A stretch of 64,000 bases of DNA. Source: Methanococcoides sp. LMO-2 (GTDB lineage: Archaea; Halobacteriota; Methanosarcinia; Methanosarcinales; Methanosarcinaceae). Shown piece by piece: positions 1-64,000 of the stretch. The DNA is taken from positions 310,001 through 374,000 of the forward strand of contig NZ_JBCAUS010000006.1 of the NCBI RefSeq assembly GCF_038432375.1, written 5' to 3'. How positions within the stretch are numbered: the first letter of the stretch is position 1; each line of letters opens with the position of its first letter. Position numbers and translations under genes: made by a program. The notes beneath the pieces are model-generated. The model was not told the origin of the DNA and made no database searches. It saw nothing but the letters and a program-made list of their open reading frames with translations.

Positions 1-118
1 GCAAAAGCCCGGCTATACCAAAGCCCAGCAACAGATAGGGAGCAGCTTCTGCAAAAATATCCCACGACTCGAGCATTATATCTGCAAGTGTCCCCAAGAC
101 TGCATCTGCAAAGCTCAT
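1..118 (-). CDS. Metal-efflux permease (SO_0444/DUF318-type), N-terminus only
   Basis: This is the first 39 codons of a gene that runs off the left edge. The ATG at 118 overlaps the TGA of the upstream arsR-like gene (ATGA), so the two are probably translationally coupled. The visible peptide starts MSFADAVLGTL, continues with LESWDIF and AEAAPYLLLGF and enters a hydrophobic helix. This resembles the N-terminus of permeases of the DUF318 (SO_0444 Cu/Zn efflux) family, multi-pass inner-membrane proteins often paired with ArsR repressors. The metal cannot be told from this fragment. The family call rests on the short motif and on the ArsR neighbour. Confidence 0.6.
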   Translation of the reverse strand, partial: MSFADAVLGTLADIMLESWDIFAEAAPYLLLGFGIAGLL

Positions 119-471
119 TGCACACACCCCGTCACATGTTTGCGTGAGAGTTCAAGAAGAAGTCTCACATGTTCATCAGCAAGTGAATAGACAACAAAGC
201 GACCATTCTTTATGGTCCTGACAAGGTCAAGCTGGCGAAGGGTGCGAAGGTTGTGTGAGATGGATGACTGGCTCATTCCGAGAGCCGCTTCAAGTTCGCA
301 TACGCACATCTCTTTTTCCAGAAGGAGATACATGATCTTCAGGCGGGGCTCTGATCGAAGTGCATGGAAGATCCTGGAGAGCCTCAATATTGCAGCTTCA
401 TCAGGCAGGTCGGAAGCAAGAGAATTGATATACTCCACATCGACCCGTTCACAGTCATTTTCCCGTCCCAT
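115..471 (-). CDS. ArsR/SmtB-family metal-sensing repressor
   Basis: A 118-residue winged-helix repressor that should bind operator DNA without metal and release it when metal binds. Residues 54-60 hold the ArsR/CadC alpha-3 motif (C56-V-C58-E-L), followed by the recognition-helix stretch MSQSSISHNL. Cys7 could complete a CadC-like alpha-3N thiolate site. Near the C-terminus there is also a DxH pair followed 11 residues later by a second His, partly resembling the alpha-5 zinc site of SmtB/CzrA, with the last acidic or His ligand missing. The gene overlaps the permease start by 4 bases. A palindrome just upstream is the likely autoregulatory operator. Confidence 0.88.
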   Translation of the reverse strand: MGRENDCERVDVEYINSLASDLPDEAAILRLSRIFHALRSEPRLKIMYLLLEKEMCVCELEAALGMSQSSISHNLRTLRQLDLVRTIKNGRFVVYSLADEHVRLLLELSRKHVTGCVQ

Positions 472-473
472 GA

Positions 474-497
474 ATATATGAACATATTTTCATGTAT
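474..497. promoter_or_regulatory. SmtB/ArsR-type operator palindrome upstream of arsR
   Basis: The arms ATATATGAA (474-482) and TTCATGTAT (489-497) match at 8 of 9 positions in inverted orientation around CATATT. The TGAA...TTCA core resembles the hyphenated palindromes bound by SmtB/ArsR repressors. It lies 3-26 bases upstream of the arsR start and runs into the end of ecfT. Confidence 0.6.
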
Positions 498-1260
498 ATA
501 GGATTATTGCTGTCACGAGAACAACAGATGCACACACTAACCAATCGGACATCCTCATCTTCATCTCAAAAAGTGAAGTCCTGTATTCGCCCTGGTAACA
601 TCTGGATTCCATGGACAGTGCAACATCGTCGGCCATGCGCATGGAACCCCTTAAGGCAGGTATCGCAAGGGACAGCATCCCGGCGACAGGATGATGACCG
701 GATCTCAGGCCACGGGACACCTGTGCATCGCGGACTTGTCCCACATACCACAGGAGATGCGGAATAAAATGGATCGCCAGGGACATCATTGTTGCAATCT
801 CAAAGGATGTTGTGCCCAGTCTCCTCAAAGGAAGAGGACGAAGCAGGCGCTCGATGGCACTTGTCAAAAGGGCAGGCCTTGTGGTGGAAGTGAGAAGGGA
901 CCCAAAAAGGATCAACAGGATGAAACGACCGGTCACAACTGCTCCCTTTTCAAGACCCTCATAAGTTGGTGAAAAAGCGAAGGATAAGATCGGACTTCCA
1001 CCTGTAAAGAACAGATGAATAAAGAAGATAAATCCAAAAAATATTGCCATAGGACGAAGAGAGCGAACAATAGAGGATGCACTCAGCCCTGCAATTATGA
1101 CAAGTCCCGCAAAGAGAAATGACACAAAGAGAAGATGTGAAAATTGGGATAGGTTGAAGATCAGGATGCTCAGGGACATTACGGAGATGACCTTTGCCCG
1201 CGGGTCCAGGGTGTGAAGAAAAGAACTTCCGGCCACATAGGAGAAAACAGGCCCTGCCAT
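490..1260 (-). CDS. ecfT: ECF transporter transmembrane coupling protein EcfT
   Basis: A 256-residue membrane protein of the CbiQ/EcfT family, which couples the two ECF ATPases to the substrate-binding S component. Several hydrophobic segments fill residues 25-130. The cytoplasmic coupling motifs appear as S182-R-G184 and E218-S-R220, at the usual place of the two Arg-containing EcfT motifs. Its ATG overlaps the TGA of ecfA2 by one base. It is the last gene of bioY-ecfA1-ecfA2-ecfT, so biotin is the likely cargo. If EcfT is shared with S components encoded elsewhere, other vitamins could also be carried. Confidence 0.9.
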   Translation of the reverse strand: MAGPVFSYVAGSSFLHTLDPRAKVISVMSLSILIFNLSQFSHLLFVSFLFAGLVIIAGLSASSIVRSLRPMAIFFGFIFFIHLFFTGGSPILSFAFSPTYEGLEKGAVVTGRFILLILFGSLLTSTTRPALLTSAIERLLRPLPLRRLGTTSFEIATMMSLAIHFIPHLLWYVGQVRDAQVSRGLRSGHHPVAGMLSLAIPALRGSMRMADDVALSMESRCYQGEYRTSLFEMKMRMSDWLVCASVVLVTAIILYT

Positions 1261-2084
1261 CAGAGCTCACCCCGTTTGTCAGACCATGCCGCATGGATCT
1301 CACCGAATGCATCATCCACAGAAAAGACATCGTCCCTTACATCGATACCTGCTCGCTTCAGATCCCTCATGAATTCTGTGACCTGCGGGATCGGGGAAGG
1401 CATCGATGAGAGGTATTCCGAAGGGGTTCCCTGAAATGCTATTTCGCCATTATCCAGGCAGATCAGCCTGTCCACAACATCAAGTACGTCTTCGATCTGA
1501 TGTGAGACCAGTACGACCCCCACACCGGTTTCTTTCAGGGAGTTCAGTATCCGGAATAGGTTGGACCTTCCGCTTTTGCTCAGGCCAGAGGTCGGCTCAT
1601 CCAGAACCAGATAATCCGGAGAGGATGACAAAACGCCTGCAAGAGCAACAAGACGCATCTCACCGCCACTCAGGCTGAAAGGCGATCTTTCGAGGATAGA
1701 GTCGGAAAGACCAACTTCCCTGACAGCTTCACGCACACAGACATCAAGCTCATCCCCACTGATCCCAAAGTTCTTCGGACCATAGGCAATGTCCTCATGG
1801 ACGGTGTTGCAGAACAGCTGCCTTGAAGGGTGCTGGAAAAGAATTCCCACTTTTTTGCAGGTACCTTTCTTAGAAGAGAGTTCACCATCAACGGCCACAC
1901 TCCCGGAATCAGGGAGCAGCAGACCATTCAGGTGCTTTATCAAAGTGGTCTTACCGCATCCGACATTGCCCACTATTCCCACGGACTCACCGGCACCAAT
2001 GGAAAAGGAGATGTTCTTAAGGACCGAAGTTGCGTTCTTTCCTTTCCCGTAAGAAAAGGACAGGTCCTTTACATCAATCGACAT
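1260..2084 (-). CDS. ecfA2: ECF transporter ATPase EcfA2
   Basis: A 274-residue ABC ATPase, one of the two energising subunits of the biotin ECF transporter. It has Walker A GNVGCGKTT (39-47), a Q-loop near FQHPSRQ, the LSGGE signature (138-142) and Walker B with LDEPTSG (161-167). It overlaps the end of ecfA1 by 16 bases and touches the ecfT start, so the operon is tightly coupled. ECF transporters use two different ATPases, and the paralogue next door fills the other position. Which is A1 and which is A2 was assigned by gene order only. Confidence 0.92.
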   Translation of the reverse strand: MSIDVKDLSFSYGKGKNATSVLKNISFSIGAGESVGIVGNVGCGKTTLIKHLNGLLLPDSGSVAVDGELSSKKGTCKKVGILFQHPSRQLFCNTVHEDIAYGPKNFGISGDELDVCVREAVREVGLSDSILERSPFSLSGGEMRLVALAGVLSSSPDYLVLDEPTSGLSKSGRSNLFRILNSLKETGVGVVLVSHQIEDVLDVVDRLICLDNGEIAFQGTPSEYLSSMPSPIPQVTEFMRDLKRAGIDVRDDVFSVDDAFGEIHAAWSDKRGEL

Positions 2085-2878
2085 AGTTCCTCCTTCAGTT
2101 CATCAGAGCTCACCGGCAACACATTAGCATCCAGTATGCCTGCATCCTGAAGCCTGAGTGCAAGCTCCATGAGAGGGGGAATGCTGTGGCCTGAGGAATA
2201 GAGTTCACGGAAGACACCTTCAGGGGACCCGTCAAAAGCAACAGAGCCTTCTTCCATCAGGATCACACGGTCTGCAACAAGGACCTCTTCCATGTGGTGG
2301 GTCACATATACGATGGTCTTGCCCATCCGGTTGAGCTTGCTTACTATATCCAGCACCTGACTGCGGGAATCCTGATCCAGCATCGATGTGATCTCATCGA
2401 ACACAAGGATCTCAGGCCTCATTGCCAGAACACCGGCAATTGCTGTCTTTTGTAATTGACCCCCGCTGAGGTTTATCAAAAGTTGCTCCTCAAGGCCTTC
2501 GAGACCAACGTCAAGGATCGATCCGGATACACGGCTGCGGATCTCACCGCGTTCAAGTGCAAGGTTCTCAGGACCAAAAGCGATATCTTCTTCCACAGTC
2601 GCACCCACTGCCTGGGAATGAGGGTCCTGGAACACCATCCCGACGAGCTGACGGACCTGCCATAGGTTTGCGGGGTCAAGAGTATCCATCCCGCATACCG
2701 AAACGGAGCCTTTCGAAGGTGTAAGAAGGCCGTTCATGTGACGCACAAGAGTAGACTTGCCACTACCATTGTCACCTATTATTGCGGTGAATGTACCTTC
2801 TTCTATCTGAAGGTCCACTTCGTCGAGTACCCTGTGACCATCAGGATAACTGTAGCTTACACCTTCGAACCTGATCAT
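2069..2878 (-). CDS. ecfA1: ECF transporter ATPase EcfA1
   Basis: The second ABC ATPase of the biotin transporter, about 269 residues. It carries Walker A GDNGSGKST, the signature INLSGGQ and Walker B ILVFDEITS; the last departs from the commoner DEPT wording but keeps the catalytic Glu. A longer frame reaches 2923, but it would overlap the end of bioY. The internal ATG at 2878 begins MIRFEGVSYSYPDG, the normal N-terminus of this family, so I prefer it. It heads the ATPase pair behind bioY in a four-gene operon. Confidence 0.9.
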   Translation of the reverse strand: MIRFEGVSYSYPDGHRVLDEVDLQIEEGTFTAIIGDNGSGKSTLVRHMNGLLTPSKGSVSVCGMDTLDPANLWQVRQLVGMVFQDPHSQAVGATVEEDIAFGPENLALERGEIRSRVSGSILDVGLEGLEEQLLINLSGGQLQKTAIAGVLAMRPEILVFDEITSMLDQDSRSQVLDIVSKLNRMGKTIVYVTHHMEEVLVADRVILMEEGSVAFDGSPEGVFRELYSSGHSIPPLMELALRLQDAGILDANVLPVSSDELKEELCRLM

Positions 2879-2900
2879 GAGAAACCTGACCCTTTTTTGA

Positions 2901-3461
2901 TCATATCCTGTACCTTGTAGCAATATAAGCAGCTACTGCTACTTTTACAAGGGCGCCACCGATGAAAGGAAGTAGTCCCACAGTGACCGCCTGGATGAAA
3001 GACATGTCTGCTACGATCATCAGGTGGGTCAGGCCGAAAGCATATATCACAGCTGAACCGGCGAGGACGTAGAGCCCATTGATGAGAATCTTTTCCGTTC
3101 TTTTATTTTCAAAAAGGAAGCCCACAACAAATGCCGCTGCAGTGAAGCCAATTATGTATCCGCCGGTTGGACCCAGGATCACGCCAATTCCCGAAGCACC
3201 TCCTGAGAACACCGGAAGACCGGCAATTCCAAGCAAGGTGTAGACAACCATACTTATTGAACCCCATTTACTTCCAAGCATTCCGCCTGCCAGCAGGACG
3301 AAAACGACCTGAAGGGTGAAGGGGATCGGACCAAGGGGTATGGTGATGTAGGCACCAATTGCGGTCAGTGCAGCAAACAGAGATGCATAGACCATTTTTT
3401 TAATATCGCTACTAGAGCTAAGAGGAGCCTTATGAATCGAGATAGTATACTCGTTAACCAT
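2901..3461 (-). CDS. bioY: Biotin transporter S component BioY
   Basis: A 186-residue, six-helix membrane protein that captures biotin and docks on the ECF module encoded downstream. Family features are the GAYITIPLGPIPFTLQ segment, the GSKWG loop, the GPTGGYIIGF motif and an LPFIGGALVKV segment near the C-terminus. It is the first gene of the operon. Its start codon lies inside an inverted repeat with the sequence of BirA biotin operators (3451-3481), so biotin-dependent repression is likely. No biotin synthesis genes are visible here, which fits a salvage role. Confidence 0.94.
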   Translation of the reverse strand: MVNEYTISIHKAPLSSSSDIKKMVYASLFAALTAIGAYITIPLGPIPFTLQVVFVLLAGGMLGSKWGSISMVVYTLLGIAGLPVFSGGASGIGVILGPTGGYIIGFTAAAFVVGFLFENKRTEKILINGLYVLAGSAVIYAFGLTHLMIVADMSFIQAVTVGLLPFIGGALVKVAVAAYIATRYRI

Positions 3462-3481
3462 GTTTTTTTACTGGTTAACAA
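3451..3481. promoter_or_regulatory. BirA-like biotin operator overlapping the bioY start
   Basis: The arms TCGTTAACC (3451-3459) and GGTTAACAA (3473-3481) are inverted around a 13-base spacer. On the coding strand this reads TTGTTAACC, spacer, GGTTAACGA. That is the wTGTwAACC/GGTTwACA form known for BirA operators in bacteria and some archaea, with a slightly shorter spacer than the common 14-16. The bioY ATG is inside the spacer, so a bound repressor would also cover the ribosome entry site. Confidence 0.65.
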
Positions 3482-3918
3482 TGAATATATACTTTACTCT
3501 AAGAACCTATACTTCCGGAGATTTTTCTAAAAGGGGTTACTAACGAGTGCCTGACAGGGTAATTTGAGCAATATTCAAAATTCTGAGAGAACAAAACATG
3601 ATGATCGGAATTTAGAATTCTCAATAACAGAAGAATGAGAGGAAAAATGGAGGGGGAATTAAGAACAAATGATAATCCCCTAAATTGTTGATATCGTAGC
3701 ACCACCACCAAGCAGAACCACAACCACAAGTTTCGTTTTTAAGACCGTACCACGAAATTATAATTCGTAGTATGGTCGATGGAATATACAAATATAATTA
3801 TACTATATTAACTTAATGAATGATTTTTGGGAGTTATGATTGTTATTATTATGAGATATTTCCAATATTGCCAGATCAATCCATCCCTATAGAAGAAATA
3901 AAGCATTTCTGCCGGGTC
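3482..3918. other. Gene-free AT-rich interval between bioY and the thermosome gene
   Basis: About 440 bases without a convincing gene. The right-hand part includes the inverted repeat at 3743-3777 and runs of A/T. Short open frames here lack ribosome sites and read as low-complexity Ser/Leu/Phe peptides. The bioY promoter should lie in its left part; I could not pick a single TATA box. Confidence 0.6.
3743..3777. repeat. Imperfect 14-bp inverted repeat
   Basis: The arms GACCGTACCACGAA and TTCGTAGTATGGTC pair at 12 of 14 positions around a 7-base AT loop. No run of T follows on either strand, so it does not look like a simple terminator. It could be an operator or a small RNA hairpin. I have no functional assignment. 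Confidence 0.5.
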
Positions 3919-3961
3919 AAAAAAAGAAAAGAAAAAAGAACGTGTCGGTAAACCCGACACG
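3919..3961 (-). terminator. Terminator of the thermosome gene
   Basis: The hairpin CGTGTCGG-TAAAC-CCGACACG (3941-3961) is a perfect 8-bp stem. On the minus strand it lies 22 bases past the thermosome stop and is followed by a T-rich tract. Confidence 0.75.
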
Positions 3962-3983
3962 GGTAGTTAGATTTAATTTCGGA

Positions 3984-5597
3984 TCAGTAATTAGCGGTTG
4001 CATCAAGGTCAATGTCCATGTCAGGAGCTCCTGGCATAGGACCTGATGAAGGACTTGCTGCTACAAGATCGTCGATCCTGAGGATCATGACAGTAGCCTC
4101 GGTTGCAGCGTTGATTGCCTGTGTCTTGATACGCAGTGGTTCGATAACATCGTTCTCCCACATGTCGACAACGTCACCGGTGTAGACATTGAGACCTGCG
4201 TTCTTGTTGCCCTGCTCGTGCTGGGAACGGAGTTCTACAAGTATGTCTATTGGGTCAAGACCTGCGTTCTCTGCAAGTGTCTGTGGAATGACCTCGAGTG
4301 CTTCAGCGAACTTGCTGACTGCGAGCTGCTCCCTTCCCTTAAGGGTTGCTGCGTACTCGTTGAGCCTTAATGAAAGTTCGATCTCAGGTGAACTGCCACC
4401 TACTACGACCTTACCATCTTCGATGACAACTCCGACAACACGGAGAGCATCTGTCAATGCGTGCTCAAGTTCAGCGACCACGTGATCGGTTCCGCCGTGG
4501 AGAAGTACTGTTACTGCCTGGGAGTTCTGGCATCCGGTGACGTAGGTCATCTTTGCGCCTCTGATCTCCTTCTCTTCAACAAGATCTGCAGTTCCTGTGT
4601 CTTCAGCTGTGATCTCGTCAAGGTCCTGGATGAGTGTACCGCCGGTTACCTTGCTGAGTCTCTTAAGATCGCTCTTCTTTACCCTTCTGACAGCGTAGAT
4701 GCCTGCCTTCTCGATGTAGTACTGTGCCATGTCGTCAAGACCTTTCTGGCAGAATACGACGTTTGCACCGCTGGCGATGACCTTCTCAGCCATCTCTCTC
4801 ATCATCTTCTCTTCCTGGTCCAGGAACATCTGCATCTGGTCAGGTGAGGTGATCTTGATCTCAGCATCCATCTCAGTCTTCCTGAACTCGATAGGACAGG
4901 TTACAAGAAGGATCTTTGCGTTCTCTACACGCTCAGGCATGTTAGGGTGTGAGCGTTCCTTGTCGATAACGAGACCTTCCACGAGATCGGAATCCATGAT
5001 GCTTCCGCCTGCACGCTTCTCGATCTTGATGTTGCTGGTGTCGACAACAAGTTTGCCGTCTTCCTCTTCAACAACGTTCCTTACAGCATCTACTGTGAGC
5101 TTTGAAAGCTTCTCTTTGTATGCCTCAGCGCCTTTGCCTGTAATAGCGGTTGCTGCGATCTTCATGAGAGCTTCTGTGTCCTCAGGAGTTACATCGATTG
5201 TGATGGTCTCAAGGATCTCACGGCATTTCTTTGCAGCATGCCTGTAACCTTCAGATATAATAGTTGGGTGGACACCTTTGTCAATAAGCTCTTCTGCCTT
5301 TGCAAGAAGCTCACCTGAAAGGACAGCAGCGGAAGTTGTTCCGTCTCCTACTTCGTCGTCCTGGGTCTTGGATACCTCGACGATCATCTTAGCTGCAGGA
5401 TGCTGGATGTCCATTTCCTTCAGAATGGTAGCACCATCATTGGTGATGACGATGTCACCCATAGAATCTACGAGCATCTTGTCCATTCCCTTTGGACCAA
5501 GTGTTGTACGAACTGAATTTGCAACGGCCTTTCCTGCAAGGATATTAATGCTCTGAGCATCCCTGCCCTGGATTGTCTGACTTCCATTTGATAAGAT
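3984..5597 (-). CDS. thsA: Thermosome (group II chaperonin) subunit
   Basis: An ATP-driven protein-folding chaperonin subunit that assembles into double rings. Seen: NDGATILKE, the nucleotide loop GDGTT (residues 84-88 of the full frame), [11 protein letters not shown] near the C-terminus, and a short acidic/Met-rich tail. Start problem: the first ATG (5486) would remove GRDAQ and the conserved RTTLGPKG segment. The frame is open upstream to 5597, giving a normal 537 residues, but holds no ATG, GTG or TTG. A perfect AGGAGG (5605-5610) sits 7 bases before an ATC codon at 5597, so I place the start there. A one-base error in the sequence is the alternative. The promoter holds a TATA box and palindrome. 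Confidence 0.93.
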
Positions 5598-5680
5598 ATT
5601 TAGCCCTCCTAAATAGCGTTGATAGATTAATTTCGATTAATTTGAATTTGGTTAGATATTACACAATATGCGCTCTATCT

Positions 5681-5711
5681 GTTCGTTCTAGATGAATGAA
5701 CTTCTATATAA
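5681..5711 (-). promoter_or_regulatory. Thermosome promoter: TATA box and adjacent palindrome
   Basis: On the minus strand a TTATATAG box (5704-5711) precedes the palindrome GTTCGTTC-TAGAT-GAATGAAC (5681-5701), whose 8-bp arms match at 7 positions. The palindrome lies between the TATA box and the expected transcription start about 25 bases downstream. That is where archaeal repressors commonly block initiation. The gene is a heat-shock chaperonin, so a heat-responsive repressor is a reasonable inference. Confidence 0.55.
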
Positions 5712-5842
5712 GGATAACTGGTACTTGTATTGAACCAGGCTGAACAAGAAGAAAACAAAAAGTAGAAGAGAACAATAAACACAATGCTGCAAAACCTGCA
5801 AAAGAAATAGAGAATAAGAACACAAGAAAAGGATATAAGATA

Positions 5843-5914
5843 CGTCCCGGCCGAGACTTGAACTCGGGTCGAAGGCTCCGCAGGCCTCCAGGATATCCGC
5901 TACCCTACCGGGAC
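5843..5914 (-). tRNA. tRNA-Arg (anticodon GCG)
   Basis: The minus strand folds as a complete tRNA: acceptor stem GTCCCGG/CCGGGAC, D arm with GGGTAGCGGAT, anticodon stem GAGGC/GCCTT around the loop CTGCGGA (U33, anticodon GCG), a short variable loop, and T arm CCGAG-TTCAAGT-CTCGG. The discriminator is G and the CCA end is not encoded. It decodes CGC and CGU arginine codons. It stands alone between the divergent thermosome and GTPase genes. Confidence 0.93.
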
Positions 5915-6056
5915 AGGTTGGACAGCTTCCTAATAACTTACTGCAATATAAATATTGCTGGTCGGAGATCAAACTAAGGCAAATTCATGGATATGTCAGA
6001 TAACCTTAGACCATCCACTAAAAAAAGTTAAATGCTTCGAGGGTGATGTGTAGAAC

Positions 6057-7244
6057 ATGTCAATGACCATAGGCCTTGCAGGAAAACCAAATGCAGGTAA
6101 ATCAACTTTTTTCAAGGCAGCTACCCTTGCGGATGTGGAGATCGCGAACTATCCGTTCACCACCATCAATGCCAACAGAGGTGTAACATACGTAAGGGCT
6201 GAATGTCCATGCATGCAGAAAGATAAACGCTGTGGCAACTGCCAGGACGGGATCAGGTTCGTCCCCATCGAGATGATCGATGTGGCAGGCCTTGTGCCTG
6301 ATGCTCACACCGGCCGTGGTCTTGGTAATGCCTTCCTTGACGAGCTCAGGCAGGCGCAGGCCATCATCCATGTGATCGATGCATCCGGTGGTACGGACAT
6401 TGAAGGGAACCCTGTGGATATCGGGGACCACGATCCGATGGAGGACGTGGACTTCCTCAACCGTGAGATCACCATGTGGATGACAGGCATCCTTAAACGT
6501 AACTGGGACAAGCTCTCACGCAAGATAAAGGCAGAAGGCCTCAAGATGTCAGAGGTTATCTCCGACCAGCTCATGGGCGCCGGGGTCAATGAATCCCAGG
6601 CACACGAAGCCCTGCTTTCCTGCCCCATGCCCGGAGAATGCACCCAGTGGACCGATGAGGACATGATCAATCTCTGTGAAGCGATCCGTGCCATCAGCAA
6701 ACCTACAATGATAGCCGCCAACAAGATCGATGTGGCGCCTGAGGAAAACGTCAGCAACCTCGAGAGCCTCGACCTTATAGTAGTGCCCACCAGTGCTGCT
6801 GCAGAGCTTGCATTAAGGTCAGCTGCAAAGAACGAGATCATCAAGTACCTTCCGGGTGACGATGACTTCGACATCATCTCCGAGGACGTGAACGACGCAC
6901 AGAGAAAAGGACTGGAAAGCCTGAAAGGCCTCATGAAACAGCTGGGAACCGGTGGCGGCGGGATCCAGGAGTGCATCAACCGGGCGGTCTTCGACCTGCT
7001 CGACCTCATAGTAGTATATCCGGTAGAGGATGAAGGCAAATGGTCCGACAAGAACGACAGGATGCTTCCTGATGCGTTCCTCATGCCGAAAGGATCCACA
7101 GCCCACGACCTTGCATACCGGGTACATACCGACATCGGGGACAGGTTCCTCTATGCAGTGGACGGCAAGACAAAGATGCGCCTTGGAGAAAAACACGAGC
7201 TCAACGACGGCGATGTGATCAAGATCGTATCCACAGCCAAATAA
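6057..7244 (+). CDS. YchF/DRG-like GTP- or ATP-binding protein with TGS domain
   Basis: A 395-residue Obg-related P-loop protein. Visible are G1 GKPNAGKST (9-17), G3 DVAGL (75-79), G4 ANKID near residue 223 and a C-terminal TGS domain beginning near residue 310 (VYPVEDEGKWSD to GDVIKIV). Between G1 and G3 there are four Cys (50, 52, 59, 62) in a CPC...CGNC arrangement typical of archaeal members and suggestive of a small metal site. Homologues act on or near the ribosome, but the archaeal role is not settled. The start ATG follows GGGTGAT; a second ATG two codons later is possible. A separate cis-prenyltransferase-like gene follows after 40 bases. Confidence 0.88.
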   Translation: MSMTIGLAGKPNAGKSTFFKAATLADVEIANYPFTTINANRGVTYVRAECPCMQKDKRCGNCQDGIRFVPIEMIDVAGLVPDAHTGRGLGNAFLDELRQAQAIIHVIDASGGTDIEGNPVDIGDHDPMEDVDFLNREITMWMTGILKRNWDKLSRKIKAEGLKMSEVISDQLMGAGVNESQAHEALLSCPMPGECTQWTDEDMINLCEAIRAISKPTMIAANKIDVAPEENVSNLESLDLIVVPTSAAAELALRSAAKNEIIKYLPGDDDFDIISEDVNDAQRKGLESLKGLMKQLGTGGGGIQECINRAVFDLLDLIVVYPVEDEGKWSDKNDRMLPDAFLMPKGSTAHDLAYRVHTDIGDRFLYAVDGKTKMRLGEKHELNDGDVIKIVSTAK

Positions 7245-7284
7245 TGACCCGGGCATATACCCCGGGAACATTCAAGATGACACT

Positions 7285-7944
7285 ATGATAAGAAGCCTGT
7301 ATGAGAGATACCTGCTCGACCAGGTGAACAATGCACCGGAGCAGATACCTGAACATATAACAATGATACTCCCTGAATCCGACCTGCTTGATGCGCAGGG
7401 GAAGGAAAAGTTCAGGGAAGTGATGGGCTGGTGCCTGAAGCTTGGCATCACGACCATCAGCATCTACGTAGATGTACTGGACACAAAGGAAGAGTTCCAG
7501 AAACAGATGGTATCCACACTTACTACAGGCCTTACGGATATACTTGGATCATTCCCAGAAGAAGTTGGCTTTTTCATATACGATGAGAAAGGCGATCTCA
7601 AAAAGGAACGTAAAGGGAATTCCCTTACCGTACATCTCTCGATCGGTTTCGGCGGAAGGGCGGAGATCACAAAGTCAGTCCGATCGATACTCTCTGAAGT
7701 GAAAGATGGTAAGATCGCACCTGAAGATATAGATGAGAGCGTGATAGAGTCACATCTGCTGGTAAAGGAAGAACCTGACATGATCATACGCTCCGGCGGG
7801 AACCACCTTTCAGATTTCCTGCTCTGGCAATCCGCATATTCAGAGCTTTATTTCACAGATGTCAACTGGCACGATCTCAGGAAAATAGACCTGCTTAGAA
7901 TTATACGGGATTTCCAGAAAAGGCAGCGTCGCTTTGGCAAATGA
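7285..7944 (+). CDS. Cis-prenyltransferase-like protein, catalytic motif lost (NgBR-like subunit)
   Basis: 219 residues, with the fold of undecaprenyl/dolichyl diphosphate synthases: a GGRAEI motif near 123-128, a C-terminal block DFLLWQSAYSELYFTDV (177-193), and a final R216-F-G218 matching the RXG motif. The N-terminal catalytic motif DGNRRW is absent; residues 27-34 read MILPESDL, so the Mg-binding Asp is gone. The RTSGExRLSNF segment is also altered (RSGGNHLSDF) and apparently lacks the second Arg. This pattern resembles the non-catalytic NgBR/Nus1 subunit of heteromeric cis-prenyltransferases. A heteromeric enzyme has been reported for Methanosarcina, so I infer a partner subunit for lipid-carrier synthesis; the active partner is not in this window. 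Confidence 0.8.
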   Translation: MIRSLYERYLLDQVNNAPEQIPEHITMILPESDLLDAQGKEKFREVMGWCLKLGITTISIYVDVLDTKEEFQKQMVSTLTTGLTDILGSFPEEVGFFIYDEKGDLKKERKGNSLTVHLSIGFGGRAEITKSVRSILSEVKDGKIAPEDIDESVIESHLLVKEEPDMIIRSGGNHLSDFLLWQSAYSELYFTDVNWHDLRKIDLLRIIRDFQKRQRRFGK

Positions 7945-7962
7945 CCTTGTCCCAAAAACCGA

Positions 7963-8382
7963 TCAGACCTTGCGTTCCATAACAATAGCATTGTCATCAA
8001 GGTAATAACGCGGAATATTGCCTGTCACCTCAAAACCGTTCGACAGGTAGAATTCCTGAGCATCTTTGTTCTTTTCCCTTACCTCAAGACGGATAAAGGA
8101 ATAAGAGTTCTCTTTTGCAAGAAGACCACATACATCAAGAAGAGCCGTTGCAACCCCCATTCTCCGGTATTCCGGATGGGTTGCAATGCTTGCAAGATGT
8201 GCCGCCTTTTTAATGACAACAAGAACAGCATATCCAATGATGACACCATCAGATTCCACAACAATAAAGCCGGGATAGTCCGCATACGAATGGAAAACAT
8301 TCGCTTCCCACGGCACCCCAAATGAGAGGTTCTCGATCTCTACGACCGAAGGAATATCCGAACTGGTAGCTATCCGCATCAT
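7963..8382 (-). CDS. rimI: GNAT N-acetyltransferase, RimI-like
   Basis: 139 residues with the GNAT fold. The acetyl-CoA loop is R-R-M-G-V-A-T-A-L-L, preceded by a beta strand LASIATHPEY. The end of the domain has AQEFYLSNGFEVTG and RYYLDDNAIVM, wording typical of RimI/Ard1 N-terminal protein acetyltransferases. It probably acetylates protein N-termini; the substrate cannot be read from sequence. It runs convergently toward the cis-prenyltransferase-like gene with an 18-base gap. The start could be either of two consecutive ATG codons (8382 or 8379). Confidence 0.85.
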   Translation of the reverse strand: MMRIATSSDIPSVVEIENLSFGVPWEANVFHSYADYPGFIVVESDGVIIGYAVLVVIKKAAHLASIATHPEYRRMGVATALLDVCGLLAKENSYSFIRLEVREKNKDAQEFYLSNGFEVTGNIPRYYLDDNAIVMERKV

Positions 8383-8470
8383 ATGACAGGATTATTTACT
8401 TCATAAGTGATAAATTAAAGGTTTGGATGTTGCAGGGCACCATACTTATACAAGCTCGCACAACCTCTCA

Positions 8471-9022
8471 ATGATGCCAGTATATTCGGTCATAGTATGT
8501 CCAAAATGCAGGAAGTCCGCCCAGCTGATAGAACAGAAAGGTGCAAAGACCACACGATGCCAGCGCTGCGGAGCCACACTTCAGACAAGGAAACTGAGAG
8601 TATTCCACACAACAGACAACCTTGAAGAGGCCATTGCAGTACGCACCCGGCTGCAGGCAGAGGTCCTCGGAAAAGGATATGAGACCATAGAAGGCAGTAC
8701 TTCCTCAAAAGGTGCGTCTTTTTCCACATTTACTTCATCACCGGGACCTGAATACGGATCGGAGAATGCCGAAAAGGAAATTGTCCTGAATTTCCAGTCA
8801 CCTTCCCCCAAGGTCACGCCAAAGCCCAAAAAAAAGGATCCGGTAAAGATCATTTTGTCAATTCTTGAAAAAAAGCAGGGTGCAGTGCAGGTAACTGCAC
8901 TTCAGGAACTTGCACTCCGGCAGGATATTGATGAGGAGACCTTTGAGACCACAATGGAAAAATTGCTGCGAAAGGGGGACATCTATTCTCCTAAAAAGGG
9001 ATATGTCCGGATAGTACCATGA
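8471..9022 (+). CDS. Zinc-ribbon protein with winged-helix-like C-terminus (DUF5817-type)
   Basis: About 183 residues. The N-terminal zinc ribbon has CPKC (10-13) and CQRC (30-33), then a QTRKLRVF...TDNLEEAIAVRTRLQAE helix as in archaeal DUF5817 proteins. A Ser/Pro/Lys linker follows. The C-terminal 55 residues resemble the winged helix at the end of archaeal MCM helicases (LRQDIDEETFE, then KGDIYSPKKGYVRIV). I infer nucleic-acid binding, possibly linked to replication. The longer frame from 8423 is rejected: a TATA-like CTTATA lies 20-25 bases before the paired ATGs at 8471/8474, suggesting a leaderless transcript. Confidence 0.75.
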   Translation: MMPVYSVIVCPKCRKSAQLIEQKGAKTTRCQRCGATLQTRKLRVFHTTDNLEEAIAVRTRLQAEVLGKGYETIEGSTSSKGASFSTFTSSPGPEYGSENAEKEIVLNFQSPSPKVTPKPKKKDPVKIILSILEKKQGAVQVTALQELALRQDIDEETFETTMEKLLRKGDIYSPKKGYVRIVP

Positions 9023-9169
9023 GATGATAGCATGGGATCATAACATCCTTCCGGAACATAAACACATAAATTATATCTAAAAGAACCACATAATCTTATG
9101 GTTCACTGAACTGCTCAATACGAGCATACGATCATTCATCAAATCATTCTCATCATACAAGGTAAGAAC

Positions 9170-10459
9170 ATGTCCGACAAGACAACCCTCGACATTATAG
9201 AACTCCTACTGACAGCAGAGATATACAACAGATACCCGCAAATGGATGTTAACGATCTTCCGAAGAACATAAGGAAGAACTACTGGAGCCGTGCACACAA
9301 AGGCGTCCCAAAACCAATTAATGTCTCCCGCTCTGACATAAAGAAGCTCTTTGAGATAGAGGAGATAAAGGGACAGATATTCTCACTTCCATTCATGGAT
9401 GTAGACGAACTTACCTCCAGGATCAAGTTCACTTCCTTTGATGTTGCTGCAGACTGGTTCCGCAAACAGGAGAATGCTGCAGAGCGCATCGACCAGAACC
9501 CGGCACTTGCATATTATTATGAGAAGAAGGAAGTCGCAGGAACAAGCTATGAGAAAGCACGTTCTGTGACAAGACCTAAAGAGGTTGACAGGGAATGGAT
9601 CGAGTCCCTGAGAAGTGAGATCGCCGAAGAAGAGGGCGGAGAGGACATGCTCAAACTTGTGGAGATCGTGGCTCCGGAGGACATCGTCCAGCCCCTCAGG
9701 TTCCTTGTGCTCAATGATGAGCAGAAAGAAGAAGTAGAGAAGATAGTAAAGGCGATCGAGTACAGGGAGTATCTCAAAAGCATAGGACTGTATGATATCG
9801 GAAAGATACTGCTTGTGGGTCCACCCGGAACCGGAAAGACCTCTGTGGCAAAGGCAATGTCAGAGCGCCTCTCCATACCTTTTGTAGAGGTCAGGCTTTC
9901 CATGATAACCGACCAGTACCTCGGTGAGACGGCAAAGAACATCGACAGGGTGTTCGCACTTGCCAAGCGCCTGAGCCCATGCATCCTCTTCATAGATGAG
10001 TTCGATTTTGTCGCCAAGACAAGGGCTTCAGACGAACACGCAGCTTTGAAGAGAGCTGTGAACACGCTTCTCAAGGCTATTGACCAGATCAGCCTCACCA
10101 ACGACGGCGTGCTCCTGATAGCCGCTACGAACCACCCCAGAATGCTTGATTCTGCTGTCTGGAGAAGGTTCGACGAGATCATGGACTTCCCGCTTCCTGA
10201 TGAGAGGATGAGAAAGGAGATCCTCGATATCGTTACCATAGAAATAAAAGGTGACTTCAACACCGGAGAGATCGCACCCATCACCGAAGGATACTCCGGT
10301 TCCGACCTTCGTATGATCATCCGTGAGAGTGTGCTCAATGCACTTGTGGAGGAGCGTACAACCATCACCCATCAGGACCTCATTGATGCAGTAGGCAGGT
10401 TCAACAAGCGTGCCCACATTAAATCCGATGAATATGTCGTCAATACCGGGGGTTTCTAA
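9170..10459 (+). CDS. AAA-family ATPase of the archaeal proteasome-regulatory/CDC48 type
   Basis: A 429-residue protein with one AAA module. The N-terminal 200 residues are specific and helical (including PKNIRKNYWSRAHKG); I do not recognise their function. The ATPase core has Walker A GPPGTGKT (217-224), Walker B ILFIDEFD (272-279), sensor 1 ATNHP (319-323), paired Arg WRR (331-333) and the sensor-2 region GYSGSDLR. It is not PAN or a two-ring Cdc48, since it has a single AAA domain and no OB/coiled coil. A TATA-like TTATATC lies about 100 bases upstream. An MBL hydrolase gene follows after 6 bases, so they are probably co-transcribed. Confidence 0.85.
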   Translation: MSDKTTLDIIELLLTAEIYNRYPQMDVNDLPKNIRKNYWSRAHKGVPKPINVSRSDIKKLFEIEEIKGQIFSLPFMDVDELTSRIKFTSFDVAADWFRKQENAAERIDQNPALAYYYEKKEVAGTSYEKARSVTRPKEVDREWIESLRSEIAEEEGGEDMLKLVEIVAPEDIVQPLRFLVLNDEQKEEVEKIVKAIEYREYLKSIGLYDIGKILLVGPPGTGKTSVAKAMSERLSIPFVEVRLSMITDQYLGETAKNIDRVFALAKRLSPCILFIDEFDFVAKTRASDEHAALKRAVNTLLKAIDQISLTNDGVLLIAATNHPRMLDSAVWRRFDEIMDFPLPDERMRKEILDIVTIEIKGDFNTGEIAPITEGYSGSDLRMIIRESVLNALVEERTTITHQDLIDAVGRFNKRAHIKSDEYVVNTGGF

Positions 10460-10465
10460 GGACCC

Positions 10466-11212
10466 ATGAAGATCACGCTTCTGGGAACCGGTGACGCGCC
10501 CGGCACCCCGATCATCGGCTGTGACTGCAGGACCTGCAGGGATGCCCGCAACGGAGGAAAGAGTAACCGTACACGGTTTTCAGTCCTTGTGGAATCCGAT
10601 GAGGGAAAAGTGCTGATCGACACAAGCCCGGACATGCGGCAGCAGATGCTCAGTAAAGGCATAAGGCATATTGATGCGGTGATCTGGACCCACGGACATT
10701 ACGACCATTACACCGGTTTTGGTGAGTTCCACCGCGTCCAGAGCCATGTTGACGTCTATGGGGTCACCGATACGCTGGACTACATACTCGATTATGTCTC
10801 ATTTTTGAAACCGCGAAGACATGATGTTATCCCAGGGGAACCATTTGAGATCATCGGACTTGAGTTCACGGTCTTCGAGGTCAATCATCCTCCTGTTGAA
10901 AAGGCGATAGGTGTCATCATACGCGAAGGTGACAGGAAAGTTGTCATCAGCGGGGACACGGACAACAATATCCCGGAAGAAAGCCTTGAACTTATAATGG
11001 ACCCTGACCTGTTCATTGTGGATGCTATTATACCGGATGATGTCGGTTTCCATGTAAAGAAGCACATGGATGCAAAAGAGGCCATGGAAATGGCTGAAAA
11101 GATAAGGGCCAAGGAGGTCGTGATGACACACCTGAGCCATTATTACAAACCTCATGAAGAGGCAGTCGCTACATTCCCGCTGGGTTATGACGGAATGGAA
11201 TTTAATTTCTGA
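10466..11212 (+). CDS. MBL-fold metal-dependent hydrolase, PhnP-like
   Basis: A 248-residue metallo-beta-lactamase-fold hydrolase. Residues 76-81 hold the metal motif HGHYDH; SGDTDN supplies the bridging Asp, and MTHLSH the late His. The N-terminus GTGDAPGTPIIGCDCRTC has Cys19, 21 and 24, a pattern of PhnP-like phosphodiesterases in which a zinc knuckle is built near the start. By family it should hydrolyse a phosphodiester, perhaps a cyclic nucleotide-like substrate. No phosphonate genes are nearby, so the PhnP substrate is not implied. It is the second gene after the AAA ATPase. Confidence 0.85.
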   Translation: MKITLLGTGDAPGTPIIGCDCRTCRDARNGGKSNRTRFSVLVESDEGKVLIDTSPDMRQQMLSKGIRHIDAVIWTHGHYDHYTGFGEFHRVQSHVDVYGVTDTLDYILDYVSFLKPRRHDVIPGEPFEIIGLEFTVFEVNHPPVEKAIGVIIREGDRKVVISGDTDNNIPEESLELIMDPDLFIVDAIIPDDVGFHVKKHMDAKEAMEMAEKIRAKEVVMTHLSHYYKPHEEAVATFPLGYDGMEFNF

Positions 11213-11242
11213 AAATAGATATCGTTCTAAATCTAGATCTAA

Positions 11243-11269
11243 ATCAAAAAAGTGGGCCTGTAACAGGCC
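11243..11269 (-). terminator. Terminator of the lipoprotein gene
   Basis: The hairpin GGCCTG-TAA-CAGGCC (11255-11269) directly follows the TGA of the minus-strand lipoprotein gene and is followed on that strand by CACTTTTTTG. It probably also stops transcripts from the convergent MBL gene. Confidence 0.75.
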
Positions 11270-12190
11270 TCATTTCAATTTGTTCTTTCCTTTCTCATCG
11301 AATCCTTCTTCGATGACCTCACGGGCCTTGCGAAGTCTTCTTCTTGTTGAAAGGTAGTTACCAAGCACGATCAGTACTCCGCCACCAAGGATTATCGTAC
11401 CTATTAAAAGCATACGTGGAGCGGATGTCGAATAGAACTTGACAACTATAGGGTTGTAGGGCAGATCATCTTCAGTGATCTCTACCTTAAGGAACTCCCT
11501 TGCCATCTCGGTGAAAGAACCAGCTGTTGCACGCAGGTCGTACCATACAAGGACCTCCCTGTTAAGATCGTCAAAGTATCTTTCTGCAGGCTCTGGGCTC
11601 ACTTTGCCTATAAACGGATTACCTGTTGTAAAGCCTTCAGGAAGGACGAACCTTACGACCGAATCATGGGAAGGGATATACATGAAATCCTGCCCCATGG
11701 GAGCCTTCATGCTATAAGCCACAATTCCGGTGATACTCTCATTGAACTTCATGTAGATGTGCTTCTGTCCCCGGATTACCTCCTCTTCCATAGTATAATT
11801 AAAAACAGGCACATCATCTATCGAAGATGTTGAAAGCGTTTCAAAGGTCTCAAAGGAGGTTTCAGTATCCTCAGCGTTGCCTGCAAGTATGACTATGTTA
11901 GAGATTGCCTCCTTGTTAGGATTCAGTATATCCTCAAGAGGGATCACCTCAATTACAGAAGCATTCACGACCATATGAACTACATTAGCAGATCCGTTGT
12001 CCGTAAGATAGAAAGTGGTCGTGTTTAACAGCTCACCTTCTTCCGTGGTATCGTAAAAGACTTCCAGCTCATATGTGGAAAGGTCAGGAGCTACAGCTTC
12101 CTCATCCACAGGAACGAGTTCATCAATGCATCCTGATGCCATTACTGCAAGAGCGAAAATGAATAATGTTGTTATAATTGTTCTATTCAT
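11270..12190 (-). CDS. Predicted surface lipoprotein with C-terminal membrane anchor
   Basis: 306 residues from the ATG at 12190, which has GTGAT 7 bases upstream; the frame continues upstream but without this site. Residues 1-21 form a lipoprotein signal peptide ending MASGC, so Cys21 is the likely lipidated residue. The ectodomain (about residues 22-255) is acidic and beta-rich. A helix near 265-283 (LLIGTIILGGGVLIVLGN) and a basic tail RRRLRKAREV follow, so the protein may be anchored at both ends. It resembles archaeal DUF5803-type proteins; the function is unknown. Confidence 0.75.
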   Translation of the reverse strand: MNRTIITTLFIFALAVMASGCIDELVPVDEEAVAPDLSTYELEVFYDTTEEGELLNTTTFYLTDNGSANVVHMVVNASVIEVIPLEDILNPNKEAISNIVILAGNAEDTETSFETFETLSTSSIDDVPVFNYTMEEEVIRGQKHIYMKFNESITGIVAYSMKAPMGQDFMYIPSHDSVVRFVLPEGFTTGNPFIGKVSPEPAERYFDDLNREVLVWYDLRATAGSFTEMAREFLKVEITEDDLPYNPIVVKFYSTSAPRMLLIGTIILGGGVLIVLGNYLSTRRRLRKAREVIEEGFDEKGKNKLK

Positions 12191-12250
12191 TGTACACATC
12201 ACAAACAGTTTATCAAAAAATAATGGGCACCATTGGTAAAAAAGGTTATT

Positions 12251-12288
12251 GAAAAAAAGGGACAGCACTCCCTGACGAGAGGGAGTGT
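12251..12288 (-). terminator. Terminator of the sodium symporter gene
   Basis: CACTCCCT-GACGAG-AGGGAGTG (12266-12287) forms a perfect 8-bp stem 12 bases past the symporter stop. On the minus strand it is followed by a run of seven T. Confidence 0.8.
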
Positions 12289-12298
12289 CAATCTAAGA

Positions 12299-14215
12299 TT
12301 AGTCGTTGTTTGCCATTGTGAGGATCACACCGGTCTCTTCGAGAGCGGCTGCAACCTCTTTGTATGCGATGAAAAGTTCCCTTTTCTGCATCTCCACAGA
12401 GTCAACAGGTGGTTCGGATGCGAACCAGATCTCCTTCTCGCCCTCACCACGTGTGATGGAAACACATGCAAGCATGTCAGCCTGGATCAGCCTGTACACG
12501 GAATCAATACCTGTTGGTGTGACCCATGCAGCATAGGACTCCTTGAGCTGTTCAACGAACCTTGTCCAGTTAACAGTTGCAGAACCTTCAAGTCTCAGGT
12601 GAAGGTGTGCACGTTCTCCTGTGATCTGCTCATCGACGTTCTTCAGGAACTTCTTGTACTCTGCACTTTCCTCATCAACAGCCTGAGCCTCGTGGCTTGC
12701 CAGCTCTTCTGCTGCTTCCTTGAAGAAAGGAGCAAGGTTGACAATGTTTGATGGTCTTGTCATGAATGAAACACCGAAGAATGCAACTCCGCTAAGGGCC
12801 ATTCCCACAATAACACCATGACCCATGAGAATAGGATTTACGGTCTCAAGATATGGTGGAGCCATAGGTGCGGTCATTGAGAGATCATATACTGTAAAGC
12901 TGATCTGTGCAACAGCACCGACAATAAGACCGGCCAGTGCACCTTCCTTGGTAGCACGCTTCCAGTAAAGTCCGCCCATGAGCGGGAAGAAGTAGGATGC
13001 ACTTGCAATGAAGGTTGCAATGTGGATCGCATCGATGATACCGTCAATGAAGAATGAAGCCACAGTTGCTGCAGCGACTATGAAAAGGACACTAAGCCTG
13101 TTGATAGCGAGCATCTGCTTCATTGTTGCATCAGGCTTTACGAACCTCTGGTAGATATCACGTGAAACACATGATGCACCGGATGTAGCAAAGGTATCAG
13201 CACAGGACATGGAAGCTGCTGCAAGACCGATCGCGCTGAGGCCGATAATTGCAGGAGAGAATGTGCTTACGATGTAGGTCAGCAATGCAGGTTCTGCCTG
13301 TGCCATTCCCATTGGGAACCCTGCTGCAGGGATCTCCGGATACAATGCACTAAGGGCAATAGCAATTACCGCGCATGCAGCAAACACAATTGTTACAAGA
13401 AGAGAACCAAGTACAAGACCATTCCTTGCGGATGTTGAATCCTTAGCTGCCCAGACCTTCTGCCATGGGTCCTGCTCAGTGATCCATCCGGGGACGATAG
13501 CAAATACGAAGATCAGGACCATAGGCATACCGATGATGAACGGGTTCCACCAGTCGCCAGAAACACCGGAGAAAAGATCGGATGCTGTTGAGATAGTAGC
13601 AACATTTGAAGTAACTGAATCAACTGCAAGGAATGCCATAATGATCGCGAATATGGAAAGGAACGCGAACTGGATCACATCGGTCCAGACAACGGCATGC
13701 AGACCACCAAGGGTAACATACACGGATACCGCAAGGGCAACTATCAGAGCTGCATATATCGGATCAAGGCCGTAGAATATCTGCAGCACAAGAGCGAATC
13801 CCTTAATATCAGCAACTGCGAAAAGGATCATTACGATAGTGATGATAATTCCCACAGGAGCACGGATAGCGGAACTGTACCTCTGCTCAAGCAGCTCTGC
13901 CTGTGTGATAGCAGGAAGGTGTTTGATCCTCTTCACGAATATAGCGATTATAAGCAGTGCAAGAATGTTCGGTGCTACGAAACCCCATATGGAGCCCATT
14001 CCAAGTAGCATGAAGAATCCTATCACGGCTAATATTCCACCAGCGGTCAGCCATGAAGCTGCCGAGGAAAATCCGACCCCTATCGTACCGATCTTACGAC
14101 CGGCAAGCCAGAAATCGGTTACTGTCTTTTGTCTTTTTGTAAAGTACCAGCCAATGCCGATCAATCCACAAAGGTAGACTGCAAGCATTGCCATAAATAA
14201 TTGATAACCATCCAT
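12299..14215 (-). CDS. Sodium:solute symporter (SSS family) with cytoplasmic C-terminal domain
   Basis: 638 residues. The first 480 or so are membrane helices of the SSS family: TDFWLAGRKIGT, ASWLTAGG, YVTLGGLHAVVWTDVIQ and AAASMSCADTFATSGASCVSRDIYQRF are family landmarks, with the Na+-binding region in the last. The remaining 150 residues are soluble, with charged helices and a mixed alpha/beta stretch (ERAHLHLRLEGSATVNWTRF); I do not recognise this domain. The substrate cannot be deduced; relatives carry proline, pantothenate or acetate. The gene stands alone, with GAGG 8 bases before the ATG and its own terminator. Confidence 0.88.
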   Translation of the reverse strand: MDGYQLFMAMLAVYLCGLIGIGWYFTKRQKTVTDFWLAGRKIGTIGVGFSSAASWLTAGGILAVIGFFMLLGMGSIWGFVAPNILALLIIAIFVKRIKHLPAITQAELLEQRYSSAIRAPVGIIITIVMILFAVADIKGFALVLQIFYGLDPIYAALIVALAVSVYVTLGGLHAVVWTDVIQFAFLSIFAIIMAFLAVDSVTSNVATISTASDLFSGVSGDWWNPFIIGMPMVLIFVFAIVPGWITEQDPWQKVWAAKDSTSARNGLVLGSLLVTIVFAACAVIAIALSALYPEIPAAGFPMGMAQAEPALLTYIVSTFSPAIIGLSAIGLAAASMSCADTFATSGASCVSRDIYQRFVKPDATMKQMLAINRLSVLFIVAAATVASFFIDGIIDAIHIATFIASASYFFPLMGGLYWKRATKEGALAGLIVGAVAQISFTVYDLSMTAPMAPPYLETVNPILMGHGVIVGMALSGVAFFGVSFMTRPSNIVNLAPFFKEAAEELASHEAQAVDEESAEYKKFLKNVDEQITGERAHLHLRLEGSATVNWTRFVEQLKESYAAWVTPTGIDSVYRLIQADMLACVSITRGEGEKEIWFASEPPVDSVEMQKRELFIAYKEVAAALEETGVILTMANND

Positions 14216-14455
14216 AACTAAACCTCAAAATAATAATTTTTTATTTATCCAAATGTTATTCCTGAAACATTGATACAAACTAACTAACTAATTAACAAAC
14301 TAAAGATTCACCTATTAAAAGGCAATAAGGACATATTTGCTTTAATATATAAGCTCTTTCAAAAGAAATCCGGGAAAATATCCTTACACATAATAATCGA
14401 AGTTAAAACCAATGGATTAACTGATAGTTCCGGATAATGATCAAATGAAGTGAGA

Positions 14456-15430
14456 TCACATCCACTCATAATGCTGCATGACCTCAAGGTTCAGGTCATA
14501 CATCAGGCTGTTCTCAACATAGCCAAAGAAAAAGCACCCCTCACAATTCTTTGCCAGTGCCTTTTGCCTGTCCTTTGAAACATTCCACACATTGATGATA
14601 CCATCCTTTACATTACCCATCTTCTCCCTGTGAACACGGCAATGCTCAATGGAACCATCTGCAGTCACATCCAGGATCAGGTTGTTGACATGGCAGTTAT
14701 AGCCTTTTTTCAGCTCCCGGATCATTTCAAGATATGTAAACGAATTTATGACAGGATAACCTTCCTTTTTCATCTCAATGATCCGATCGATGGTACTGTG
14801 ATATTTGTCCACGTCACGAATGCCCATGCTTTCCCATACATTCTCCCTGATCCCGCTGAACTCATACAGCGGTTCAAAGGATATCTTCACATCGATATCT
14901 CGTGCCAGCTGAATGAGCTCTTCGATGTCATCGAGATTCTTTCCGCTGATCACACAGTTCATAAGCAGAGGATTCTTCAGTTTGTCCTTAACGGTCATTA
15001 TCGCATCAAGAAGGACCTCAAAATCCATGCCCCGGATCTCCCTGTAGCTTTTAGTCCCGTCCACGGAAACAGAGAGATAATCAAGGTCACCGAAATCGTT
15101 AACTCTCTCTTTCAGCAATTTTCCGTTGGTAATCAGGGAAGTTATCATACCCTTACTTTTTGCATAAGCAAGGATCTGTGGCAGGTCCTCCCGAAGAAGA
15201 GGTTCAACGGTCCAGGCATTATAAACACCGATACCAAAAGAGCTGGCATCATCAAGCATCCTGAAAATTTCATCAAGACCCATCTCCTCGCCCTGCTCCT
15301 TCCAGTATTCACAAAAGCTACAGCTCATGTTACATCTGGAATTGACCGCATGTGAGAGAACAAAAGGCCTCTTTCGGACTCTCATCTGCCAGACCGCACG
15401 TGCTGCGATGACGGGAGAAAATTTTGACAT
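14456..15430 (-). CDS. Radical SAM protein with SPASM-like C-terminal cysteines
   Basis: 324 residues. The radical SAM 4Fe-4S motif is C33-x3-C37-x2-C40 (CNMSCSFC). A further set of Cys lies in the C-terminal third (GYNCHV, EHCRV, NCEGCFF), suggesting a SPASM-type auxiliary cluster. SAM-binding wording includes LITNGKLL and LSVSVDG. The domain order is that of HpnH-like and peptide-modifying enzymes, but no substrate peptide or pathway gene is next to it, so I leave the reaction open. It is a single gene between the symporter and the DEAD-box leader. Confidence 0.85.
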   Translation of the reverse strand: MSKFSPVIAARAVWQMRVRKRPFVLSHAVNSRCNMSCSFCEYWKEQGEEMGLDEIFRMLDDASSFGIGVYNAWTVEPLLREDLPQILAYAKSKGMITSLITNGKLLKERVNDFGDLDYLSVSVDGTKSYREIRGMDFEVLLDAIMTVKDKLKNPLLMNCVISGKNLDDIEELIQLARDIDVKISFEPLYEFSGIRENVWESMGIRDVDKYHSTIDRIIEMKKEGYPVINSFTYLEMIRELKKGYNCHVNNLILDVTADGSIEHCRVHREKMGNVKDGIINVWNVSKDRQKALAKNCEGCFFFGYVENSLMYDLNLEVMQHYEWM

Positions 15431-15610
15431 GGTAATCTCTTTGATAGAATGCTCTTTTAAGGTGGTCTATATCTTTTATCGTTATTGATAAAACTTGGCA
15501 TTTTTCCGACATTCGCCCTGCAACCCCACCCCCTTACCAGTCATTTCGTCCCACACTATCTTTTTGGAAGGGAAAAATAAAAAATTTTCATATACCTCAC
15601 ATAGGACAAT

Positions 15611-15785
15611 GTTTATAAGTAGAAAGATGTATGAGAGGGCATCTGAAACTAAAAAGCCTAAATTCCCATCATAATTTAACATAAAAAATGATTTCTGACA
15701 AGATTTCCGGTGGGGATTTGCCAAGAAAGAGAGACAAGGCGCTCTTCTTCTTTTAAGAATTAGATATAATTAACAGGTAATCACC
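15611..15785 (+). promoter_or_regulatory. Promoter and long 5' leader of the DEAD-box helicase gene
   Basis: A TATA box GTTTATAAG (15611-15619) predicts a start near 15640, giving a 5' untranslated leader of about 145 bases. A ribosome site AGGT lies 8-9 bases before the ATG. The cold-inducible deaD gene of Methanococcoides burtonii is also known to have a long leader, so post-transcriptional cold control is plausible. The rest of the 355-base interval upstream (15431-15610) shows no gene. Confidence 0.5.
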
Positions 15786-17183
15786 ATGGAATCATTTAAA
15801 AACTTGGGGATCGAAGACGCGATCCTGAGATCAATCGAAGAAAAATGTTTTGAGGCTCCCACTGAGATTCAGGAAATGGCTATCCCGCTTATCCTGGAAG
15901 GAAAGGACATCATCGGAGGAGCTGCTACCGGATCCGGTAAAACGCTTGCTTTTGGATGCGGCATCATCCAAAAGATCGAAAGAGGACACGGTATCGGGGC
16001 TCTGGTACTGACACCTACAAGGGAACTTGCCGAGCAGGTTCATAACTCACTGAAAGAATTCTCACGTCATAAGAAACTTAAAATTGCATCCGTTTACGGC
16101 GGAGTTGCAATTGGACCACAGGTCAAAAAGCTGGAAAGGGCAGATATTGTTGTTGCAACCCCCGGAAGACTGCTGGACCATATAGGAAGAGGAACCATCG
16201 ATCTGGACAACGTGGAAATGCTTGTTCTTGATGAAGCGGACAGGATGCTTGACATGGGATTCATCGATGATGTGGAAGAGATCGTACTGGAATGCCCGGA
16301 TGACAGGCAGACACTTCTGTTCTCAGCAACCGTTTCAAAGGATATAAAATACCTTTCACGCAAGTACATGAACGATCCACAGAAGGTCTTTGCAAAGGCT
16401 CATGTGGACTCCAGCAAGCTTGAACAGACCTATTATGATGTACCAAAGCCCATCAAGTTCTCACTTCTTGTTCACCTCCTGAAAAGTGAGAAATCAGGAC
16501 TGGTAATGGTATTCTGTAACACAAGAAGCAATGTGGACTTCGTCCAGAAGAACCTGCGTAAGAACGGTGTTGATGCTATTGCCATACACGGCGGTCACAC
16601 ACAGGCAAAGAGGAAGAGCACACTCAGCAAGTTCCACTCCAGTGAAGCACATGCACTTGTCTGCACAGATGTTGCTGCACGTGGCCTGGATATTCCTTAC
16701 GTATCACACGTCTACAACTATGATATCCCTGAAGATGTGAATGAATATGTTCACAGGATAGGCAGGACTGCAAGGGCCGGCAGGGAAGGAAAGGTCATTA
16801 ATGTTGTCACAGACAGGGAAGCAGATGCTTTCGGAAAGTTAGTGAGACATCACCGGAAATTCACGATCACAAAGGAAGATGTACCTGAGGTCGAGAGAGT
16901 CGTTATAAAGGACGAAAAGAACAAACGCCATGACAAGAACAGCTTCAAGAGAGGTGGGAAGAAGTCTGGTGGCCGTGGCAACTTCAAGAAAGGTGAAGGT
17001 CGCGGAGAATCAAAGAAGTCCGAAAAAGGTGAAGGCCAGAAAAGACGGGACAGACGTGAGAGGTCCGGGAAAACTGAAAGATCAAATGACCGTAAAGGAT
17101 TCAAAAGTTCTGGCGAATCCAGGAAACCAAAAGGAAAGACCGGATTTAAGAAGCGTACGGGAGTAAAGGTCAGAAAGGAGTGA
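15786..17183 (+). CDS. deaD: DEAD-box RNA helicase
   Basis: 465 residues. The Q motif is at the N-terminus (FKNLGIEDAIL through PTEIQ), motif I is AATGSGKT (46-53), then PTRELAEQ, DEAD, SAT, and HRIGRTARAG as motif VI. The last 90 residues are a low-complexity tail rich in Lys, Arg, Gly and Ser with repeated KKSG/GRGE-like blocks, expected to bind RNA non-specifically. It should unwind structured RNA during ribosome assembly or at low temperature. The long leader hints at cold regulation. The next gene starts 44 bases downstream from its own TATA box. Confidence 0.95.
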   Translation: MESFKNLGIEDAILRSIEEKCFEAPTEIQEMAIPLILEGKDIIGGAATGSGKTLAFGCGIIQKIERGHGIGALVLTPTRELAEQVHNSLKEFSRHKKLKIASVYGGVAIGPQVKKLERADIVVATPGRLLDHIGRGTIDLDNVEMLVLDEADRMLDMGFIDDVEEIVLECPDDRQTLLFSATVSKDIKYLSRKYMNDPQKVFAKAHVDSSKLEQTYYDVPKPIKFSLLVHLLKSEKSGLVMVFCNTRSNVDFVQKNLRKNGVDAIAIHGGHTQAKRKSTLSKFHSSEAHALVCTDVAARGLDIPYVSHVYNYDIPEDVNEYVHRIGRTARAGREGKVINVVTDREADAFGKLVRHHRKFTITKEDVPEVERVVIKDEKNKRHDKNSFKRGGKKSGGRGNFKKGEGRGESKKSEKGEGQKRRDRRERSGKTERSNDRKGFKSSGESRKPKGKTGFKKRTGVKVRKE

Positions 17184-17227
17184 CCATACCGGTCACCTTT
17201 TTATATAAATATAATCTAGTTTTTTAC

Positions 17228-18250
17228 ATGACCTGGTTTGTTGCAGATGCAGTGGGTGAATCCTTCAAAAGAACAAGGAAATGCCTGCTGGAACCATTCA
17301 ACCTGATGAAATGGTTCAAACTTGCCATCATCGTCGCCCTGGCAGGTGGCGGGGGAAGTTCCGGATACAACGGTTCAACATCCGATTACCAAACCAGGGA
17401 ATTACCACAACTTCCTTTTTTTGATCCGGCAAACGGAAACCGATTCCTTGACCCGATCACATCCATGCAAGATCTTCCGATCATAATTGCGATCATAGGA
17501 TCCATAATACTATTGGTCCTCATTTTCTGGTATATCTCATCAGTAATGGACTTCGTCCTTGTAGAATCCGTTACAAAAAATGAGGTGAGGTTGCGAGAGT
17601 ACACTAGAAAGTATATGAGAATGGGTTTGAACCTCTTTGTAATGCGTCTTGTACTGGCAATTGGATTCTTTGCCATATTTGCCATGGCAGCATTACCAAT
17701 GATCCTGCAGATAATAAATGATCCATCCGGCAATTTCTGGCCGATGTTGATAGCCGGAGGATTAAGTCTTATTGCAATCATATTGATGATATCTATTTTC
17801 AGTTCCATCATTTACTCTTTCATATATCTGTGCATCCCTATCGCAATGTATGATCAAGTGGGAATAATCGAGGCACTGGAAAAAGTAGTTGCAACTTTCA
17901 GGCAGGACTGGAAACAAATTATAGGATACTGGGCAGGAAGATTTTTGTTGTGGGCAGGTGGTGGAGTTGCTTTCGGCATACTTGCACTCACCATAATACT
18001 GATACCAGGTTTGCTCTTCCTGCTCATCGATGGGATAATCTACTTTATCCTTTCTGAAATACTCCAACAGAGCATTATCTGGCTGGCCCTTGCACCGTTT
18101 GCCATCATAGAGATAGTGTTGCTGATAATGCTTTCAATTATGGCAATTATGCCATTGCATATCTTTATGAAATACCATATGCTGGTGTTTCTTAAGAAGT
18201 GGAGACCACTTACGACGATCCCTTTCTTTGAGCTCACAGATGAGAACTGA
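17228..18250 (+). CDS. Multi-pass membrane protein of unknown function
   Basis: About 340 residues with six or so hydrophobic segments. The N-terminus (TWFVADAVGESFKRTRKCLLEP, then MKWFKLAIIVAL) resembles DUF7544-type archaeal membrane proteins; the middle resembles glycerophosphodiesterase-associated membrane domains (AMYDQVGIIEALEKVVATFRQDW). The ATG at 17228 is preferred because TTATATAAAT lies about 25 bases before it, suggesting a leaderless message; the longer frame would begin inside the helicase stop. There is a Gly-rich loop (AGGGGSSGY) after the first helix. No function is assigned. Confidence 0.7.
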   Translation: MTWFVADAVGESFKRTRKCLLEPFNLMKWFKLAIIVALAGGGGSSGYNGSTSDYQTRELPQLPFFDPANGNRFLDPITSMQDLPIIIAIIGSIILLVLIFWYISSVMDFVLVESVTKNEVRLREYTRKYMRMGLNLFVMRLVLAIGFFAIFAMAALPMILQIINDPSGNFWPMLIAGGLSLIAIILMISIFSSIIYSFIYLCIPIAMYDQVGIIEALEKVVATFRQDWKQIIGYWAGRFLLWAGGGVAFGILALTIILIPGLLFLLIDGIIYFILSEILQQSIIWLALAPFAIIEIVLLIMLSIMAIMPLHIFMKYHMLVFLKKWRPLTTIPFFELTDEN

Positions 18251-18431
18251 GTCTGTTCTCACAACCACTCGTTTTAGTATTTAGTAAGAAGACCAACCGG
18301 ATACGGCATAGAGATAATATCATTTGAATAGCTAGCAGCTTAAGCGAAAAGCTACTGAAAATTAACTGTTGAAAGTACAAACTTGTTGAAAACACAAGTT
18401 ATTGAAATAACAGTTATTGAAATTAAACAAA

Positions 18432-18470
18432 GAAAAAAAAGATTGGTGATACTCGCATAATGCGAGCATC
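18432..18470 (-). terminator. Terminator of the rpl1-rplP0-rpl12 operon
   Basis: On the minus strand GATGCTCGCA-TTA-TGCGAGTATC (18448-18470) forms a 10-bp stem with one G-U pair, followed by ACCAATC and eight T. It lies 15 bases past the rpl12 stop. Confidence 0.8.
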
Positions 18471-18484
18471 GGTTTTGAAAAGAA

Positions 18485-18787
18485 TTATCCGAAGAGTGCT
18501 CCGAGACCAGCCATGCCGCTCTCTTCTTCTTCAGCTTTCTCTTCTTCTGCAGGTGCTTCCTCAGCTGCTTCCTCAGCTGCTGCTGCAGGTGCTGCTGCTG
18601 CTGGTGCTGCGACTGCTGCGGTTGCCATTGCGTCTGCGATGTCAACGTCCTCGAGTGCTGCGACGAGTGCCTTTGCACGTGCTTCGTTAACGTCTACTCC
18701 TGCTGCAGTAAGTACTGCAGTAACTGCTTCTTCTGTAATGTCTTTCTCAGCGTTGTGTAGTAAAAGTGCTGCGTATATGTATTCCAT
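18485..18787 (-). CDS. rpl12: Ribosomal protein P1 (archaeal L12)
   Basis: 100 residues, the dimeric stalk protein that recruits translation factors. The N-terminal helical domain begins [13 protein letters not shown]; the hinge is Ala/Glu-rich (residues 60-90); the C-terminus ends [10 protein letters not shown], the factor-binding motif shared with P0. It is the last gene of rpl1-rplP0-rpl12 with a strong terminator after it. The repetitive GCT/GCA codons of the hinge create long spurious frames on the other strand. Confidence 0.97.
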
Positions 18788-18832
18788 TGTAAATCACCTT
18801 TTATGTTATTAGTATTAGTTTTTGATAGTAGT

Positions 18833-19855
18833 TTATCCAAAGAGTGCTCCAAGACCAGCAGCCATGCCGCCCTCTTCTTCCTCTTCTTTTTCTTCTTCCT
18901 TCTCTTCAACGACCTCTTCAGCTGCAGATTCAACTGGTGCTGCGGATGCAGCTGCTCCAAGTGCCTCTTTCAGCTCATCGTCTACTGCGCCTTCATCCTT
19001 ACCGGATGCTACTGATGCAACAGACAGCATCTCGCACTGTGCCTTGCCAAGCAATGAGCCCATGACATCTGGCTCGAATACTACAGCATTGATACCAAGG
19101 TTCTTGGATTCTGCAGCTGCCTTTGCAAGCAATGTGCTGATGTTCTCGGATGTTGGATAGACTGCGTTGACAGACAGGTTGAATGCCTGCTGGCTAGCCT
19201 GTACGAAGTCTGCGAAGACCTGCTCCTCGTCAATTGCAAGGACGTCAGGAGTGAAGATAGAACCCTCTTCCATAACTGCTCTTAGATCAAGACCAACTTC
19301 AAGTGGATAGATCTCCAGCCTTGTAAGCATGGCTGCGAGCTTCTGGGATACGGCCTCTCCGGCCTTTGCGACCGCGGATGTCTCCCTGACCACAACCTTG
19401 CCGCCGTCGATAGCAGCAGGAATGCCTGCAGCCTGCAGGTCACCGAGTATAGGTCCTGGTGGGAAGCTTGTTGGGCCTGCTTCCACAATAATATCATTTG
19501 GAGTTACCATTCCGCCTTTGATAGGGGAAGGGCTCTTGCTCTTCTCAAGCAACTTGAAGAGTTTGAAAGGGTTCTGTTCTGTGAATATCAGTGCAGTCTG
19601 AACCTCGATAAAATCATCCATCTTCTTGATATCATCGGATGACTCATCAAGTGCTCTCTTAATGAGAGTGTTCCTGGACACCTTCAGGACAGCAACATCC
19701 TTAAGGCTCCTTCTCATTGACTGAAGCTGCTTTGCAGGAATGCCACCAATACCCACGACACCTACTAATGGATAGGATTCGATGAGGTTCTTTATGTCCT
19801 CAATCTCGTCTTTCTTCCATTTAGGAATATGCTCACTGTGGTGAACTTCTGCCAT
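18833..19855 (-). CDS. rplP0: Ribosomal protein P0 (L10)
   Basis: 340 residues, the stalk base that binds 23S rRNA and several P1 dimers. The N-terminus (HSEHIPKWKKDEIEDIKNL) is the rRNA-binding L10 domain; GPTSFPPGPI is a landmark of the archaeal insertion; the C-terminus is acidic and ends [12 protein letters not shown] as in P1. The ATG overlaps the TAA of rpl1 by one base and rpl12 follows after 45 bases, the usual archaeal order. Confidence 0.97.
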   Translation of the reverse strand: MAEVHHSEHIPKWKKDEIEDIKNLIESYPLVGVVGIGGIPAKQLQSMRRSLKDVAVLKVSRNTLIKRALDESSDDIKKMDDFIEVQTALIFTEQNPFKLFKLLEKSKSPSPIKGGMVTPNDIIVEAGPTSFPPGPILGDLQAAGIPAAIDGGKVVVRETSAVAKAGEAVSQKLAAMLTRLEIYPLEVGLDLRAVMEEGSIFTPDVLAIDEEQVFADFVQASQQAFNLSVNAVYPTSENISTLLAKAAAESKNLGINAVVFEPDVMGSLLGKAQCEMLSVASVASGKDEGAVDDELKEALGAAASAAPVESAAEEVVEEKEEEKEEEEEGGMAAGLGALFG

Positions 19856-20496
19856 TATACCAACCTCACAGATTTACCCATCGTGGTTGTAACATAGACC
19901 GATTTAAGGTTATGTTTACCTTTTTCGAGTGATTGTTCGATCCTGTACAGAACTGTCTCGATGTTCTCTGCCAGTTTCTCGACATCCATGTCCCTGCGAC
20001 CGACTGATACGTGGAAGGTAAGTCTGTCTTTTGACCTTATACGAATTGAGTTCTTCGTACTGTTGATAAGATCTGTTACGTTCTTATCAGGTGTTAAAGG
20101 TACAGGCATCTTTCCACGAGGACCGAGAATTGCACCGAGGGTCTTACCGATCAGAGGCATGTACTGCACTTCTGAAATGAAGAAATCGCACTCATTTGCA
20201 AGACTTCTTGCTCTGGACTTGTCCTCGCCAAGTTCCTTGATATCCTCTTCGGTCAGAACATAGTCTGAACCAGCTTCTTTAGCGTTGAGTCCAACTTCAC
20301 CCTTTGCAAAAACAGCGATCTTCAGGGATTTACCAAGACCGTTAGGAAGAATGATCTCTTCATCCACACGATTCTTTGGTTGACTCATATCGAGGTTCTT
20401 TAAGTTGATTGCCAGATCCACACTTTCGGAGAACTTACGCTCCGGTGATCCTTCGACCAACTCTTTTACCATATTTAATGTAGTCTCTTCTACCAT
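19855..20496 (-). CDS. rpl1: Ribosomal protein L1
   Basis: About 213 residues. L1 forms the mobile stalk at the ribosomal E site; in some archaea it also represses its own mRNA. Seen: PNGLGKSLKIAVFAKGE, the GRKGKMPVP-like block (GPRGKMPVPLTPD) and the DMDVEKLAENIETVL helix. The ATG at 20496 has GGAGG 6 bases upstream, so the longer frame to 20523 is discarded. A structured leader of about 200 bases precedes it. Confidence 0.96.
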   Translation of the reverse strand: MVEETTLNMVKELVEGSPERKFSESVDLAINLKNLDMSQPKNRVDEEIILPNGLGKSLKIAVFAKGEVGLNAKEAGSDYVLTEEDIKELGEDKSRARSLANECDFFISEVQYMPLIGKTLGAILGPRGKMPVPLTPDKNVTDLINSTKNSIRIRSKDRLTFHVSVGRRDMDVEKLAENIETVLYRIEQSLEKGKHNLKSVYVTTTMGKSVRLV

Positions 20497-20523
20497 TCTA
20501 TTCCTCCCGTAGTTAATGAACAA

Positions 20524-20733
20524 ATGTTCAGATACCGGGTCTTAACCCGGCATCCGGCGGGCACACAGCATTGCATGCCAACCGATGCGGCCGCTGCGGC
20601 CTACTACGGTTAAAGTAAGGAGATTTTCATCTCAATTACGAGCACTTCAATAATGAAGCAATTATTTTAAACTTATCGGTCAGCCTGAGAGGCCGACCAA
20701 ATTATTTGGATTTAATATCAGATATCAGTCCAA
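20524..20733 (-). promoter_or_regulatory. rpl11-rpl1 intergenic leader with hairpins
   Basis: After the rpl11 stop the minus strand has a stem GGTCGGCC-TCTCA-GGCTGACC, an AT-rich promoter-like stretch, a GC palindrome GGCCGC-A-GCGGCC, and a 10-bp hairpin GATGCCGGGT-TAAG-ACCCGGTATC (20531-20554) ending 34 bases before the rpl1 start. GC-rich structure this close to the ribosome site suggests control at the RNA level. L1 autoregulation is known in methanogens, but I cannot show the L1-binding motif here. Confidence 0.5.
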
Positions 20734-21219
20734 TTACCATGCTTCTGCTGCAAGAGCTTCGTCGAACTGGCCCTCATCAACAGCTTTCTGGCATTCCCTT
20801 GGATCAAGACCTTCTACAGTTACGCCCATTGGTACGCAAGTACCCATGACCTCTTTCACTGCAGCCTTGAGGGAATAGGAAAGGATATCATCCTTCTTCA
20901 TACGAGCGATCTTTGCAGCCTGTGCAATCTTAAGATCGCCAACATTGACGGTACCGGACTCGCCGGAGCCTTTCTCAATGTTAAGTTCCTTAAGGATCAA
21001 TGCGGATGTTGGTGGTGTTCCCACTTCGATCTCGATGCTCTTGTCATCGTCGACAATTACCTTAACAGGAACCTGCATTCCATTGTAATCTTTAGTTTTT
21101 TCGTTGATCTGGTCGATCACATCTTTGATATTTACACCAAGAGGTCCCAATGCCGGACCAAGTGGAGGTCCCGGATTTGCTTTACCTCCAGGAACCAAGG
21201 CTTCTACAACACTTGCCAT
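20734..21219 (-). CDS. rpl11: Ribosomal protein L11
   Basis: 161 residues, the GTPase-centre protein next to the stalk. The N-terminus has the signature [17 protein letters not shown] and the C-terminal RNA-binding domain follows residue 75 ([15 protein letters not shown]). It is downstream of nusG with a 72-base gap, in the conserved secE-nusG-rpl11 order. An intergenic leader with hairpins separates it from rpl1. Confidence 0.97.
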
Positions 21220-21291
21220 TAGAGATTCACCTTTTTAAATTTTGTAATTTAAGTTTTGTTTATAAATATAAGCATACGTTACGGATCAGGA

Positions 21292-21750
21292 TCATTCCTC
21301 TTCCTTACTAAGTATCCGTACAGTATCACCACGTATAGTTATAGGTATTGGTACGACAGCATCGAACAACTCGACCGTGATCTCCTCGTGGCCTTCGTCA
21401 ACACGCTTGACACGTGCCTTCTCGCCCTTGAAAGGACCGGAAGTTACTTCGATAATTGCACCTTCGACAATACCGGTAACGGTTGGTTTTGGTGTAAGGA
21501 AATGTTCGATCTCCGCTATACTGGACTGACCTTTAACAACAGCCCTTGCATGAGGAACTGTCTGTATAGCCTGTTCCACAGCACCAGAATCAGATGATTC
21601 CAGAAGTACATATCCTTTAAGTTCATCAGGAGCGATTATTGCCCTGATATCAAGATTGTCCTTCCTGGCAACCTGTGCCAGCATTCCGGCAACTGAGCGC
21701 TCTTGATTAGCAGTTGTCTTAACAACAAATATAGCGGCATCTTCAACCAT
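21292..21750 (-). CDS. spt5: Transcription elongation factor Spt5/NusG
   Basis: 152 residues with an N-terminal NGN domain that clamps RNA polymerase (FVVKTTANQERSVAGMLAQVA) and a C-terminal KOW domain (VTSGPFKGEKARVKRVDEGHEEITVEL). It is 4 bases after secE, as in most archaea, and should be co-transcribed with secE and rpl11. Confidence 0.96.
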   Translation of the reverse strand: MVEDAAIFVVKTTANQERSVAGMLAQVARKDNLDIRAIIAPDELKGYVLLESSDSGAVEQAIQTVPHARAVVKGQSSIAEIEHFLTPKPTVTGIVEGAIIEVTSGPFKGEKARVKRVDEGHEEITVELFDAVVPIPITIRGDTVRILSKEEE

Positions 21751-21754
21751 AAAG

Positions 21755-21952
21755 TTACACCCACTTTGGTACTTCTGTCAGCAGTATATAGATGACAAAG
21801 CCAACAAAGCCTATCACTAGGATACCAGCGCCAGCGACCTTGGATATCATGGAGAACTCTTCTCCCGAAGGCTTTTTGGACAATTTCAATACCCTCAGGT
21901 ATGACTTAAGGACTTGACCGACATTGCGGTTAATCTTAGGCGCTTCAAACAT
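21755..21952 (-). CDS. secE: Protein translocase subunit SecE/Sec61-gamma
   Basis: About 65 residues with one C-terminal membrane helix (AGILVIGFVGFVIYILL) preceded by an amphipathic helix LKSYLRVLKLSKKPSGEEF, the standard SecE layout. A GTG at 21973 in frame would add seven residues. The ATG at 21952 is preferred because a TATA-like AATATAA lies about 30 bases before it. Confidence 0.92.
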   Translation of the reverse strand: MFEAPKINRNVGQVLKSYLRVLKLSKKPSGEEFSMISKVAGAGILVIGFVGFVIYILLTEVPKWV

Positions 21953-22120
21953 ATTATCTGCCAAACTTCTCACAACCAGTTATATTGTATATGATTGATC
22001 GGGGTGATCAAATCGGGAATACCAACACCTCGATCATAGTATAAATTAGTAGCGGCGTTTAAATAACGTACTATATAAAATACCTTTCGATTCGATCCCT
22101 GCAACTGAGGCATCTCAAAT

Positions 22121-22147
22121 TAAAAAGAGAAGGAGATCACTCCTTTT
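22121..22147 (-). terminator. Terminator of ftsZ
   Basis: AAGGAG-ATCA-CTCCTT (22130-22145) sits directly after the ftsZ TGA and is followed on the minus strand by CTCTTTTTAAT. Confidence 0.7.
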
Positions 22148-23250
22148 CATTTTACAAAATCGATACCATATTTTCGGGTAACGTTCTGGGAACTTCCGCT
22201 TCCATAGATCTGCGGAGATTTTACACCGGTCACAACAAGCATTGTGCGTACGGAGTGTTCAAGCTCCGGATCAACCTGGGCACCCCAGATCAGTCTTGCG
22301 TTAGGATCGATCCTGCTGTAGACTTCCTGTACAACGCTCTCTGCTTCTGCAATGGTCATATCGGGACCACCAACAACGTTCACAAGAGCAGATGTAGCAC
22401 CGGAGATATCCACATCAAGAAGCGGGCTTCTCAGGGCCTTCTGGACAGATTCCACAGCCTTGTTCTCACCGTCTGCCTCACCAAGACCTATCATTGCCAC
22501 GCCACCGTTCTGCATGACGGTCCTTACATCAGCAAAGTCAAGGTTCACAAGACCAGGCTTTGTGATAAGTTCGGTAATACCTTTCACAGCCCTCATAAGA
22601 ACTTCGTCGGATACCTTGAAAGCAGCCTGTAATGGCAACCTTGGAACAACCTCGAGGAGTTTGTCATTAGGAACTACGATAACAGTATCTGCAACGTCCC
22701 TGAGCCTTTCAAGTCCTGCCTCGGCATTAGTGCGCCTTACCTGACCTTCAACAGCGAATGGAAGAGTTACCACAGCGATCGTCAGTGCACCTGTATCACG
22801 TGCAGCCTCTGCAACAACCGGAGCGGAACCGGTACCGGTACCTCCACCGAGTCCTGCTGTAATGAACACCATGTCAGTGCCATCTACGATCCCACGTACC
22901 TCGTCAATGCTTTCAAGTGCAGCATCTTCGCCGATCTGTGGCAGACTGCCAGCACCAAGACCTCTTGTCTTTTTCTTACCGATAAGGATCTTACTCTCGG
23001 TAGAAACATTCAAAAGATGTTGTGCATCCGTGTTTATTGCAACAAGCTCTGCGCCCTTGATACCTTCCTGTGCCATGCGCTGAGCACTGTTCGAGCCACC
23101 GCCACCGCAACCAATGACCTTGATATTTGTCTGCAGATCTCGTAACATTGCTTCGAGTTCCGCATTGATGTCATTCTGTTGTGGGGCAACGGAACGTATA
23201 TCCCCCTCTTCTGCAGATCGTGCCAATGCCTCTTCTACTATGGATTTCAT
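22147..23250 (-). CDS. ftsZ: Cell division GTPase FtsZ (FtsZ1 type)
   Basis: 367 residues. The tubulin/FtsZ signature [10 protein letters not shown] is present, with the N-terminal GCGGGGSNS loop and the synergy-loop region near [11 protein letters not shown]. The N-terminal 35 residues are an acidic extension and the C-terminus ends YGIDFVK, a common archaeal FtsZ1 tail. GGAGG lies 7 bases before the ATG. It polymerises at mid-cell to drive division. It lies upstream of secE on the same strand but is separated by a terminator and about 170 bases. Confidence 0.96.
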
Positions 23251-23353
23251 AACTTATCCTCCACTATAGCGAAATGATCAAATGTATTATTAGTATTATA
23301 CAGTACTACTGCAATACACATGTTAGATTTCTATAGAATTTACCACCATTAAA

Positions 23354-24796
23354 TCAAAAGATTGCGTTATTCAGCACAAAACTTTTATTGACCCTCTCAC
23401 GTACCATCCCTGGCTCGATGATCCTTCCATCTACTGTAACTGGTTCGCCTCCAGCCAGTTTCCCGAACATGGGACCGGGAGGAACTCCCATCTTACGTGC
23501 GAGATCGGGGTTGAACCTATCATCCGTAATGCACAATACATTTTCATCGAAAATGTATTCAGTATCATAACGTTCTTTTAGTATTTTAATGCATTCGTTT
23601 AGCATAAAAGTAAGGAAACTCTCCGCATCTTGCTTCCAGAAAGTAAAGAACACATTTGAAACAGTTGCATCCCCCAATTCGAAGTACACCATATCCGAAC
23701 TCTGGAGCACTTTCTTCAAAGCTGCAAGATCAACAGATTTTGTAAGCTTTATCAGCTGAGGGTCCATCTTAACTGTTGTGACGGACACATCATCCAGATC
23801 CCATTCATCAGATCGCTCCTCATTAAGCCTTTTCCTGAACCCATCGGAGAACTTCACACGACCTGAAGGATCATGCTCCCTTACCTTGTCCAGAAAGATC
23901 CTGAAATCGCCCAGGTGGAGACCTTTCATCTCCATGATGTCACTTTCCCTCAACAGCTCAAGACCTGATGCTTCTGCCAGATCACTGATCTTCTTCCTGT
24001 CCTTAGATGACATGGACTTCCTGTCACAGTACACAAGATCAGCACCGGATTTCTCAACTGCCTGCCTGAAAAGTTCCTCGTCCACATGCTGTATCTGGTA
24101 ATCCGGGAAGTTGTGACCGAATGTCACATCCGAACCGAAAATTAGGTTCGTCTGCCTTGCAGCATAGTGCCCGCCACCAAACCCAAGTACCACAGGACAT
24201 ACCTCCTGCTTTACCCCAAGAATGGCACGTGCAACAATAGCACCTGCATCAGTGTTCACCCATTCGGATTCCGAACTTCCTATCTCCGCATACACCGAAG
24301 GAACGCTCAGGTCCGAAGGACCATGGTGTGTTGATTCCATGGATACGTCGAACCCGATATCATCTGCCTTTTCAGACATTGAAAGCAAAATGGAACGCAA
24401 AGCAAAAGGAGCGGTCATTGCCAGCTCCCCCGGATTTCCACCAAAATCAGCAGATCCCGGGTTCCCTGTGAAATGGGATGTAAGCAAACGCCTTCCATCC
24501 GCACTCCTGTGCTTGGAAGCAAAGACAATGAGATCACATGGCAACCCTGCTTCCTTTAACTTCCTATCGATCCCATCCTGGTAAATATGATGTTCTTTGA
24601 CCTCAACGATCCGGAAATTTCCACTTTCATAGACCTCGGACACGTCTTCGACCAGAGGCAAAGGAACCTCCGGTTGATCCCATTCCCGTAAATTAAGCAA
24701 ATGACCTTTTATGTTCTGACCCGCCATATCGACAGTAGAACAGATTATGATTATGTTGGCAGGATTTTCCTTATCGATTGTTTTCTGCATGATCAA
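23354..24796 (-). CDS. dtdA: D-aminoacyl-tRNA deacylase DtdA
   Basis: 480 residues. It releases D-amino acids from mischarged tRNA. The first 275 or so residues are the archaeal/plant DtdA (GEK1) domain: FASKHRS, LTSHFTGNPG, ESTHHGP, EIGSSESEW and FGGGHYA with its putative metal-binding His residues. The remaining 200 are an extension ending in VPPGPMFGKLAGGEPVTVDG, which looks like a second small domain. I believe related methanogens have the same extension, so it is probably not a chimera. The start could be at either of two nearby ATG codons. Confidence 0.9.
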   Translation of the reverse strand: MIMQKTIDKENPANIIIICSTVDMAGQNIKGHLLNLREWDQPEVPLPLVEDVSEVYESGNFRIVEVKEHHIYQDGIDRKLKEAGLPCDLIVFASKHRSADGRRLLTSHFTGNPGSADFGGNPGELAMTAPFALRSILLSMSEKADDIGFDVSMESTHHGPSDLSVPSVYAEIGSSESEWVNTDAGAIVARAILGVKQEVCPVVLGFGGGHYAARQTNLIFGSDVTFGHNFPDYQIQHVDEELFRQAVEKSGADLVYCDRKSMSSKDRKKISDLAEASGLELLRESDIMEMKGLHLGDFRIFLDKVREHDPSGRVKFSDGFRKRLNEERSDEWDLDDVSVTTVKMDPQLIKLTKSVDLAALKKVLQSSDMVYFELGDATVSNVFFTFWKQDAESFLTFMLNECIKILKERYDTEYIFDENVLCITDDRFNPDLARKMGVPPGPMFGKLAGGEPVTVDGRIIEPGMVRERVNKSFVLNNAIF

Positions 24797-24929
24797 AGAG
24801 CTCCAATAGTGAGTTGTTTTCTAGTTTCACGCCTCATTTTTAATTAATACCTAACTCACAAACTTTTCACAACAATTAGAATAGCACAACTAATAATCTT
24901 TACCGCCTGCATATCGCAGGACATGAAGA

Positions 24930-25754
24930 TCATAACTTCAACATGTCCAATACCCACCTGCTGATACCAGGAGCAACATTTCCGCACCTTCGATAACCTG
25001 TAACTTCAAGCCCCATTTCCGAACAGTGGTCGATAACTTCTCCGACATCTTCCCGGGCCTTGAACGTATAAAAATGCAAATTCCCACCATGTTTCACAAG
25101 AGGGAGCACACCCTCAAGGAAATGGTCCATCCCGTAAGGTGTCGGAATGATCGCCCTGTCGAACTTTGTTTTCAGGAGGTTTCCGATACATGATGCATCT
25201 GCAAGTACAGGAGCGATATTATCCCCCACATGGTTCAGCCGGATATTCTCAGCCAGCCACTTGCAGGCTGCAGGGTTCTTCTCAAGTGCAATGACCTTTG
25301 CGCCCTTTGCTGCAGCGGGAATTGCAAACGGCCCAACCCCGCAGAAGGGGACCAGTACATCCTCACTCTCACGAACCATGGAAGCTACCCTTTTTCTCTC
25401 AAAAGCAAGCCTTCCGTTAAAAAAAACATCATTTAGGTCCATCCTGTACCTGAATCCGAATTCCACATGCGTCGTTATCGAACTGTCACCAAGCAGAAGC
25501 TCGTACCCTGCAACCCTGTGGTCACCTTCCAGCTTCGTCACCTTGTTGAGCACTGACCTGATGTTACCTCTTTTTGAGGAGATGTACTCTGCAACAGGGA
25601 CCTTATGACCCTCCAGCTCAGGAGGGATCGATACAACTGCAACATCCCCTATGGCATCAAAACGTTTTGGGACCAGATGACATAGATCTTCAGGAATACC
25701 TTCGGGACATTTAAAGTACTTCATTGGAAAGCTTCCGTAATATGCAGAAACCAC
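24930..25754 (-). CDS. Trm5/Taw2-family tRNA-modifying SAM enzyme
   Basis: 274 residues. An N-terminal D2-like domain (RFDAIGDVAVVSIPPELEGHK) precedes a class I SAM domain with VPFCGVGPFAIPAA and ALEKNPAACKWLAENIRLN. This is the architecture of Trm5 (m1G37) and Taw2 (aminocarboxypropyl transfer in wyosine synthesis). Trm5 usually carries NLP after the motif-IV strand; here the strand reads AIIPTPYGMDHF, which decides for neither. Either product would modify position 37 of tRNA. It overlaps nothing and is 16 bases downstream of the aldehyde dehydrogenase gene. An ATG ten codons in is an alternative start. Confidence 0.8.
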   Translation of the reverse strand: MVSAYYGSFPMKYFKCPEGIPEDLCHLVPKRFDAIGDVAVVSIPPELEGHKVPVAEYISSKRGNIRSVLNKVTKLEGDHRVAGYELLLGDSSITTHVEFGFRYRMDLNDVFFNGRLAFERKRVASMVRESEDVLVPFCGVGPFAIPAAAKGAKVIALEKNPAACKWLAENIRLNHVGDNIAPVLADASCIGNLLKTKFDRAIIPTPYGMDHFLEGVLPLVKHGGNLHFYTFKAREDVGEVIDHCSEMGLEVTGYRRCGNVAPGISRWVLDMLKL

Positions 25755-25770
25755 AACCTTCCAGGGATCA

Positions 25771-27135
25771 TCAGTAAACTCTTGTAGATTTGATGTTCAT
25801 AAATTCATAGAATCCGAACTTTGAAAGTTCTCTTCCGATTCCGCTTTTCTTCACACCACCAAACGGCATGTTAGCCTGTGGTCTGAAAAAACCATTCACA
25901 CCAACAACACCGGCCTGGATCTGACAGGCAAGGGAGGATGCTTTCACTTCATCGGAGCTCCAGACACTTGCACCCAGCCCGAACTCAGTTGCATTCGCGA
26001 TCTTTAAAGCCTCTACCTCATCATTAACTGAAATGATAGGAGCTATAGGGCCGAATGTTTCTTCCTTCATGACCTCCATTTCTGTGGTCACATTTGACAA
26101 TACCACCGGTGAGAAATAGTAACCTTCACCTTCCACAATCCCACCCTCAAGTTCCACTTTTGCACCCATTGAAACTGCTTCATGTACCTGTTCTTCAAGC
26201 AGTAAGACTTGATCCTCACTTACCAGCGGCCCAAGGTCTGTTTCAGGATCTATTGGATCGCCACGCTTAAGCGCACGGGTCTTCTCCACAAAGAGGTTTG
26301 TGAACTCATCCACAACTGATTCGGCCACAATGAAGCGCTTGGAAGAGATACAGGTCTGTCCCGTGTTGATAAAACGGCCTGCAACCGCGACCTTTGCCGC
26401 CTCCTCGAGATCTGCATCATCCAGTACGATGAAAGGATCACTGCCACCGAGCTCAAGGACACATTTCTTCATGTTCCTGCCGGCTGCTTCAGCCACCTTC
26501 TGACCTGAAGGCAGGCTGCCGGTGAATGAAACTGCTGCAATCTCCGGCCTTGTGATCAGTGAGGATGCCGTTGCACCGTCCACGAGAAGGGTCTGGAACA
26601 CACCTTCCGGAACTCCTGCCTTCTCAAAGACATCCTGGATCTTGAGGGCACACATAGGAACATAACTGGAATGTTTCAGCAACATTGTGTTGCCGCCTGC
26701 AAGTACATGGGAAGCAGCACTCAGGACCTGCCAGATCGGGAAGTTCCAGGGCTTGATGGCTAGAATGGTACCCATGGGCTCAAATGATATCAGGGCAGAG
26801 GGATCATCATCCACTACCTCAGGCTCCATTAGGGATTCAATGTTCTCTGCAAAATAGTCGAACATGGTAGCGCATTTCTCAACCTCAGGAAGGGCCTGTT
26901 TTATGGGTTTGCCCATTTCCCTTGTAATGGTCTCTGCAAGTTCCTGCTTGTCCTTTCGAAGCACAGCAGCCACTTCCTCGAGATAAACTGCCCGCTCTGC
27001 AGGAGCAAGTGAGCTCCATTCAAGAAATGCATCACCTGCTTTTTTGAGGATAGTGTCGACCTCCTCAGGAGAGTGCATCTCAAACTCACCATTGACCTTC
27101 CCTGTAGCGGGATTGACCGATATCATCGAATTCAT
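25771..27135 (-). CDS. NAD(P)-dependent aldehyde dehydrogenase, succinate-semialdehyde type
   Basis: 454 residues. The catalytic Cys is in FINTGQTCISSKR and the general-base Glu in CVLELGGSDPF. The N-terminus (ISVNPATGKVNGEFEM) and the C-terminal GGVKKSGIGRELSKFG match the short succinate-semialdehyde/lactaldehyde dehydrogenase subgroup. The true aldehyde is not certain. A TATA-like CTTATATC lies about 25 bases before the ATG, suggesting a leaderless message. It is divergent from the R15P isomerase gene. Confidence 0.88.
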   Translation of the reverse strand: MNSMISVNPATGKVNGEFEMHSPEEVDTILKKAGDAFLEWSSLAPAERAVYLEEVAAVLRKDKQELAETITREMGKPIKQALPEVEKCATMFDYFAENIESLMEPEVVDDDPSALISFEPMGTILAIKPWNFPIWQVLSAASHVLAGGNTMLLKHSSYVPMCALKIQDVFEKAGVPEGVFQTLLVDGATASSLITRPEIAAVSFTGSLPSGQKVAEAAGRNMKKCVLELGGSDPFIVLDDADLEEAAKVAVAGRFINTGQTCISSKRFIVAESVVDEFTNLFVEKTRALKRGDPIDPETDLGPLVSEDQVLLLEEQVHEAVSMGAKVELEGGIVEGEGYYFSPVVLSNVTTEMEVMKEETFGPIAPIISVNDEVEALKIANATEFGLGASVWSSDEVKASSLACQIQAGVVGVNGFFRPQANMPFGGVKKSGIGRELSKFGFYEFMNIKSTRVY

Positions 27136-27329
27136 GGTTGGGAATTGTTACTGATTCGATATAAGTGAGGCGGATTTGAACCTGATATCGCAAGATCATA
27201 CCAGCCCACTTCATGACACATAACACCAGATCAAAGCTTAACGACCCTATTAAGAGAAAGCTACATACACTTAAGGTTGGAAGGGGTCAACCGAATACAT
27301 ATAAATGCATAAACTCCAAATATATCGTC

Positions 27330-28256
27330 ATGCAGCAATTACTTGACACAGCAGAGAAGATCAGGACGATGGAAATACGTGGAGCAGGAAGAATAGCTGA
27401 AGCCGCTTCTGCTGCACTTCGTGATTATGTACTGGACCTGAAGGTCACCAACATAAAGGATTTCAACAAGAAGGTCGACGAGGCTGCCAATATCCTCATC
27501 CAGACAAGACCTACAGCCGTATCACTCCCAAATGCAGTTCAGATCACTAAACGCCACACTTCAGAAGATGTTGCAGGAGCAAGGGAAGAGATACTGCACA
27601 ACGCAGAAGTATTCCTGAAGCAGGCAGGAGAAGCTCTTGAAAGGATGGGAAAGATCGGTGCCAAAAGGATACATGACGGCGACGTCATCATGACACACTG
27701 CAACTCCCACGCAGCGCTTTCTGTTATATCCACAGCCTTCAAACAGGGCAAGGACATCTCGGTCATTGCGACTGAATCACGCCCAAGGAGACAGGGATTC
27801 ATTACTATAAGGGAACTGAACGACTACGGAATCCCTACCACATTGATAGTGGATTCTGCTGTCAGGTATTGCATGAAGGAGGTCGACACCGTAATAGTCG
27901 GTGCGGATGCCATTACGGTAAATGGTGCCCTTGTGAACAAGGTCGGGACCTCACAGCTTGCACATGCTGCACATGAAGCAAGGAAGAATGTGTTAAGTGT
28001 TGCTGAGACCTTCAAGTTCAGTCCGAACACCATCCTTGGAGACATGATCGACATCGAGGAGAGATCTGCAGACGAAGTCATTGATCAGGAGATCCTTGCA
28101 GAGCTTCCAAATGTTAAGGTAAAGAACCCTGCATTCGACATAACGCCTGCTGAATACATCGATATGATAATCACAGAAGTAGGAGCATTCCCCCCACAGA
28201 TGGCATACACCATCATCAAGGAACATCTCGGATGGGAGCTCTCACATATGGGATAA
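27330..28256 (+). CDS. Ribose-1,5-bisphosphate isomerase
   Basis: About 308 residues. It belongs to the eIF2B-like family and converts ribose 1,5-bisphosphate to ribulose 1,5-bisphosphate in the archaeal AMP/type III RuBisCO pathway. The match includes IRGAGRIAEAA, ETRPTAVSLPNA-like QTRPTAVSLPNAV, the Cys-containing MTHCNSHAA and the Asp-containing VGADAITVNGALVNKVGT. These two blocks hold the catalytic Cys and Asp known from the Thermococcus enzyme. The ATG at 27330 is used because TACATATAAATG lies about 28 bases before it and the family N-terminus aligns there; a frame open to 27213 is ignored. It ends in a strong terminator. Confidence 0.92.
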   Translation: MQQLLDTAEKIRTMEIRGAGRIAEAASAALRDYVLDLKVTNIKDFNKKVDEAANILIQTRPTAVSLPNAVQITKRHTSEDVAGAREEILHNAEVFLKQAGEALERMGKIGAKRIHDGDVIMTHCNSHAALSVISTAFKQGKDISVIATESRPRRQGFITIRELNDYGIPTTLIVDSAVRYCMKEVDTVIVGADAITVNGALVNKVGTSQLAHAAHEARKNVLSVAETFKFSPNTILGDMIDIEERSADEVIDQEILAELPNVKVKNPAFDITPAEYIDMIITEVGAFPPQMAYTIIKEHLGWELSHMG

Positions 28257-28289
28257 AAGTGATCAATAAAAAGATCACTTTCCTTTTTT
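28256..28289 (+). terminator. Terminator of the R15P isomerase gene
   Basis: AAAGTGATC-AATAAAAA-GATCACTTT is a perfect 9-bp stem starting at the stop codon and followed by CCTTTTTTC. Confidence 0.85.
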
Positions 28290-28328
28290 CACATTAATCA
28301 AAACAAAAACAGAAAGATTGAACACCGA

Positions 28329-29606
28329 TCACTCGACGATCATTCCAACCGGACTTTCCTCATAATAACTTGCCAGTTGCTTTACAGTGTCTTTTGAAAA
28401 TGTTTCCTCTGTGCCGAAAAGTATGCTCGAGAGGGAAGGTCTATTAATATAATATACTGCAGGTTCACCTTCGATGCCACCAAGTTCGGCGGCTGCATCG
28501 ATAGCATCATACAGATTGCCAAAGTCATCGATCAACCCGATCTCTTTTGCTTCCGTAGCAATATAGATACGGCCATCTGCAATATCCTTCACCTCGCTCT
28601 TCGTCATATTACGGTGCTCTGCAACACTGGTGATGAACAGGTCATATACCTTCAGAACTACAGTGTCAGCATACTCCTTCTCCTCAGATGTAAGGCCTCT
28701 CCAGTCGCCGCCCATGTCCTTGAACTCACCAGACTTGGAGATGTAGAAATCTATTCCTTCCTTATCATAATACTCCGAACGGTTCGTGTAGACCCCGATC
28801 ACACCTATGCTTCCGGTTATGGAAGAAGGGTTTGCCAGGATAAGGTCGGCAGGTGCGGAAATATGATATGCGGCACTTGCAGCCACATCGCCCATGGAAA
28901 CTACAACCGGGATACCCTGAGCCTGCACATTCTCGATCTCAGTGATGATCTCCTCGGCAGCTGCCGGCGATCCGCCTCCGCTGTTCACCCTGAGAACAAT
29001 GGCCTTTACACTCTCATCGGCTGCCGCTTCACGCAGGCTGTTACAGATATCCTCGGATGTTGCATATCCAAAACCTGAAGGGAGATTACCTGTAAGCATG
29101 GTTCCCTGGACGTAGATCACTGCAACCCTGTCATCGTGAGTGTAGATCTCGCCACCAAAGGACAGGTAAATGACCGCAAAACTTCCACCGATTATCAGCA
29201 TCAGAGCAACGAACAATGCAGCATACTGCAACTTGTGACTCTTCTTTGGAGCTGGTGGAGTGACAGGAGGTTCTTTTGTCACGGCCGGAGATGGTGTACT
29301 TTCCCCGGTACCTTGAACCCTGTCGGAGACCTTTACATCTGGCTTTCCGACTGGCCCTTCACTTACCTCTACAGGAGGATTATATGCTTCGATATCTTCT
29401 CCCGGAGACTCATCCGAAGGCACAACAACGTTTTCCGTCATGTCACCGTCCTCATGAACGTTGTCCAGTATCTCCGTATACTCGGGTTCAGGGGTCATCT
29501 CAAATGCCCCGAGATCCGGTACCTCCTCGGTGGATTCTACCAGAACCTCTTCCCGAAGTTCCTCTGTATCATCTTTTCTGTTAACGGGTTCTTCACTATC
29601 GGTCAT
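28329..29606 (-). CDS. sppA: Signal peptide peptidase SppA (S49 serine protease)
   Basis: About 425 residues from the ATG at 29606. The first 125 are an acidic, Pro/Glu-rich cytoplasmic tail, much longer than in typical archaeal SppA. A membrane helix follows (YAALFVALMLIIGGSFAVIYL), then the S49 domain: VLRVNSGGGSPAAAEEI, the nucleophile region GDVAASAAYHISAPADLI with Ser, and the catalytic Lys in KSGEFKDMG. It should cleave remnant signal peptides at the membrane. The longer frame to 29645 lacks a ribosome site. Confidence 0.92.
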   Translation of the reverse strand: MTDSEEPVNRKDDTEELREEVLVESTEEVPDLGAFEMTPEPEYTEILDNVHEDGDMTENVVVPSDESPGEDIEAYNPPVEVSEGPVGKPDVKVSDRVQGTGESTPSPAVTKEPPVTPPAPKKSHKLQYAALFVALMLIIGGSFAVIYLSFGGEIYTHDDRVAVIYVQGTMLTGNLPSGFGYATSEDICNSLREAAADESVKAIVLRVNSGGGSPAAAEEIITEIENVQAQGIPVVVSMGDVAASAAYHISAPADLILANPSSITGSIGVIGVYTNRSEYYDKEGIDFYISKSGEFKDMGGDWRGLTSEEKEYADTVVLKVYDLFITSVAEHRNMTKSEVKDIADGRIYIATEAKEIGLIDDFGNLYDAIDAAAELGGIEGEPAVYYINRPSLSSILFGTEETFSKDTVKQLASYYEESPVGMIVE

Positions 29607-29736
29607 TAAATACCTCTGAGATATATTGTAAATTGACCTGAACATTCAAAAAGCTTCTCTTACTGATACTATAAGCGAAATATATTTTATTATTGCACGC
29701 CATGCAAAAGGAAACTAATGATAATGGAGATAAAAG

Positions 29737-31782
29737 ATGTCCAAATTCCCATCAGATGAACCGGTCCTCGTAACATGCGGACTGCCATATGCAAATGGAA
29801 AGGCACACGTCGGCCATTTGCGTACATATATCCCTGCGGATATATTCACAAGATCCCTCCGAAAAACAGGACAGGAGGTCACTTTCGTATGTGGTTCCGA
29901 CACTCACGGAACACCTATCGTATTCAACGCGGAAGAGCTGAACACAACCCCAAAAGAGCTTATCAAGATATATCACAAGCATTTCGATGAGACCTTCAAG
30001 CAGATGGGCGTGATGTTCGATGCATTCGGCACGACCGATGACCAGACAAATCACGACCGCACAACCGATATTGTCAACAAGCTCATCGAGAATGGCTACG
30101 TTTTCCCGAAGACCATCGAGATCGCATACTGCCCTTCATGCGACCGCTTCCTTCCTGACAGGTATGTGAAAGGAACATGCCCCCACTGCAAGGAAGAAGC
30201 AAGGGGAGACGAGTGTGACCAGGGATGCGGTAAGCATCTTGAGCCGGGAGAACTTGAGAGCCCGACCTGCACAACATGCAACGGACCTGCTGAATACAGG
30301 AGCCAGGAACACTTTTTCTTCAAGCTGTCCGAGTTCAAGGATTATCTTATAGAGCACCTTGAAAACCTTGGAGGAACACTCAATGCAAGGAACTACGCCC
30401 TTGGATGGGTCAAGCAGGAGCTCACCGACTGGTGCATCACAAGGAACCTTGAATGGGGAGTGCGCTTCCCGGGTCATGATGACCTTGTGGTCTATGTTTG
30501 GGTGGATGCACCTATCGGATATATCGCATTCACTGAAGAATGGGCAGAGGCAAATAATGAGAGCTGGGAAAAGTTCTGGAAAGAAGATTCCCGCATCGTT
30601 CACTTCATCGGCGGAGATATCATATACCACCACTGCATCTTCTGGCCTGCTATGCTCAAAGGTGCCGGATACACCCAGCCCTGGGCAGTTGTTGCATCAG
30701 GAATGGTGAAGATCGAGGACAAGACGTTCTCAAAGAGCCGCGGATATGTGGTATGGGTAGGAGAGGACTACCTTGACCACGGATTCCACCCGGACCTGCT
30801 CCGTTACTACCTGGCAAGCTACACATCCCACACCAAGGAACTGAACTTCTCATGGGAGGTATTCCAGGACAAGATCAACACCGAACTTGTAGGTGTTTTC
30901 GGAAACTTCCTCTACAGGACGCTCCTGTTCACACACAAGAACTTCAAGGAGATCCCTGCAGGCGACATCAAACAGGAGACCCTGGATGAGATCAATTCCA
31001 CCATCGAAGCTGCAAACGAGGCCATGGAGAACTATGAGTTCAAGAAATATGCTGACGCTGCTATGGCACTTGCATCATACGGAAACAGCTACTTCCAGTC
31101 CAACGAACCATGGAAGCTCATAAAAGAGGATAAGGATGCATGCGGAGAGGTTGTTGCGAACTGCATCCAGCTCGCAAAGGCACTGTGCCTGCTCTTTGAG
31201 CCGATCCTGCCGGAAAAAATGGAAGATGCATGGAAACAGATCGGAATGTCAACCGATGTACACGAAGCAGGATATGCCGAAGCTACAGAGCTCGTAAAGG
31301 CCGGCACACCACTTGAAAAACCATCCATCCTCTTCGAGAAGATCGAGGATGAGAAGACCGAGCAGATGGAAGCCATTGCGTCTGCAAGAGTTAAGGAAGC
31401 CATTGCAAAAGAAAGTGGCAAGGAAGAAAAAGAAGAACCTAAGGAGATGAAAGAACTGATCACATTCGACGACTTTTCAAAACTTGACCTGAGAATAGGG
31501 ACCATTGTTTCCGCTGAGGAGATAAAGAAATCCAAGAAACTGCTCAAGCTGCAGGTCGACCTTGGCGAAGAAGAAACACGCCAGATAGTTGCCGGTATCA
31601 AGGAATCACACTCACCGGAAGAACTTCCTGGCAGGCAGGTACTTGTACTTGCAAACCTCGCACCTGCAAAGCTCTGCGGAGTGGAGTCCAACGGCATGGT
31701 ACTTGCAGGAACCGACGAGGACGGCAAGGCTATCCTGTTGCAGCCTGAGAAAGGTACCGGTGCCGGAAACAGCATAATGTGA
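29737..31782 (+). CDS. metG: Methionyl-tRNA synthetase with fused C-terminal tRNA-binding domain
   Basis: 681 residues. The class I HIGH motif is HVGH (24-27) in a Rossmann start [11 protein letters not shown]; the KMSKS motif reads TFSKS. Two zinc knuckles are visible (CPSC...CPHC and CDQGC...CTTC). Residues from about 570 form an EMAPII/Trbp111-like domain ([31 protein letters not shown]), linked by a Lys/Glu-rich hinge. The ATG is the first in frame and the gene ends in a hairpin terminator. Confidence 0.96.
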
Positions 31783-31800
31783 TCATCCGATCACATTTGT
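31776..31800 (+). terminator. Terminator of metG
   Basis: AATGTGATC-ATCC-GATCACATT (31776-31797) is a perfect 9-bp stem that includes the TGA stop codon. The T tract after it is weak (TGTTAAG). Confidence 0.65.
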
Positions 31801-31830
31801 TAAGATAACTGATATTCAAAAACTCTAAAA

Positions 31831-31857
31831 ATCAAAAAAGGAGAAATTATCTCCTTT
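31831..31857 (-). terminator. Terminator of the mevalonate operon
   Basis: AAGGAGA-AATTA-TCTCCTT (31838-31856) follows the CYTH gene on the minus strand, next to TTTTTTGATTTTTAG. Confidence 0.75.
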
Positions 31858-32374
31858 ACTTCTCCATCAGCATCTCAAGATAGGATGTCCTGATGGAATC
31901 CTCTTTTTTTATTCCGATATTTTCAAGGAAATCGAACAACCGTTCCCTGTGAAGATCAATATCCGAATCTGCCACGGTTTCCACTTCAACGAACTCTCCA
32001 AGACCATCAACCGAATCAAGGCAGATGGTAATGTCTCCGTATCTATAGATATCACGTGTCTTTTTCACAATACCGGATTCAAAAAAACCAAGGGAGACAA
32101 GAATGCCCTTTGCAGCTGTCCCGTCCACAGGAGTCTCAAATTCCTCCCTTGTCTTGGAGATGCTGTCGAGCTTCCTGCCCTTGTATGTCATGCGCGTGCC
32201 GCCGTTGACACTGCGCAATCTCAATGCTTCGTCGGTCTTAGCAAAATCACGATGAGGTGCATTGTAATACACATCAAGGTGATCTTCAGTGCGGACCTTG
32301 AGTGCGCCCATTTCCAGTATCCTGCCCAGGACAGGACCATGGTCGGCACGCACTTTGATCTCGATCTCTATCAT
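31856..32374 (-). CDS. CYTH-domain protein, class IV adenylate cyclase-like
   Basis: 172 residues forming one CYTH tunnel domain. It starts with the metal/phosphate motif EIEIK, and has RLR, TYKGRKLD, an Arg/Glu-rich barrel and CLDSVDGLGEFVEVE. Members act as CyaB-type adenylate cyclases, thiamine triphosphatases or inorganic polyphosphatases; the choice cannot be made here. It is one base past the DUF35 gene in the mevalonate operon, so it may be there by transcriptional convenience or have a role with phosphorylated intermediates. Confidence 0.85.
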   Translation of the reverse strand: MIEIEIKVRADHGPVLGRILEMGALKVRTEDHLDVYYNAPHRDFAKTDEALRLRSVNGGTRMTYKGRKLDSISKTREEFETPVDGTAAKGILVSLGFFESGIVKKTRDIYRYGDITICLDSVDGLGEFVEVETVADSDIDLHRERLFDFLENIGIKKEDSIRTSYLEMLMEK

Positions 32375-32375
32375 C

Positions 32376-32774
32376 TTATGCAGGAACGTATTTGGTTCCG
32401 TAGTAGATCATACCCTTGTCACCGCTCTCGCCGAGCTTCCTGAACACAGGTTTGACCCTCATACCAATATGTGCATCCTCGGGGTTGCAGACGACCTGGC
32501 TTGTGAACCTTGGCCCCTCGTCCAGCTGGATGATTCCAAGAACATATGGAGCCTGGTGTTCAAACCCTTCTGCTGCTGTGTGGATGACAGTGTATGTCAC
32601 GATCTCTCCGGGACCGGAGAACTTGTGTGACTCGATCTCCCCGTCACGCCTGCACTTGGGACAGACGTTACGTGGTGGATAATAGTATGTATCACAGGTC
32701 TTGCAGTGTGTTCCGACAAGGTTGTACCTGTTGATCTGTTTTCTCCAGAATCTTGCTACAGACATCGATATCAC
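32376..32774 (-). CDS. DUF35 zinc-ribbon/OB-fold protein bridging thiolase and HMG-CoA synthase
   Basis: 132 residues. The N-terminal rubredoxin-like zinc ribbon has CKTC and CPKC ([11 protein letters not shown]), followed by an OB fold ([25 protein letters not shown]). In methanogens this protein is known to hold acetoacetyl-CoA thiolase and HMG-CoA synthase in one complex so that the intermediate is passed on directly. It overlaps the end of the thiolase gene by 4 bases, which fits joint assembly. Confidence 0.93.
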
Positions 32775-33943
32775 CTCTCCCTCGCTAGAATGTGTACAAC
32801 TGCGGTCGCGCCGGAACCTCCGACGTTGTGGGTCATTCCAACCTCTGCGCCATCGACCTGACGTCCGCCGGCCTCACCGCGCAACTGCTGAGTTACCTCT
32901 ACCACCTGCTTGATACCGGTAGCACCTACAGGGTGACCACATGCCTTCAGACCACCGGAAGTGTTCACAGCGATCTTACCTCCGATTGCTGTCTCTCCCT
33001 CTTCGGTCATCTTTCCGCCCTCACCTTTCTTTGCAAAACCAAGGTCCTCGATAGCACATATCTCGGCAATGGTGAAACAGTCATGGACCTCTACAAGGTC
33101 GATGTCTTTGGTAGTCATCTTTGCCATCTCGAATGCACGCCTGCCTGCTGCAACGGATGCATCCAGTGTTGTGATATCACGACGGTCATGCAGTGCAATG
33201 GTGTCGCTTGCCTGTGCTGTTGCCTTTATGTAAATAGGAGTGTCGGTGTACTCGTGTGCGATCTCCGCAGGTGCCAGTACAACTGCTGAAGCACCGTCTG
33301 TGATCGGGGAGCAGTCGAATATGTGCAGTGGATCTGCTACCATGATAGAGTTCAGTACGCTGTCCACTGTAATTGGGCTCTTGTACTGTGCGATGGGGTT
33401 CATGGAACCGTTCTTGTGGTTCTTGACAGCAACTTCTGCCATTTGTTCACTGGTGGTGCCATACTCGTGCATGTGCATCCTTGCGATCATTGCATAAAGG
33501 CCAGGGAACGTTGCACCCATTATGCCTTCCCACTCACGGTCTGCCGCTGCTGCAAGAGCTGCAGAAGCTGCTGTGGATGAGACATCGGTCATCTTCTCGA
33601 CACCTGCTGCCATCACAATGTCCTCATGCCCTGAGGCAACTGCCATCACAGCCTGCCTGAATGCAAGTCCGCCTGAGGCACATGCTGCTTCAACACGTGT
33701 TGAAGGAACATGAAGGTCCAGTGACAGACCTGAATAATCTGCTATCAATGCACCAATGTGCTCCTGTTCAACGAACTGTCCGCCACTCATGTTACCGACA
33801 TACATGCCATCAAGCCTGTCGCCGCTAACTCCTGAATCCTCAATAGCTCCGACACCTGCTTCCACAACGATGTCCCTGAAGGAGCGGTCCCACATTTCTC
33901 CGAACTTTGAGTTCTTTACACCAATAATTGCTACGTCTCTCAT
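32771..33943 (-). CDS. Acetyl-CoA C-acetyltransferase (thiolase) of the mevalonate pathway
   Basis: About 390 residues. It condenses two acetyl-CoA into acetoacetyl-CoA, the first mevalonate step. The nucleophilic Cys is in [11 protein letters not shown]; the His of the C-terminal half is in [10 protein letters not shown], with [14 protein letters not shown] closing the fold. The ATG at 33943 has AGGGGTG 5 bases upstream and gives the usual start MRDVAIIGV; an ATG at 33958 would overlap the synthase. Order and spacing put it in one unit with the synthase and the DUF35 protein. Confidence 0.94.
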
Positions 33944-33954
33944 ATCAACACCCC

Positions 33955-35004
33955 TCATGCGAGCCTGATCTTTCCTTTGTGTTTGGCATACATTGCATAG
34001 TCCATGTAGATCGGATCTGCCAGCAGTCCTTCAACTGTTGGTGCTGCATCGCGGACCTCATCGATCTTGTCGGTAACCCTGAGACTGAATGCATCTCCAC
34101 CTGCACCTGAACCGAATGCTGTTGCGAATATCCTGTCACCTGGTTTTGCCTGGTCAAGTGTTGCGGCAATGCCCATCATGCATGAACCTGAGTAAGTGTT
34201 ACCAAGCCTTGGCACGACCAGACCCGGTTTGATCTGCTCTTTGCTGAATCCCAGCATCTTGGCGACCCTTGAAGGGAACTTGCCGTTTGGCTGGTGGAAG
34301 ACAGCGTTATCATAATCTGAAGGTGATGTACCCATCTTTTCCATCAGGCCCTTTGCAGCACCACTAACGTGCTTGAAATATCCCGGCTCACCGGTGAACC
34401 TTCCGCCGTGCTCAGGATAAGGCATACCTTCACGCCTCCAGAAATCAGGAGTATCAGTGGTAAATGAGTAGGTGTCCTCAATAACTGCCACCATCTCAGA
34501 TTCCTTGTTACCTATAATGCAGGCGACACCACCTGCTGCTGCAGTGTATTCCAGTGCATCGCCAGGTGCTCCCTGGGAAACATCTGCGCCGATGGCCATT
34601 CCGAGATCCACCATTCCACTGGAGACCAGACCCATACATGCCTGGATAGCAGCCGTACCTGCCTTACATGCAAATTCAAAATCAGCTGCTGTCATGGCAG
34701 GAGTTGCCTCAATTGCCTCAGCCACAATGGTACTGGTAGGCTTTACAGCATAAGGATGGCTTTCAGAACCGGTATATACGGCTCCGATACGTTTGGGATC
34801 TATGTTGTTTCGTGCTACTGCGGACCTTGCAGCCTCAACTGCAATCGTAGCAGTATCCTCGTCCAGGTCAGGTACTGATTTTTCATTTACCATCAGTCCT
34901 GCACTGAGAATATCTGCATCATCTCCCCATACACGGGCGATATCTTCTACTTTTATCCTGTATTTTGGGATATAAGCACCATACGAGACAATCCCTACAC
35001 TCAT
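33955..35004 (-). CDS. Hydroxymethylglutaryl-CoA synthase
   Basis: 349 residues, the archaeal length. It makes HMG-CoA from acetoacetyl-CoA and acetyl-CoA for isoprenoid ether lipids. The catalytic Cys113 is in [12 protein letters not shown], the catalytic His in [10 protein letters not shown], and [11 protein letters not shown] closes the pocket. AGGTGA lies 8 bases before the ATG at 35004; the GTG at 35016 is part of that ribosome site and is rejected. It lies 60 bases downstream of a helix-turn-helix gene that may control the operon. Confidence 0.95.
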
Positions 35005-35064
35005 TCTTTTATTCACCTGTTTGATGTATTATAATTCTCAAGATCTGTCTGTAAAAAGAGTTTT

Positions 35065-35805
35065 TCACTCGATCACATGATACTGGCTGTACTTCTTCAG
35101 GACATCCACCAGCTCATCAATATCCATTGTCGTTGCAAGAAGTGGTATCCTGTCTATCTCTGCCATCTTCCTTGCCATTGGGTCGACCTGATTGCCCCTG
35201 ATACCATGAATGACCACTGCACCAGGTTTCAGGTTCGTCACACGGATCGCCACCATAGGAGACTTTCCGGTAGATACTTTCGTGAATACCAGTGCACGCT
35301 CAGTACTCCAGCCATACAATTTCTGGAACTCATGTGATGAAAGTTCAAGAATAGCCTTTTTACTGTCCACAACAGTGAAACCGTAAAGCGGTTTTTCTAC
35401 CCCTTTGTTCACAACATCTGCCTCGATCAGGGTAGCAAGCTTTGCAAGCTGTATAGGATATGTATACTCATATGTGGCATACACAGCCTTTGCGCCCGGA
35501 TCGGTGTAAAGCATACCTTCATAGCTATGGATCTTCTGCCCACCTTTGGAGGTATCTATCTCCAGAAGCGCATCTACGATCTTGCTGACAATAAGAGTAC
35601 CAGGGGATTTCCTCCTGCCGCTTTCATAATCACTGATCACGGAAGGAGATACACCAAGATAACCTGAAAGATCGGTCTGGGCAATATCGAAGTTCAATCT
35701 CCATTTCTTCAAAGCCTCACCTGGCTTTTCAGATAATGTGATCTCACCTGCCATCTTTTCAGCCAGACGCTGACGGATGTTCTCATGGGCCATATCTTCG
35801 GTCAT
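35065..35805 (-). CDS. HTH (XRE-type) transcriptional regulator, COG1709-like
   Basis: 246 residues. An XRE helix-turn-helix lies at about residues 25-80 (LKKWRLNFDIAQTDLSGYLGVSPSVISDYESGRRKSPG). The C-terminal 150 residues form an alpha/beta domain (AVVIHGIRGNQVDPMARKMAEIDRIPLLATT) that could bind a small effector. It is encoded directly upstream of HMG-CoA synthase on the same strand, so it may sense a mevalonate-pathway signal; this is an inference from position. A second ATG four codons in is possible. Confidence 0.85.
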   Translation of the reverse strand: MTEDMAHENIRQRLAEKMAGEITLSEKPGEALKKWRLNFDIAQTDLSGYLGVSPSVISDYESGRRKSPGTLIVSKIVDALLEIDTSKGGQKIHSYEGMLYTDPGAKAVYATYEYTYPIQLAKLATLIEADVVNKGVEKPLYGFTVVDSKKAILELSSHEFQKLYGWSTERALVFTKVSTGKSPMVAIRVTNLKPGAVVIHGIRGNQVDPMARKMAEIDRIPLLATTMDIDELVDVLKKYSQYHVIE

Positions 35806-35927
35806 GCTTCTTTAAACAAGAGGGGGAATCTGCATATATATTTAGCGAAAGGGTTTTCGACAATTGCCGAATAAAAATCCTTATGTTGTTCAAGTATTTA
35901 TAAAATGCCGATAATGTTCTATAAATC

Positions 35928-36749
35928 ATGCCCTTGATAAATCTCAAACTGCATGCAAATGTTTCGGAACTTATCCTTTACCTGAAATGTCCCAGACAGG
36001 TATACTACACACACCGAAAGCATGAGCTTGCAACAGAGATCACTCCTGAATACCTCGAGCACATGATGTTGAAGGAACTGGCCATTGGCTACCCGGATGC
36101 CATTGAAAGAGCTACAGATGAAAGCCAAGGTATCCGTTATGAACTTAACATCGAAATGGAACGTGTGAAAGGCGAGCTTGAACTTATCTATTCTACGGAG
36201 TTGAGGGACCTTCCCCACAAAGTGCTTGAAACTGCTGAGAGCGTTGTAGCCGAACAGATCGAAAAGATCGCAACGAACCTTTCAGAAGCCATCAGCGAAT
36301 ATGGAAAAGAAGAAGTCATACGGAGGATCAGACCATACCGAACAGAACCGGTACTCCACTCCGATAAACTGAAGCTCACCGGGATACCTTCCGCAGTTAT
36401 ACAGTACGGGGAAAAAATGATACCGCTCAGCATCAGGACAGGCAAATGCCCTGATTCCGGTGTCTGGAGAAATGACAGGATACACATTGCAGCCATTGCA
36501 ATGCTCCTGGAGGAAAACTACGGAGACAGCGTGGACCATGGCTTTGTCCAGTATGCAAGACATGGGAACATCCGCCAGGTGAAGATCCGACCTGAAGACC
36601 GCAGACAGGTCCTGAAGATCAGGACCCGCATAGATAATATAAAGGATGGGACCTTGCCTGAAAGGAAAGAGAATCCCGCCTGCAGCTATTGTAATTTCAC
36701 GCAGTTCTGCACATCCACAAGATCATCGCTTGCATCCAGGCTCTTTTGA
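35928..36749 (+). CDS. Cas4/Dna2-like Fe-S protein lacking the nuclease residues
   Basis: 273 residues with the Cas4 layout. Cys21 (LKCPRQVYY) plus Cys252, 255 and 261 (CSYCNFTQFC) are the four Fe-S ligands. The middle aligns with the PD-(D/E)XK nuclease core by RNDRIHIAAIAMLLEENYG and GFVQYA, but the metal-binding residues are missing. The usual GxxDA motif reads GIPSAV (152-157) with Ser for Asp, and the ExK motif reads LSIRTGK (167-173) without Glu or the first Lys. It looks like an inactive nuclease that keeps its cluster. There is no CRISPR array or other cas gene in the window. Confidence 0.75.
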   Translation: MPLINLKLHANVSELILYLKCPRQVYYTHRKHELATEITPEYLEHMMLKELAIGYPDAIERATDESQGIRYELNIEMERVKGELELIYSTELRDLPHKVLETAESVVAEQIEKIATNLSEAISEYGKEEVIRRIRPYRTEPVLHSDKLKLTGIPSAVIQYGEKMIPLSIRTGKCPDSGVWRNDRIHIAAIAMLLEENYGDSVDHGFVQYARHGNIRQVKIRPEDRRQVLKIRTRIDNIKDGTLPERKENPACSYCNFTQFCTSTRSSLASRLF

Positions 36750-36802
36750 AATGCGACCTGCACCCAAAACCTATTTATGCATTCTTCCAGTGTCCTTCTA
36801 CG

Positions 36803-38704
36803 ATGTCAAAACCTGTTTATCTCGGAAAACTGCTTCTCCACTGGTGCAGCCATTGCAATGTGCCTGTGCTCGGAAAAAAATGCAGCTGTGGCGAAACCAC
36901 AAAAAAGGTAGAGGTAACTCCCCCTGGCGACATACGCCCGGCATTCCAGTATGATATCGACCATATCAATGCTGTTTCAATGAAACAGTTCAATGCACCC
37001 CTTATACCGGAAGGACACCTTGTCGTGCTGAACAAAGCACCATACGATGACAGGATGGAAGAGATCATCGTGGACGGGGAAGTCCTTGGAAGCATCCGTT
37101 TTGAGATAGACAAGCTCGAGTGGGTACTCCTGCCAAGACTACCCGGTGCAAGGCGTCTTTTCGAAGGAAAGGACCTGAAGGAGATGAAAGGATGGGTAGT
37201 ACTGGACAGCGGTGCCGTGAGCTTCATATTAAAGGGAGCAAGCGTCCTGGCACCGGGTATCGTTGATGCTGACCCGGAAATACAGGTTTCCGATGAGACC
37301 GTGGTACTCACACCGGAAGGAGACATCATAGCAGCCGGACGCGCAAGGATGCAAGGCAGCGATATGCTGGAGCACAAGCGTGGCGTCGGTGTCAAGACCC
37401 GCTGGAAAGGCAAGCCTGAAAAACTGAACGTTCCGGAAGGCGGCCAGACCTGGGACGACGCCGTAGAGGCAAACTCAAAGATACTCGAGCGTTTTGAAGA
37501 AAAAGCTCATTCATTTATCAAGAACGTAAAAGAGACCGTCAAAAAACCGGTAACTATCTCATATTCAGGTGGCAAGGACAGCCTCGCAGTACTACAGCTT
37601 GCAAGCGAGTGCCTGGAAGATTTCGACCTCATGTTCGTTGATACCGGACTGGAGTTCCCGGAAACCGTCGAGAACGTCGAAGAGATAGTCAAATTATACA
37701 ACAAACCCATCAAGACGAAAGCTGCAAAGGAAGCGTTCTGGGAATCCGTGGACAGTTTCGGACCACCTTCCGTTGAAGCCCGCTGGTGCTGCAAGGTCTG
37801 CAAGCTCGGGCCGATCACGCAGATAATAGAAGAGAACTACGAGAACGGATGTCTCACTTTCATCGGCCAGAGAAAGTACGAGTCCGATGCCAGGGCAAAG
37901 AGCGAACGCGTCTGGAAGAACCCCTGGGTGGGAAACCAGGTGGGAGCATCACCGATCCAGGACTGGACAGCGATGCACATCTGGCTCTACATATTCAAGA
38001 CCGGAGTGCCATACAATGTGATGTATGAGCGAGGTTTTGACAGGATCGGATGCTGGCTGTGCCCGTCCTCATCACTGGCAGACCTGTTCCGTCTAAAGGA
38101 AACCCACCCACAGATGGAAAAACGGCTTAATGACTACCTCCTGGCATACGCCGAGCGCATGGGACTCTCAAAGGAATGGGTGGACCACGGACTATGGAGA
38201 TGGCAGAACCTGCCGCCTGCCATTGCAGAAGTGGCAAAACAAAAAGGGATCAATATCATACCAAAGAGCAAAGTAAAGGGAGACCTGAACTTTGCCGTAA
38301 CCTCCGGATACAGGCCATGCCGTGAAGGCGGAATGTCTGCAGAGGGCAGTTTCGGGATCGCACTGGACCTGGAGCTTATCGAGACCACCGGCCAGCTCCG
38401 TGCTGCCGGGAAGCCTGCCTATATAGAAGGCGTGGCCTCAGTACAGAATGAAGATGACCGTGCACAGATATTCGCCTCGGGAACAATTACTGCAAGAGGC
38501 AATGACGAAAAGAGTGCACGCAAGTTCATGACCAACGTGGAAAGGTCTATCAGGCGTGCCCTGAAATGCATGGGCTGTGGCGTCTGTGTGGGACAATGCC
38601 CCAATAACTGCATCACCATCAGTAATGACAAAGCAGTCATTGGAAAGACATGCATCCATTGTGGCGCTTGTATCGATATCTGTCCGGTTGTGAAATTTGG
38701 ATGA
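36803..38704 (+). CDS. PUA/PP-loop (PAPS reductase-like)/ferredoxin fusion protein
   Basis: About 633 residues from the ATG at 36803, which lies about 28 bases after CTATTTATGC (leaderless). Domains: a zinc ribbon (C15, C18, C27, C29); a PUA-like RNA-binding domain (about 130-190, SGAVSFILKGASVLAPGI); a PP-loop ATP pyrophosphatase of the PAPS-reductase group with SGGKDS (255-260) and a WCCKVCK motif; a segment with CWLCPSS; and two 4Fe-4S motifs near the C-terminus (CMGCGVCVGQCP, CIHCGACIDICP). It is usually labelled PAPS reductase. The PUA and zinc domains suggest an RNA-thiolation or similar role instead. The longer frame from 36746 would overlap the Cas4-like gene. Confidence 0.85.
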   Translation: MSKPVYLGKLLLHWCSHCNVPVLGKKCSCGETTKKVEVTPPGDIRPAFQYDIDHINAVSMKQFNAPLIPEGHLVVLNKAPYDDRMEEIIVDGEVLGSIRFEIDKLEWVLLPRLPGARRLFEGKDLKEMKGWVVLDSGAVSFILKGASVLAPGIVDADPEIQVSDETVVLTPEGDIIAAGRARMQGSDMLEHKRGVGVKTRWKGKPEKLNVPEGGQTWDDAVEANSKILERFEEKAHSFIKNVKETVKKPVTISYSGGKDSLAVLQLASECLEDFDLMFVDTGLEFPETVENVEEIVKLYNKPIKTKAAKEAFWESVDSFGPPSVEARWCCKVCKLGPITQIIEENYENGCLTFIGQRKYESDARAKSERVWKNPWVGNQVGASPIQDWTAMHIWLYIFKTGVPYNVMYERGFDRIGCWLCPSSSLADLFRLKETHPQMEKRLNDYLLAYAERMGLSKEWVDHGLWRWQNLPPAIAEVAKQKGINIIPKSKVKGDLNFAVTSGYRPCREGGMSAEGSFGIALDLELIETTGQLRAAGKPAYIEGVASVQNEDDRAQIFASGTITARGNDEKSARKFMTNVERSIRRALKCMGCGVCVGQCPNNCITISNDKAVIGKTCIHCGACIDICPVVKFG

Positions 38705-38780
38705 TGAAAAGAACAGATGGCCTGAACTGGCCGACCAGAACATTTATACATAATATATAACTACCTAACTTGGTGATTTT

Positions 38781-40397
38781 TTGGTAAAAAGAGCACTGCT
38801 GAGCGTCTCTGACAAAACTGGGATCGTAGAGTTTGCAAGAGGACTCGAGCAACTGAACATAGAGATCATATCTACCGGCGGAACTGCCAGAATGCTTCGC
38901 GAAGCAGGCATCGAGACCATCGATGTCTCAGAAGTGACCGGTTTTCCTGAAATGATGGGAGGTCGTGTGAAGACCTTGCATCCAAGAATACACGGCGGGC
39001 TTTTGTGCCTGAGAGAAGATGCTTCACACATGGGAGAAGCGGAAAAAGAATCCATCGAACTTATCGACATGGTAGCGGTCAACCTCTACCCATTCGAGAT
39101 CACGGTCTCGAAAGATGGAGTGAACCTCGAAGAAGCTATCGAGAACATCGACATTGGCGGACCTACTTTACTGAGATCTGCAGCAAAGAACTATGCTGCT
39201 GTCACAGTAGTATGTGACCCTGAAGATTACGGACACATCCTCAAGGAACTAAGGTCAACAGGCGTTGTTTCTGACCAGACAAAGGAAAAGCTTGCAGTCA
39301 AGGCATTCCGCCACACTGCAAACTACGACAGCACCATTGACACATACCTTAGCAAAACACTTCTTGGAGAAGATGTCCTTCGCATGAACTTCACCGATGG
39401 CGTCAAGCTCCGCTATGGTGAGAACTGGCATCAGGAAGCAACATACTATAAAGAGAAAGGAATAGAAGGACCTTCACTCTCAAATGCAAAGCAGCTTCAT
39501 GGAAAGGAGCTCTCATACAACAACTATGTTGATGCCGATAATGCACTCCAGACCATCAAAGAGGTAGGAAATCAGAACCCTGCCGTAGCTATTGTCAAGC
39601 ACAACAACCCCTGCGGACTTGCAACAGGCAGCACACTTTGTGAGGCATTGCAGCACGCATGGGACGGTGACCCCATCTCTGCCTTTGGCAGCATAATCTG
39701 TACAAACACTGTGTTCGACATGGAATCCGCACAGTACCTCAAAGGCAAATTTGTTGAGATCATACTTGCGCCGGGATTCGAGCACGATGCTCTTGAATAC
39801 CTGAAAGAGAAGAGCGCAAACCTTCGTCTGCTTGAGCTTCCACAATTCAATGAGAGCTTTGACACGGAATACACCTACAAGTATGTTGTCGGTGGAATGC
39901 TGAAACAGCAGAGAAATGTTGGCCTCTATGAGAAATGGGAATGTGTCACAGATGCACCATACCCTGAAGAGAAGCGCGGACTATCCGAGTTCTGTATCGC
40001 AGCATGTAAGAGCACGAAGTCAAACTCCGTGACCCTTGCATATGAGTACAAGGACGGATGCTACGTGATGCTTTCAATGGGTGCAGGACAGCCAAACCGC
40101 GTTGATTCCATCCGCAAGCTTGCAACCACTAAAGCAAGAGAGAACCTTGAACTGATCTACGAGAGGGAAAAACCTGACATGTCCTTTGATGAGTACTGGG
40201 AATCAGTGCTTTCCGAATGTGTTATGGCATCAGATGCTTTCTTCCCATTCGACGACAGCATTGTTCATGCAGATGAAAGCAACATCAAGTACATCATATC
40301 ACCAGGCGGATCTATCAGGGATGAAGAAGTCATAGCAACCGCAAATCGCCTGGACATTTCCATGGTCTTCACAGGAATGAGACACTTCCTGCATTAA
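38781..40397 (+). CDS. purH: Bifunctional AICAR transformylase/IMP cyclohydrolase PurH
   Basis: 538 residues with TTG as start codon; GGTGAT lies just upstream. It catalyses the last two steps of purine synthesis. The N-terminal MGS-like cyclohydrolase domain has SVSDKTGI, STGGTA and GRVKTLHPRIHGG; the transformylase part has LRYGENWHQEA, AIVKHNNPCG and SAFGSIICTN. Length matches the full bifunctional enzyme, although many archaea split or replace these activities. A hairpin terminator follows. Confidence 0.95.
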   Translation: MVKRALLSVSDKTGIVEFARGLEQLNIEIISTGGTARMLREAGIETIDVSEVTGFPEMMGGRVKTLHPRIHGGLLCLREDASHMGEAEKESIELIDMVAVNLYPFEITVSKDGVNLEEAIENIDIGGPTLLRSAAKNYAAVTVVCDPEDYGHILKELRSTGVVSDQTKEKLAVKAFRHTANYDSTIDTYLSKTLLGEDVLRMNFTDGVKLRYGENWHQEATYYKEKGIEGPSLSNAKQLHGKELSYNNYVDADNALQTIKEVGNQNPAVAIVKHNNPCGLATGSTLCEALQHAWDGDPISAFGSIICTNTVFDMESAQYLKGKFVEIILAPGFEHDALEYLKEKSANLRLLELPQFNESFDTEYTYKYVVGGMLKQQRNVGLYEKWECVTDAPYPEEKRGLSEFCIAACKSTKSNSVTLAYEYKDGCYVMLSMGAGQPNRVDSIRKLATTKARENLELIYEREKPDMSFDEYWESVLSECVMASDAFFPFDDSIVHADESNIKYIISPGGSIRDEEVIATANRLDISMVFTGMRHFLH

Positions 40398-40404
40398 AAA
40401 AAGA

Positions 40405-40445
40405 AGAATGCATGCTCAAGTGTGCATTCTCCACACTATTTTTAT
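40405..40445 (+). terminator. Terminator of purH
   Basis: AGAATGCA (40405-40412) pairs with TGCATTCT (40423-40430) around a 10-base loop, followed by CCACACTATTTTTA. The rest of the 275-base interval to the next gene shows only that gene's promoter. Confidence 0.65.
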
Positions 40446-40681
40446 ATAATTAATTTCATTTTAATAACATATAGTTTAAAAGCATTCAATCTATGCTATT
40501 TGTATTTCAGTTGAAATATAACAACTCTATGAAATAAATTGGAATATTCAGTATCAGTCGAAGTAATAAGCAAATTTGGTAACAGCGTTAACATTGCAAT
40601 ATAGTTGCTGCTCCGCCAAATCGTTTATATACGATTGCCCAAACTATATATACAAGTGATGCCATTTCCACCTTGGAGTTG

Positions 40682-41473
40682 ATGCAACTGAAATCAACAG
40701 GACTATTGAGTGTTCTAACATTTTCCGAAAAACGAAAGGACCTATTGTTCCTTTTAGAGGAAGGACCCCGGTCATTATCCCAGATAAGGGAACATTTCGA
40801 CGTAAGCTCCCCGGAGATTTCACCCCGATTGAAAGAAATGGAAGCTGCAAACCTTATCTGTAAGGATGAAAAAGAGTATCATATAACACCCATTGGAAAA
40901 GTTGCAGCAAAATACCTGAAACCACTGGTCAATACACTTGAATCAATAGAGAAGAACGAGGATTTCTGGAAAGATCATATCCTTGAAGGCATTCCACAGC
41001 ATCTCCTGGAAAGGATAAGTGAACTTGGCGAATGTATCGTACACGAGGAAGGCCTTGAGAACATATACGACTCACACAAGAAATTTCTTGACAACATAGC
41101 CAGATCAGAGGAAGTCTGTGGCGTATCCTCAATTTTCATACCAATATACCCTGAGTTCTTTGCAAACCTGGCAAAGAACAATGTACCTACGTCCTTAATA
41201 CTAACCAGGAATGTATTTGAAAAAGTAAAGAATGAATATACCGAAACGATGCAGGCATATCTGGATTCGGACAATACAAGACTATATCTTATCGAATCCG
41301 CAAAGGTTGCATTCGTCACAACTGACGACTTCTTTTCCCTTTCACTCTTTTTCAAGAACGGTACATACGACCCACAGAGAGATCTCATGGGAACCGGAAA
41401 TACAATTTCAAGCTGGGGAAAAGACCTCTTTGAACATTATAAGAAAGAGGCCAGGGAGATCACATCCCTGTAA
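40682..41473 (+). CDS. FilR1/Msr-type transcriptional regulator (DUF1724)
   Basis: 263 residues. A winged helix (LLFLLEEGPRSLSQIREHFDVSSPEISPRLKEME) is followed by the DUF1724 ligand-type domain (about residues 135-260). Regulators of this build control methyltransferase genes and filament formation in Methanosarcinales. The ATG at 40682 is chosen because a TATA box (ACTATATATAC, about 40642-40652) predicts a start near 40672 and GGAG lies between them; a TTG at 40673 is less likely. The last 14 bases overlap the convergent UbiA gene. Its target is unknown. Confidence 0.82.
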   Translation: MQLKSTGLLSVLTFSEKRKDLLFLLEEGPRSLSQIREHFDVSSPEISPRLKEMEAANLICKDEKEYHITPIGKVAAKYLKPLVNTLESIEKNEDFWKDHILEGIPQHLLERISELGECIVHEEGLENIYDSHKKFLDNIARSEEVCGVSSIFIPIYPEFFANLAKNNVPTSLILTRNVFEKVKNEYTETMQAYLDSDNTRLYLIESAKVAFVTTDDFFSLSLFFKNGTYDPQRDLMGTGNTISSWGKDLFEHYKKEAREITSL

Positions 41474-42389
41474 ATGCTCTCAGACCTACAATCATACCGG
41501 ATTCCCCATCCACAACAAAGAGGCGTTTGTGCATCCTGCTCTTCGACTCATTTTCCGTAGGAACCGTGAACCTGTAGATGCATACCATCCCTGCAATGAA
41601 ACTGTAGACCAAAATCATAGGCTCATGAGCGATTGTCCCGGAAAGTATCAGAAGTCCCAGAAGGGAATGAGAGAAAAGATGCATACCCAAAAGCAGGTCG
41701 CGAGTTCTCTGCGGACCAAGGCTTACAGGAAGGGTCTTGATACCTGCAAGAGCATCGCCTTTGATATCTTTGAAATCATAGACTGAAGAGTTTACGAAAA
41801 GTTTGATGCCAAAGAAAAGGAAAACTACTATCACCGGCAGGATGCTCTCCGCATACCAGCCTGCAATACCGGCAATGAATGCACCCCATGTTATGCCAAC
41901 AACAAGATTCTTGACACCAAGGCCACCTTTAAGTTTCAAATGGAATTTACCGACCTTAAGCCCTTTACTGTAGAGATAACCGGTAACAAGAGGAAGAAAT
42001 GCCAGGAAAAGAAGTCCGTCAAGGAATAGAAGATATGCACCTGCCAGAAATGCAAGTAAGCAAACAAAGAGTACTATTTTAGTTCTTGCACCTTTAAGCT
42101 CGGACCTGTTAACAGCATCTTCCTCAGAATCAAGCGCACGGTCCAGGGTGTACACAGCATACACAACAAGACCACCTGCTATGCAGGAGAGAATATTGAA
42201 TTGCATCTGAAGCAGAAGGAAAGCAAGATAGATCCTTAAAGCTCCGGATACTGAGACCAGAGTGGAACTATTCAAAAGATGCAGTGTCGGCCACAGCCCT
42301 GAAATATCAGGCAGTTCCAGGAAGCTGCTCTTGTTGTTGTTTTTCGGATAGCTCAACTGATTTGTGGAAATAACTGTTTTTTCAGCCAT
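41460..42389 (-). CDS. UbiA-family prenyltransferase
   Basis: 309 residues with eight or nine membrane helices. The two Asp-rich substrate motifs are YTLDRALDSEED and YDFKDIKGD. The family transfers polyprenyl groups to aromatic, sugar or lipid acceptors; the acceptor is unknown here. In this organism candidates include archaeal lipid or quinone-like (methanophenazine) synthesis, which I cannot distinguish. It ends 14 bases inside the convergent regulator gene, and its start shares a divergent region with the amber gene at 42631. Confidence 0.88.
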   Translation of the reverse strand: MAEKTVISTNQLSYPKNNNKSSFLELPDISGLWPTLHLLNSSTLVSVSGALRIYLAFLLLQMQFNILSCIAGGLVVYAVYTLDRALDSEEDAVNRSELKGARTKIVLFVCLLAFLAGAYLLFLDGLLFLAFLPLVTGYLYSKGLKVGKFHLKLKGGLGVKNLVVGITWGAFIAGIAGWYAESILPVIVVFLFFGIKLFVNSSVYDFKDIKGDALAGIKTLPVSLGPQRTRDLLLGMHLFSHSLLGLLILSGTIAHEPMILVYSFIAGMVCIYRFTVPTENESKSRMHKRLFVVDGESGMIVGLRAFTGM

Positions 42390-42441
42390 GAGTATAAAAG
42401 TAGCACACTTGATGATATTATTAAAGTGAAATAGGATTATA

Positions 42442-42471
42442 CCATTGGACTAACTTTGTCCATTGGACTAA
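42442..42471. repeat. Paired 12-bp direct repeats in a divergent promoter region
   Basis: CCATTGGACTAA occurs at 42442-42453 and again at 42460-42471, an 18-base period with the spacer CTTTGT. They lie between UbiA and the amber gene, upstream of TATA-like CTAATATATAC. The pair looks like a tandem binding site for a regulator. The remaining interval to 42630 shows no gene. Confidence 0.55.
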
Positions 42472-42630
42472 ATAATACCAAATCACTAATATATACACCT
42501 CATAAAATAAGTACTGGTTGTATATACACTCCGAATGAAACAATTGGAGAGAATACTAACAAACAGAAAAAACGAGGAGTTCAGAGAGATTTACCTGAAA
42601 CAAATATCCCGGAACTCAAGAGGCTGAAAT

Positions 42631-43164
42631 ATGAATTACCAGTACACTGTAATGTACACACCTGATGAAAGATACACTGATGGTTGCCAGCAGATTGATC
42701 CAGTGAACCCCTTAGAAGAATATACCAACCTGAGAGATATGTGGAAACTAAAGATAATGGATACGCAATAGGAGCCAGAAGGCACTCTTAAGACAAATGT
42801 GAACTTATCTTTAGGAAAAGATACGCATTACTGGACTGATACCAACGGCCTGAACATATTCATTAGATCCTGTTACAGGGAGGCAGAAAGATGTTCAAGA
42901 GAAAGCATAAGCAGGTTCATTTCAGGAATATTCATGCAGGAATTCCCCGACATGGAACCTGAAAATGCCAGATCTTTTGGTAATGATCTTGCAGAGGAGA
43001 TCATAGGATCCGGCAATATTGAGATGGGAGATGGAAAAAACAGGAGAATTAAAATTGAATGGTCCTCCATGGCACTTGTTTTCCTCTACAATGAAACAAG
43101 GTCTGACGAAGCAATACCCATATCGATAGATGACCGATACTACAACATCAGTAAAAAGAGATAA
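42631..43164 (+). CDS. Unknown protein with in-frame amber codon (pyrrolysine candidate)
   Basis: An ATG at 42631, with GAGG 7 bases upstream, opens a frame of 46 codons (begins MNYQYTVMYTPDERY, ends KLKIMDTQ) that stops at TAG (42769-42771). The same frame continues without interruption for 130 more codons (EPEGTLKTNVNLSLGKDTH ... DDRYYNISKKR) to TAA. Read through, the product is 177 residues with residue 47 encoded by UAG. The downstream part has only a GTG (42799) as a possible separate start and no ribosome site of its own. Pyrrolysine insertion is possible in this lineage; a nonsense mutation or a short peptide are alternatives. I do not recognise the family. Confidence 0.6.
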
Positions 43165-43227
43165 ATACGGAACTGTTTTATAAGGTGTTTTCTTTCTCAC
43201 CACCAAAATTCTTCGAGGAAAACACCA

Positions 43228-44583
43228 ATGAACGCCAGAGCCCGGATGCTTGGAGAAGAGAGCATCTCAAAGGTCCTATTCAAACTTTCAGTGCCTGCAA
43301 CCATAGGAATGGTAGTACAGGCACTATACAATCTTGTGGACACTATATTTGTCGGAAGGGCACTGGGACCTGAAAGTGTTCAGGGGATTGCAGGAATTAC
43401 GATAGCATTCCCGATCCAGATGATAATAATGGGAGTTGCCCTTACCATTGGTATCGGAAGTGCTTCCATAATATCGAGAAGTCTTGGTGCAAAGGACTAC
43501 AGACGTGCCGATATTGCCCTGGGGAATGCGATCTCCACAATATTGATACTAAGCACACTTGTCACAGTACTTGGAAGCATTTACATCGTGCCACTGTTGA
43601 AACTCTTCGGCGCTACTGAGACGATCCTCCCCTTTGCATATGACTATACGAGAATAATCCTTTATGGAACCCTTGTTTTTGCATTCTCAATGACTGTCAA
43701 CAACATCGTACGTGCTGAGGGAAACGCAAAGGTTGCCATGCTGACGATGGTCATTTCTGCAGGGTTGAACATCATACTTGACCCCATATTCATTTTCGGA
43801 CTTGGCATGGGAATAAAAGGGGCTGCTATCGCCACCGTGATATCACAGGCTGTTAGTGCCATCTATCTGACGCATTATTTCAGCAGCGGAATGAGCAGCC
43901 TGAACTTCCATGCAGGCGACCTCGTCCCCCACCCGGATGTATTCATGGAGACCATATCCATCGGAGCATCCTCCTTTGCAAGGAGTGCATCAGGAAGCCT
44001 GATGATAATTGTAATAAACAATGCACTGGCGATCTATGGCGGAGATATACCGATCGCTGTCTTTGGTGTTGTCAACCGCCTGTTCATGTTCACATTCATG
44101 CCAATGATAGGAATCGTACAGGGACTGCAACCGATCGTCGGTTTCAATTACGGTGCAAAAAACTTTGATAGGGTCGTCAGCTCAACCGCCCTTGCCATCA
44201 AGGTTACCACCGTAATATCAATTGCGGGTTTCATGCTGCTGTTCCTATTCCCATCCCAGTTGTTCAGTATATTTACCACGGATCAGCAGTTGATCGATGC
44301 AGGCAGATCCGCCACACGCATCATGGTGCTCGCAGTGCCTTTTGTGGGGTTCCAGATAGTAGGAGCATCCATCTACCAGACACTGGGAAAAGCCAGACCC
44401 GCATTTTTCCTATCCATAAGCCGCCAGGTACTTTTCCTCATACCCCTGGTCCTGATACTGCCACAGTTCTTCCAGTTATACGGAGTATGGATAGCATTCC
44501 CGATATCCGATGGCCTCTCATTCCTCGTGACCTTTGTAATGCTTGCAAAGGAGTACAGCGCCTTCAAAGCAATCAATGCCTGA
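43228..44583 (+). CDS. MATE-family efflux transporter
   Basis: 451 residues with twelve membrane helices in two homologous halves, the MATE/NorM fold. Landmarks are FKLSVPATIGMVVQALYNLVDTIFVGR, IIARSLGAKD-like ISRSLGAKDYRRAD, LGMGIKGAAIATVISQ, and GVVNRLFMF...GIVQGLQPIVGFNYGA. It should export organic cations or drugs using Na+ or H+. GAGG lies 10 bases before the ATG. It is 63 bases after the amber gene. Confidence 0.92.
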   Translation: MNARARMLGEESISKVLFKLSVPATIGMVVQALYNLVDTIFVGRALGPESVQGIAGITIAFPIQMIIMGVALTIGIGSASIISRSLGAKDYRRADIALGNAISTILILSTLVTVLGSIYIVPLLKLFGATETILPFAYDYTRIILYGTLVFAFSMTVNNIVRAEGNAKVAMLTMVISAGLNIILDPIFIFGLGMGIKGAAIATVISQAVSAIYLTHYFSSGMSSLNFHAGDLVPHPDVFMETISIGASSFARSASGSLMIIVINNALAIYGGDIPIAVFGVVNRLFMFTFMPMIGIVQGLQPIVGFNYGAKNFDRVVSSTALAIKVTTVISIAGFMLLFLFPSQLFSIFTTDQQLIDAGRSATRIMVLAVPFVGFQIVGASIYQTLGKARPAFFLSISRQVLFLIPLVLILPQFFQLYGVWIAFPISDGLSFLVTFVMLAKEYSAFKAINA

Positions 44584-44607
44584 ACTATAAAAGAGAGATC
44601 CAGAGGA

Positions 44608-45453
44608 TCATTTCTTGCTGTTGTCCCACCACATCCTGACACGCGTGGTCTCGCCCAGGTGCAGGATAGAACCATCCTCGTTCTGAGGCAGGATCGTTTC
44701 CAGATATTCCCTCAGTATCTGCAGTTTTTCAGGAGTGTATGCCCTGTAATGAGGAATGTAGTGTTTCACAGCATCCTCAAGTGAAGAAAAGGTCATACTT
44801 CGCTCTAAAGGAAACACGTTCATGTTGGGATAGATGCCCATATCGTAGAGAACATTGTACATGATGTTGCACTTGGGAGAGCTGTGATATTCCTGGTTGT
44901 GAAGAGCAGGCCATATTGCACTGTACTGATCATCCCAGGAAGTCTCTCCTGCGAACCAGTAAACATAGACATGACCGCTGGAAACTGCCTGGATCTTCTC
45001 AAATGCCTGCCTGATATCAGGAACACTCAGCGAATAGGAAGCAATTACAACATCGAAGTCGTCGCCGACCTCTTCAAGATCGATCTCTTCCCATCCCTTG
45101 TGTATGCACCTTATGTTGTCGATGTTCATCGAATCGATGTTCTCCTCCAGAACAGAGAACATTCCTTCAGAAGGCTCTACTGCAACTACTTCTCTGACAC
45201 GCTCGGATATCGGGATCGCAAGTGCCCCGGGACCTGCACCAATATCAAGAACCCGCGAATCCGGCGTGAGCTCGATCTCCTTCAGAGTCTGCTCCACCCG
45301 TGCAGCACCTTTGTTGCGGGACATCTCCCAATACCTTCGGGCACTTTCCTTTGTACCCCAGATATCCACCTTTTCTGAAGATCCGTCAATTTCGTTGTAG
45401 AGCCTCATCTGCTCTTTCCAAACCTCGTTCCAGTCGATGTCCCTGATATTCAT
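44608..45453 (-). CDS. Class I SAM-dependent methyltransferase
   Basis: 281 residues. Motif I is VLDIGAGPGALAIP, followed by VVAVEPSEGM and an acidic strand FDVVIASYSLSVPDIRQAF. The C-terminal half has VYWFAGETSWDDQY and an aromatic-rich stretch near HSSPKCNIMYNVLYDMGIYPNMNVFP, suggesting a small-molecule substrate. I do not recognise the substrate. It runs convergently toward the MATE gene with a 24-base gap. Confidence 0.82.
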   Translation of the reverse strand: MNIRDIDWNEVWKEQMRLYNEIDGSSEKVDIWGTKESARRYWEMSRNKGAARVEQTLKEIELTPDSRVLDIGAGPGALAIPISERVREVVAVEPSEGMFSVLEENIDSMNIDNIRCIHKGWEEIDLEEVGDDFDVVIASYSLSVPDIRQAFEKIQAVSSGHVYVYWFAGETSWDDQYSAIWPALHNQEYHSSPKCNIMYNVLYDMGIYPNMNVFPLERSMTFSSLEDAVKHYIPHYRAYTPEKLQILREYLETILPQNEDGSILHLGETTRVRMWWDNSKK

Positions 45454-45540
45454 GAACAGGAATACGAAGGAACTTCTAAAAAAGATTATGCCTCAAAAAA
45501 TGAGGATCCCACAATCAGAAAATTGGCAATATTAAAGAAG

Positions 45541-45569
45541 AAAAGAAAAAAGAAAGTTCAATGAACTTC
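45541..45569 (-). terminator. Terminator of asd
   Basis: AAGTTC-AAT-GAACTT (45554-45568) on the minus strand is followed by a T/C-rich tract TCTTTTTTCTTTTC. It lies about 38 bases past the asd stop. Confidence 0.6.
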
Positions 45570-45605
45570 TTTTCCTTTGTTAAAACTGTTTCATTTGCCC
45601 CCTGA

Positions 45606-46598
45606 TCAGAGCTTTTCAGCGATCTGGACAGCGTTCAGGGCAGCGCCCTTGAGAATCTGGTCACCGCAAACGAAGAACTCAAGACCGTGATCACCGAACA
45701 CGAGGTTCTGCCTGATCCTGCCGACCTCAACGTCGTACTTCTTGGTGGCAGTCAGCGGCATAGGGTAGACATTGTTCTCAATGTCATCCTTCAGTTCAAT
45801 GCCCTCGGTCTCGCCCAGAAGCTTCTTTGCATCCTCCGGAGAGATCGGCTTTTCGGTTTCTATCACGATGCTTTCACCGTGGACCCTCATTGTGGGGATC
45901 CTTACACAGGTACAGCTGATTGCCATATCAGGTTCACTGAAGATCTTCCTGGTCTCCCAGACGACCTTCATTTCCTCACGGGTGTAATCGTTGTCCTGGA
46001 AACTGTCGATGTGAGGAATGGTGTTAAAAGCAATTGGGTGAGCAAACACCTCATTCTTTACTTCCTTGCCATCCAAGTAATTCTTTGTCTCCTCTGTCAG
46101 TTCGCTCATTCCTGCAGCGCCAGCTCCACTGGTAGCCTGATAGGTGCTGATAATGACCTTTTTCAGACCATACTCCCTGTGCAGGTTGTACAGGGGAATT
46201 GCTGCAATTGCGGTTGTGCAGTTAGGATTTGCGATGAGCTTTGACTCACCGATGGCATCGGTATTGATCTCAGGAACCACCAGTGGCACTTCATCATCAT
46301 ACCTGAACGCACTGCTGTTGTCGACCACATAGCAGCCTGCATCTGTTGCCTTTTTGGCGTTCGCCTTACTCCAGCCACCGCTGATAGCAAAGAATGCGAT
46401 GTCAAGCTCTGAATAATCTGTATGATCCGCATTTTCAATGGTTATCACACCAGAGGGCGTCTCGATCGTCTTGCCTGCGCTTCTCTCTGATGCAAAAAGT
46501 CTCAGACTTTCCATTGGGAACTTCCTGTCATGAAGTACTTCGATGATTTCCCTGCCCACCGCACCGGTGGCGCCCATAATTCCTACCTTGTAACTCAT
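45606..46598 (-). CDS. asd: Aspartate-semialdehyde dehydrogenase
   Basis: 330 residues. It reduces aspartyl phosphate on the route to threonine, methionine and lysine. The NADP loop is GATGAVG, the catalytic Cys is in NPNCTTA, and FNTIPHIDSF and RIPTMRVHGESI are substrate-site segments. Length and wording are those of the bacterial-type enzyme rather than the longer archaeal type. The ATG at 46598 matches the family N-terminus (SYKVGIMG) and follows GGATGAT; a frame to 46658 is open but unsupported. The upstream promoter lies near the insertion at 46908. Confidence 0.94.
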   Translation of the reverse strand: MSYKVGIMGATGAVGREIIEVLHDRKFPMESLRLFASERSAGKTIETPSGVITIENADHTDYSELDIAFFAISGGWSKANAKKATDAGCYVVDNSSAFRYDDEVPLVVPEINTDAIGESKLIANPNCTTAIAAIPLYNLHREYGLKKVIISTYQATSGAGAAGMSELTEETKNYLDGKEVKNEVFAHPIAFNTIPHIDSFQDNDYTREEMKVVWETRKIFSEPDMAISCTCVRIPTMRVHGESIVIETEKPISPEDAKKLLGETEGIELKDDIENNVYPMPLTATKKYDVEVGRIRQNLVFGDHGLEFFVCGDQILKGAALNAVQIAEKL

Positions 46599-46898
46599 TT
46601 TGATCATCCGTTGATTGCTGGGAGCCCATGAAAACCCCGATCTTGTCGATTCCAGCATTTGTGTTATTGAAATAGTACGACTTTACTTCCGGAAGAACAA
46701 TGCTCCCGTATATATTTGCAACTCCACTTGCAAGTTTGGCTCTTGCTATATACCATACATATAGAAATATCCTGTCCTCGCTCTCATTTGAATATTGTGA
46801 TACATAATGACACAGTGAGCCTGATGATGGCGAAAATCAAATAAAAACCTTGCTAATTCAAACCAATGATCAAATAATAAAAAAATTAGTTCTAAAAG
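46599..46898 (-). promoter_or_regulatory. Upstream region of asd
   Basis: Holds no gene. On the minus strand AAATATATAC (about 46704-46713) is the best TATA box, placing the start near 46680 and giving a leader of about 80 bases. A short palindrome ACTTGCAAGT is present. The right part is A-rich and ends at the 9-bp duplication of the inserted element. Confidence 0.45.
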
Positions 46899-46907
46899 TA
46901 AAAATTA
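46899..46907. repeat. Left target-site duplication TAAAAATTA
   Basis: Nine bases directly before the left terminal inverted repeat. An identical copy (49885-49893) directly follows the right terminal repeat. A perfect 9-bp flanking duplication is the mark of transposase-type insertion. Confidence 0.85.
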
Positions 46908-46926
46908 GGGCTTGCCCATAAAGTCC
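46908..46926 (+). repeat. Left terminal inverted repeat
   Basis: GGGCTTGCCCATAAAGTCC. Its inner part TTGCCCATAAAGTCC is a variant of the TTGACCACAAAGTAG subterminal motif, so the terminal repeat seems to be the outermost unit of the array. Confidence 0.85.
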
Positions 46927-46928
46927 TC

Positions 46929-47123
46929 TTGACCACAAAGTAGTACGTTTGACCATAAACTCAAGAAATCAGCAACGTCCAATGCCTTTGATTTTTTAAA
47001 AATTGGACAAAATTCAAGCTTTTTTGACAAGGAACACAGCATCCGTATTTATATAAAAATTTGAAGAAAAATTGTAGCTTCTGATTTTTTTGACCATAAA
47101 GTCAAATTTTGACTATAAATTCT
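46929..47123. repeat. Left subterminal TTGAC motif copies
   Basis: Copies begin at 46929 (TTGACCACAAAGTAG), 46949 (TTGACCATAAACTCA), 47090 (TTGACCATAAAGTCA) and 47109 (TTGACTATAAATTCT). All are on the plus strand. They look like binding sites, perhaps for a transposase. Confidence 0.7.
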
Positions 47124-47405
47124 CTCTGTCATATGTGCGGCAACAGTTTATGGATTGAACTATTCATTTTGTCCGAAAAATGATTCAAATAGATGCAAAG
47201 TTGTTGATGTTTTCCCATAGATATGACCAAACCAGGATCACATCCAGTTGACAAAGGTCGGTTAGCTCCCACTCTTATATTCTACATTTTTTTAAGCAAA
47301 TGCGCTATTGGTTCAACATCTATATCCACACAGTTAACATATTTGTCCGATGTATTCATATACTTCCAACTAAAATATATTGTCAATGTTGGGGAGTTGT
47401 TATAG
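47124..47405. other. Gene-free left arm of the element and nosD-like promoter
   Basis: AT-rich, without a convincing gene. It contains TTTTGTCCGAAAAA (47167-47180), whose exact reverse complement occurs at 49620-49633, and a TATA-like AAAATATATTG about 30 bases before the nosD-like start. Confidence 0.55.
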
Positions 47406-48701
47406 ATGCAAGTGAAATCACATCACATTTTTTACATTGTAATGGCAATTGGTTTTTTAACTATGGTCTCAGGTAGTGCTGCGGCAGATACGATTAATGT
47501 TGACGATAGTGGGAGTGCAAATTATACTACCATACAGGCAGCAATTGACGCTGCAAACAATGGTGATACAGTTCTTGTTTATCCTGGAATCTATATTGAA
47601 AATGTAGATGTGAATAAAGAACTAACAATAACATCTCTGTCTGGAAATCCAAATGATACCGTTGTTCAGGCTGCGGATCAAACCAAGCACGTGTTCAATG
47701 TTACTTCAAACAATGTAACTATCGAGGGATTCGAAATTACGGGGGAATTATGGAAACAAGGCATCCATCGATTAGGGATTTGTCTATGTGGGGTTGAATG
47801 GTGCAACATTAACAATAATTCGCTATCAGGAAACAGAAGAGGTATCCTATTAACAACATCTAGCAGCAACAATATTGTTTTTAATAACAGTATTTTGTTC
47901 AGCGATAGTGGAATTTTATGTGGGGGTAATAACAACATAATAAAAAACAACCTTGCATTAGAAAATGGAGTCGGTATCAATGTACGTGGAAGTCACAACA
48001 ACATAACAAGTAATGTTGCATCGAACAATTTTATAGGCGTTATGGTAATTGATTGTAATAATAACACCATTAGCAGCAATGTCGTTGAGAGAAACAATGG
48101 CAGACACGGAATAGAAATCTCATTTGCTACTAACATTTTATTGTATAACAATAGCTTGAAGTCAAACAAAAATGAGGGGATATGTCTTGATTTTTCAGAT
48201 AATAATACCATAGAAAAGAATAATATCTCCTTTAGTGGAACAGACGGTGTCTTTTTGTTGATTTCAAACTACAATGTTTTGAATAATAATACCATCATGA
48301 ATAATTCAAATCATGGAATAGCTTTGAAAGATTGTGACAACACAATTCTTTCTAATAATAATGTAAATTCAAACAATGGAGATGGGATCCATATATGGGA
48401 AAAAGGATCCGAGATTGATTATGACGCTATTTTTGCATGGGGAGGTTCAATTGGTAACATTTTGATTGATAACATTGTTTCAAAAAATGCAGGTTATGGG
48501 ATATACATTGGAAATTTCAGTGTAAACAATACCTTAGACAATAATACTGTGGATTCTAATGGTAAAGATGACATTCATATCACTGATTTAGAAAATAATA
48601 TAATTGATACCCCCTCTCAGAAAGTTCCATATCCTGGTTTAATATTAATAATCGTGGTGTTTTTAGTTGCGTATTTGTGTAGGAGAAACAGTTCAAAATA
48701 A
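47406..48701 (+). CDS. NosD-like right-handed beta-helix surface protein
   Basis: 431 residues. A signal peptide (residues 1-27, HIFYIVMAIGFLTMVSGSAAA) is followed by DTINVDDSGSANYTTIQAAIDAANNGDTVLVYPGIY, the usual opening of NosD/PbH1 proteins. Many short Asn-rich rungs (NNNTI, NSNNG, NNTLDNN) make up the parallel beta-helix. The C-terminus is a Pro-Gly, hydrophobic helix and basic tail (YPGLILIIVVFLVAYLCRRN), resembling archaeal PGF-CTERM-like sorting signals though not exactly. It is expected on the cell surface; ligand unknown, and copper-related function is not implied. Cargo of the inserted element; composition is unlike its neighbours. Confidence 0.85.
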   Translation: MQVKSHHIFYIVMAIGFLTMVSGSAAADTINVDDSGSANYTTIQAAIDAANNGDTVLVYPGIYIENVDVNKELTITSLSGNPNDTVVQAADQTKHVFNVTSNNVTIEGFEITGELWKQGIHRLGICLCGVEWCNINNNSLSGNRRGILLTTSSSNNIVFNNSILFSDSGILCGGNNNIIKNNLALENGVGINVRGSHNNITSNVASNNFIGVMVIDCNNNTISSNVVERNNGRHGIEISFATNILLYNNSLKSNKNEGICLDFSDNNTIEKNNISFSGTDGVFLLISNYNVLNNNTIMNNSNHGIALKDCDNTILSNNNVNSNNGDGIHIWEKGSEIDYDAIFAWGGSIGNILIDNIVSKNAGYGIYIGNFSVNNTLDNNTVDSNGKDDIHITDLENNIIDTPSQKVPYPGLILIIVVFLVAYLCRRNSSK

Positions 48702-48953
48702 CTGTTTTTTGGGTTCTGAGATAAACCTACTCTATCTGCAACAAGGCCAACAGGAAAATCAAGAGTATGCACATGCATAATCTTGTTCCTATTTTGTTCG
48801 TTTATTTTTATTTAAAAACTCCCATTTCAAAAAATTCGTTGGTTTATCATTTTTTAGTTGCGACACATCAATGAAGTCTTAATCTCAAATATTACAATCA
48901 AATTTATGATTTTTGTTCATTCGAGAATAGGAAATGATTTGCTGGCACGTGAT
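48702..48953. other. Gene-free interval inside the element
   Basis: AT-rich sequence between the nosD-like stop and the internal TTGAC array. I see no gene, RNA or strong hairpin. Confidence 0.5.
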
Positions 48954-49028
48954 TTGACTACAAAGTAGGCTACTTGACTATAAAGTAGGGTATTTGCCCA
49001 CAATGTAGGGGACTTTATGGGCAAGCCC
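48954..49028. repeat. Internal copy of the right end: three 20-bp units plus terminal repeat
   Basis: Units TTGACTACAAAGTAG, TTGACTATAAAGTAG and TTGCCCACAATGTAG start about 20 bases apart (near 48954, at 48974 and 48994) and are followed by GGACTTTATGGGCAAGCCC (49010-49028). The whole block repeats the right end at 49810-49884. It could end a smaller element (46908-49028) carrying only the nosD-like gene. Confidence 0.8.
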
Positions 49029-49099
49029 ATATTCCAATTTAACATTTAATTGCCCACATACTAATTATTTTTAATATTATGTAACATATTTTCATATGG

Positions 49100-49552
49100 G
49101 TGTCTAAAGAAGAAGGTGAGAAGATCAAAACAACAGGCAAAATAATAATTCTCGTAGCCATTTAGTGTTTGGTGTATTTGTTAATTGCATCCCCTCTGCT
49201 CATACCACATATAGTCGCTGGACCTCCAGCTCCTTTTTTTGTAGTCGAGAACCATGATGTTTATGACCATAATGTGGTCATTGATGTATCAGATTCACAT
49301 AATACATCCATAATGTCAGAAACTTATAAACTAGAATCCAATAGTGAAATTGTTCGAAAAAGACCCTTGGGATTGAGGTTGCCACTATCAAAAGGCGAGT
49401 TTGCGTTTAATGTCACTGTGGATAACAAAACCATGGGAACATATAATGTAGAAATACCACACCGATATACAATGGTCGAGATAAAGCTATATTATGAAGA
49501 TTATACTGGAAATATGACTCTAATCACAGTAGAAGCGGTGGGAGTTGACTAA
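49100..49552 (+). CDS. Small membrane-anchored protein split by in-frame amber codon
   Basis: From GTG at 49100 the frame reads a charged N-terminus (SKEEGEKIKTTGK), then a hydrophobic stretch IIILVAI, TAG (49163-49165), CLVYLLIASPLLIPHIVAG, and an ectodomain of about 110 residues with several N-glycosylation-type sites. With the TAG read through, the N-terminus is a normal signal-anchor helix and the product is 150 residues. Stopped at TAG it yields 21 residues. The TTG at 49169 could start a shorter form lacking the charged segment. AT-rich TTTAATATTAT lies about 25-30 bases before GTG. Pyrrolysine in a membrane helix would be unusual, so decay is also possible. The family is unknown. Confidence 0.55.
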
Positions 49553-49809
49553 TCATCTTAGATAGGTCTACTTGAAAAACATCTCTGATAGTTCAACACA
49601 TTTTTGTCCAACTACACGTTTTTTCGGACAAAAACGGTATTTTTCGGTCAAACCGAATACTATATAGTTTTGCAAGAATCTTCTAAACATTTAATCCACT
49701 ACTTTTTGAGTTGCGGCAACCTTTACGAAATTGTAACATTCTATATTTTAAAATTAAAGCTATGATTTTGGCTATGCAAATGGGCGGAAATAGCTTGCCG
49801 ACATGCGAT
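49553..49809. other. Gene-free right arm of the element
   Basis: AT-rich, no gene. It includes TTTTTCGGACAAAA (49620-49633), the inverted partner of a sequence in the left arm, and a small hairpin TTCGGT-CAA-ACCGAA (49643-49657). Confidence 0.5.
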
Positions 49810-49884
49810 TTGACCACAAAGTAGGTTATTTGACTATAAAGTAAGGTAGTTGACCACAATGTAGGGGACTTTATGGGCAAGCCC
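49810..49884. repeat. Right end: three 20-bp subterminal units and terminal inverted repeat
   Basis: TTGACCACAAAGTAG (49810), TTGACTATAAAGTAA (49830) and TTGACCACAATGTAG (49850) have an exact 20-base period, followed by GGACTTTATGGGCAAGCCC (49866-49884). Confidence 0.85.
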
Positions 49885-49893
49885 TAAAAATTA
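49885..49893. repeat. Right target-site duplication TAAAAATTA
   Basis: Identical to 46899-46907 and directly adjacent to the right terminal repeat. It lies just upstream of the putative amt TATA box (TTTTAAATAAG, about 49899-49909). Confidence 0.85.
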
Positions 49894-49970
49894 GTTTATT
49901 TTAAATAAGATGAAGTCTACAGTAAGATTCCGTGTGCCTAATTGGATCGAAGGTACAGGAGTTACAACAA

Positions 49971-49994
49971 ATGGATAATTCAAGAAAAGTATAG
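49971..49994 (+). other. Eight-codon upstream frame ending in TAG, in frame with amt
   Basis: ATG at 49971, 9 bases after AGGAG, opens MDNSRKV and a TAG that abuts the ATG of amt. The two are in the same frame. It may be a leader peptide with re-initiation at amt, or the true amt start if UAG is read. The amt ATG itself has no ribosome site. Confidence 0.45.
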
Positions 49995-51395
49995 ATGAAC
50001 CGTGCCTGCTGGATATTGCTGGCACTTTTCGTCATATTTACAGCAACTACATTAACTGCATCCGCTGCAACCGTGGATGAAAACACGCAGGCAATTGCTG
50101 ATCTGGAAGCAGCACTTACATTTGTCTGGCTGCTGGTTGCAGGAGCAATAGTGTTCCTGATGCATGCAGGATTCTCATTGGTAGAGGTCGGGCTTACACG
50201 GTCCAAGAACACTGCCAATATCCTAATGAAGAATTTCATGACCATCTGTCTTGGCATTCTGGTATACTGGGCAGTGGGATGGGGTATCATGTATGGCGCC
50301 GATGCAGCAGGTCTGATAGGCATCGACCAGTTCTTCCTCAAAGGAGCTGACAACGCACTCTGGAACAGCTGGTGGTTCCAGATGGTCTTCGCAGCAACCG
50401 GAGCAACCATTGTATCAGGAGCAATGGCAGAGAGAACTGACCTGAAAGCTTACCTGCTATACACCATCGTACTTGTAGCATTTATTTACCCCGTATACGG
50501 ACACTGGGTCTGGAGCGGTGCTGACAAAGCCCTTCTCTCAGGTGCTGAAAGCCCGATCGTAAAGATCGTCGGAGTGGGATTCCACGACTTTGCAGGATCA
50601 GGAGTTGTACACTCAATTGGAGGATATGCAGCTCTTGCGGGAGTTATGCTTGTAGGTGCCAGGATCGGTAAGTTCAGGAATGGAAAACCGGTAGCTATTC
50701 CGGGCCACAACCTTACATTCGCATTCCTCGGCACCCTTATCCTGGCAGTCGGATGGATAGGTTTCAACGGAGGAAGTACACTTGACGGTAATGATGCATA
50801 CATGAACCTCGTGATCGCAAACACATTCATATCAGCAGCTGCCGGTGCAGTGACCGTGATGATGATCACATGGATCAAGAACGGCAAACCGGACCCCTCA
50901 CTTACTGCGAACGGCCTTCTTGCAGGTCTTGTGGCCATCACAGCACCATGCGGCTCGGTCAGCAACTGGGCAGCACTGGTAATAGGACTTGTAGGAGGTA
51001 TTGTAGTCTACAAAGGTGTGATGTTCAATGAGAATATACTGAAGCTGGACGACCCTGTGGGTGCAATTGCAGTACACGGTTACGCAGGTAGCTGGGGACT
51101 GTTGGCAGTAGGAATATTCTCAATAGGAATGGGCAACGGCATCCTTTCCGATGCAGCATATGCAGCAGAAGGTGTCGGACTGATCTACGGAGGCTACGGA
51201 CAATTCGTTATTCAGTTCGTAGGCATGGTCCTGAGCATCATATGGGGATTCGGGATCTCCTATATTGTGTTCAAAATGATCGATCTGATAGTCAGGATCC
51301 GTGTACCAGCAGGAGATGAGATCGCAGGTCTTGATCAAGTAGAACACGGCATCAGGGCATACCCCGAGTATGTACTAAACAGAGAGGAGGCCTGA
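49995..51395 (+). CDS. amt: Ammonium transporter Amt
   Basis: 466 residues. A signal-like first helix (residues 5-25) precedes eleven membrane helices. The pore has the twin His: VVHSIGG in helix 5 and AVHGYAGSWG in helix 10, and FHDFAGSG supplies the conserved Asp. Its trimer conducts ammonia; the glnK product plugs it when nitrogen is sufficient. glnK follows after 4 bases behind GGAGG. The promoter lies directly beside the right end of the inserted element. No NrpR-type GGTA-N6-TACC operator is visible upstream. Confidence 0.95.
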   Translation: MNRACWILLALFVIFTATTLTASAATVDENTQAIADLEAALTFVWLLVAGAIVFLMHAGFSLVEVGLTRSKNTANILMKNFMTICLGILVYWAVGWGIMYGADAAGLIGIDQFFLKGADNALWNSWWFQMVFAATGATIVSGAMAERTDLKAYLLYTIVLVAFIYPVYGHWVWSGADKALLSGAESPIVKIVGVGFHDFAGSGVVHSIGGYAALAGVMLVGARIGKFRNGKPVAIPGHNLTFAFLGTLILAVGWIGFNGGSTLDGNDAYMNLVIANTFISAAAGAVTVMMITWIKNGKPDPSLTANGLLAGLVAITAPCGSVSNWAALVIGLVGGIVVYKGVMFNENILKLDDPVGAIAVHGYAGSWGLLAVGIFSIGMGNGILSDAAYAAEGVGLIYGGYGQFVIQFVGMVLSIIWGFGISYIVFKMIDLIVRIRVPAGDEIAGLDQVEHGIRAYPEYVLNREEA

Positions 51396-51399
51396 TAAT

Positions 51400-51738
51400 A
51401 TGCAGAAGATAGAAGCCATCATAAGGCCCACGAAAATACATGATGTTAAGGCTGCACTGGAGAATGCAAAATTCGAGAGTATGACCATAACAGATGTCAC
51501 CGGACGTGGGAAACAGAGAGGAATGGTCCATCAGTGGAGAGGACGTGAGTATTGTGTAGACCTGCTGCCCAAGATCAAGGTAGAGATCGTGGTCCCGGAA
51601 GCAAAGGTGGATGAAGTTGTCGATATAATCATGGAGAACGCTTCAACCGACGAAGTTGGAGACGGGAAGATCTTCATATACCCGGTCGAAAGGGTCATCC
51701 GGATACGAACAGGTGAGACAGACGGGGACGCACTCTAA
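51400..51738 (+). CDS. glnK: Nitrogen regulatory protein P-II (GlnK)
   Basis: 112 residues, a trimeric sensor of ATP/ADP and 2-oxoglutarate. It has the start MQKIEAIIRPTKIHDVK, the T-loop region GRGKQRGMVHQWRGREYCVDLLPK and the C-loop VIRIRTGE. A Tyr is present after the loop (REY); whether it is the modified residue is unclear. The gene is coupled to amt with GGAGG 8 bases before its ATG, the standard pair. Confidence 0.95.
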   Translation: MQKIEAIIRPTKIHDVKAALENAKFESMTITDVTGRGKQRGMVHQWRGREYCVDLLPKIKVEIVVPEAKVDEVVDIIMENASTDEVGDGKIFIYPVERVIRIRTGETDGDAL

Positions 51739-51765
51739 AGTGCACCCCAGTTCTTATTTTTTACT
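51724..51765 (+). terminator. Terminator of amt-glnK
   Basis: GGGG and CACT pair with AGTG and CCCC around CTAA (51724-51748, one bulge), overlapping the glnK stop, followed by AGTTCTTATTTTTT. Confidence 0.65.
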
Positions 51766-51867
51766 TCCTTTCCTTTTCTTTTTTCCGAGGATTTGTTTCT
51801 GAGCAGAAGCTGAATAAGTCCTCACAAAATCCGTGCATTTAATTATCATCAGGACATTTTATCCCAC

Positions 51868-53415
51868 ATGAAATTCACAAAGAGACCACTTCTATTGATG
51901 ATACTGGACGGATGGGGATACTCCCCTGAAGACAAAGGGAATGCCATCGCTCTGGCCAATACCGCTAACCTTGACAGGCTGGTAGAAGAGTATCCTGACA
52001 CACTCCTCACTGCCTCCGGAGAGGCTGTCGGACTGCCTGAAGGGCAGATGGGTAATTCCGAAGTAGGACACCTCAACATCGGAGCAGGACGTGTTGTCTA
52101 CCAGGACCTCACCCGTATCAACAGGGATATTGCCAACGGCGATCTCTTTAAGAATCCTGTATTGCTGGAAGCCATAAACAATGCAAAGGAAAAACGTTCA
52201 GACCTGCATTTGATGGGACTTTTTTCTTACGGCGGCGTCCACAGCCACATGAACCACATGCGTGCCTTGATCGAGTTTGCGAAGAACGAAGGACTTGACA
52301 GGATATACATACACACATTCCTCGACGGTCGTGATGTTCCGCCAAGGGCAGCCCTTGATGACATGAAAGAGCATGTGAAATTCTGCGAATCCACAGGATG
52401 TGCAAAGACAGCGACCGTTTCCGGCAGGTATTATGCCATGGACAGGGACAAACGCTGGGACCGGACGCAGCTGGCGTATGATGCACTCACACAGGGAATC
52501 GGGTTCAAAGCAGATGATCCCGTATCCGCTGTATCAGACGGTTATGAAAGAGGCGAGGATGACGAGTTCATCAAACCTACGGTAATTGTCGATGAGAATG
52601 GAGAACCTGTTGCCACTGTAAAAGACAACGATTCTGTGATCTTCTTCAACTTCAGGCCTGACCGTGCAAGACAGCTTACATACGCATTCGTCAACGATGA
52701 TTTCGATGGATTCGAACGCAAGGTACACCCTGATGTCCATTACGTCTGTATGACCGAATATGACGAGAAGCTCACTGTGCCCATTGCATTCCCTCCTGAG
52801 GAACTTAAGAACACACTGGGAGAAGTGCTCAGCAAGGGAGGTGTCAAGCAGTTACGCATTGCGGAAACCGAAAAATATGCCCATGTGACCTTCTTCTTCA
52901 ACGGCGGAGTGGAAAAGCAGAACGAAGGCGAGGAAAGATGCATGATACCTTCCCCGAAGGTCGCCACCTATGACCTCAAACCTGAGATGAGCGCATACGA
53001 GGTCACCGAGGAACTGATCAAGAGGATCGATTCCGATGCTTATGACGTGATCGTACTGAACCTGGCTAACATGGACATGGTAGGCCACACAGGAATAATG
53101 GAAGCTGCAATCAAGGCAGTGGAAACCGTTGACGATTGTGTCGGAAAGATCGTCGAGCACCTGCTGGAAAAAGGCGGAGAGACCATGATCATGGCAGACC
53201 ATGGAAATGCTGAAAAGATGATCGATTACTGCACACCGGAAGGGTGTGTCCACACTGCACATACAAGCAATCCTGTACGCTTTGTGTACGTAACAAAGGA
53301 GAAGGGGATCTCACTTTCAAAAGGCAGCCTCCCGGATGTGTCACCAACCATCCTGAATGTCCTGGGAATAGAGCAGCCGGAAGAGATGACAGGACACTCA
53401 CTGATCAAAAAATAA
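51868..53415 (+). CDS. gpmI: 2,3-bisphosphoglycerate-independent phosphoglycerate mutase
   Basis: 515 residues, the full bacterial-type GpmI length. It interconverts 3- and 2-phosphoglycerate in glycolysis and gluconeogenesis using two Mn ions. The N-terminus has ILDGWGY; the phosphorylated Ser is in [43 protein letters not shown] and [12 protein letters not shown] hold metal and substrate ligands. Many archaea use the unrelated ApgM, so the bacterial form may be acquired, but composition is normal. It shares a terminator with fen1. Confidence 0.95.
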
Positions 53416-53422
53416 GGATATT

Positions 53423-53450
53423 AAAAACTGGCAGGAAACTGCCATTCTTA
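53423..53450. terminator. Shared terminator between gpmI and fen1
   Basis: TGGCAG-GAAA-CTGCCA (53429-53444) lies between convergent genes. The plus strand continues TTCTTATAT and the minus strand GTTTTTAATATCC. Confidence 0.7.
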
Positions 53451-53452
53451 TA

Positions 53453-54469
53453 TCAGAACCACTGGTCAAGCGTACTCTGTCCGCCACCCATGTTAGCTTC
53501 AAGGCGGTCGAGTGCCTTATTGACCCGGTCTTCAGAGAAATCGTGGCCTTTGCAAAGGAAAGCAATAACTCCGGCACGGTCCGGTTTGATCCATTTTAGC
53601 TCATAATCGTCGGTCACCGGCGGGTTCAGGAAAAACTCTTTTTTAGAATCAAGCTCCTCTATCTCCTTTCCGGTCTCAGACAGGACGATTTCGATACTGC
53701 CGTGCTCCTTCACAAGCTTGAGGGCCCTTTTCGGGCCGATGTTCTCAAGGCCGGGATTGTAATCAGTACCAATGCACATAGCAATATCGATAAGCTGTGA
53801 ACGTGTAACACCAAGTTCTTCAAGGCTCTCCTCAAGGGAGATCATCTCAGGCTTAACGTCCACATAGATGTTCTTGCGAGGAAGTTTCCTCTTGCCGGTT
53901 ATCGTAAGGTTCCGTATAACAGAAGGCGCACCAAACAGCAGAGAATCGTAGTCCTGGGAGCCGATATAATCCGCATCCCCTTTACGCACCATATAAGCAG
54001 CCTGTGCCTCTCCCTCGGAAGGAGCTCTCACATAAGGGATGCCCATCAGCTCAATGAGCCTGATCGAGTCCTCTATGATATCTTTCGTCACCTTTGACGA
54101 GGCCTGTGCATATTTATATGCCTCCTCCTCCAGACCCTGTGCCTTTGCATCTTCCCATTTTGCACTGGCATTCTCACGGATCTCATGCCGCTTCTCAAGT
54201 GTTCCCGATTTGAACTCGGGAGGCTTTCCGTCAAAAACAAACACTGGTTTGACACCGCTCTCAATGAGGTTTGTGAAGCGATAGAGGATACCTGAAAGGT
54301 GCGATGTTACCTGCCCGCTCGAATCCTTCAAAGGAGTGCCGTCACGTTGCCTGATTATGCTCAGGAACTGGTAAAGTGTATTGTAGGCATCGATAGCAAC
54401 TACCTTGTTTGAAAGCTCAGCTATCTCAACAGTATGTTTTTGAAGAAGATCACCAATATCTGTGCCCAT
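53453..54469 (-). CDS. fen: Flap endonuclease FEN1
   Basis: 338 residues. It removes 5' flaps during Okazaki fragment maturation and repair. The N domain has [14 protein letters not shown] and [10 protein letters not shown]; the I domain has [12 protein letters not shown] and [13 protein letters not shown] with acidic metal ligands; a helix-hairpin-helix follows ([18 protein letters not shown]). The last eight residues QSTLDQWF are a PCNA-interacting PIP box. The start ATG gives the canonical MGTDIGDLL. Confidence 0.96.
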
Positions 54470-54492
54470 GTTACCCTGGAATTAAAAAGAGA

Positions 54493-54807
54493 TCAGTTGT
54501 TTCCTGAAAAATCTTCGTTGACATTGATCCGCACGTCTATTACAGAATCATCATGTGCGTTGATCTTGCCAACCTTAAGGATATTCCCGACACGGTCGAG
54601 AACTGTTGTTTTGGTAATTTCCACCTGATGCACATCGTCACCATTACCGTTCTTATGTACGATGAGTAGCTCCTGACCACAAACAGGACCTTTACCAACC
54701 TTAGATACAAGATTCTTGACAACCTGCTCAAATTCAGAGTATATTAAGACCTCTGAATATTTCCCAGCTTTCTTGATTATACCAATCGGTTCTAAATTAA
54801 TGCGCAT
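54493..54807 (-). CDS. TrmO-like small beta-barrel protein
   Basis: 104 residues. The opening INLEPIGIIKKAG and the closing TTVLDRVGNILKVGKINAHDDSVIDVRI follow the pattern of the TrmO/YaeB (VirR) barrel, which methylates t6A37 in tRNA. Here the RPNPIGLS-like block is strongly changed and the length is short, so activity is doubtful. It may be a non-catalytic relative. It is encoded 23 bases upstream of fen1 on the same strand. Confidence 0.45.
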   Translation of the reverse strand: MRINLEPIGIIKKAGKYSEVLIYSEFEQVVKNLVSKVGKGPVCGQELLIVHKNGNGDDVHQVEITKTTVLDRVGNILKVGKINAHDDSVIDVRINVNEDFSGNN

Positions 54808-55039
54808 GTACGCAATCCCCTGTAAAGTAACAGTTCATGAATATAATATGAAAGTCTTTCAACCTGATAAAGACAACATAATACGACCACATTAATATGC
54901 TTTACGGCATCTGTCGATTTTAAACCCGGTTGATACGATTTCTGGTCAGGCTGAAATCGGATGAGAATACCGAAAGGAGAGAACAGGAACATAGATAGAA
55001 AAAGGAAGGCAGAAAAGAGAATAATAGAAAAGCAGGAGA
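54808..55039. other. Interval without a gene
   Basis: About 230 bases, A-rich on its right side. I see no gene or strong structure. Confidence 0.4.
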
Positions 55040-55366
55040 TTACCGATATGTTCTCCTGTTCACGGTATCCATTGCCTCATCTACTACTGAAATTACTTCG
55101 TTCATCTTCTTGTCCATTGAACTTTCAATGCTCTGCACGTTTATGCGAAGAGAACGTTCTTTCTCATCCAGTGCCTTTTCGATCTTGCGGAGCCTGATGT
55201 CCACAGAAAGGATCATAGCAGCCAGTGCACCCACCAGTACAATAGCAGACAATATGATCAGGGAGTTTGCCGGACTATACTTGAACCTACCCAACCACTC
55301 ATAGGTAAGAACAAAGGACGATACGATCATAACGAGTGAAAATACAATGTCCCGGGTATCCATCAT
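55040..55366 (-). CDS. Small membrane protein with coiled-coil tail
   Basis: 108 residues. Two membrane helices (IVFSLVMIVSSFVLTYEW and SLIILSAIVLVGALAAMIL) are followed by a charged coiled coil of about 50 residues (KIEKALDEKERSLRINVQSIESSMDKKM). The tail is probably cytoplasmic. The function is unknown. It is divergent from the presenilin-like gene. Confidence 0.7.
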   Translation of the reverse strand: MMDTRDIVFSLVMIVSSFVLTYEWLGRFKYSPANSLIILSAIVLVGALAAMILSVDIRLRKIEKALDEKERSLRINVQSIESSMDKKMNEVISVVDEAMDTVNRRTYR

Positions 55367-55495
55367 TTTACCTCATTTACTAATACTTACAGCAATATAT
55401 TGCTGATGATACTTATTATAACTCTTACATACTATTAAATACTGTGCAGATATTTAGATTTCCGGAGAAGTTTTGATACAAAGGGAGCACTTATT

Positions 55496-56395
55496 GTGAG
55501 TTCTGAAAAAGACACATTCAGGGATTACGTACCAATGTTCGTAATGGCCGGATTGATACTGGTAATACAGACCATAGCACTTCTTATGGCATCTCCTATG
55601 GAGGACCTTGGAATGCGTGCTGTGGAGAACCCGGAATCCACGGCAAACTCCCTCTATTATATCGGATTCATCCTCGTGTTCACTTTCCTGCTGCTTATGG
55701 CCATTAAAAGGAACATGAAATGGGTGATACAGCTTACCATACTCCTTGCAGTGGCAGCAACGGTCTATTATGGATTCTACCCGCTGTTCTTCATCCTTGG
55801 TTTCAATGAAATGATGAGCAACATAATAGCAGTTCCACTTTCCGTAGGTCTGACTGCACTGCTTTACAAGTACCCTGAGTGGTATGTCATCGACATCACA
55901 GGAATTATAGTAGCGGCAGCAGCAAGCTCGATCTTCGGAATATCCTTCGGCATAATCCCCGCCATAGTGCTTCTGTCCCTGCTGGCAATATACGATGCGA
56001 TCTCCGTCTATAAGACAAAACACATGATCGATCTTGCAGAAGGTGTCATGGACCTGAAACTCCCCATTCTGTTCGTCATCCCCAAGAAGCTGAACTATTC
56101 TTTCATTAAGGATACTCTCAAAGCAGAAGGAGAAAGGGATGCGTTCTTCATGGGACTCGGGGATGCAGTCATGCCCACAGTCCTTGTTGTATCTGCAAAC
56201 GTGTTCATAGAACACAGCGGTTTCATCTCATATCCTGCTCTTGGAGCAATGATAGGAACACTTGTTGGATTCTTTGCACTGACCATCTTCGTCATGAAAG
56301 GAAAACCACAGGCAGGACTCCCATTCCTCAATGGAGGAGTTATCCTGGGATACATTGCGGGAGCTCTCCTTTCAGGAACACCGATCCTTGGATAA
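55496..56395 (+). CDS. Presenilin/signal-peptide-peptidase-like aspartic protease (A22)
   Basis: 299 residues starting at GTG with GGGAG 8 bases upstream. Nine or so membrane helices. The intramembrane catalytic pair is visible: Y166-D167 in LLAIYDAISVYKTKHM and G220-L-G222-D223 in FFMGLGDAVMPT. The C-terminal segment QAGLPFLNGG matches the position of the presenilin PAL motif. It should cleave membrane helices such as signal peptides. Confidence 0.9.
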   Translation: MSSEKDTFRDYVPMFVMAGLILVIQTIALLMASPMEDLGMRAVENPESTANSLYYIGFILVFTFLLLMAIKRNMKWVIQLTILLAVAATVYYGFYPLFFILGFNEMMSNIIAVPLSVGLTALLYKYPEWYVIDITGIIVAAAASSIFGISFGIIPAIVLLSLLAIYDAISVYKTKHMIDLAEGVMDLKLPILFVIPKKLNYSFIKDTLKAEGERDAFFMGLGDAVMPTVLVVSANVFIEHSGFISYPALGAMIGTLVGFFALTIFVMKGKPQAGLPFLNGGVILGYIAGALLSGTPILG

Positions 56396-56516
56396 AAAGG
56401 AAACAATAAAAAACAGAAATGAATAAGAAAAAATAACGAAAAGTGACCCCAATACCAGAACCGGACATCACTCGTTGTTGATACTCTTTTTTTTGTTTGT
56501 GATCTGTCAGTGGCGA

Positions 56517-56993
56517 TCAGTCTTCATTTTTGACCTTACAGCCATTGCCATTATTAGTGATGTTACAGACATCACAATCCTCATCACATTCAGGTTTCGT
56601 GCCATTGAACTCAAGGTCAAGGGCCCTGGTGCCTTCTGCAAGGACAGACGCATTGGACATTGCACCGCCGATCAGGACGGCATCGAAAATCTCTTCCTTT
56701 GTAAGGCCGAGCCTGTGTGCAACACGTATGTGCATCTTCATGCAGTGGTCGCACCGAATGGCCGAGGAAACGCCGATACATATCAGTTCGATGGTCTTCG
56801 GGTCCAGCCTTTCGAATTCCCTCATGATGGAATTGTCATACATCACCTTTGGGATCAAAAGGTCTGGCATGTCTCTCATGAAGTTCAGGATATATGGGAC
56901 CTCACCATACCTTTCCTTTACGCCTTCCAGTACTTCCTCAACCGCCTCATCGGGCTCCTTCTCCACGATCTCCCTGATCTTTTCAATATCCAT
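56517..56993 (-). CDS. AhpD-like/carboxymuconolactone decarboxylase-family protein
   Basis: About 158 residues, start ATG at 56993 with GAGGG 5 bases upstream. The all-alpha AhpD fold is indicated by the active-site helix AIRCDHCMKMHIRVAHRLGLTKEEI with CxxC and a His four residues on. The C-terminal tail is Cys-rich (CDEDCDVC...GC) and could bind metal. Such proteins reduce peroxides or disulfides. It is 27 bases after mmp7 and probably shares its transcript, so a redox role in MCR activation is an inference. Confidence 0.8.
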   Translation of the reverse strand: MDIEKIREIVEKEPDEAVEEVLEGVKERYGEVPYILNFMRDMPDLLIPKVMYDNSIMREFERLDPKTIELICIGVSSAIRCDHCMKMHIRVAHRLGLTKEEIFDAVLIGGAMSNASVLAEGTRALDLEFNGTKPECDEDCDVCNITNNGNGCKVKNED

Positions 56994-57020
56994 AGTGACC
57001 CTCACAAATATACTAATTAA

Positions 57021-57956
57021 TTAAATTGCAGAACCTACCTCTGACCTGCGCTTGATCTTGATCAGAATATAGTTCTTCATCTTTGAAGGCGTGATGCTCG
57101 CAACATCCGAAAGCCTGAAGCCTTCATCAAACTCAATATTGCCAATGGCTTCATGATATTCATCAAAAGGAAGCTTTACTCTCATCCCATCAAGCTGAAG
57201 TGTTATCGGTGCAGGGGTCAGGACATTGTGGATGTCAGGAACCTGCTCCTGTACTTCTTTCATCAACCTTGCAGGAAGCACGACCAGAGGATCCTTTGAG
57301 ATACTTTCCCTTTTCAGGTTTATGATCTCACCGACCTTCTCATTAAGTACATCCATTGCGTCAAGCTCAGGCCCTTTTCTCATCCTGTGAGCAACCCTGC
57401 CGATCCCGCCGACGTACATGTCAGCACCAGGAACGTCCTCTGTCTTAAGGTCCGGGCCACCACTTACGATTATAGGGATCTCGATGCCCTCAAAGAGCTT
57501 GGGCTTCTTGTTAATGATACAGTCCTTGAAGGTGCCAAAAGAGAAAACGGCAACATCATGCTCGTTGATAAGTTTTCTTTCATAATCTGCAGAAAGGGCG
57601 ACCCTTCTGCCCATTCCCCTTGCAAGACCTATCATGTTGGTGTTCGCACCTCCTCGACGCAGGTACTCCGCAACATCACATGCTGAATGAGGAAGGTGAT
57701 GTGAAGCAAGTGTCGGGGACACCACTGCGATCTCCGTACCTGTCAGGGGTGCAGGAGTCAGTTTTCCAAGCAGTTTCTTGCAGAGGTCCTCCACAAGCTG
57801 AACATCCTTCTTTGGAATAAGCATGACAAGGGTAACTTCTGTGGAAGCAGGTGTCTTCTGGACAAGATAACCACCAAGGTCTTCCAGCAGTTCAAGTATA
57901 AGGCTATGTTTGTGAATACCGCCTTCATAGATATATGGTTCAAGTACTGCTGCCAT
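57021..57956 (-). CDS. mmp7: Methanogenesis marker protein 7
   Basis: 311 residues of the methanogen-specific marker 7 family (YIYEGGIHKHSLILELLEDLGGYLVQKT, SPTLASHHLPHSACDVAEYLRRGGANTNMIGLARGMGRR). Biochemical work on the MCR activation complex (component A3a) found this protein among its parts together with McrC, Mmp3 and Mmp17. Cys and His are present (HSACDV, KDCIINKK), but no standard cluster motif. The ATG directly follows the mmp17 TAA with no spacing. Confidence 0.92.
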   Translation of the reverse strand: MAAVLEPYIYEGGIHKHSLILELLEDLGGYLVQKTPASTEVTLVMLIPKKDVQLVEDLCKKLLGKLTPAPLTGTEIAVVSPTLASHHLPHSACDVAEYLRRGGANTNMIGLARGMGRRVALSADYERKLINEHDVAVFSFGTFKDCIINKKPKLFEGIEIPIIVSGGPDLKTEDVPGADMYVGGIGRVAHRMRKGPELDAMDVLNEKVGEIINLKRESISKDPLVVLPARLMKEVQEQVPDIHNVLTPAPITLQLDGMRVKLPFDEYHEAIGNIEFDEGFRLSDVASITPSKMKNYILIKIKRRSEVGSAI

Positions 57957-58550
57957 TTACTCATCTCCTGTCAGGTCTTCAAGCATTACGCCGGCCTCAT
58001 CTATCCATTCCTGTTGCATCGTATCCTCGGATGCCACAAATATGAACCTGCCATTATCAAGAGAGTGATAACGTATCCTAAAACCCTCAGGAGTGGAGCG
58101 TATTGCCATATCTGCAAGCCTCTCTCGAAGGGATTTTTCCGGATCATCCACAACAATATCTCCAATGGATTCTTCGGCTCCCTCCAGGTCATCAGAGATA
58201 ACCTCAATGAGGTTCCTCTGGGGCTGTATGACATTATGCCTGCCAAACTGTTCCCATAGTTTTTCCAGGAACTGCGGGATGGTCTTCTCATCAGTGACGG
58301 TTATCAGGACCTTCGATCCCGGCCTGTCAAGCTCGGTTTCAGAGATCTCCTTTGCTTTTATAGGAGGTAGACCACTACGAAGGACCATGGCCATCATGAA
58401 CAATGACTCCTCAGGTCTTATCCTCACTTTTATTCTTCCGATGGTCCTTACAAAAGCAAGTTCAGAGATAATATCCTTCAGTATGCTTTCGTAAGCCTTT
58501 GCCTCGGAAGGTTCTGTGGTCTCTACAATAAATGTCTCAAGGGGTTCCAT
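57957..58550 (-). CDS. mmp17: Methanogenesis marker protein 17
   Basis: 197 residues of the methanogen-specific marker 17 family, a component of the complex that activates methyl-coenzyme M reductase. Seen: METTEP-like ETTEPSEAKAYESILKDI, RIRPEESLFMMAMVLR, and GFRIRYHSLDNGRFIFVASE. The ATG at 58550 is chosen because GGGGTGAT precedes it by 4 bases. It overlaps nothing and abuts mmp7. Confidence 0.92.
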   Translation of the reverse strand: MEPLETFIVETTEPSEAKAYESILKDIISELAFVRTIGRIKVRIRPEESLFMMAMVLRSGLPPIKAKEISETELDRPGSKVLITVTDEKTIPQFLEKLWEQFGRHNVIQPQRNLIEVISDDLEGAEESIGDIVVDDPEKSLRERLADMAIRSTPEGFRIRYHSLDNGRFIFVASEDTMQQEWIDEAGVMLEDLTGDE

Positions 58551-58555
58551 GGAGA

Positions 58556-59800
58556 TCACCCCTTAACGTAACCGGATGCCAGAAGTGCTGCACCCACAGC
58601 ACCAATGAGCTGTGAATGTGGAGGCACAAGAACATCGATCTTCAAAAGCTCACCAAGTGCCTTTGGGACACCGGCGATAAGTGATGAACCACCCACAAGG
58701 ATAAGAGGCTCCTTTACCTCTACTTCCTGAAGCTGCTGCTCGAAGATCTGCTCCACAACGCTGTGACATGCCGCAGCTGCCACATCCTCGGGGATCGAAC
58801 CTTTAGCAAGGGAGTTCACAAGGGACTGTATACCGAAAACGATACAATAGCTGTTCATTTCCACATTCTTTCCCATACCCTTTACAGCAAGGTCACCGAG
58901 TTCCGTGATCTCGACACCAAGACGCTTGGAGGTCATCTCAAGGAAACGACCGGAAGCACCGGCACAGATACCACCCATTGTGAACATTCCGGGAATACCA
59001 TCCTGTACTGAGATCGCCTTATTGTCCATTCCACCGATATCGATGACTGTTGCACTGCCCTGCTGCCTGTCTGCAAGATAGACCGCACCTTTTGAGTTCA
59101 CAGTGATCTCTTCCTGCATAAGGTCAGCATTGAAGTGCTCACCTATCAGGAAACGACCGTATCCTGTGGTACCTATGGCCTGGAGGTCCTCCCTCTTCAT
59201 ACCTGCCTGTTCCAATGCCTGGTTCAGGGCCTCATCTGCACTTTCGAGGACCTTGATGGTTGGAACCCAGCCCTCACCGATGATCTCGTCGTCCTTCATG
59301 ACAACCGCTTTGGTGGTGGTGGAACCGGAGTCGATACCGGCAGTAATGCCCACCTGATGTTCCCTTGCAAGGAGGTGTTTGCTTCTTGCAATGGTGGTAA
59401 GCGCTTCAAGACGTGTCAGCAGTGTAGCTGCTGTTGTACGCTCGGTAAATGAATAACTGATAACAGGGAGACCTGAGTTCTCGAAGATATACCTTCGAAC
59501 CTCGTTCCTGACAATAGCTGCCTCTGCACAGCGGAAGCATGATGTTACGAACACACCATCGACCTTTGCAACACCTTCAACAACTGCCTTTGCCCTTGCC
59601 ATCATGAGCTTAAGGTCAGGACTTGCAACTTCCAGTCCGAACTCCATTCCAATTGTATCAAGTGAAGAGACTTCCATCTCGGGATAGACCAGCTCTGCGT
59701 TAAGGGAGCTTGCAGCATTTTCCAGCTCTTTCTGGACACCAGCATACTCGCTTCCACAGGAAACAAGTGCTATCTGTACCTTGTCCTTTTTATCGCTCAT
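58556..59800 (-). CDS. mmp15: Methanogenesis marker protein 15 (BadF/BcrA-type ATPase fold)
   Basis: 414 residues. The ASKHA ATPase motifs are [13 protein letters not shown] (phosphate 1), [12 protein letters not shown] (phosphate 2) and [12 protein letters not shown] (adenosine). [16 protein letters not shown] has the Cys that, in dehydratase activators, holds a subunit-bridging 4Fe-4S cluster. ATP-driven electron transfer to a low-potential target would fit MCR reactivation; this is by analogy. Its start overlaps mmp5 by 4 bases. Confidence 0.92.
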
Positions 59801-60252
59801 TCTTCATCACCGCCTTCCGGAAGAGCTTTCAGGAACTCTGCGATGTTGTACACAAAGGACTTTCCTTCTTCTTCAGTATGAGGGTACTGTATCTCAAGTA
59901 TAGGAATATCCTTCTCCCTTATGAGGAACTTCGTAAGCTCATTTGTACGGGCACATCCCATACAGCCAAAACTTATGGAAGCGTCGCCGACAATGATAGC
60001 AGCTTCCGCCAGATCGATAAGCGGACCAATGATCGACATCCTTCCTCTGACACCTGCCGGAACCTCTACTGCCGCATATTTAAGACCGTGTTTCGGTCCC
60101 TCCGGAGTGATGTTCAATGGAGGAGAATCCACACCAACTGTAGTGATCTTCTCGCGTATCTTCTCCATCATAGCAAGAGGCTCATGCCCGAATCTCTCGA
60201 CCATGTCGGAAAGGATAAGGCTGTTTGTCGGATAAATGATAACTTTTGCCAA
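59797..60252 (-). CDS. mmp5: Methanogenesis marker protein 5
   Basis: 151 residues. The methanogen marker 5 family is recognised by [50 protein letters not shown] and a Cys pair [12 protein letters not shown] that could bind metal. The role in MCR maturation is by gene cluster only. It lies in the same operon, 9 bases past mmp6. Confidence 0.9.
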
Positions 60253-60261
60253 AATAACACC

Positions 60262-60696
60262 TCATAATTCAGAATTAATGATCTTCTTCAACTTCGATAC
60301 ATCCAGTTTCCCGGGAGCTTCCTTCTCTTCAAGAGGAACTCCTGCATCATAATCATCCAGTGCTTTGCCGATCATCGGGAGCATGCTCACTTCTTCCCTC
60401 AGGAAATGGAAACCCGGTCTGGGACCGCCCCCTCTTCCTGCACGGCATCTGACTTCAGCACCTGGTTTGAAACCCCTGTCCTTAACAAAGATATGATTGC
60501 GGTCCATGGAACGCAGGGTTTCCACAACCCTCTCCACGGCGTCCCGGGGGCCATTTACCATTGTCCCGAAACAGGTCTCCTTGATGGTTATGGCATCTTC
60601 GGACTCGTAGACCTTCATGGCCGCATCCATTGGAAGGACGCTGTCAGAACTTATTACAACTATCTTTGTGATGTTATCCTCAGTTTCTGCCATCAT
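60262..60696 (-). CDS. mmp6: Methanogenesis marker protein 6
   Basis: 144 residues: KIVVISSDSVLPMDAAMKVYE, the segment KETCFGTMVNGPRDAVERVVE with Cys, and RAGRGGGPRPGFHFL. Members are specific to methanogens; the function is unknown. Its start overlaps mmp3 by 4 bases. It may start at the second Met. Confidence 0.9.
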   Translation of the reverse strand: MMAETEDNITKIVVISSDSVLPMDAAMKVYESEDAITIKETCFGTMVNGPRDAVERVVETLRSMDRNHIFVKDRGFKPGAEVRCRAGRGGGPRPGFHFLREEVSMLPMIGKALDDYDAGVPLEEKEAPGKLDVSKLKKIINSEL

Positions 60697-62258
60697 TGAT
60701 CACTTCCCGTATCTTCAATAACATACATAACGTCGCCGTCCTTCATACCTTTAAGTTTTTCAGGTTCAAGGATCCTGCCTATGATGTTCGTACTTGTGAA
60801 CTTCTCACCTGTAGGACCGAACATGTCGTCATCATTAAGTTTCACACCCACCATACCGTGCCTCTTTGCAGCCTGGTTGGTAACACCAAGTTCCCCGCCT
60901 TCAACCTTGCCCTGGGGAACGTTCTCAGGGAAGATCTCCTTGTATTTTTCAGCAGCTTTCTCTGCCTTGAAGATGTAGGTGTCCTCATACGTCATCATTA
61001 TCGGCAATGCGCCCACCGGCTTGAACTGGAGGTCGATAGCATGCCTGAAGAAATCAAGCGTCTTCGGGGCAAGATCATCATAAAGCTTTATTCTCACAAG
61101 CTTTGAATCCGAGACTCCGGTAACTTCCACCTTCCCTTCTCTCAGAACATCGATGGTGTTTCCGGGGTTCTGCTCAACAATTACCGCATCATCTTCGGCG
61201 TAGCCCTTCTTCACAAGCTCAATACCAAGAGCTGAAAGCTTCTCTTCCGCTTCCTTTAAGGAAAGACCCAAAAGCCAGAGTGGTTCCGGATATGTCTTTA
61301 CCATCAGTTTCTGCTCGGCCTCTGCCATCTGCACGAGTTCAATTCCATGGGAAACATGTCCCACCACCGAATGCATTATGCTGGCTGGCCTGTCATCGCG
61401 GGCAATGAACATTTTTCCGGAACCATACCCCACAGTCCTGACCCATACGGAACCTCTTGTCCTTGGATCGAAATTCTCAAATGTGCACATCTCACCGTGC
61501 AATGAATGATCAGAAATAAATGAGCTTGAAGCGAACTCAACATCAAAGGTCCCATGACGTGTCAGAGCAAAGAAATGTTCTGCGCCGGCCGGTGCTCTGG
61601 GATCTATCTCAACCTCAATATATGTGAATATCCTGAAACCGTTCTCTACCACAGTATCCAGATCAGTGGTACATATGTGCTCGCCGGTCTCTTCCCATTC
61701 CATGACCGGTTCAATGCTGACTATACTGTCACCACTGCCCAGCTCGGACAGGATGCTGATACCACTTACGACCTTCCCGAAAACACCGTCTTCCGGAGTA
61801 CCATATTCCGAAGAATGGTCCTCAAGGGCAATTATCATGTGAGTGTTGTTCGGATCAAGACCGCCTGCTCCGAGAACAACGTCATATTTGTTCAGTGAAA
61901 GTGAAGAATGAGTAGGAACAATATCCGCTGCAAAAGGGCCGAATGCAACTGCATCTCTGGAATCCCACCGTACCCTTATGCCCTCGTATTCATTAAAGTG
62001 CTCTGCCCATATCGCAGCAGAGGATGAGTTATCTTCCAGTTCTATCCTGAAGTCTCCCTTCGAGGTCTTCACAACATAATCTATAATAGCACCGCTTTTA
62101 CCGCCCTCGTCCTTCTTGAGGATACCTATGGCAGTACCCTCCCTGTAGGGAGCTTGCGATTCATTTATAGCATCCCCCAGAGTGGAACCCGGGGGCAAAG
62201 CTATCTGATGTCCATTGACCTCAACATTAATATTACTGCTCAGGACTATCGCCTCCAC
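60693..62258 (-). CDS. mmp3: Methanogenesis marker protein 3 (PPIase-like repeats)
   Basis: 521 residues. It contains a ThiS-like N-terminal part (NVEVNGHQIALPPGSTLGDAI) and cyclophilin-like folds (GEMCTFENFDPRTRGSVWVR, GELGVTNQAAKRHGMVGVKLNDDDMFGPTGEKF). Mmp3 is part of the MCR activation complex in studied methanogens. The frame opens with GTG at 62258, but GGAGGCGAT overlaps that codon. An in-frame CTG at 62243, 8 bases after GGAGG, may be the real start. It follows atwA by 29 bases. Confidence 0.9.
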   Translation of the reverse strand: MEAIVLSSNINVEVNGHQIALPPGSTLGDAINESQAPYREGTAIGILKKDEGGKSGAIIDYVVKTSKGDFRIELEDNSSSAAIWAEHFNEYEGIRVRWDSRDAVAFGPFAADIVPTHSSLSLNKYDVVLGAGGLDPNNTHMIIALEDHSSEYGTPEDGVFGKVVSGISILSELGSGDSIVSIEPVMEWEETGEHICTTDLDTVVENGFRIFTYIEVEIDPRAPAGAEHFFALTRHGTFDVEFASSSFISDHSLHGEMCTFENFDPRTRGSVWVRTVGYGSGKMFIARDDRPASIMHSVVGHVSHGIELVQMAEAEQKLMVKTYPEPLWLLGLSLKEAEEKLSALGIELVKKGYAEDDAVIVEQNPGNTIDVLREGKVEVTGVSDSKLVRIKLYDDLAPKTLDFFRHAIDLQFKPVGALPIMMTYEDTYIFKAEKAAEKYKEIFPENVPQGKVEGGELGVTNQAAKRHGMVGVKLNDDDMFGPTGEKFTSTNIIGRILEPEKLKGMKDGDVMYVIEDTGSDQ

Positions 62259-62287
62259 TACATAATAGAGGGAGCTGATTTTAAAAG

Positions 62288-63904
62288 TTATGCTTCCTGA
62301 GCAACAAGTAAACGTTCTTCTTCAGTTAATTGGGAAAGAACATCATTGGGTTCACCAACAGCCACTATCTTGGCATCCCTCATCAATGCAACGCGATCAC
62401 ATGCTTCCTGCAGGAAATCCATGTCGTGTGAGACGATAACGAATGTGTCCCCCATCTCATCACGTGCCTTAAGGATGGACCTGGTAACCTCGATCTTGGT
62501 GATCGGATCCATTGTGCCTGTAGGTTCGTCCATCACGATGATAGTAGGCTCTTTCATGAGAATCTGTGCAAGAGCAACCCTGTGCCTCTCACCCTCACTG
62601 ATATCATCAGCCATCTTTGGAAGAATTCCCTTTGCCTTCTCTTCACTGAATCCGGTAGCAACAAGGGTCTTCACTGCTTTGCGAACTGCAAGTTCGTAAG
62701 GGAGGTCTATTCCTATTGACTCTGTCAGGTTATCAATGATGCTTCTGTGAGTGTATAGTCCGTACTCCTGATGCAGGATTCCCATATATTTGGTGGCACG
62801 ACCCCTGTTATCAGGACCCGGCGTGGTCATATCGACCCATTCATCGCCAACACGCACATGGATGTCACCCTTTGTAGGCTGAACAATACCCATGAGGATC
62901 TCTGAGGTAGTGGTCTTTCCTGCACCACTGGTGCCTGCAATACCAAATATCTCTCCTTCCTTTACATCAAAGGATATGTCATTGACAGCATGGACGACTC
63001 CCCTGGTAACGGAGATATACTTTTTAACAAGGTTCTTGACATCGATTATAGGCTCACCAAGAGCAACGTTCTCGTTCTTCTCAATGTGAGACACCATCTT
63101 CATGAACTCAGCTGCGACCTCGTGAGGATCGCCTTCCTTGACAACAGCACCATCTTCGAGGATGATAGCCTTGTCTGCAAGCTCTTCGATAACCTCTGAC
63201 CAGTGAGAAGTAATGACCATTGTCATGTTGTAGGCCTTAACAGCCCTTTCGATAACATCATGGACAACGTCTGCAGTCCTTGGGTCAAGTGTACCTGTAG
63301 GCTCATCAGCAAGAAGCAGCATTGGGTTCCTTACAAGCTGTCTTGCAAGTACTACCCTCTGTTTTTCTCCGCCACTAAGGTCACGTGCAACGTGCATCAT
63401 ACGGTGGGATAACCTGACATCCTCAAGAAGCTCCATTGCCCTTGACATAGCATCATTACCACTGTAACCGATCTCAGTCAGAGAATTCATTACATTTACA
63501 ACTACCTGGTCATCACCATACAGTGCAAATGTACGCTGTAGCATGATAGCGATCCTCTTGGAAACGCTTCTGCGTTCATGGTCATGAAGGGACAGTGCAA
63601 CAAAGTCCGCATCAAAAGCTTTCATAGAGTCTTCTTTACAGTGGCGACATGTTTCGCCTACCTTGCTTGGAGGATCGATGTGGCCGCATTTTTCACATCT
63701 TGCCAGATGGTAAATGATAGAACCGGAGATATTCTCATATTCTTCGGCTCCCCTCAAAGCATGCATAAGGATGGTTTTTCCCGCACCACTTCGACCTAGA
63801 ATTCCAAGGACTTCACCTTCATTGATGTTAAGATTGATGTTTTTCAGAACCTTAACACCATCATAAGCTATAGTCAGGTCTTTGACCTCAATGAACAATG
63901 ACAT
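62288..63904 (-). CDS. atwA: Methyl-coenzyme M reductase activation component A2 (AtwA)
   Basis: 538 residues with two ABC ATPase modules. Module 1 has GRSGAGKT, an inserted zinc knuckle CEKCGHID...CRHCKED and LSGGEKQR; module 2 has GTSGAGKTT, the signature as ISEGERHR rather than LSGGQ, and DEPTGT. AtwA couples ATP hydrolysis to reduction of the F430 nickel of methyl-coenzyme M reductase. GGAGGAAATC precedes the ATG. It is the first gene of an operon through mmp7. Confidence 0.95.
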
Positions 63905-64000
63905 TTGATTTCCTCCGATATTGACTGCGCATAAGTATCTATTATTATATGGTGTTTAATGCTACTTAACAGGTTTGTACAATCTACACAAAACCATTGT
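63905..64000 (-). promoter_or_regulatory. Promoter region of the atwA-mmp operon
   Basis: On the minus strand CCATATAATAATAG (about 63937-63950) is a TATA box roughly 35-45 bases before the ATG, and GGAGG lies 7 bases upstream of it. The window ends before any further upstream element. Confidence 0.5.

Follow-up and report, generated by a model that had tools for sequence, protein, structure and literature searches.

An in-frame UAG, most likely decoded as pyrrolysine, in a small accessory gene of Methanococcoides whose genome uses UAG as a sense codon

In this study, we examined a stretch of 64,000 nucleotides from Methanococcoides sp. LMO-2 (the window; G000:C6:310001-374000, in a genome of 2.31 Mb in 14 contigs), in which a divergently oriented UbiA-family prenyltransferase gene and the gene of a MATE-family exporter enclose a short interval (Table 1). 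This interval holds a reading frame that opens at ATG 42631, runs for 46 codons to a TAG at 42769-42771, stays open for 130 codons more and closes on TAA 43162-43164, exactly as an earlier, sequence-only reading had placed it. The good ribosome site which that reading saw before the ATG is borne out by alignment, as the stretch AACTCAAGAGGcTGAAA 5′ of the start is retained in 6/6 species and the sequence flanking it has diverged. In five other Methanococcoides species the prenyltransferase and exporter genes are directly adjacent and the gene is absent. The stretch TAAATACGGAACTG.TTTATAAGGTGTTTTC between gene and exporter (window 43162-43190) is near-identical in 11/11 species, including those without the gene, and is probably the exporter's promoter. 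The gene is an accessory one in the genus, lost from, or never acquired by, about half of its species.

Table 1. Positions of the gene, its parts and neighbours in the window, and of the pyrrolysine tRNA gene elsewhere on the contig
Feature	Position	Strand	Remarks
UbiA-family prenyltransferase, divergent neighbour	41460..42389	-	PF01040, E 6e-18; a homologue also flanks the gene in other genera
Ribosome-binding stretch AACTCAAGAGGCTG, GAGG at 42620-42623	42613..42626	+	Six-species alignment; one G deviates in G004
Whole gene	42631..43164	+	177 codons, the 47th being UAG; TAA end; full-length orthologues in five Methanococcoides genomes
MWKLKIMD motif, codons 37-44, 5′ of the UAG	42739..42762	+	Onset of conservation with distant relatives; predicted strand 37-42
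In-frame TAG, codon 47, putative pyrrolysine	42769..42771	+	TAG also in G010
Codons 48-177, conserved beta-beta-alpha-alpha-beta-alpha-beta-beta domain (HYWTDTNGLNI ... IEWSSMALVF ... IDDRYYNI)	42772..43161	+	Purifying selection; homologues in three more genera; AlphaFold2 model
GTG, codon 57, sole in-frame start downstream of the UAG before codon 102	42799..42801	+	GAG in G010; judged unused as an independent start
MATE-family exporter, downstream neighbour	43228..44583	+	PF01554, E 2e-56
tRNA-Pyl(CUA)	L027:10684-10755		

Orthologues are present in five of the ten other Methanococcoides species, and each copy has 177 codons, the same start site and the same TAA end. Codon 47 is TAG in the sister species G010 as well, and encodes serine or phenylalanine in the remaining four (TCT in G004 and G001, TCC in G007, TTC in G005). 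Three species (G004, G005 and G007) have no stop anywhere in the gene. A second species, G001, with serine at codon 47, carries an independent TAG at a different place, codon 21, a position occupied by CAG or CAT (Gln or His) in the other species; since this UAG21 precedes ATG37, a late start could bypass it. Beyond the genus, we found homologues in three more Methanosarcinaceae genera (loci L101-L116), their matched stretches being without in-frame stop, and several of them lie at the same locus, next to UbiA, a FilR1-like regulator and purH. The segment MWKLK-MD (codons 37-44), upstream of the UAG, aligns to VWKFNV or VWRFNI inside single unbroken ORFs of other genera, and W38-K39 is invariant in eight homologues.

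The genome encodes the means to translate such a codon. Genes for tRNA-Pyl (anticodon CUA), pylS, pylB, pylC and pylD are clustered on the same contig (C6, about 210.7-215.0 kb); profile scores identify pylS (TIGR02367, 403 bits) and pylB (TIGR03910, 557 bits), and pylC and pylD are the two ORFs directly 3′ of pylB, named from the pylBCD order and their sequence only. In-frame TAG codons are found in two mtmB copies and at codon 356 of mtbB. The sequence-only reading had further noted that no other gene called in the window ends in TAG, and this holds for the conserved genes that encode 100 aa or more: all 58 end in TGA (37) or TAA (21), and none in TAG. With TAG making up 17% of the stop-type trinucleotides in the window, the chance of this outcome is approximately 0.83^58 = 2e-5. 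Two short TAG-ending ORFs, both on the minus strand, passed our automatic filter (5688-5972 and 49683-49880); the former overlaps a tRNA-Arg gene (5842-5915), the latter would encode 65 aa, and both look spurious.

Across 454 kb of the same contig (about a fifth of the genome), TAG ends five of 374 conserved genes of at least 100 aa when the standard code is applied. Four of these ends are crossed by a profile match or by the continuity of a repeat (mtbB, an FrhB-like protein, a delta-60 repeat protein and Nnr), leaving pylB as the sole TAG end in this set without readthrough evidence. As UAG rarely terminates genes and four of its five apparent ends are read through, it behaves, as far as gene sequences can tell, as a general sense codon in the genus, with pylB a possible exception. 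A pseudogene control gave a corresponding picture: in stretches of 400 kb, when only those in-frame stops were counted that face a sense codon in two or more of the other three species, there were 3 TAG, 0 TAA and 0 TGA. Unsupported single in-frame stops occur for TAG, TAA and TGA, mostly in over-long N-termini or spurious ORFs. Conservation of the sequence flanking a TAG was not used as a measure of readthrough, since it also arises wherever a frame read through TAG runs across a different gene or an upstream region.

Several of these genes deserve mention in their own right. In Nnr, the NAD(P)H-hydrate dehydratase/epimerase (G000:C6:392469-393914; L033:18469-19914), TAG stands at codon 335 in G000 only, at a position where relatives have GAG or AAG, and the product would be an ordinary household enzyme with a putative pyrrolysine. 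The FrhB-like protein (coenzyme F420-reducing hydrogenase beta type, 390 aa; G000:C6:76551-77723; L020:16551-17723) has a TAG at codon 345 in G000, G010 and G004, and its profile spans the codon. The delta-60 repeat protein (439 aa; G000:C6:153268-154587; L024:13268-14587) has TAG at codon 320, within the repeats, a feature common to G000, G010 and G001. In G001, a response-regulator/histidine-kinase protein (L082:2874-4682) carries an in-frame TAG at a position that is tyrosine in relatives. In each of the four Methanococcoides species read, the pylB gene (G000:C6:212051-213289; L027:12051-13289) closes on TAG where the protein normally ends, and 42 further open codons, which overlap pylC, follow. 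If this TAG were read, PylB would acquire a pyrrolysine-containing tail, with possible feedback on pyrrolysine synthesis.

Because UAG is hardly ever a stop in this organism and the gene is unbroken in relatives, we read UAG47 as a pyrrolysine codon. We consider it highly probable that 42631-43164 is one gene whose UAG47 is decoded by Pyl-tRNA(Pyl), giving a 177-residue product in which pyrrolysine is tolerated; judging from the genes present, the residue at UAG47 is most likely pyrrolysine. The earlier proposal of a pyrrolysine candidate is thereby strengthened, through the pyl cassette and known pyrrolysine genes of the genome, the unbroken orthologues, and the selection found after the UAG (see below). 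Mechanistically, a ribosome reaching UAG47 would continue the chain, with pyrrolysine inserted by tRNA(Pyl) of anticodon CUA charged by PylRS. A special RNA signal would be unnecessary, true gene ends using UAA or UGA, and insertion would be expected to be efficient, at a site in a variable loop that links an N-terminal strand to the main domain. A stem-loop of the PYLIS type directly after UAG47 was not found (fold z-scores -0.76 and -0.51), nor was any Rfam match after this codon, in agreement with earlier reports of PYLIS being dispensable (PMC9499178).

The same codon might instead serve as a conditional gate, ending translation when little pyrrolysine is available and letting it continue during growth on methylamines, so that the amount of full protein tracks the pyrrolysine supply. 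In keeping with this idea, a UAG within the first 47 codons was gained independently in two lineages, at different codons, each early enough for an on/off gate. If true, production of an accessory protein would be coupled to growth on methylamines, with the full-length form made only when Pyl-tRNA is plentiful. Against it, the position of the UAG is unconserved, three species have no UAG in the gene, neither a downstream RNA structure nor an Rfam element accompanies the codon, and UAG is a general sense codon in the genus; we therefore regard a gate as very improbable.

The open frame after UAG47 is not due to chance. Comparing G000 with G010, both of which have UAG47 and whose proteins share 67% identity, pN/pS over codons 48-177 is 0.37 versus 0.93 under random placement of the substitutions, with 0/3000 trials as low, and the differences fall 21, 15 and 45 times on codon positions 1, 2 and 3, respectively. 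This part of the gene is under purifying selection. Over codons 1-46 the signal of selection is weak (pN/pS 0.50 vs 0.79 random, P = 0.065), and codons 1-36 look near neutral in the other clade, so that some of the N-terminal region may be of minor importance. The gene as a whole is among the fastest-changing in the region, its 67% identity to G010 comparing with a median of 97% (roughly a tenfold higher rate of change than in the neighbouring genes) and its dS of 0.69 with a median of 0.20.

Such rapid evolution, together with the absence of the gene from five species of the genus, could point to a gene in decay, in which UAG47 is a true nonsense mutation and the downstream frame the remnant of a pseudogene. 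Nevertheless, UAG47 is common to G000 and G010, whose copies of the protein share just 67% identity, and codons 48-177 contain no TAA, TGA or indel and keep the low pN/pS given above. The same substitutions placed at random leave the frame stop-free in 5% of trials. Moreover, premature TAA or TGA codons backed by at least two relatives were not seen in the 400-kb stretches, in which TAG was. The fast change fits relaxed constraint and the low pN/pS argues against decay, which we hold to be very unlikely.

A division of the frame into a 46-residue peptide and a second, independent protein, initiated at GTG 42799 or further downstream, draws on the presence of that GTG in G000, where the only other in-frame starts 3′ of the TAG are ATG at codons 102 and 108. 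In G010, however, codon 57 is GAG and the first in-frame start after the UAG is codon 108, downstream of the conserved HYWTDTNGLNI. The sequence-only reading had allowed for homologues in the form of two separate genes and for conservation beginning only at the GTG; instead, homologues are single unbroken ORFs, never two genes, and conservation begins earlier, at MWKLK-MD, with the GTG itself missing in G010. Two products are accordingly an exceedingly unlikely arrangement. That UAG47 is read as a residue other than pyrrolysine, by near-cognate misreading, is hardly credible in an organism with a dedicated tRNA-Pyl(CUA) and a full pyl cassette.

Returning to the proposed 177-residue product with pyrrolysine at position 47, we found no Pfam or NCBIfam family at cut-off for the gene or its relatives, and at these cut-offs no sequence match to MtmB, MtbB or MttB. 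An AlphaFold2 model built from 19 sequences (mean pLDDT 66) places strands and helices over residues 66-174; codon 47 falls in a loop modelled with low confidence (44-59), which separates this domain from a strand at 37-42. Structure searches of PDB and BFVD gave no convincing match, the best reaching a Foldseek E of 0.53 and a VIA-align Z of 4.5 with a query model whose pLDDT is only 66. Given its predicted location in a variable loop, the serine or phenylalanine found at this position in relatives, and the different site of the UAG in a second species, Pyl47 would probably be tolerated rather than catalytic or functional. Since UAG is a general sense codon here and its position is unconserved in the genus, the protein is not one with the special character of a pyrrolysine enzyme, which refines the original pyrrolysine-candidate reading.

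As to its role, two paralogues in other genera (L103:1294-1977 and L104:1492-2172, the latter on the minus strand) have an N-terminal signal peptide, as judged by eye, and a strongly hydrophobic middle, and may form a secreted branch of the family. Given the secreted appearance of some relatives and a locus shared with a prenyltransferase, one could think of a small protein associated with the cell envelope or with cell-cell interaction, although we consider this assignment doubtful.

If UAG47 is read as pyrrolysine, non-enzymatic pyrrolysine proteins gain one family, missing from Pfam and NCBIfam at cut-off. The genus would also offer a natural series, with UAG, Ser or Phe at codon 47 and UAG, Gln or His at codon 21, in which pyrrolysine enters proteins as an ordinary residue. 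There is a practical side to this as well. Annotation that takes TAG as a stop would yield a 46-aa fragment and a truncated 121-aa ORF, or a pseudogene, in place of this gene, and in the same genome would also shorten ordinary enzymes such as Nnr.

Compared with the MtmB, MtbB and MttB proteins of Methanosarcinaceae, the gene is alike in having an in-frame UAG and in relying, as we propose, on decoding by the same pyl cassette. Pyrrolysine in those methyltransferases is a conserved catalytic residue (PMC2933860, PMC3941956). Here, in contrast, the UAG position is unconserved, with Ser or Phe in relatives, and lies in a predicted loop. The homologues of other Methanosarcinaceae genera have the same domain, several of them at the same UbiA locus, and differ in having no in-frame stop. 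Amber stops are little used in this family of archaea (PMC3941956), and an earlier proposal holds that in-frame amber codons can arise neutrally (PMC3639795). In Methanosarcina acetivorans, sporadic pyrrolysine-containing transposases and a TetR regulator have been attributed to neutral single mutations (PMC3639795). Our gene resembles these in having an in-frame UAG outside the methyltransferases, but it belongs to another protein family, and its UAG47 is common to two species at 67% protein identity. Archaea in which every TAG codon is read as pyrrolysine (a ‘Pyl code’) have reportedly been described by Kivenson et al. in Science in 2025. Methanococcoides is like such archaea in that TAG is nearly never a terminator and is found in ordinary genes, at positions where relatives carry sense codons; it is unlike them in pylB alone, where TAG stands at the protein's normal end.
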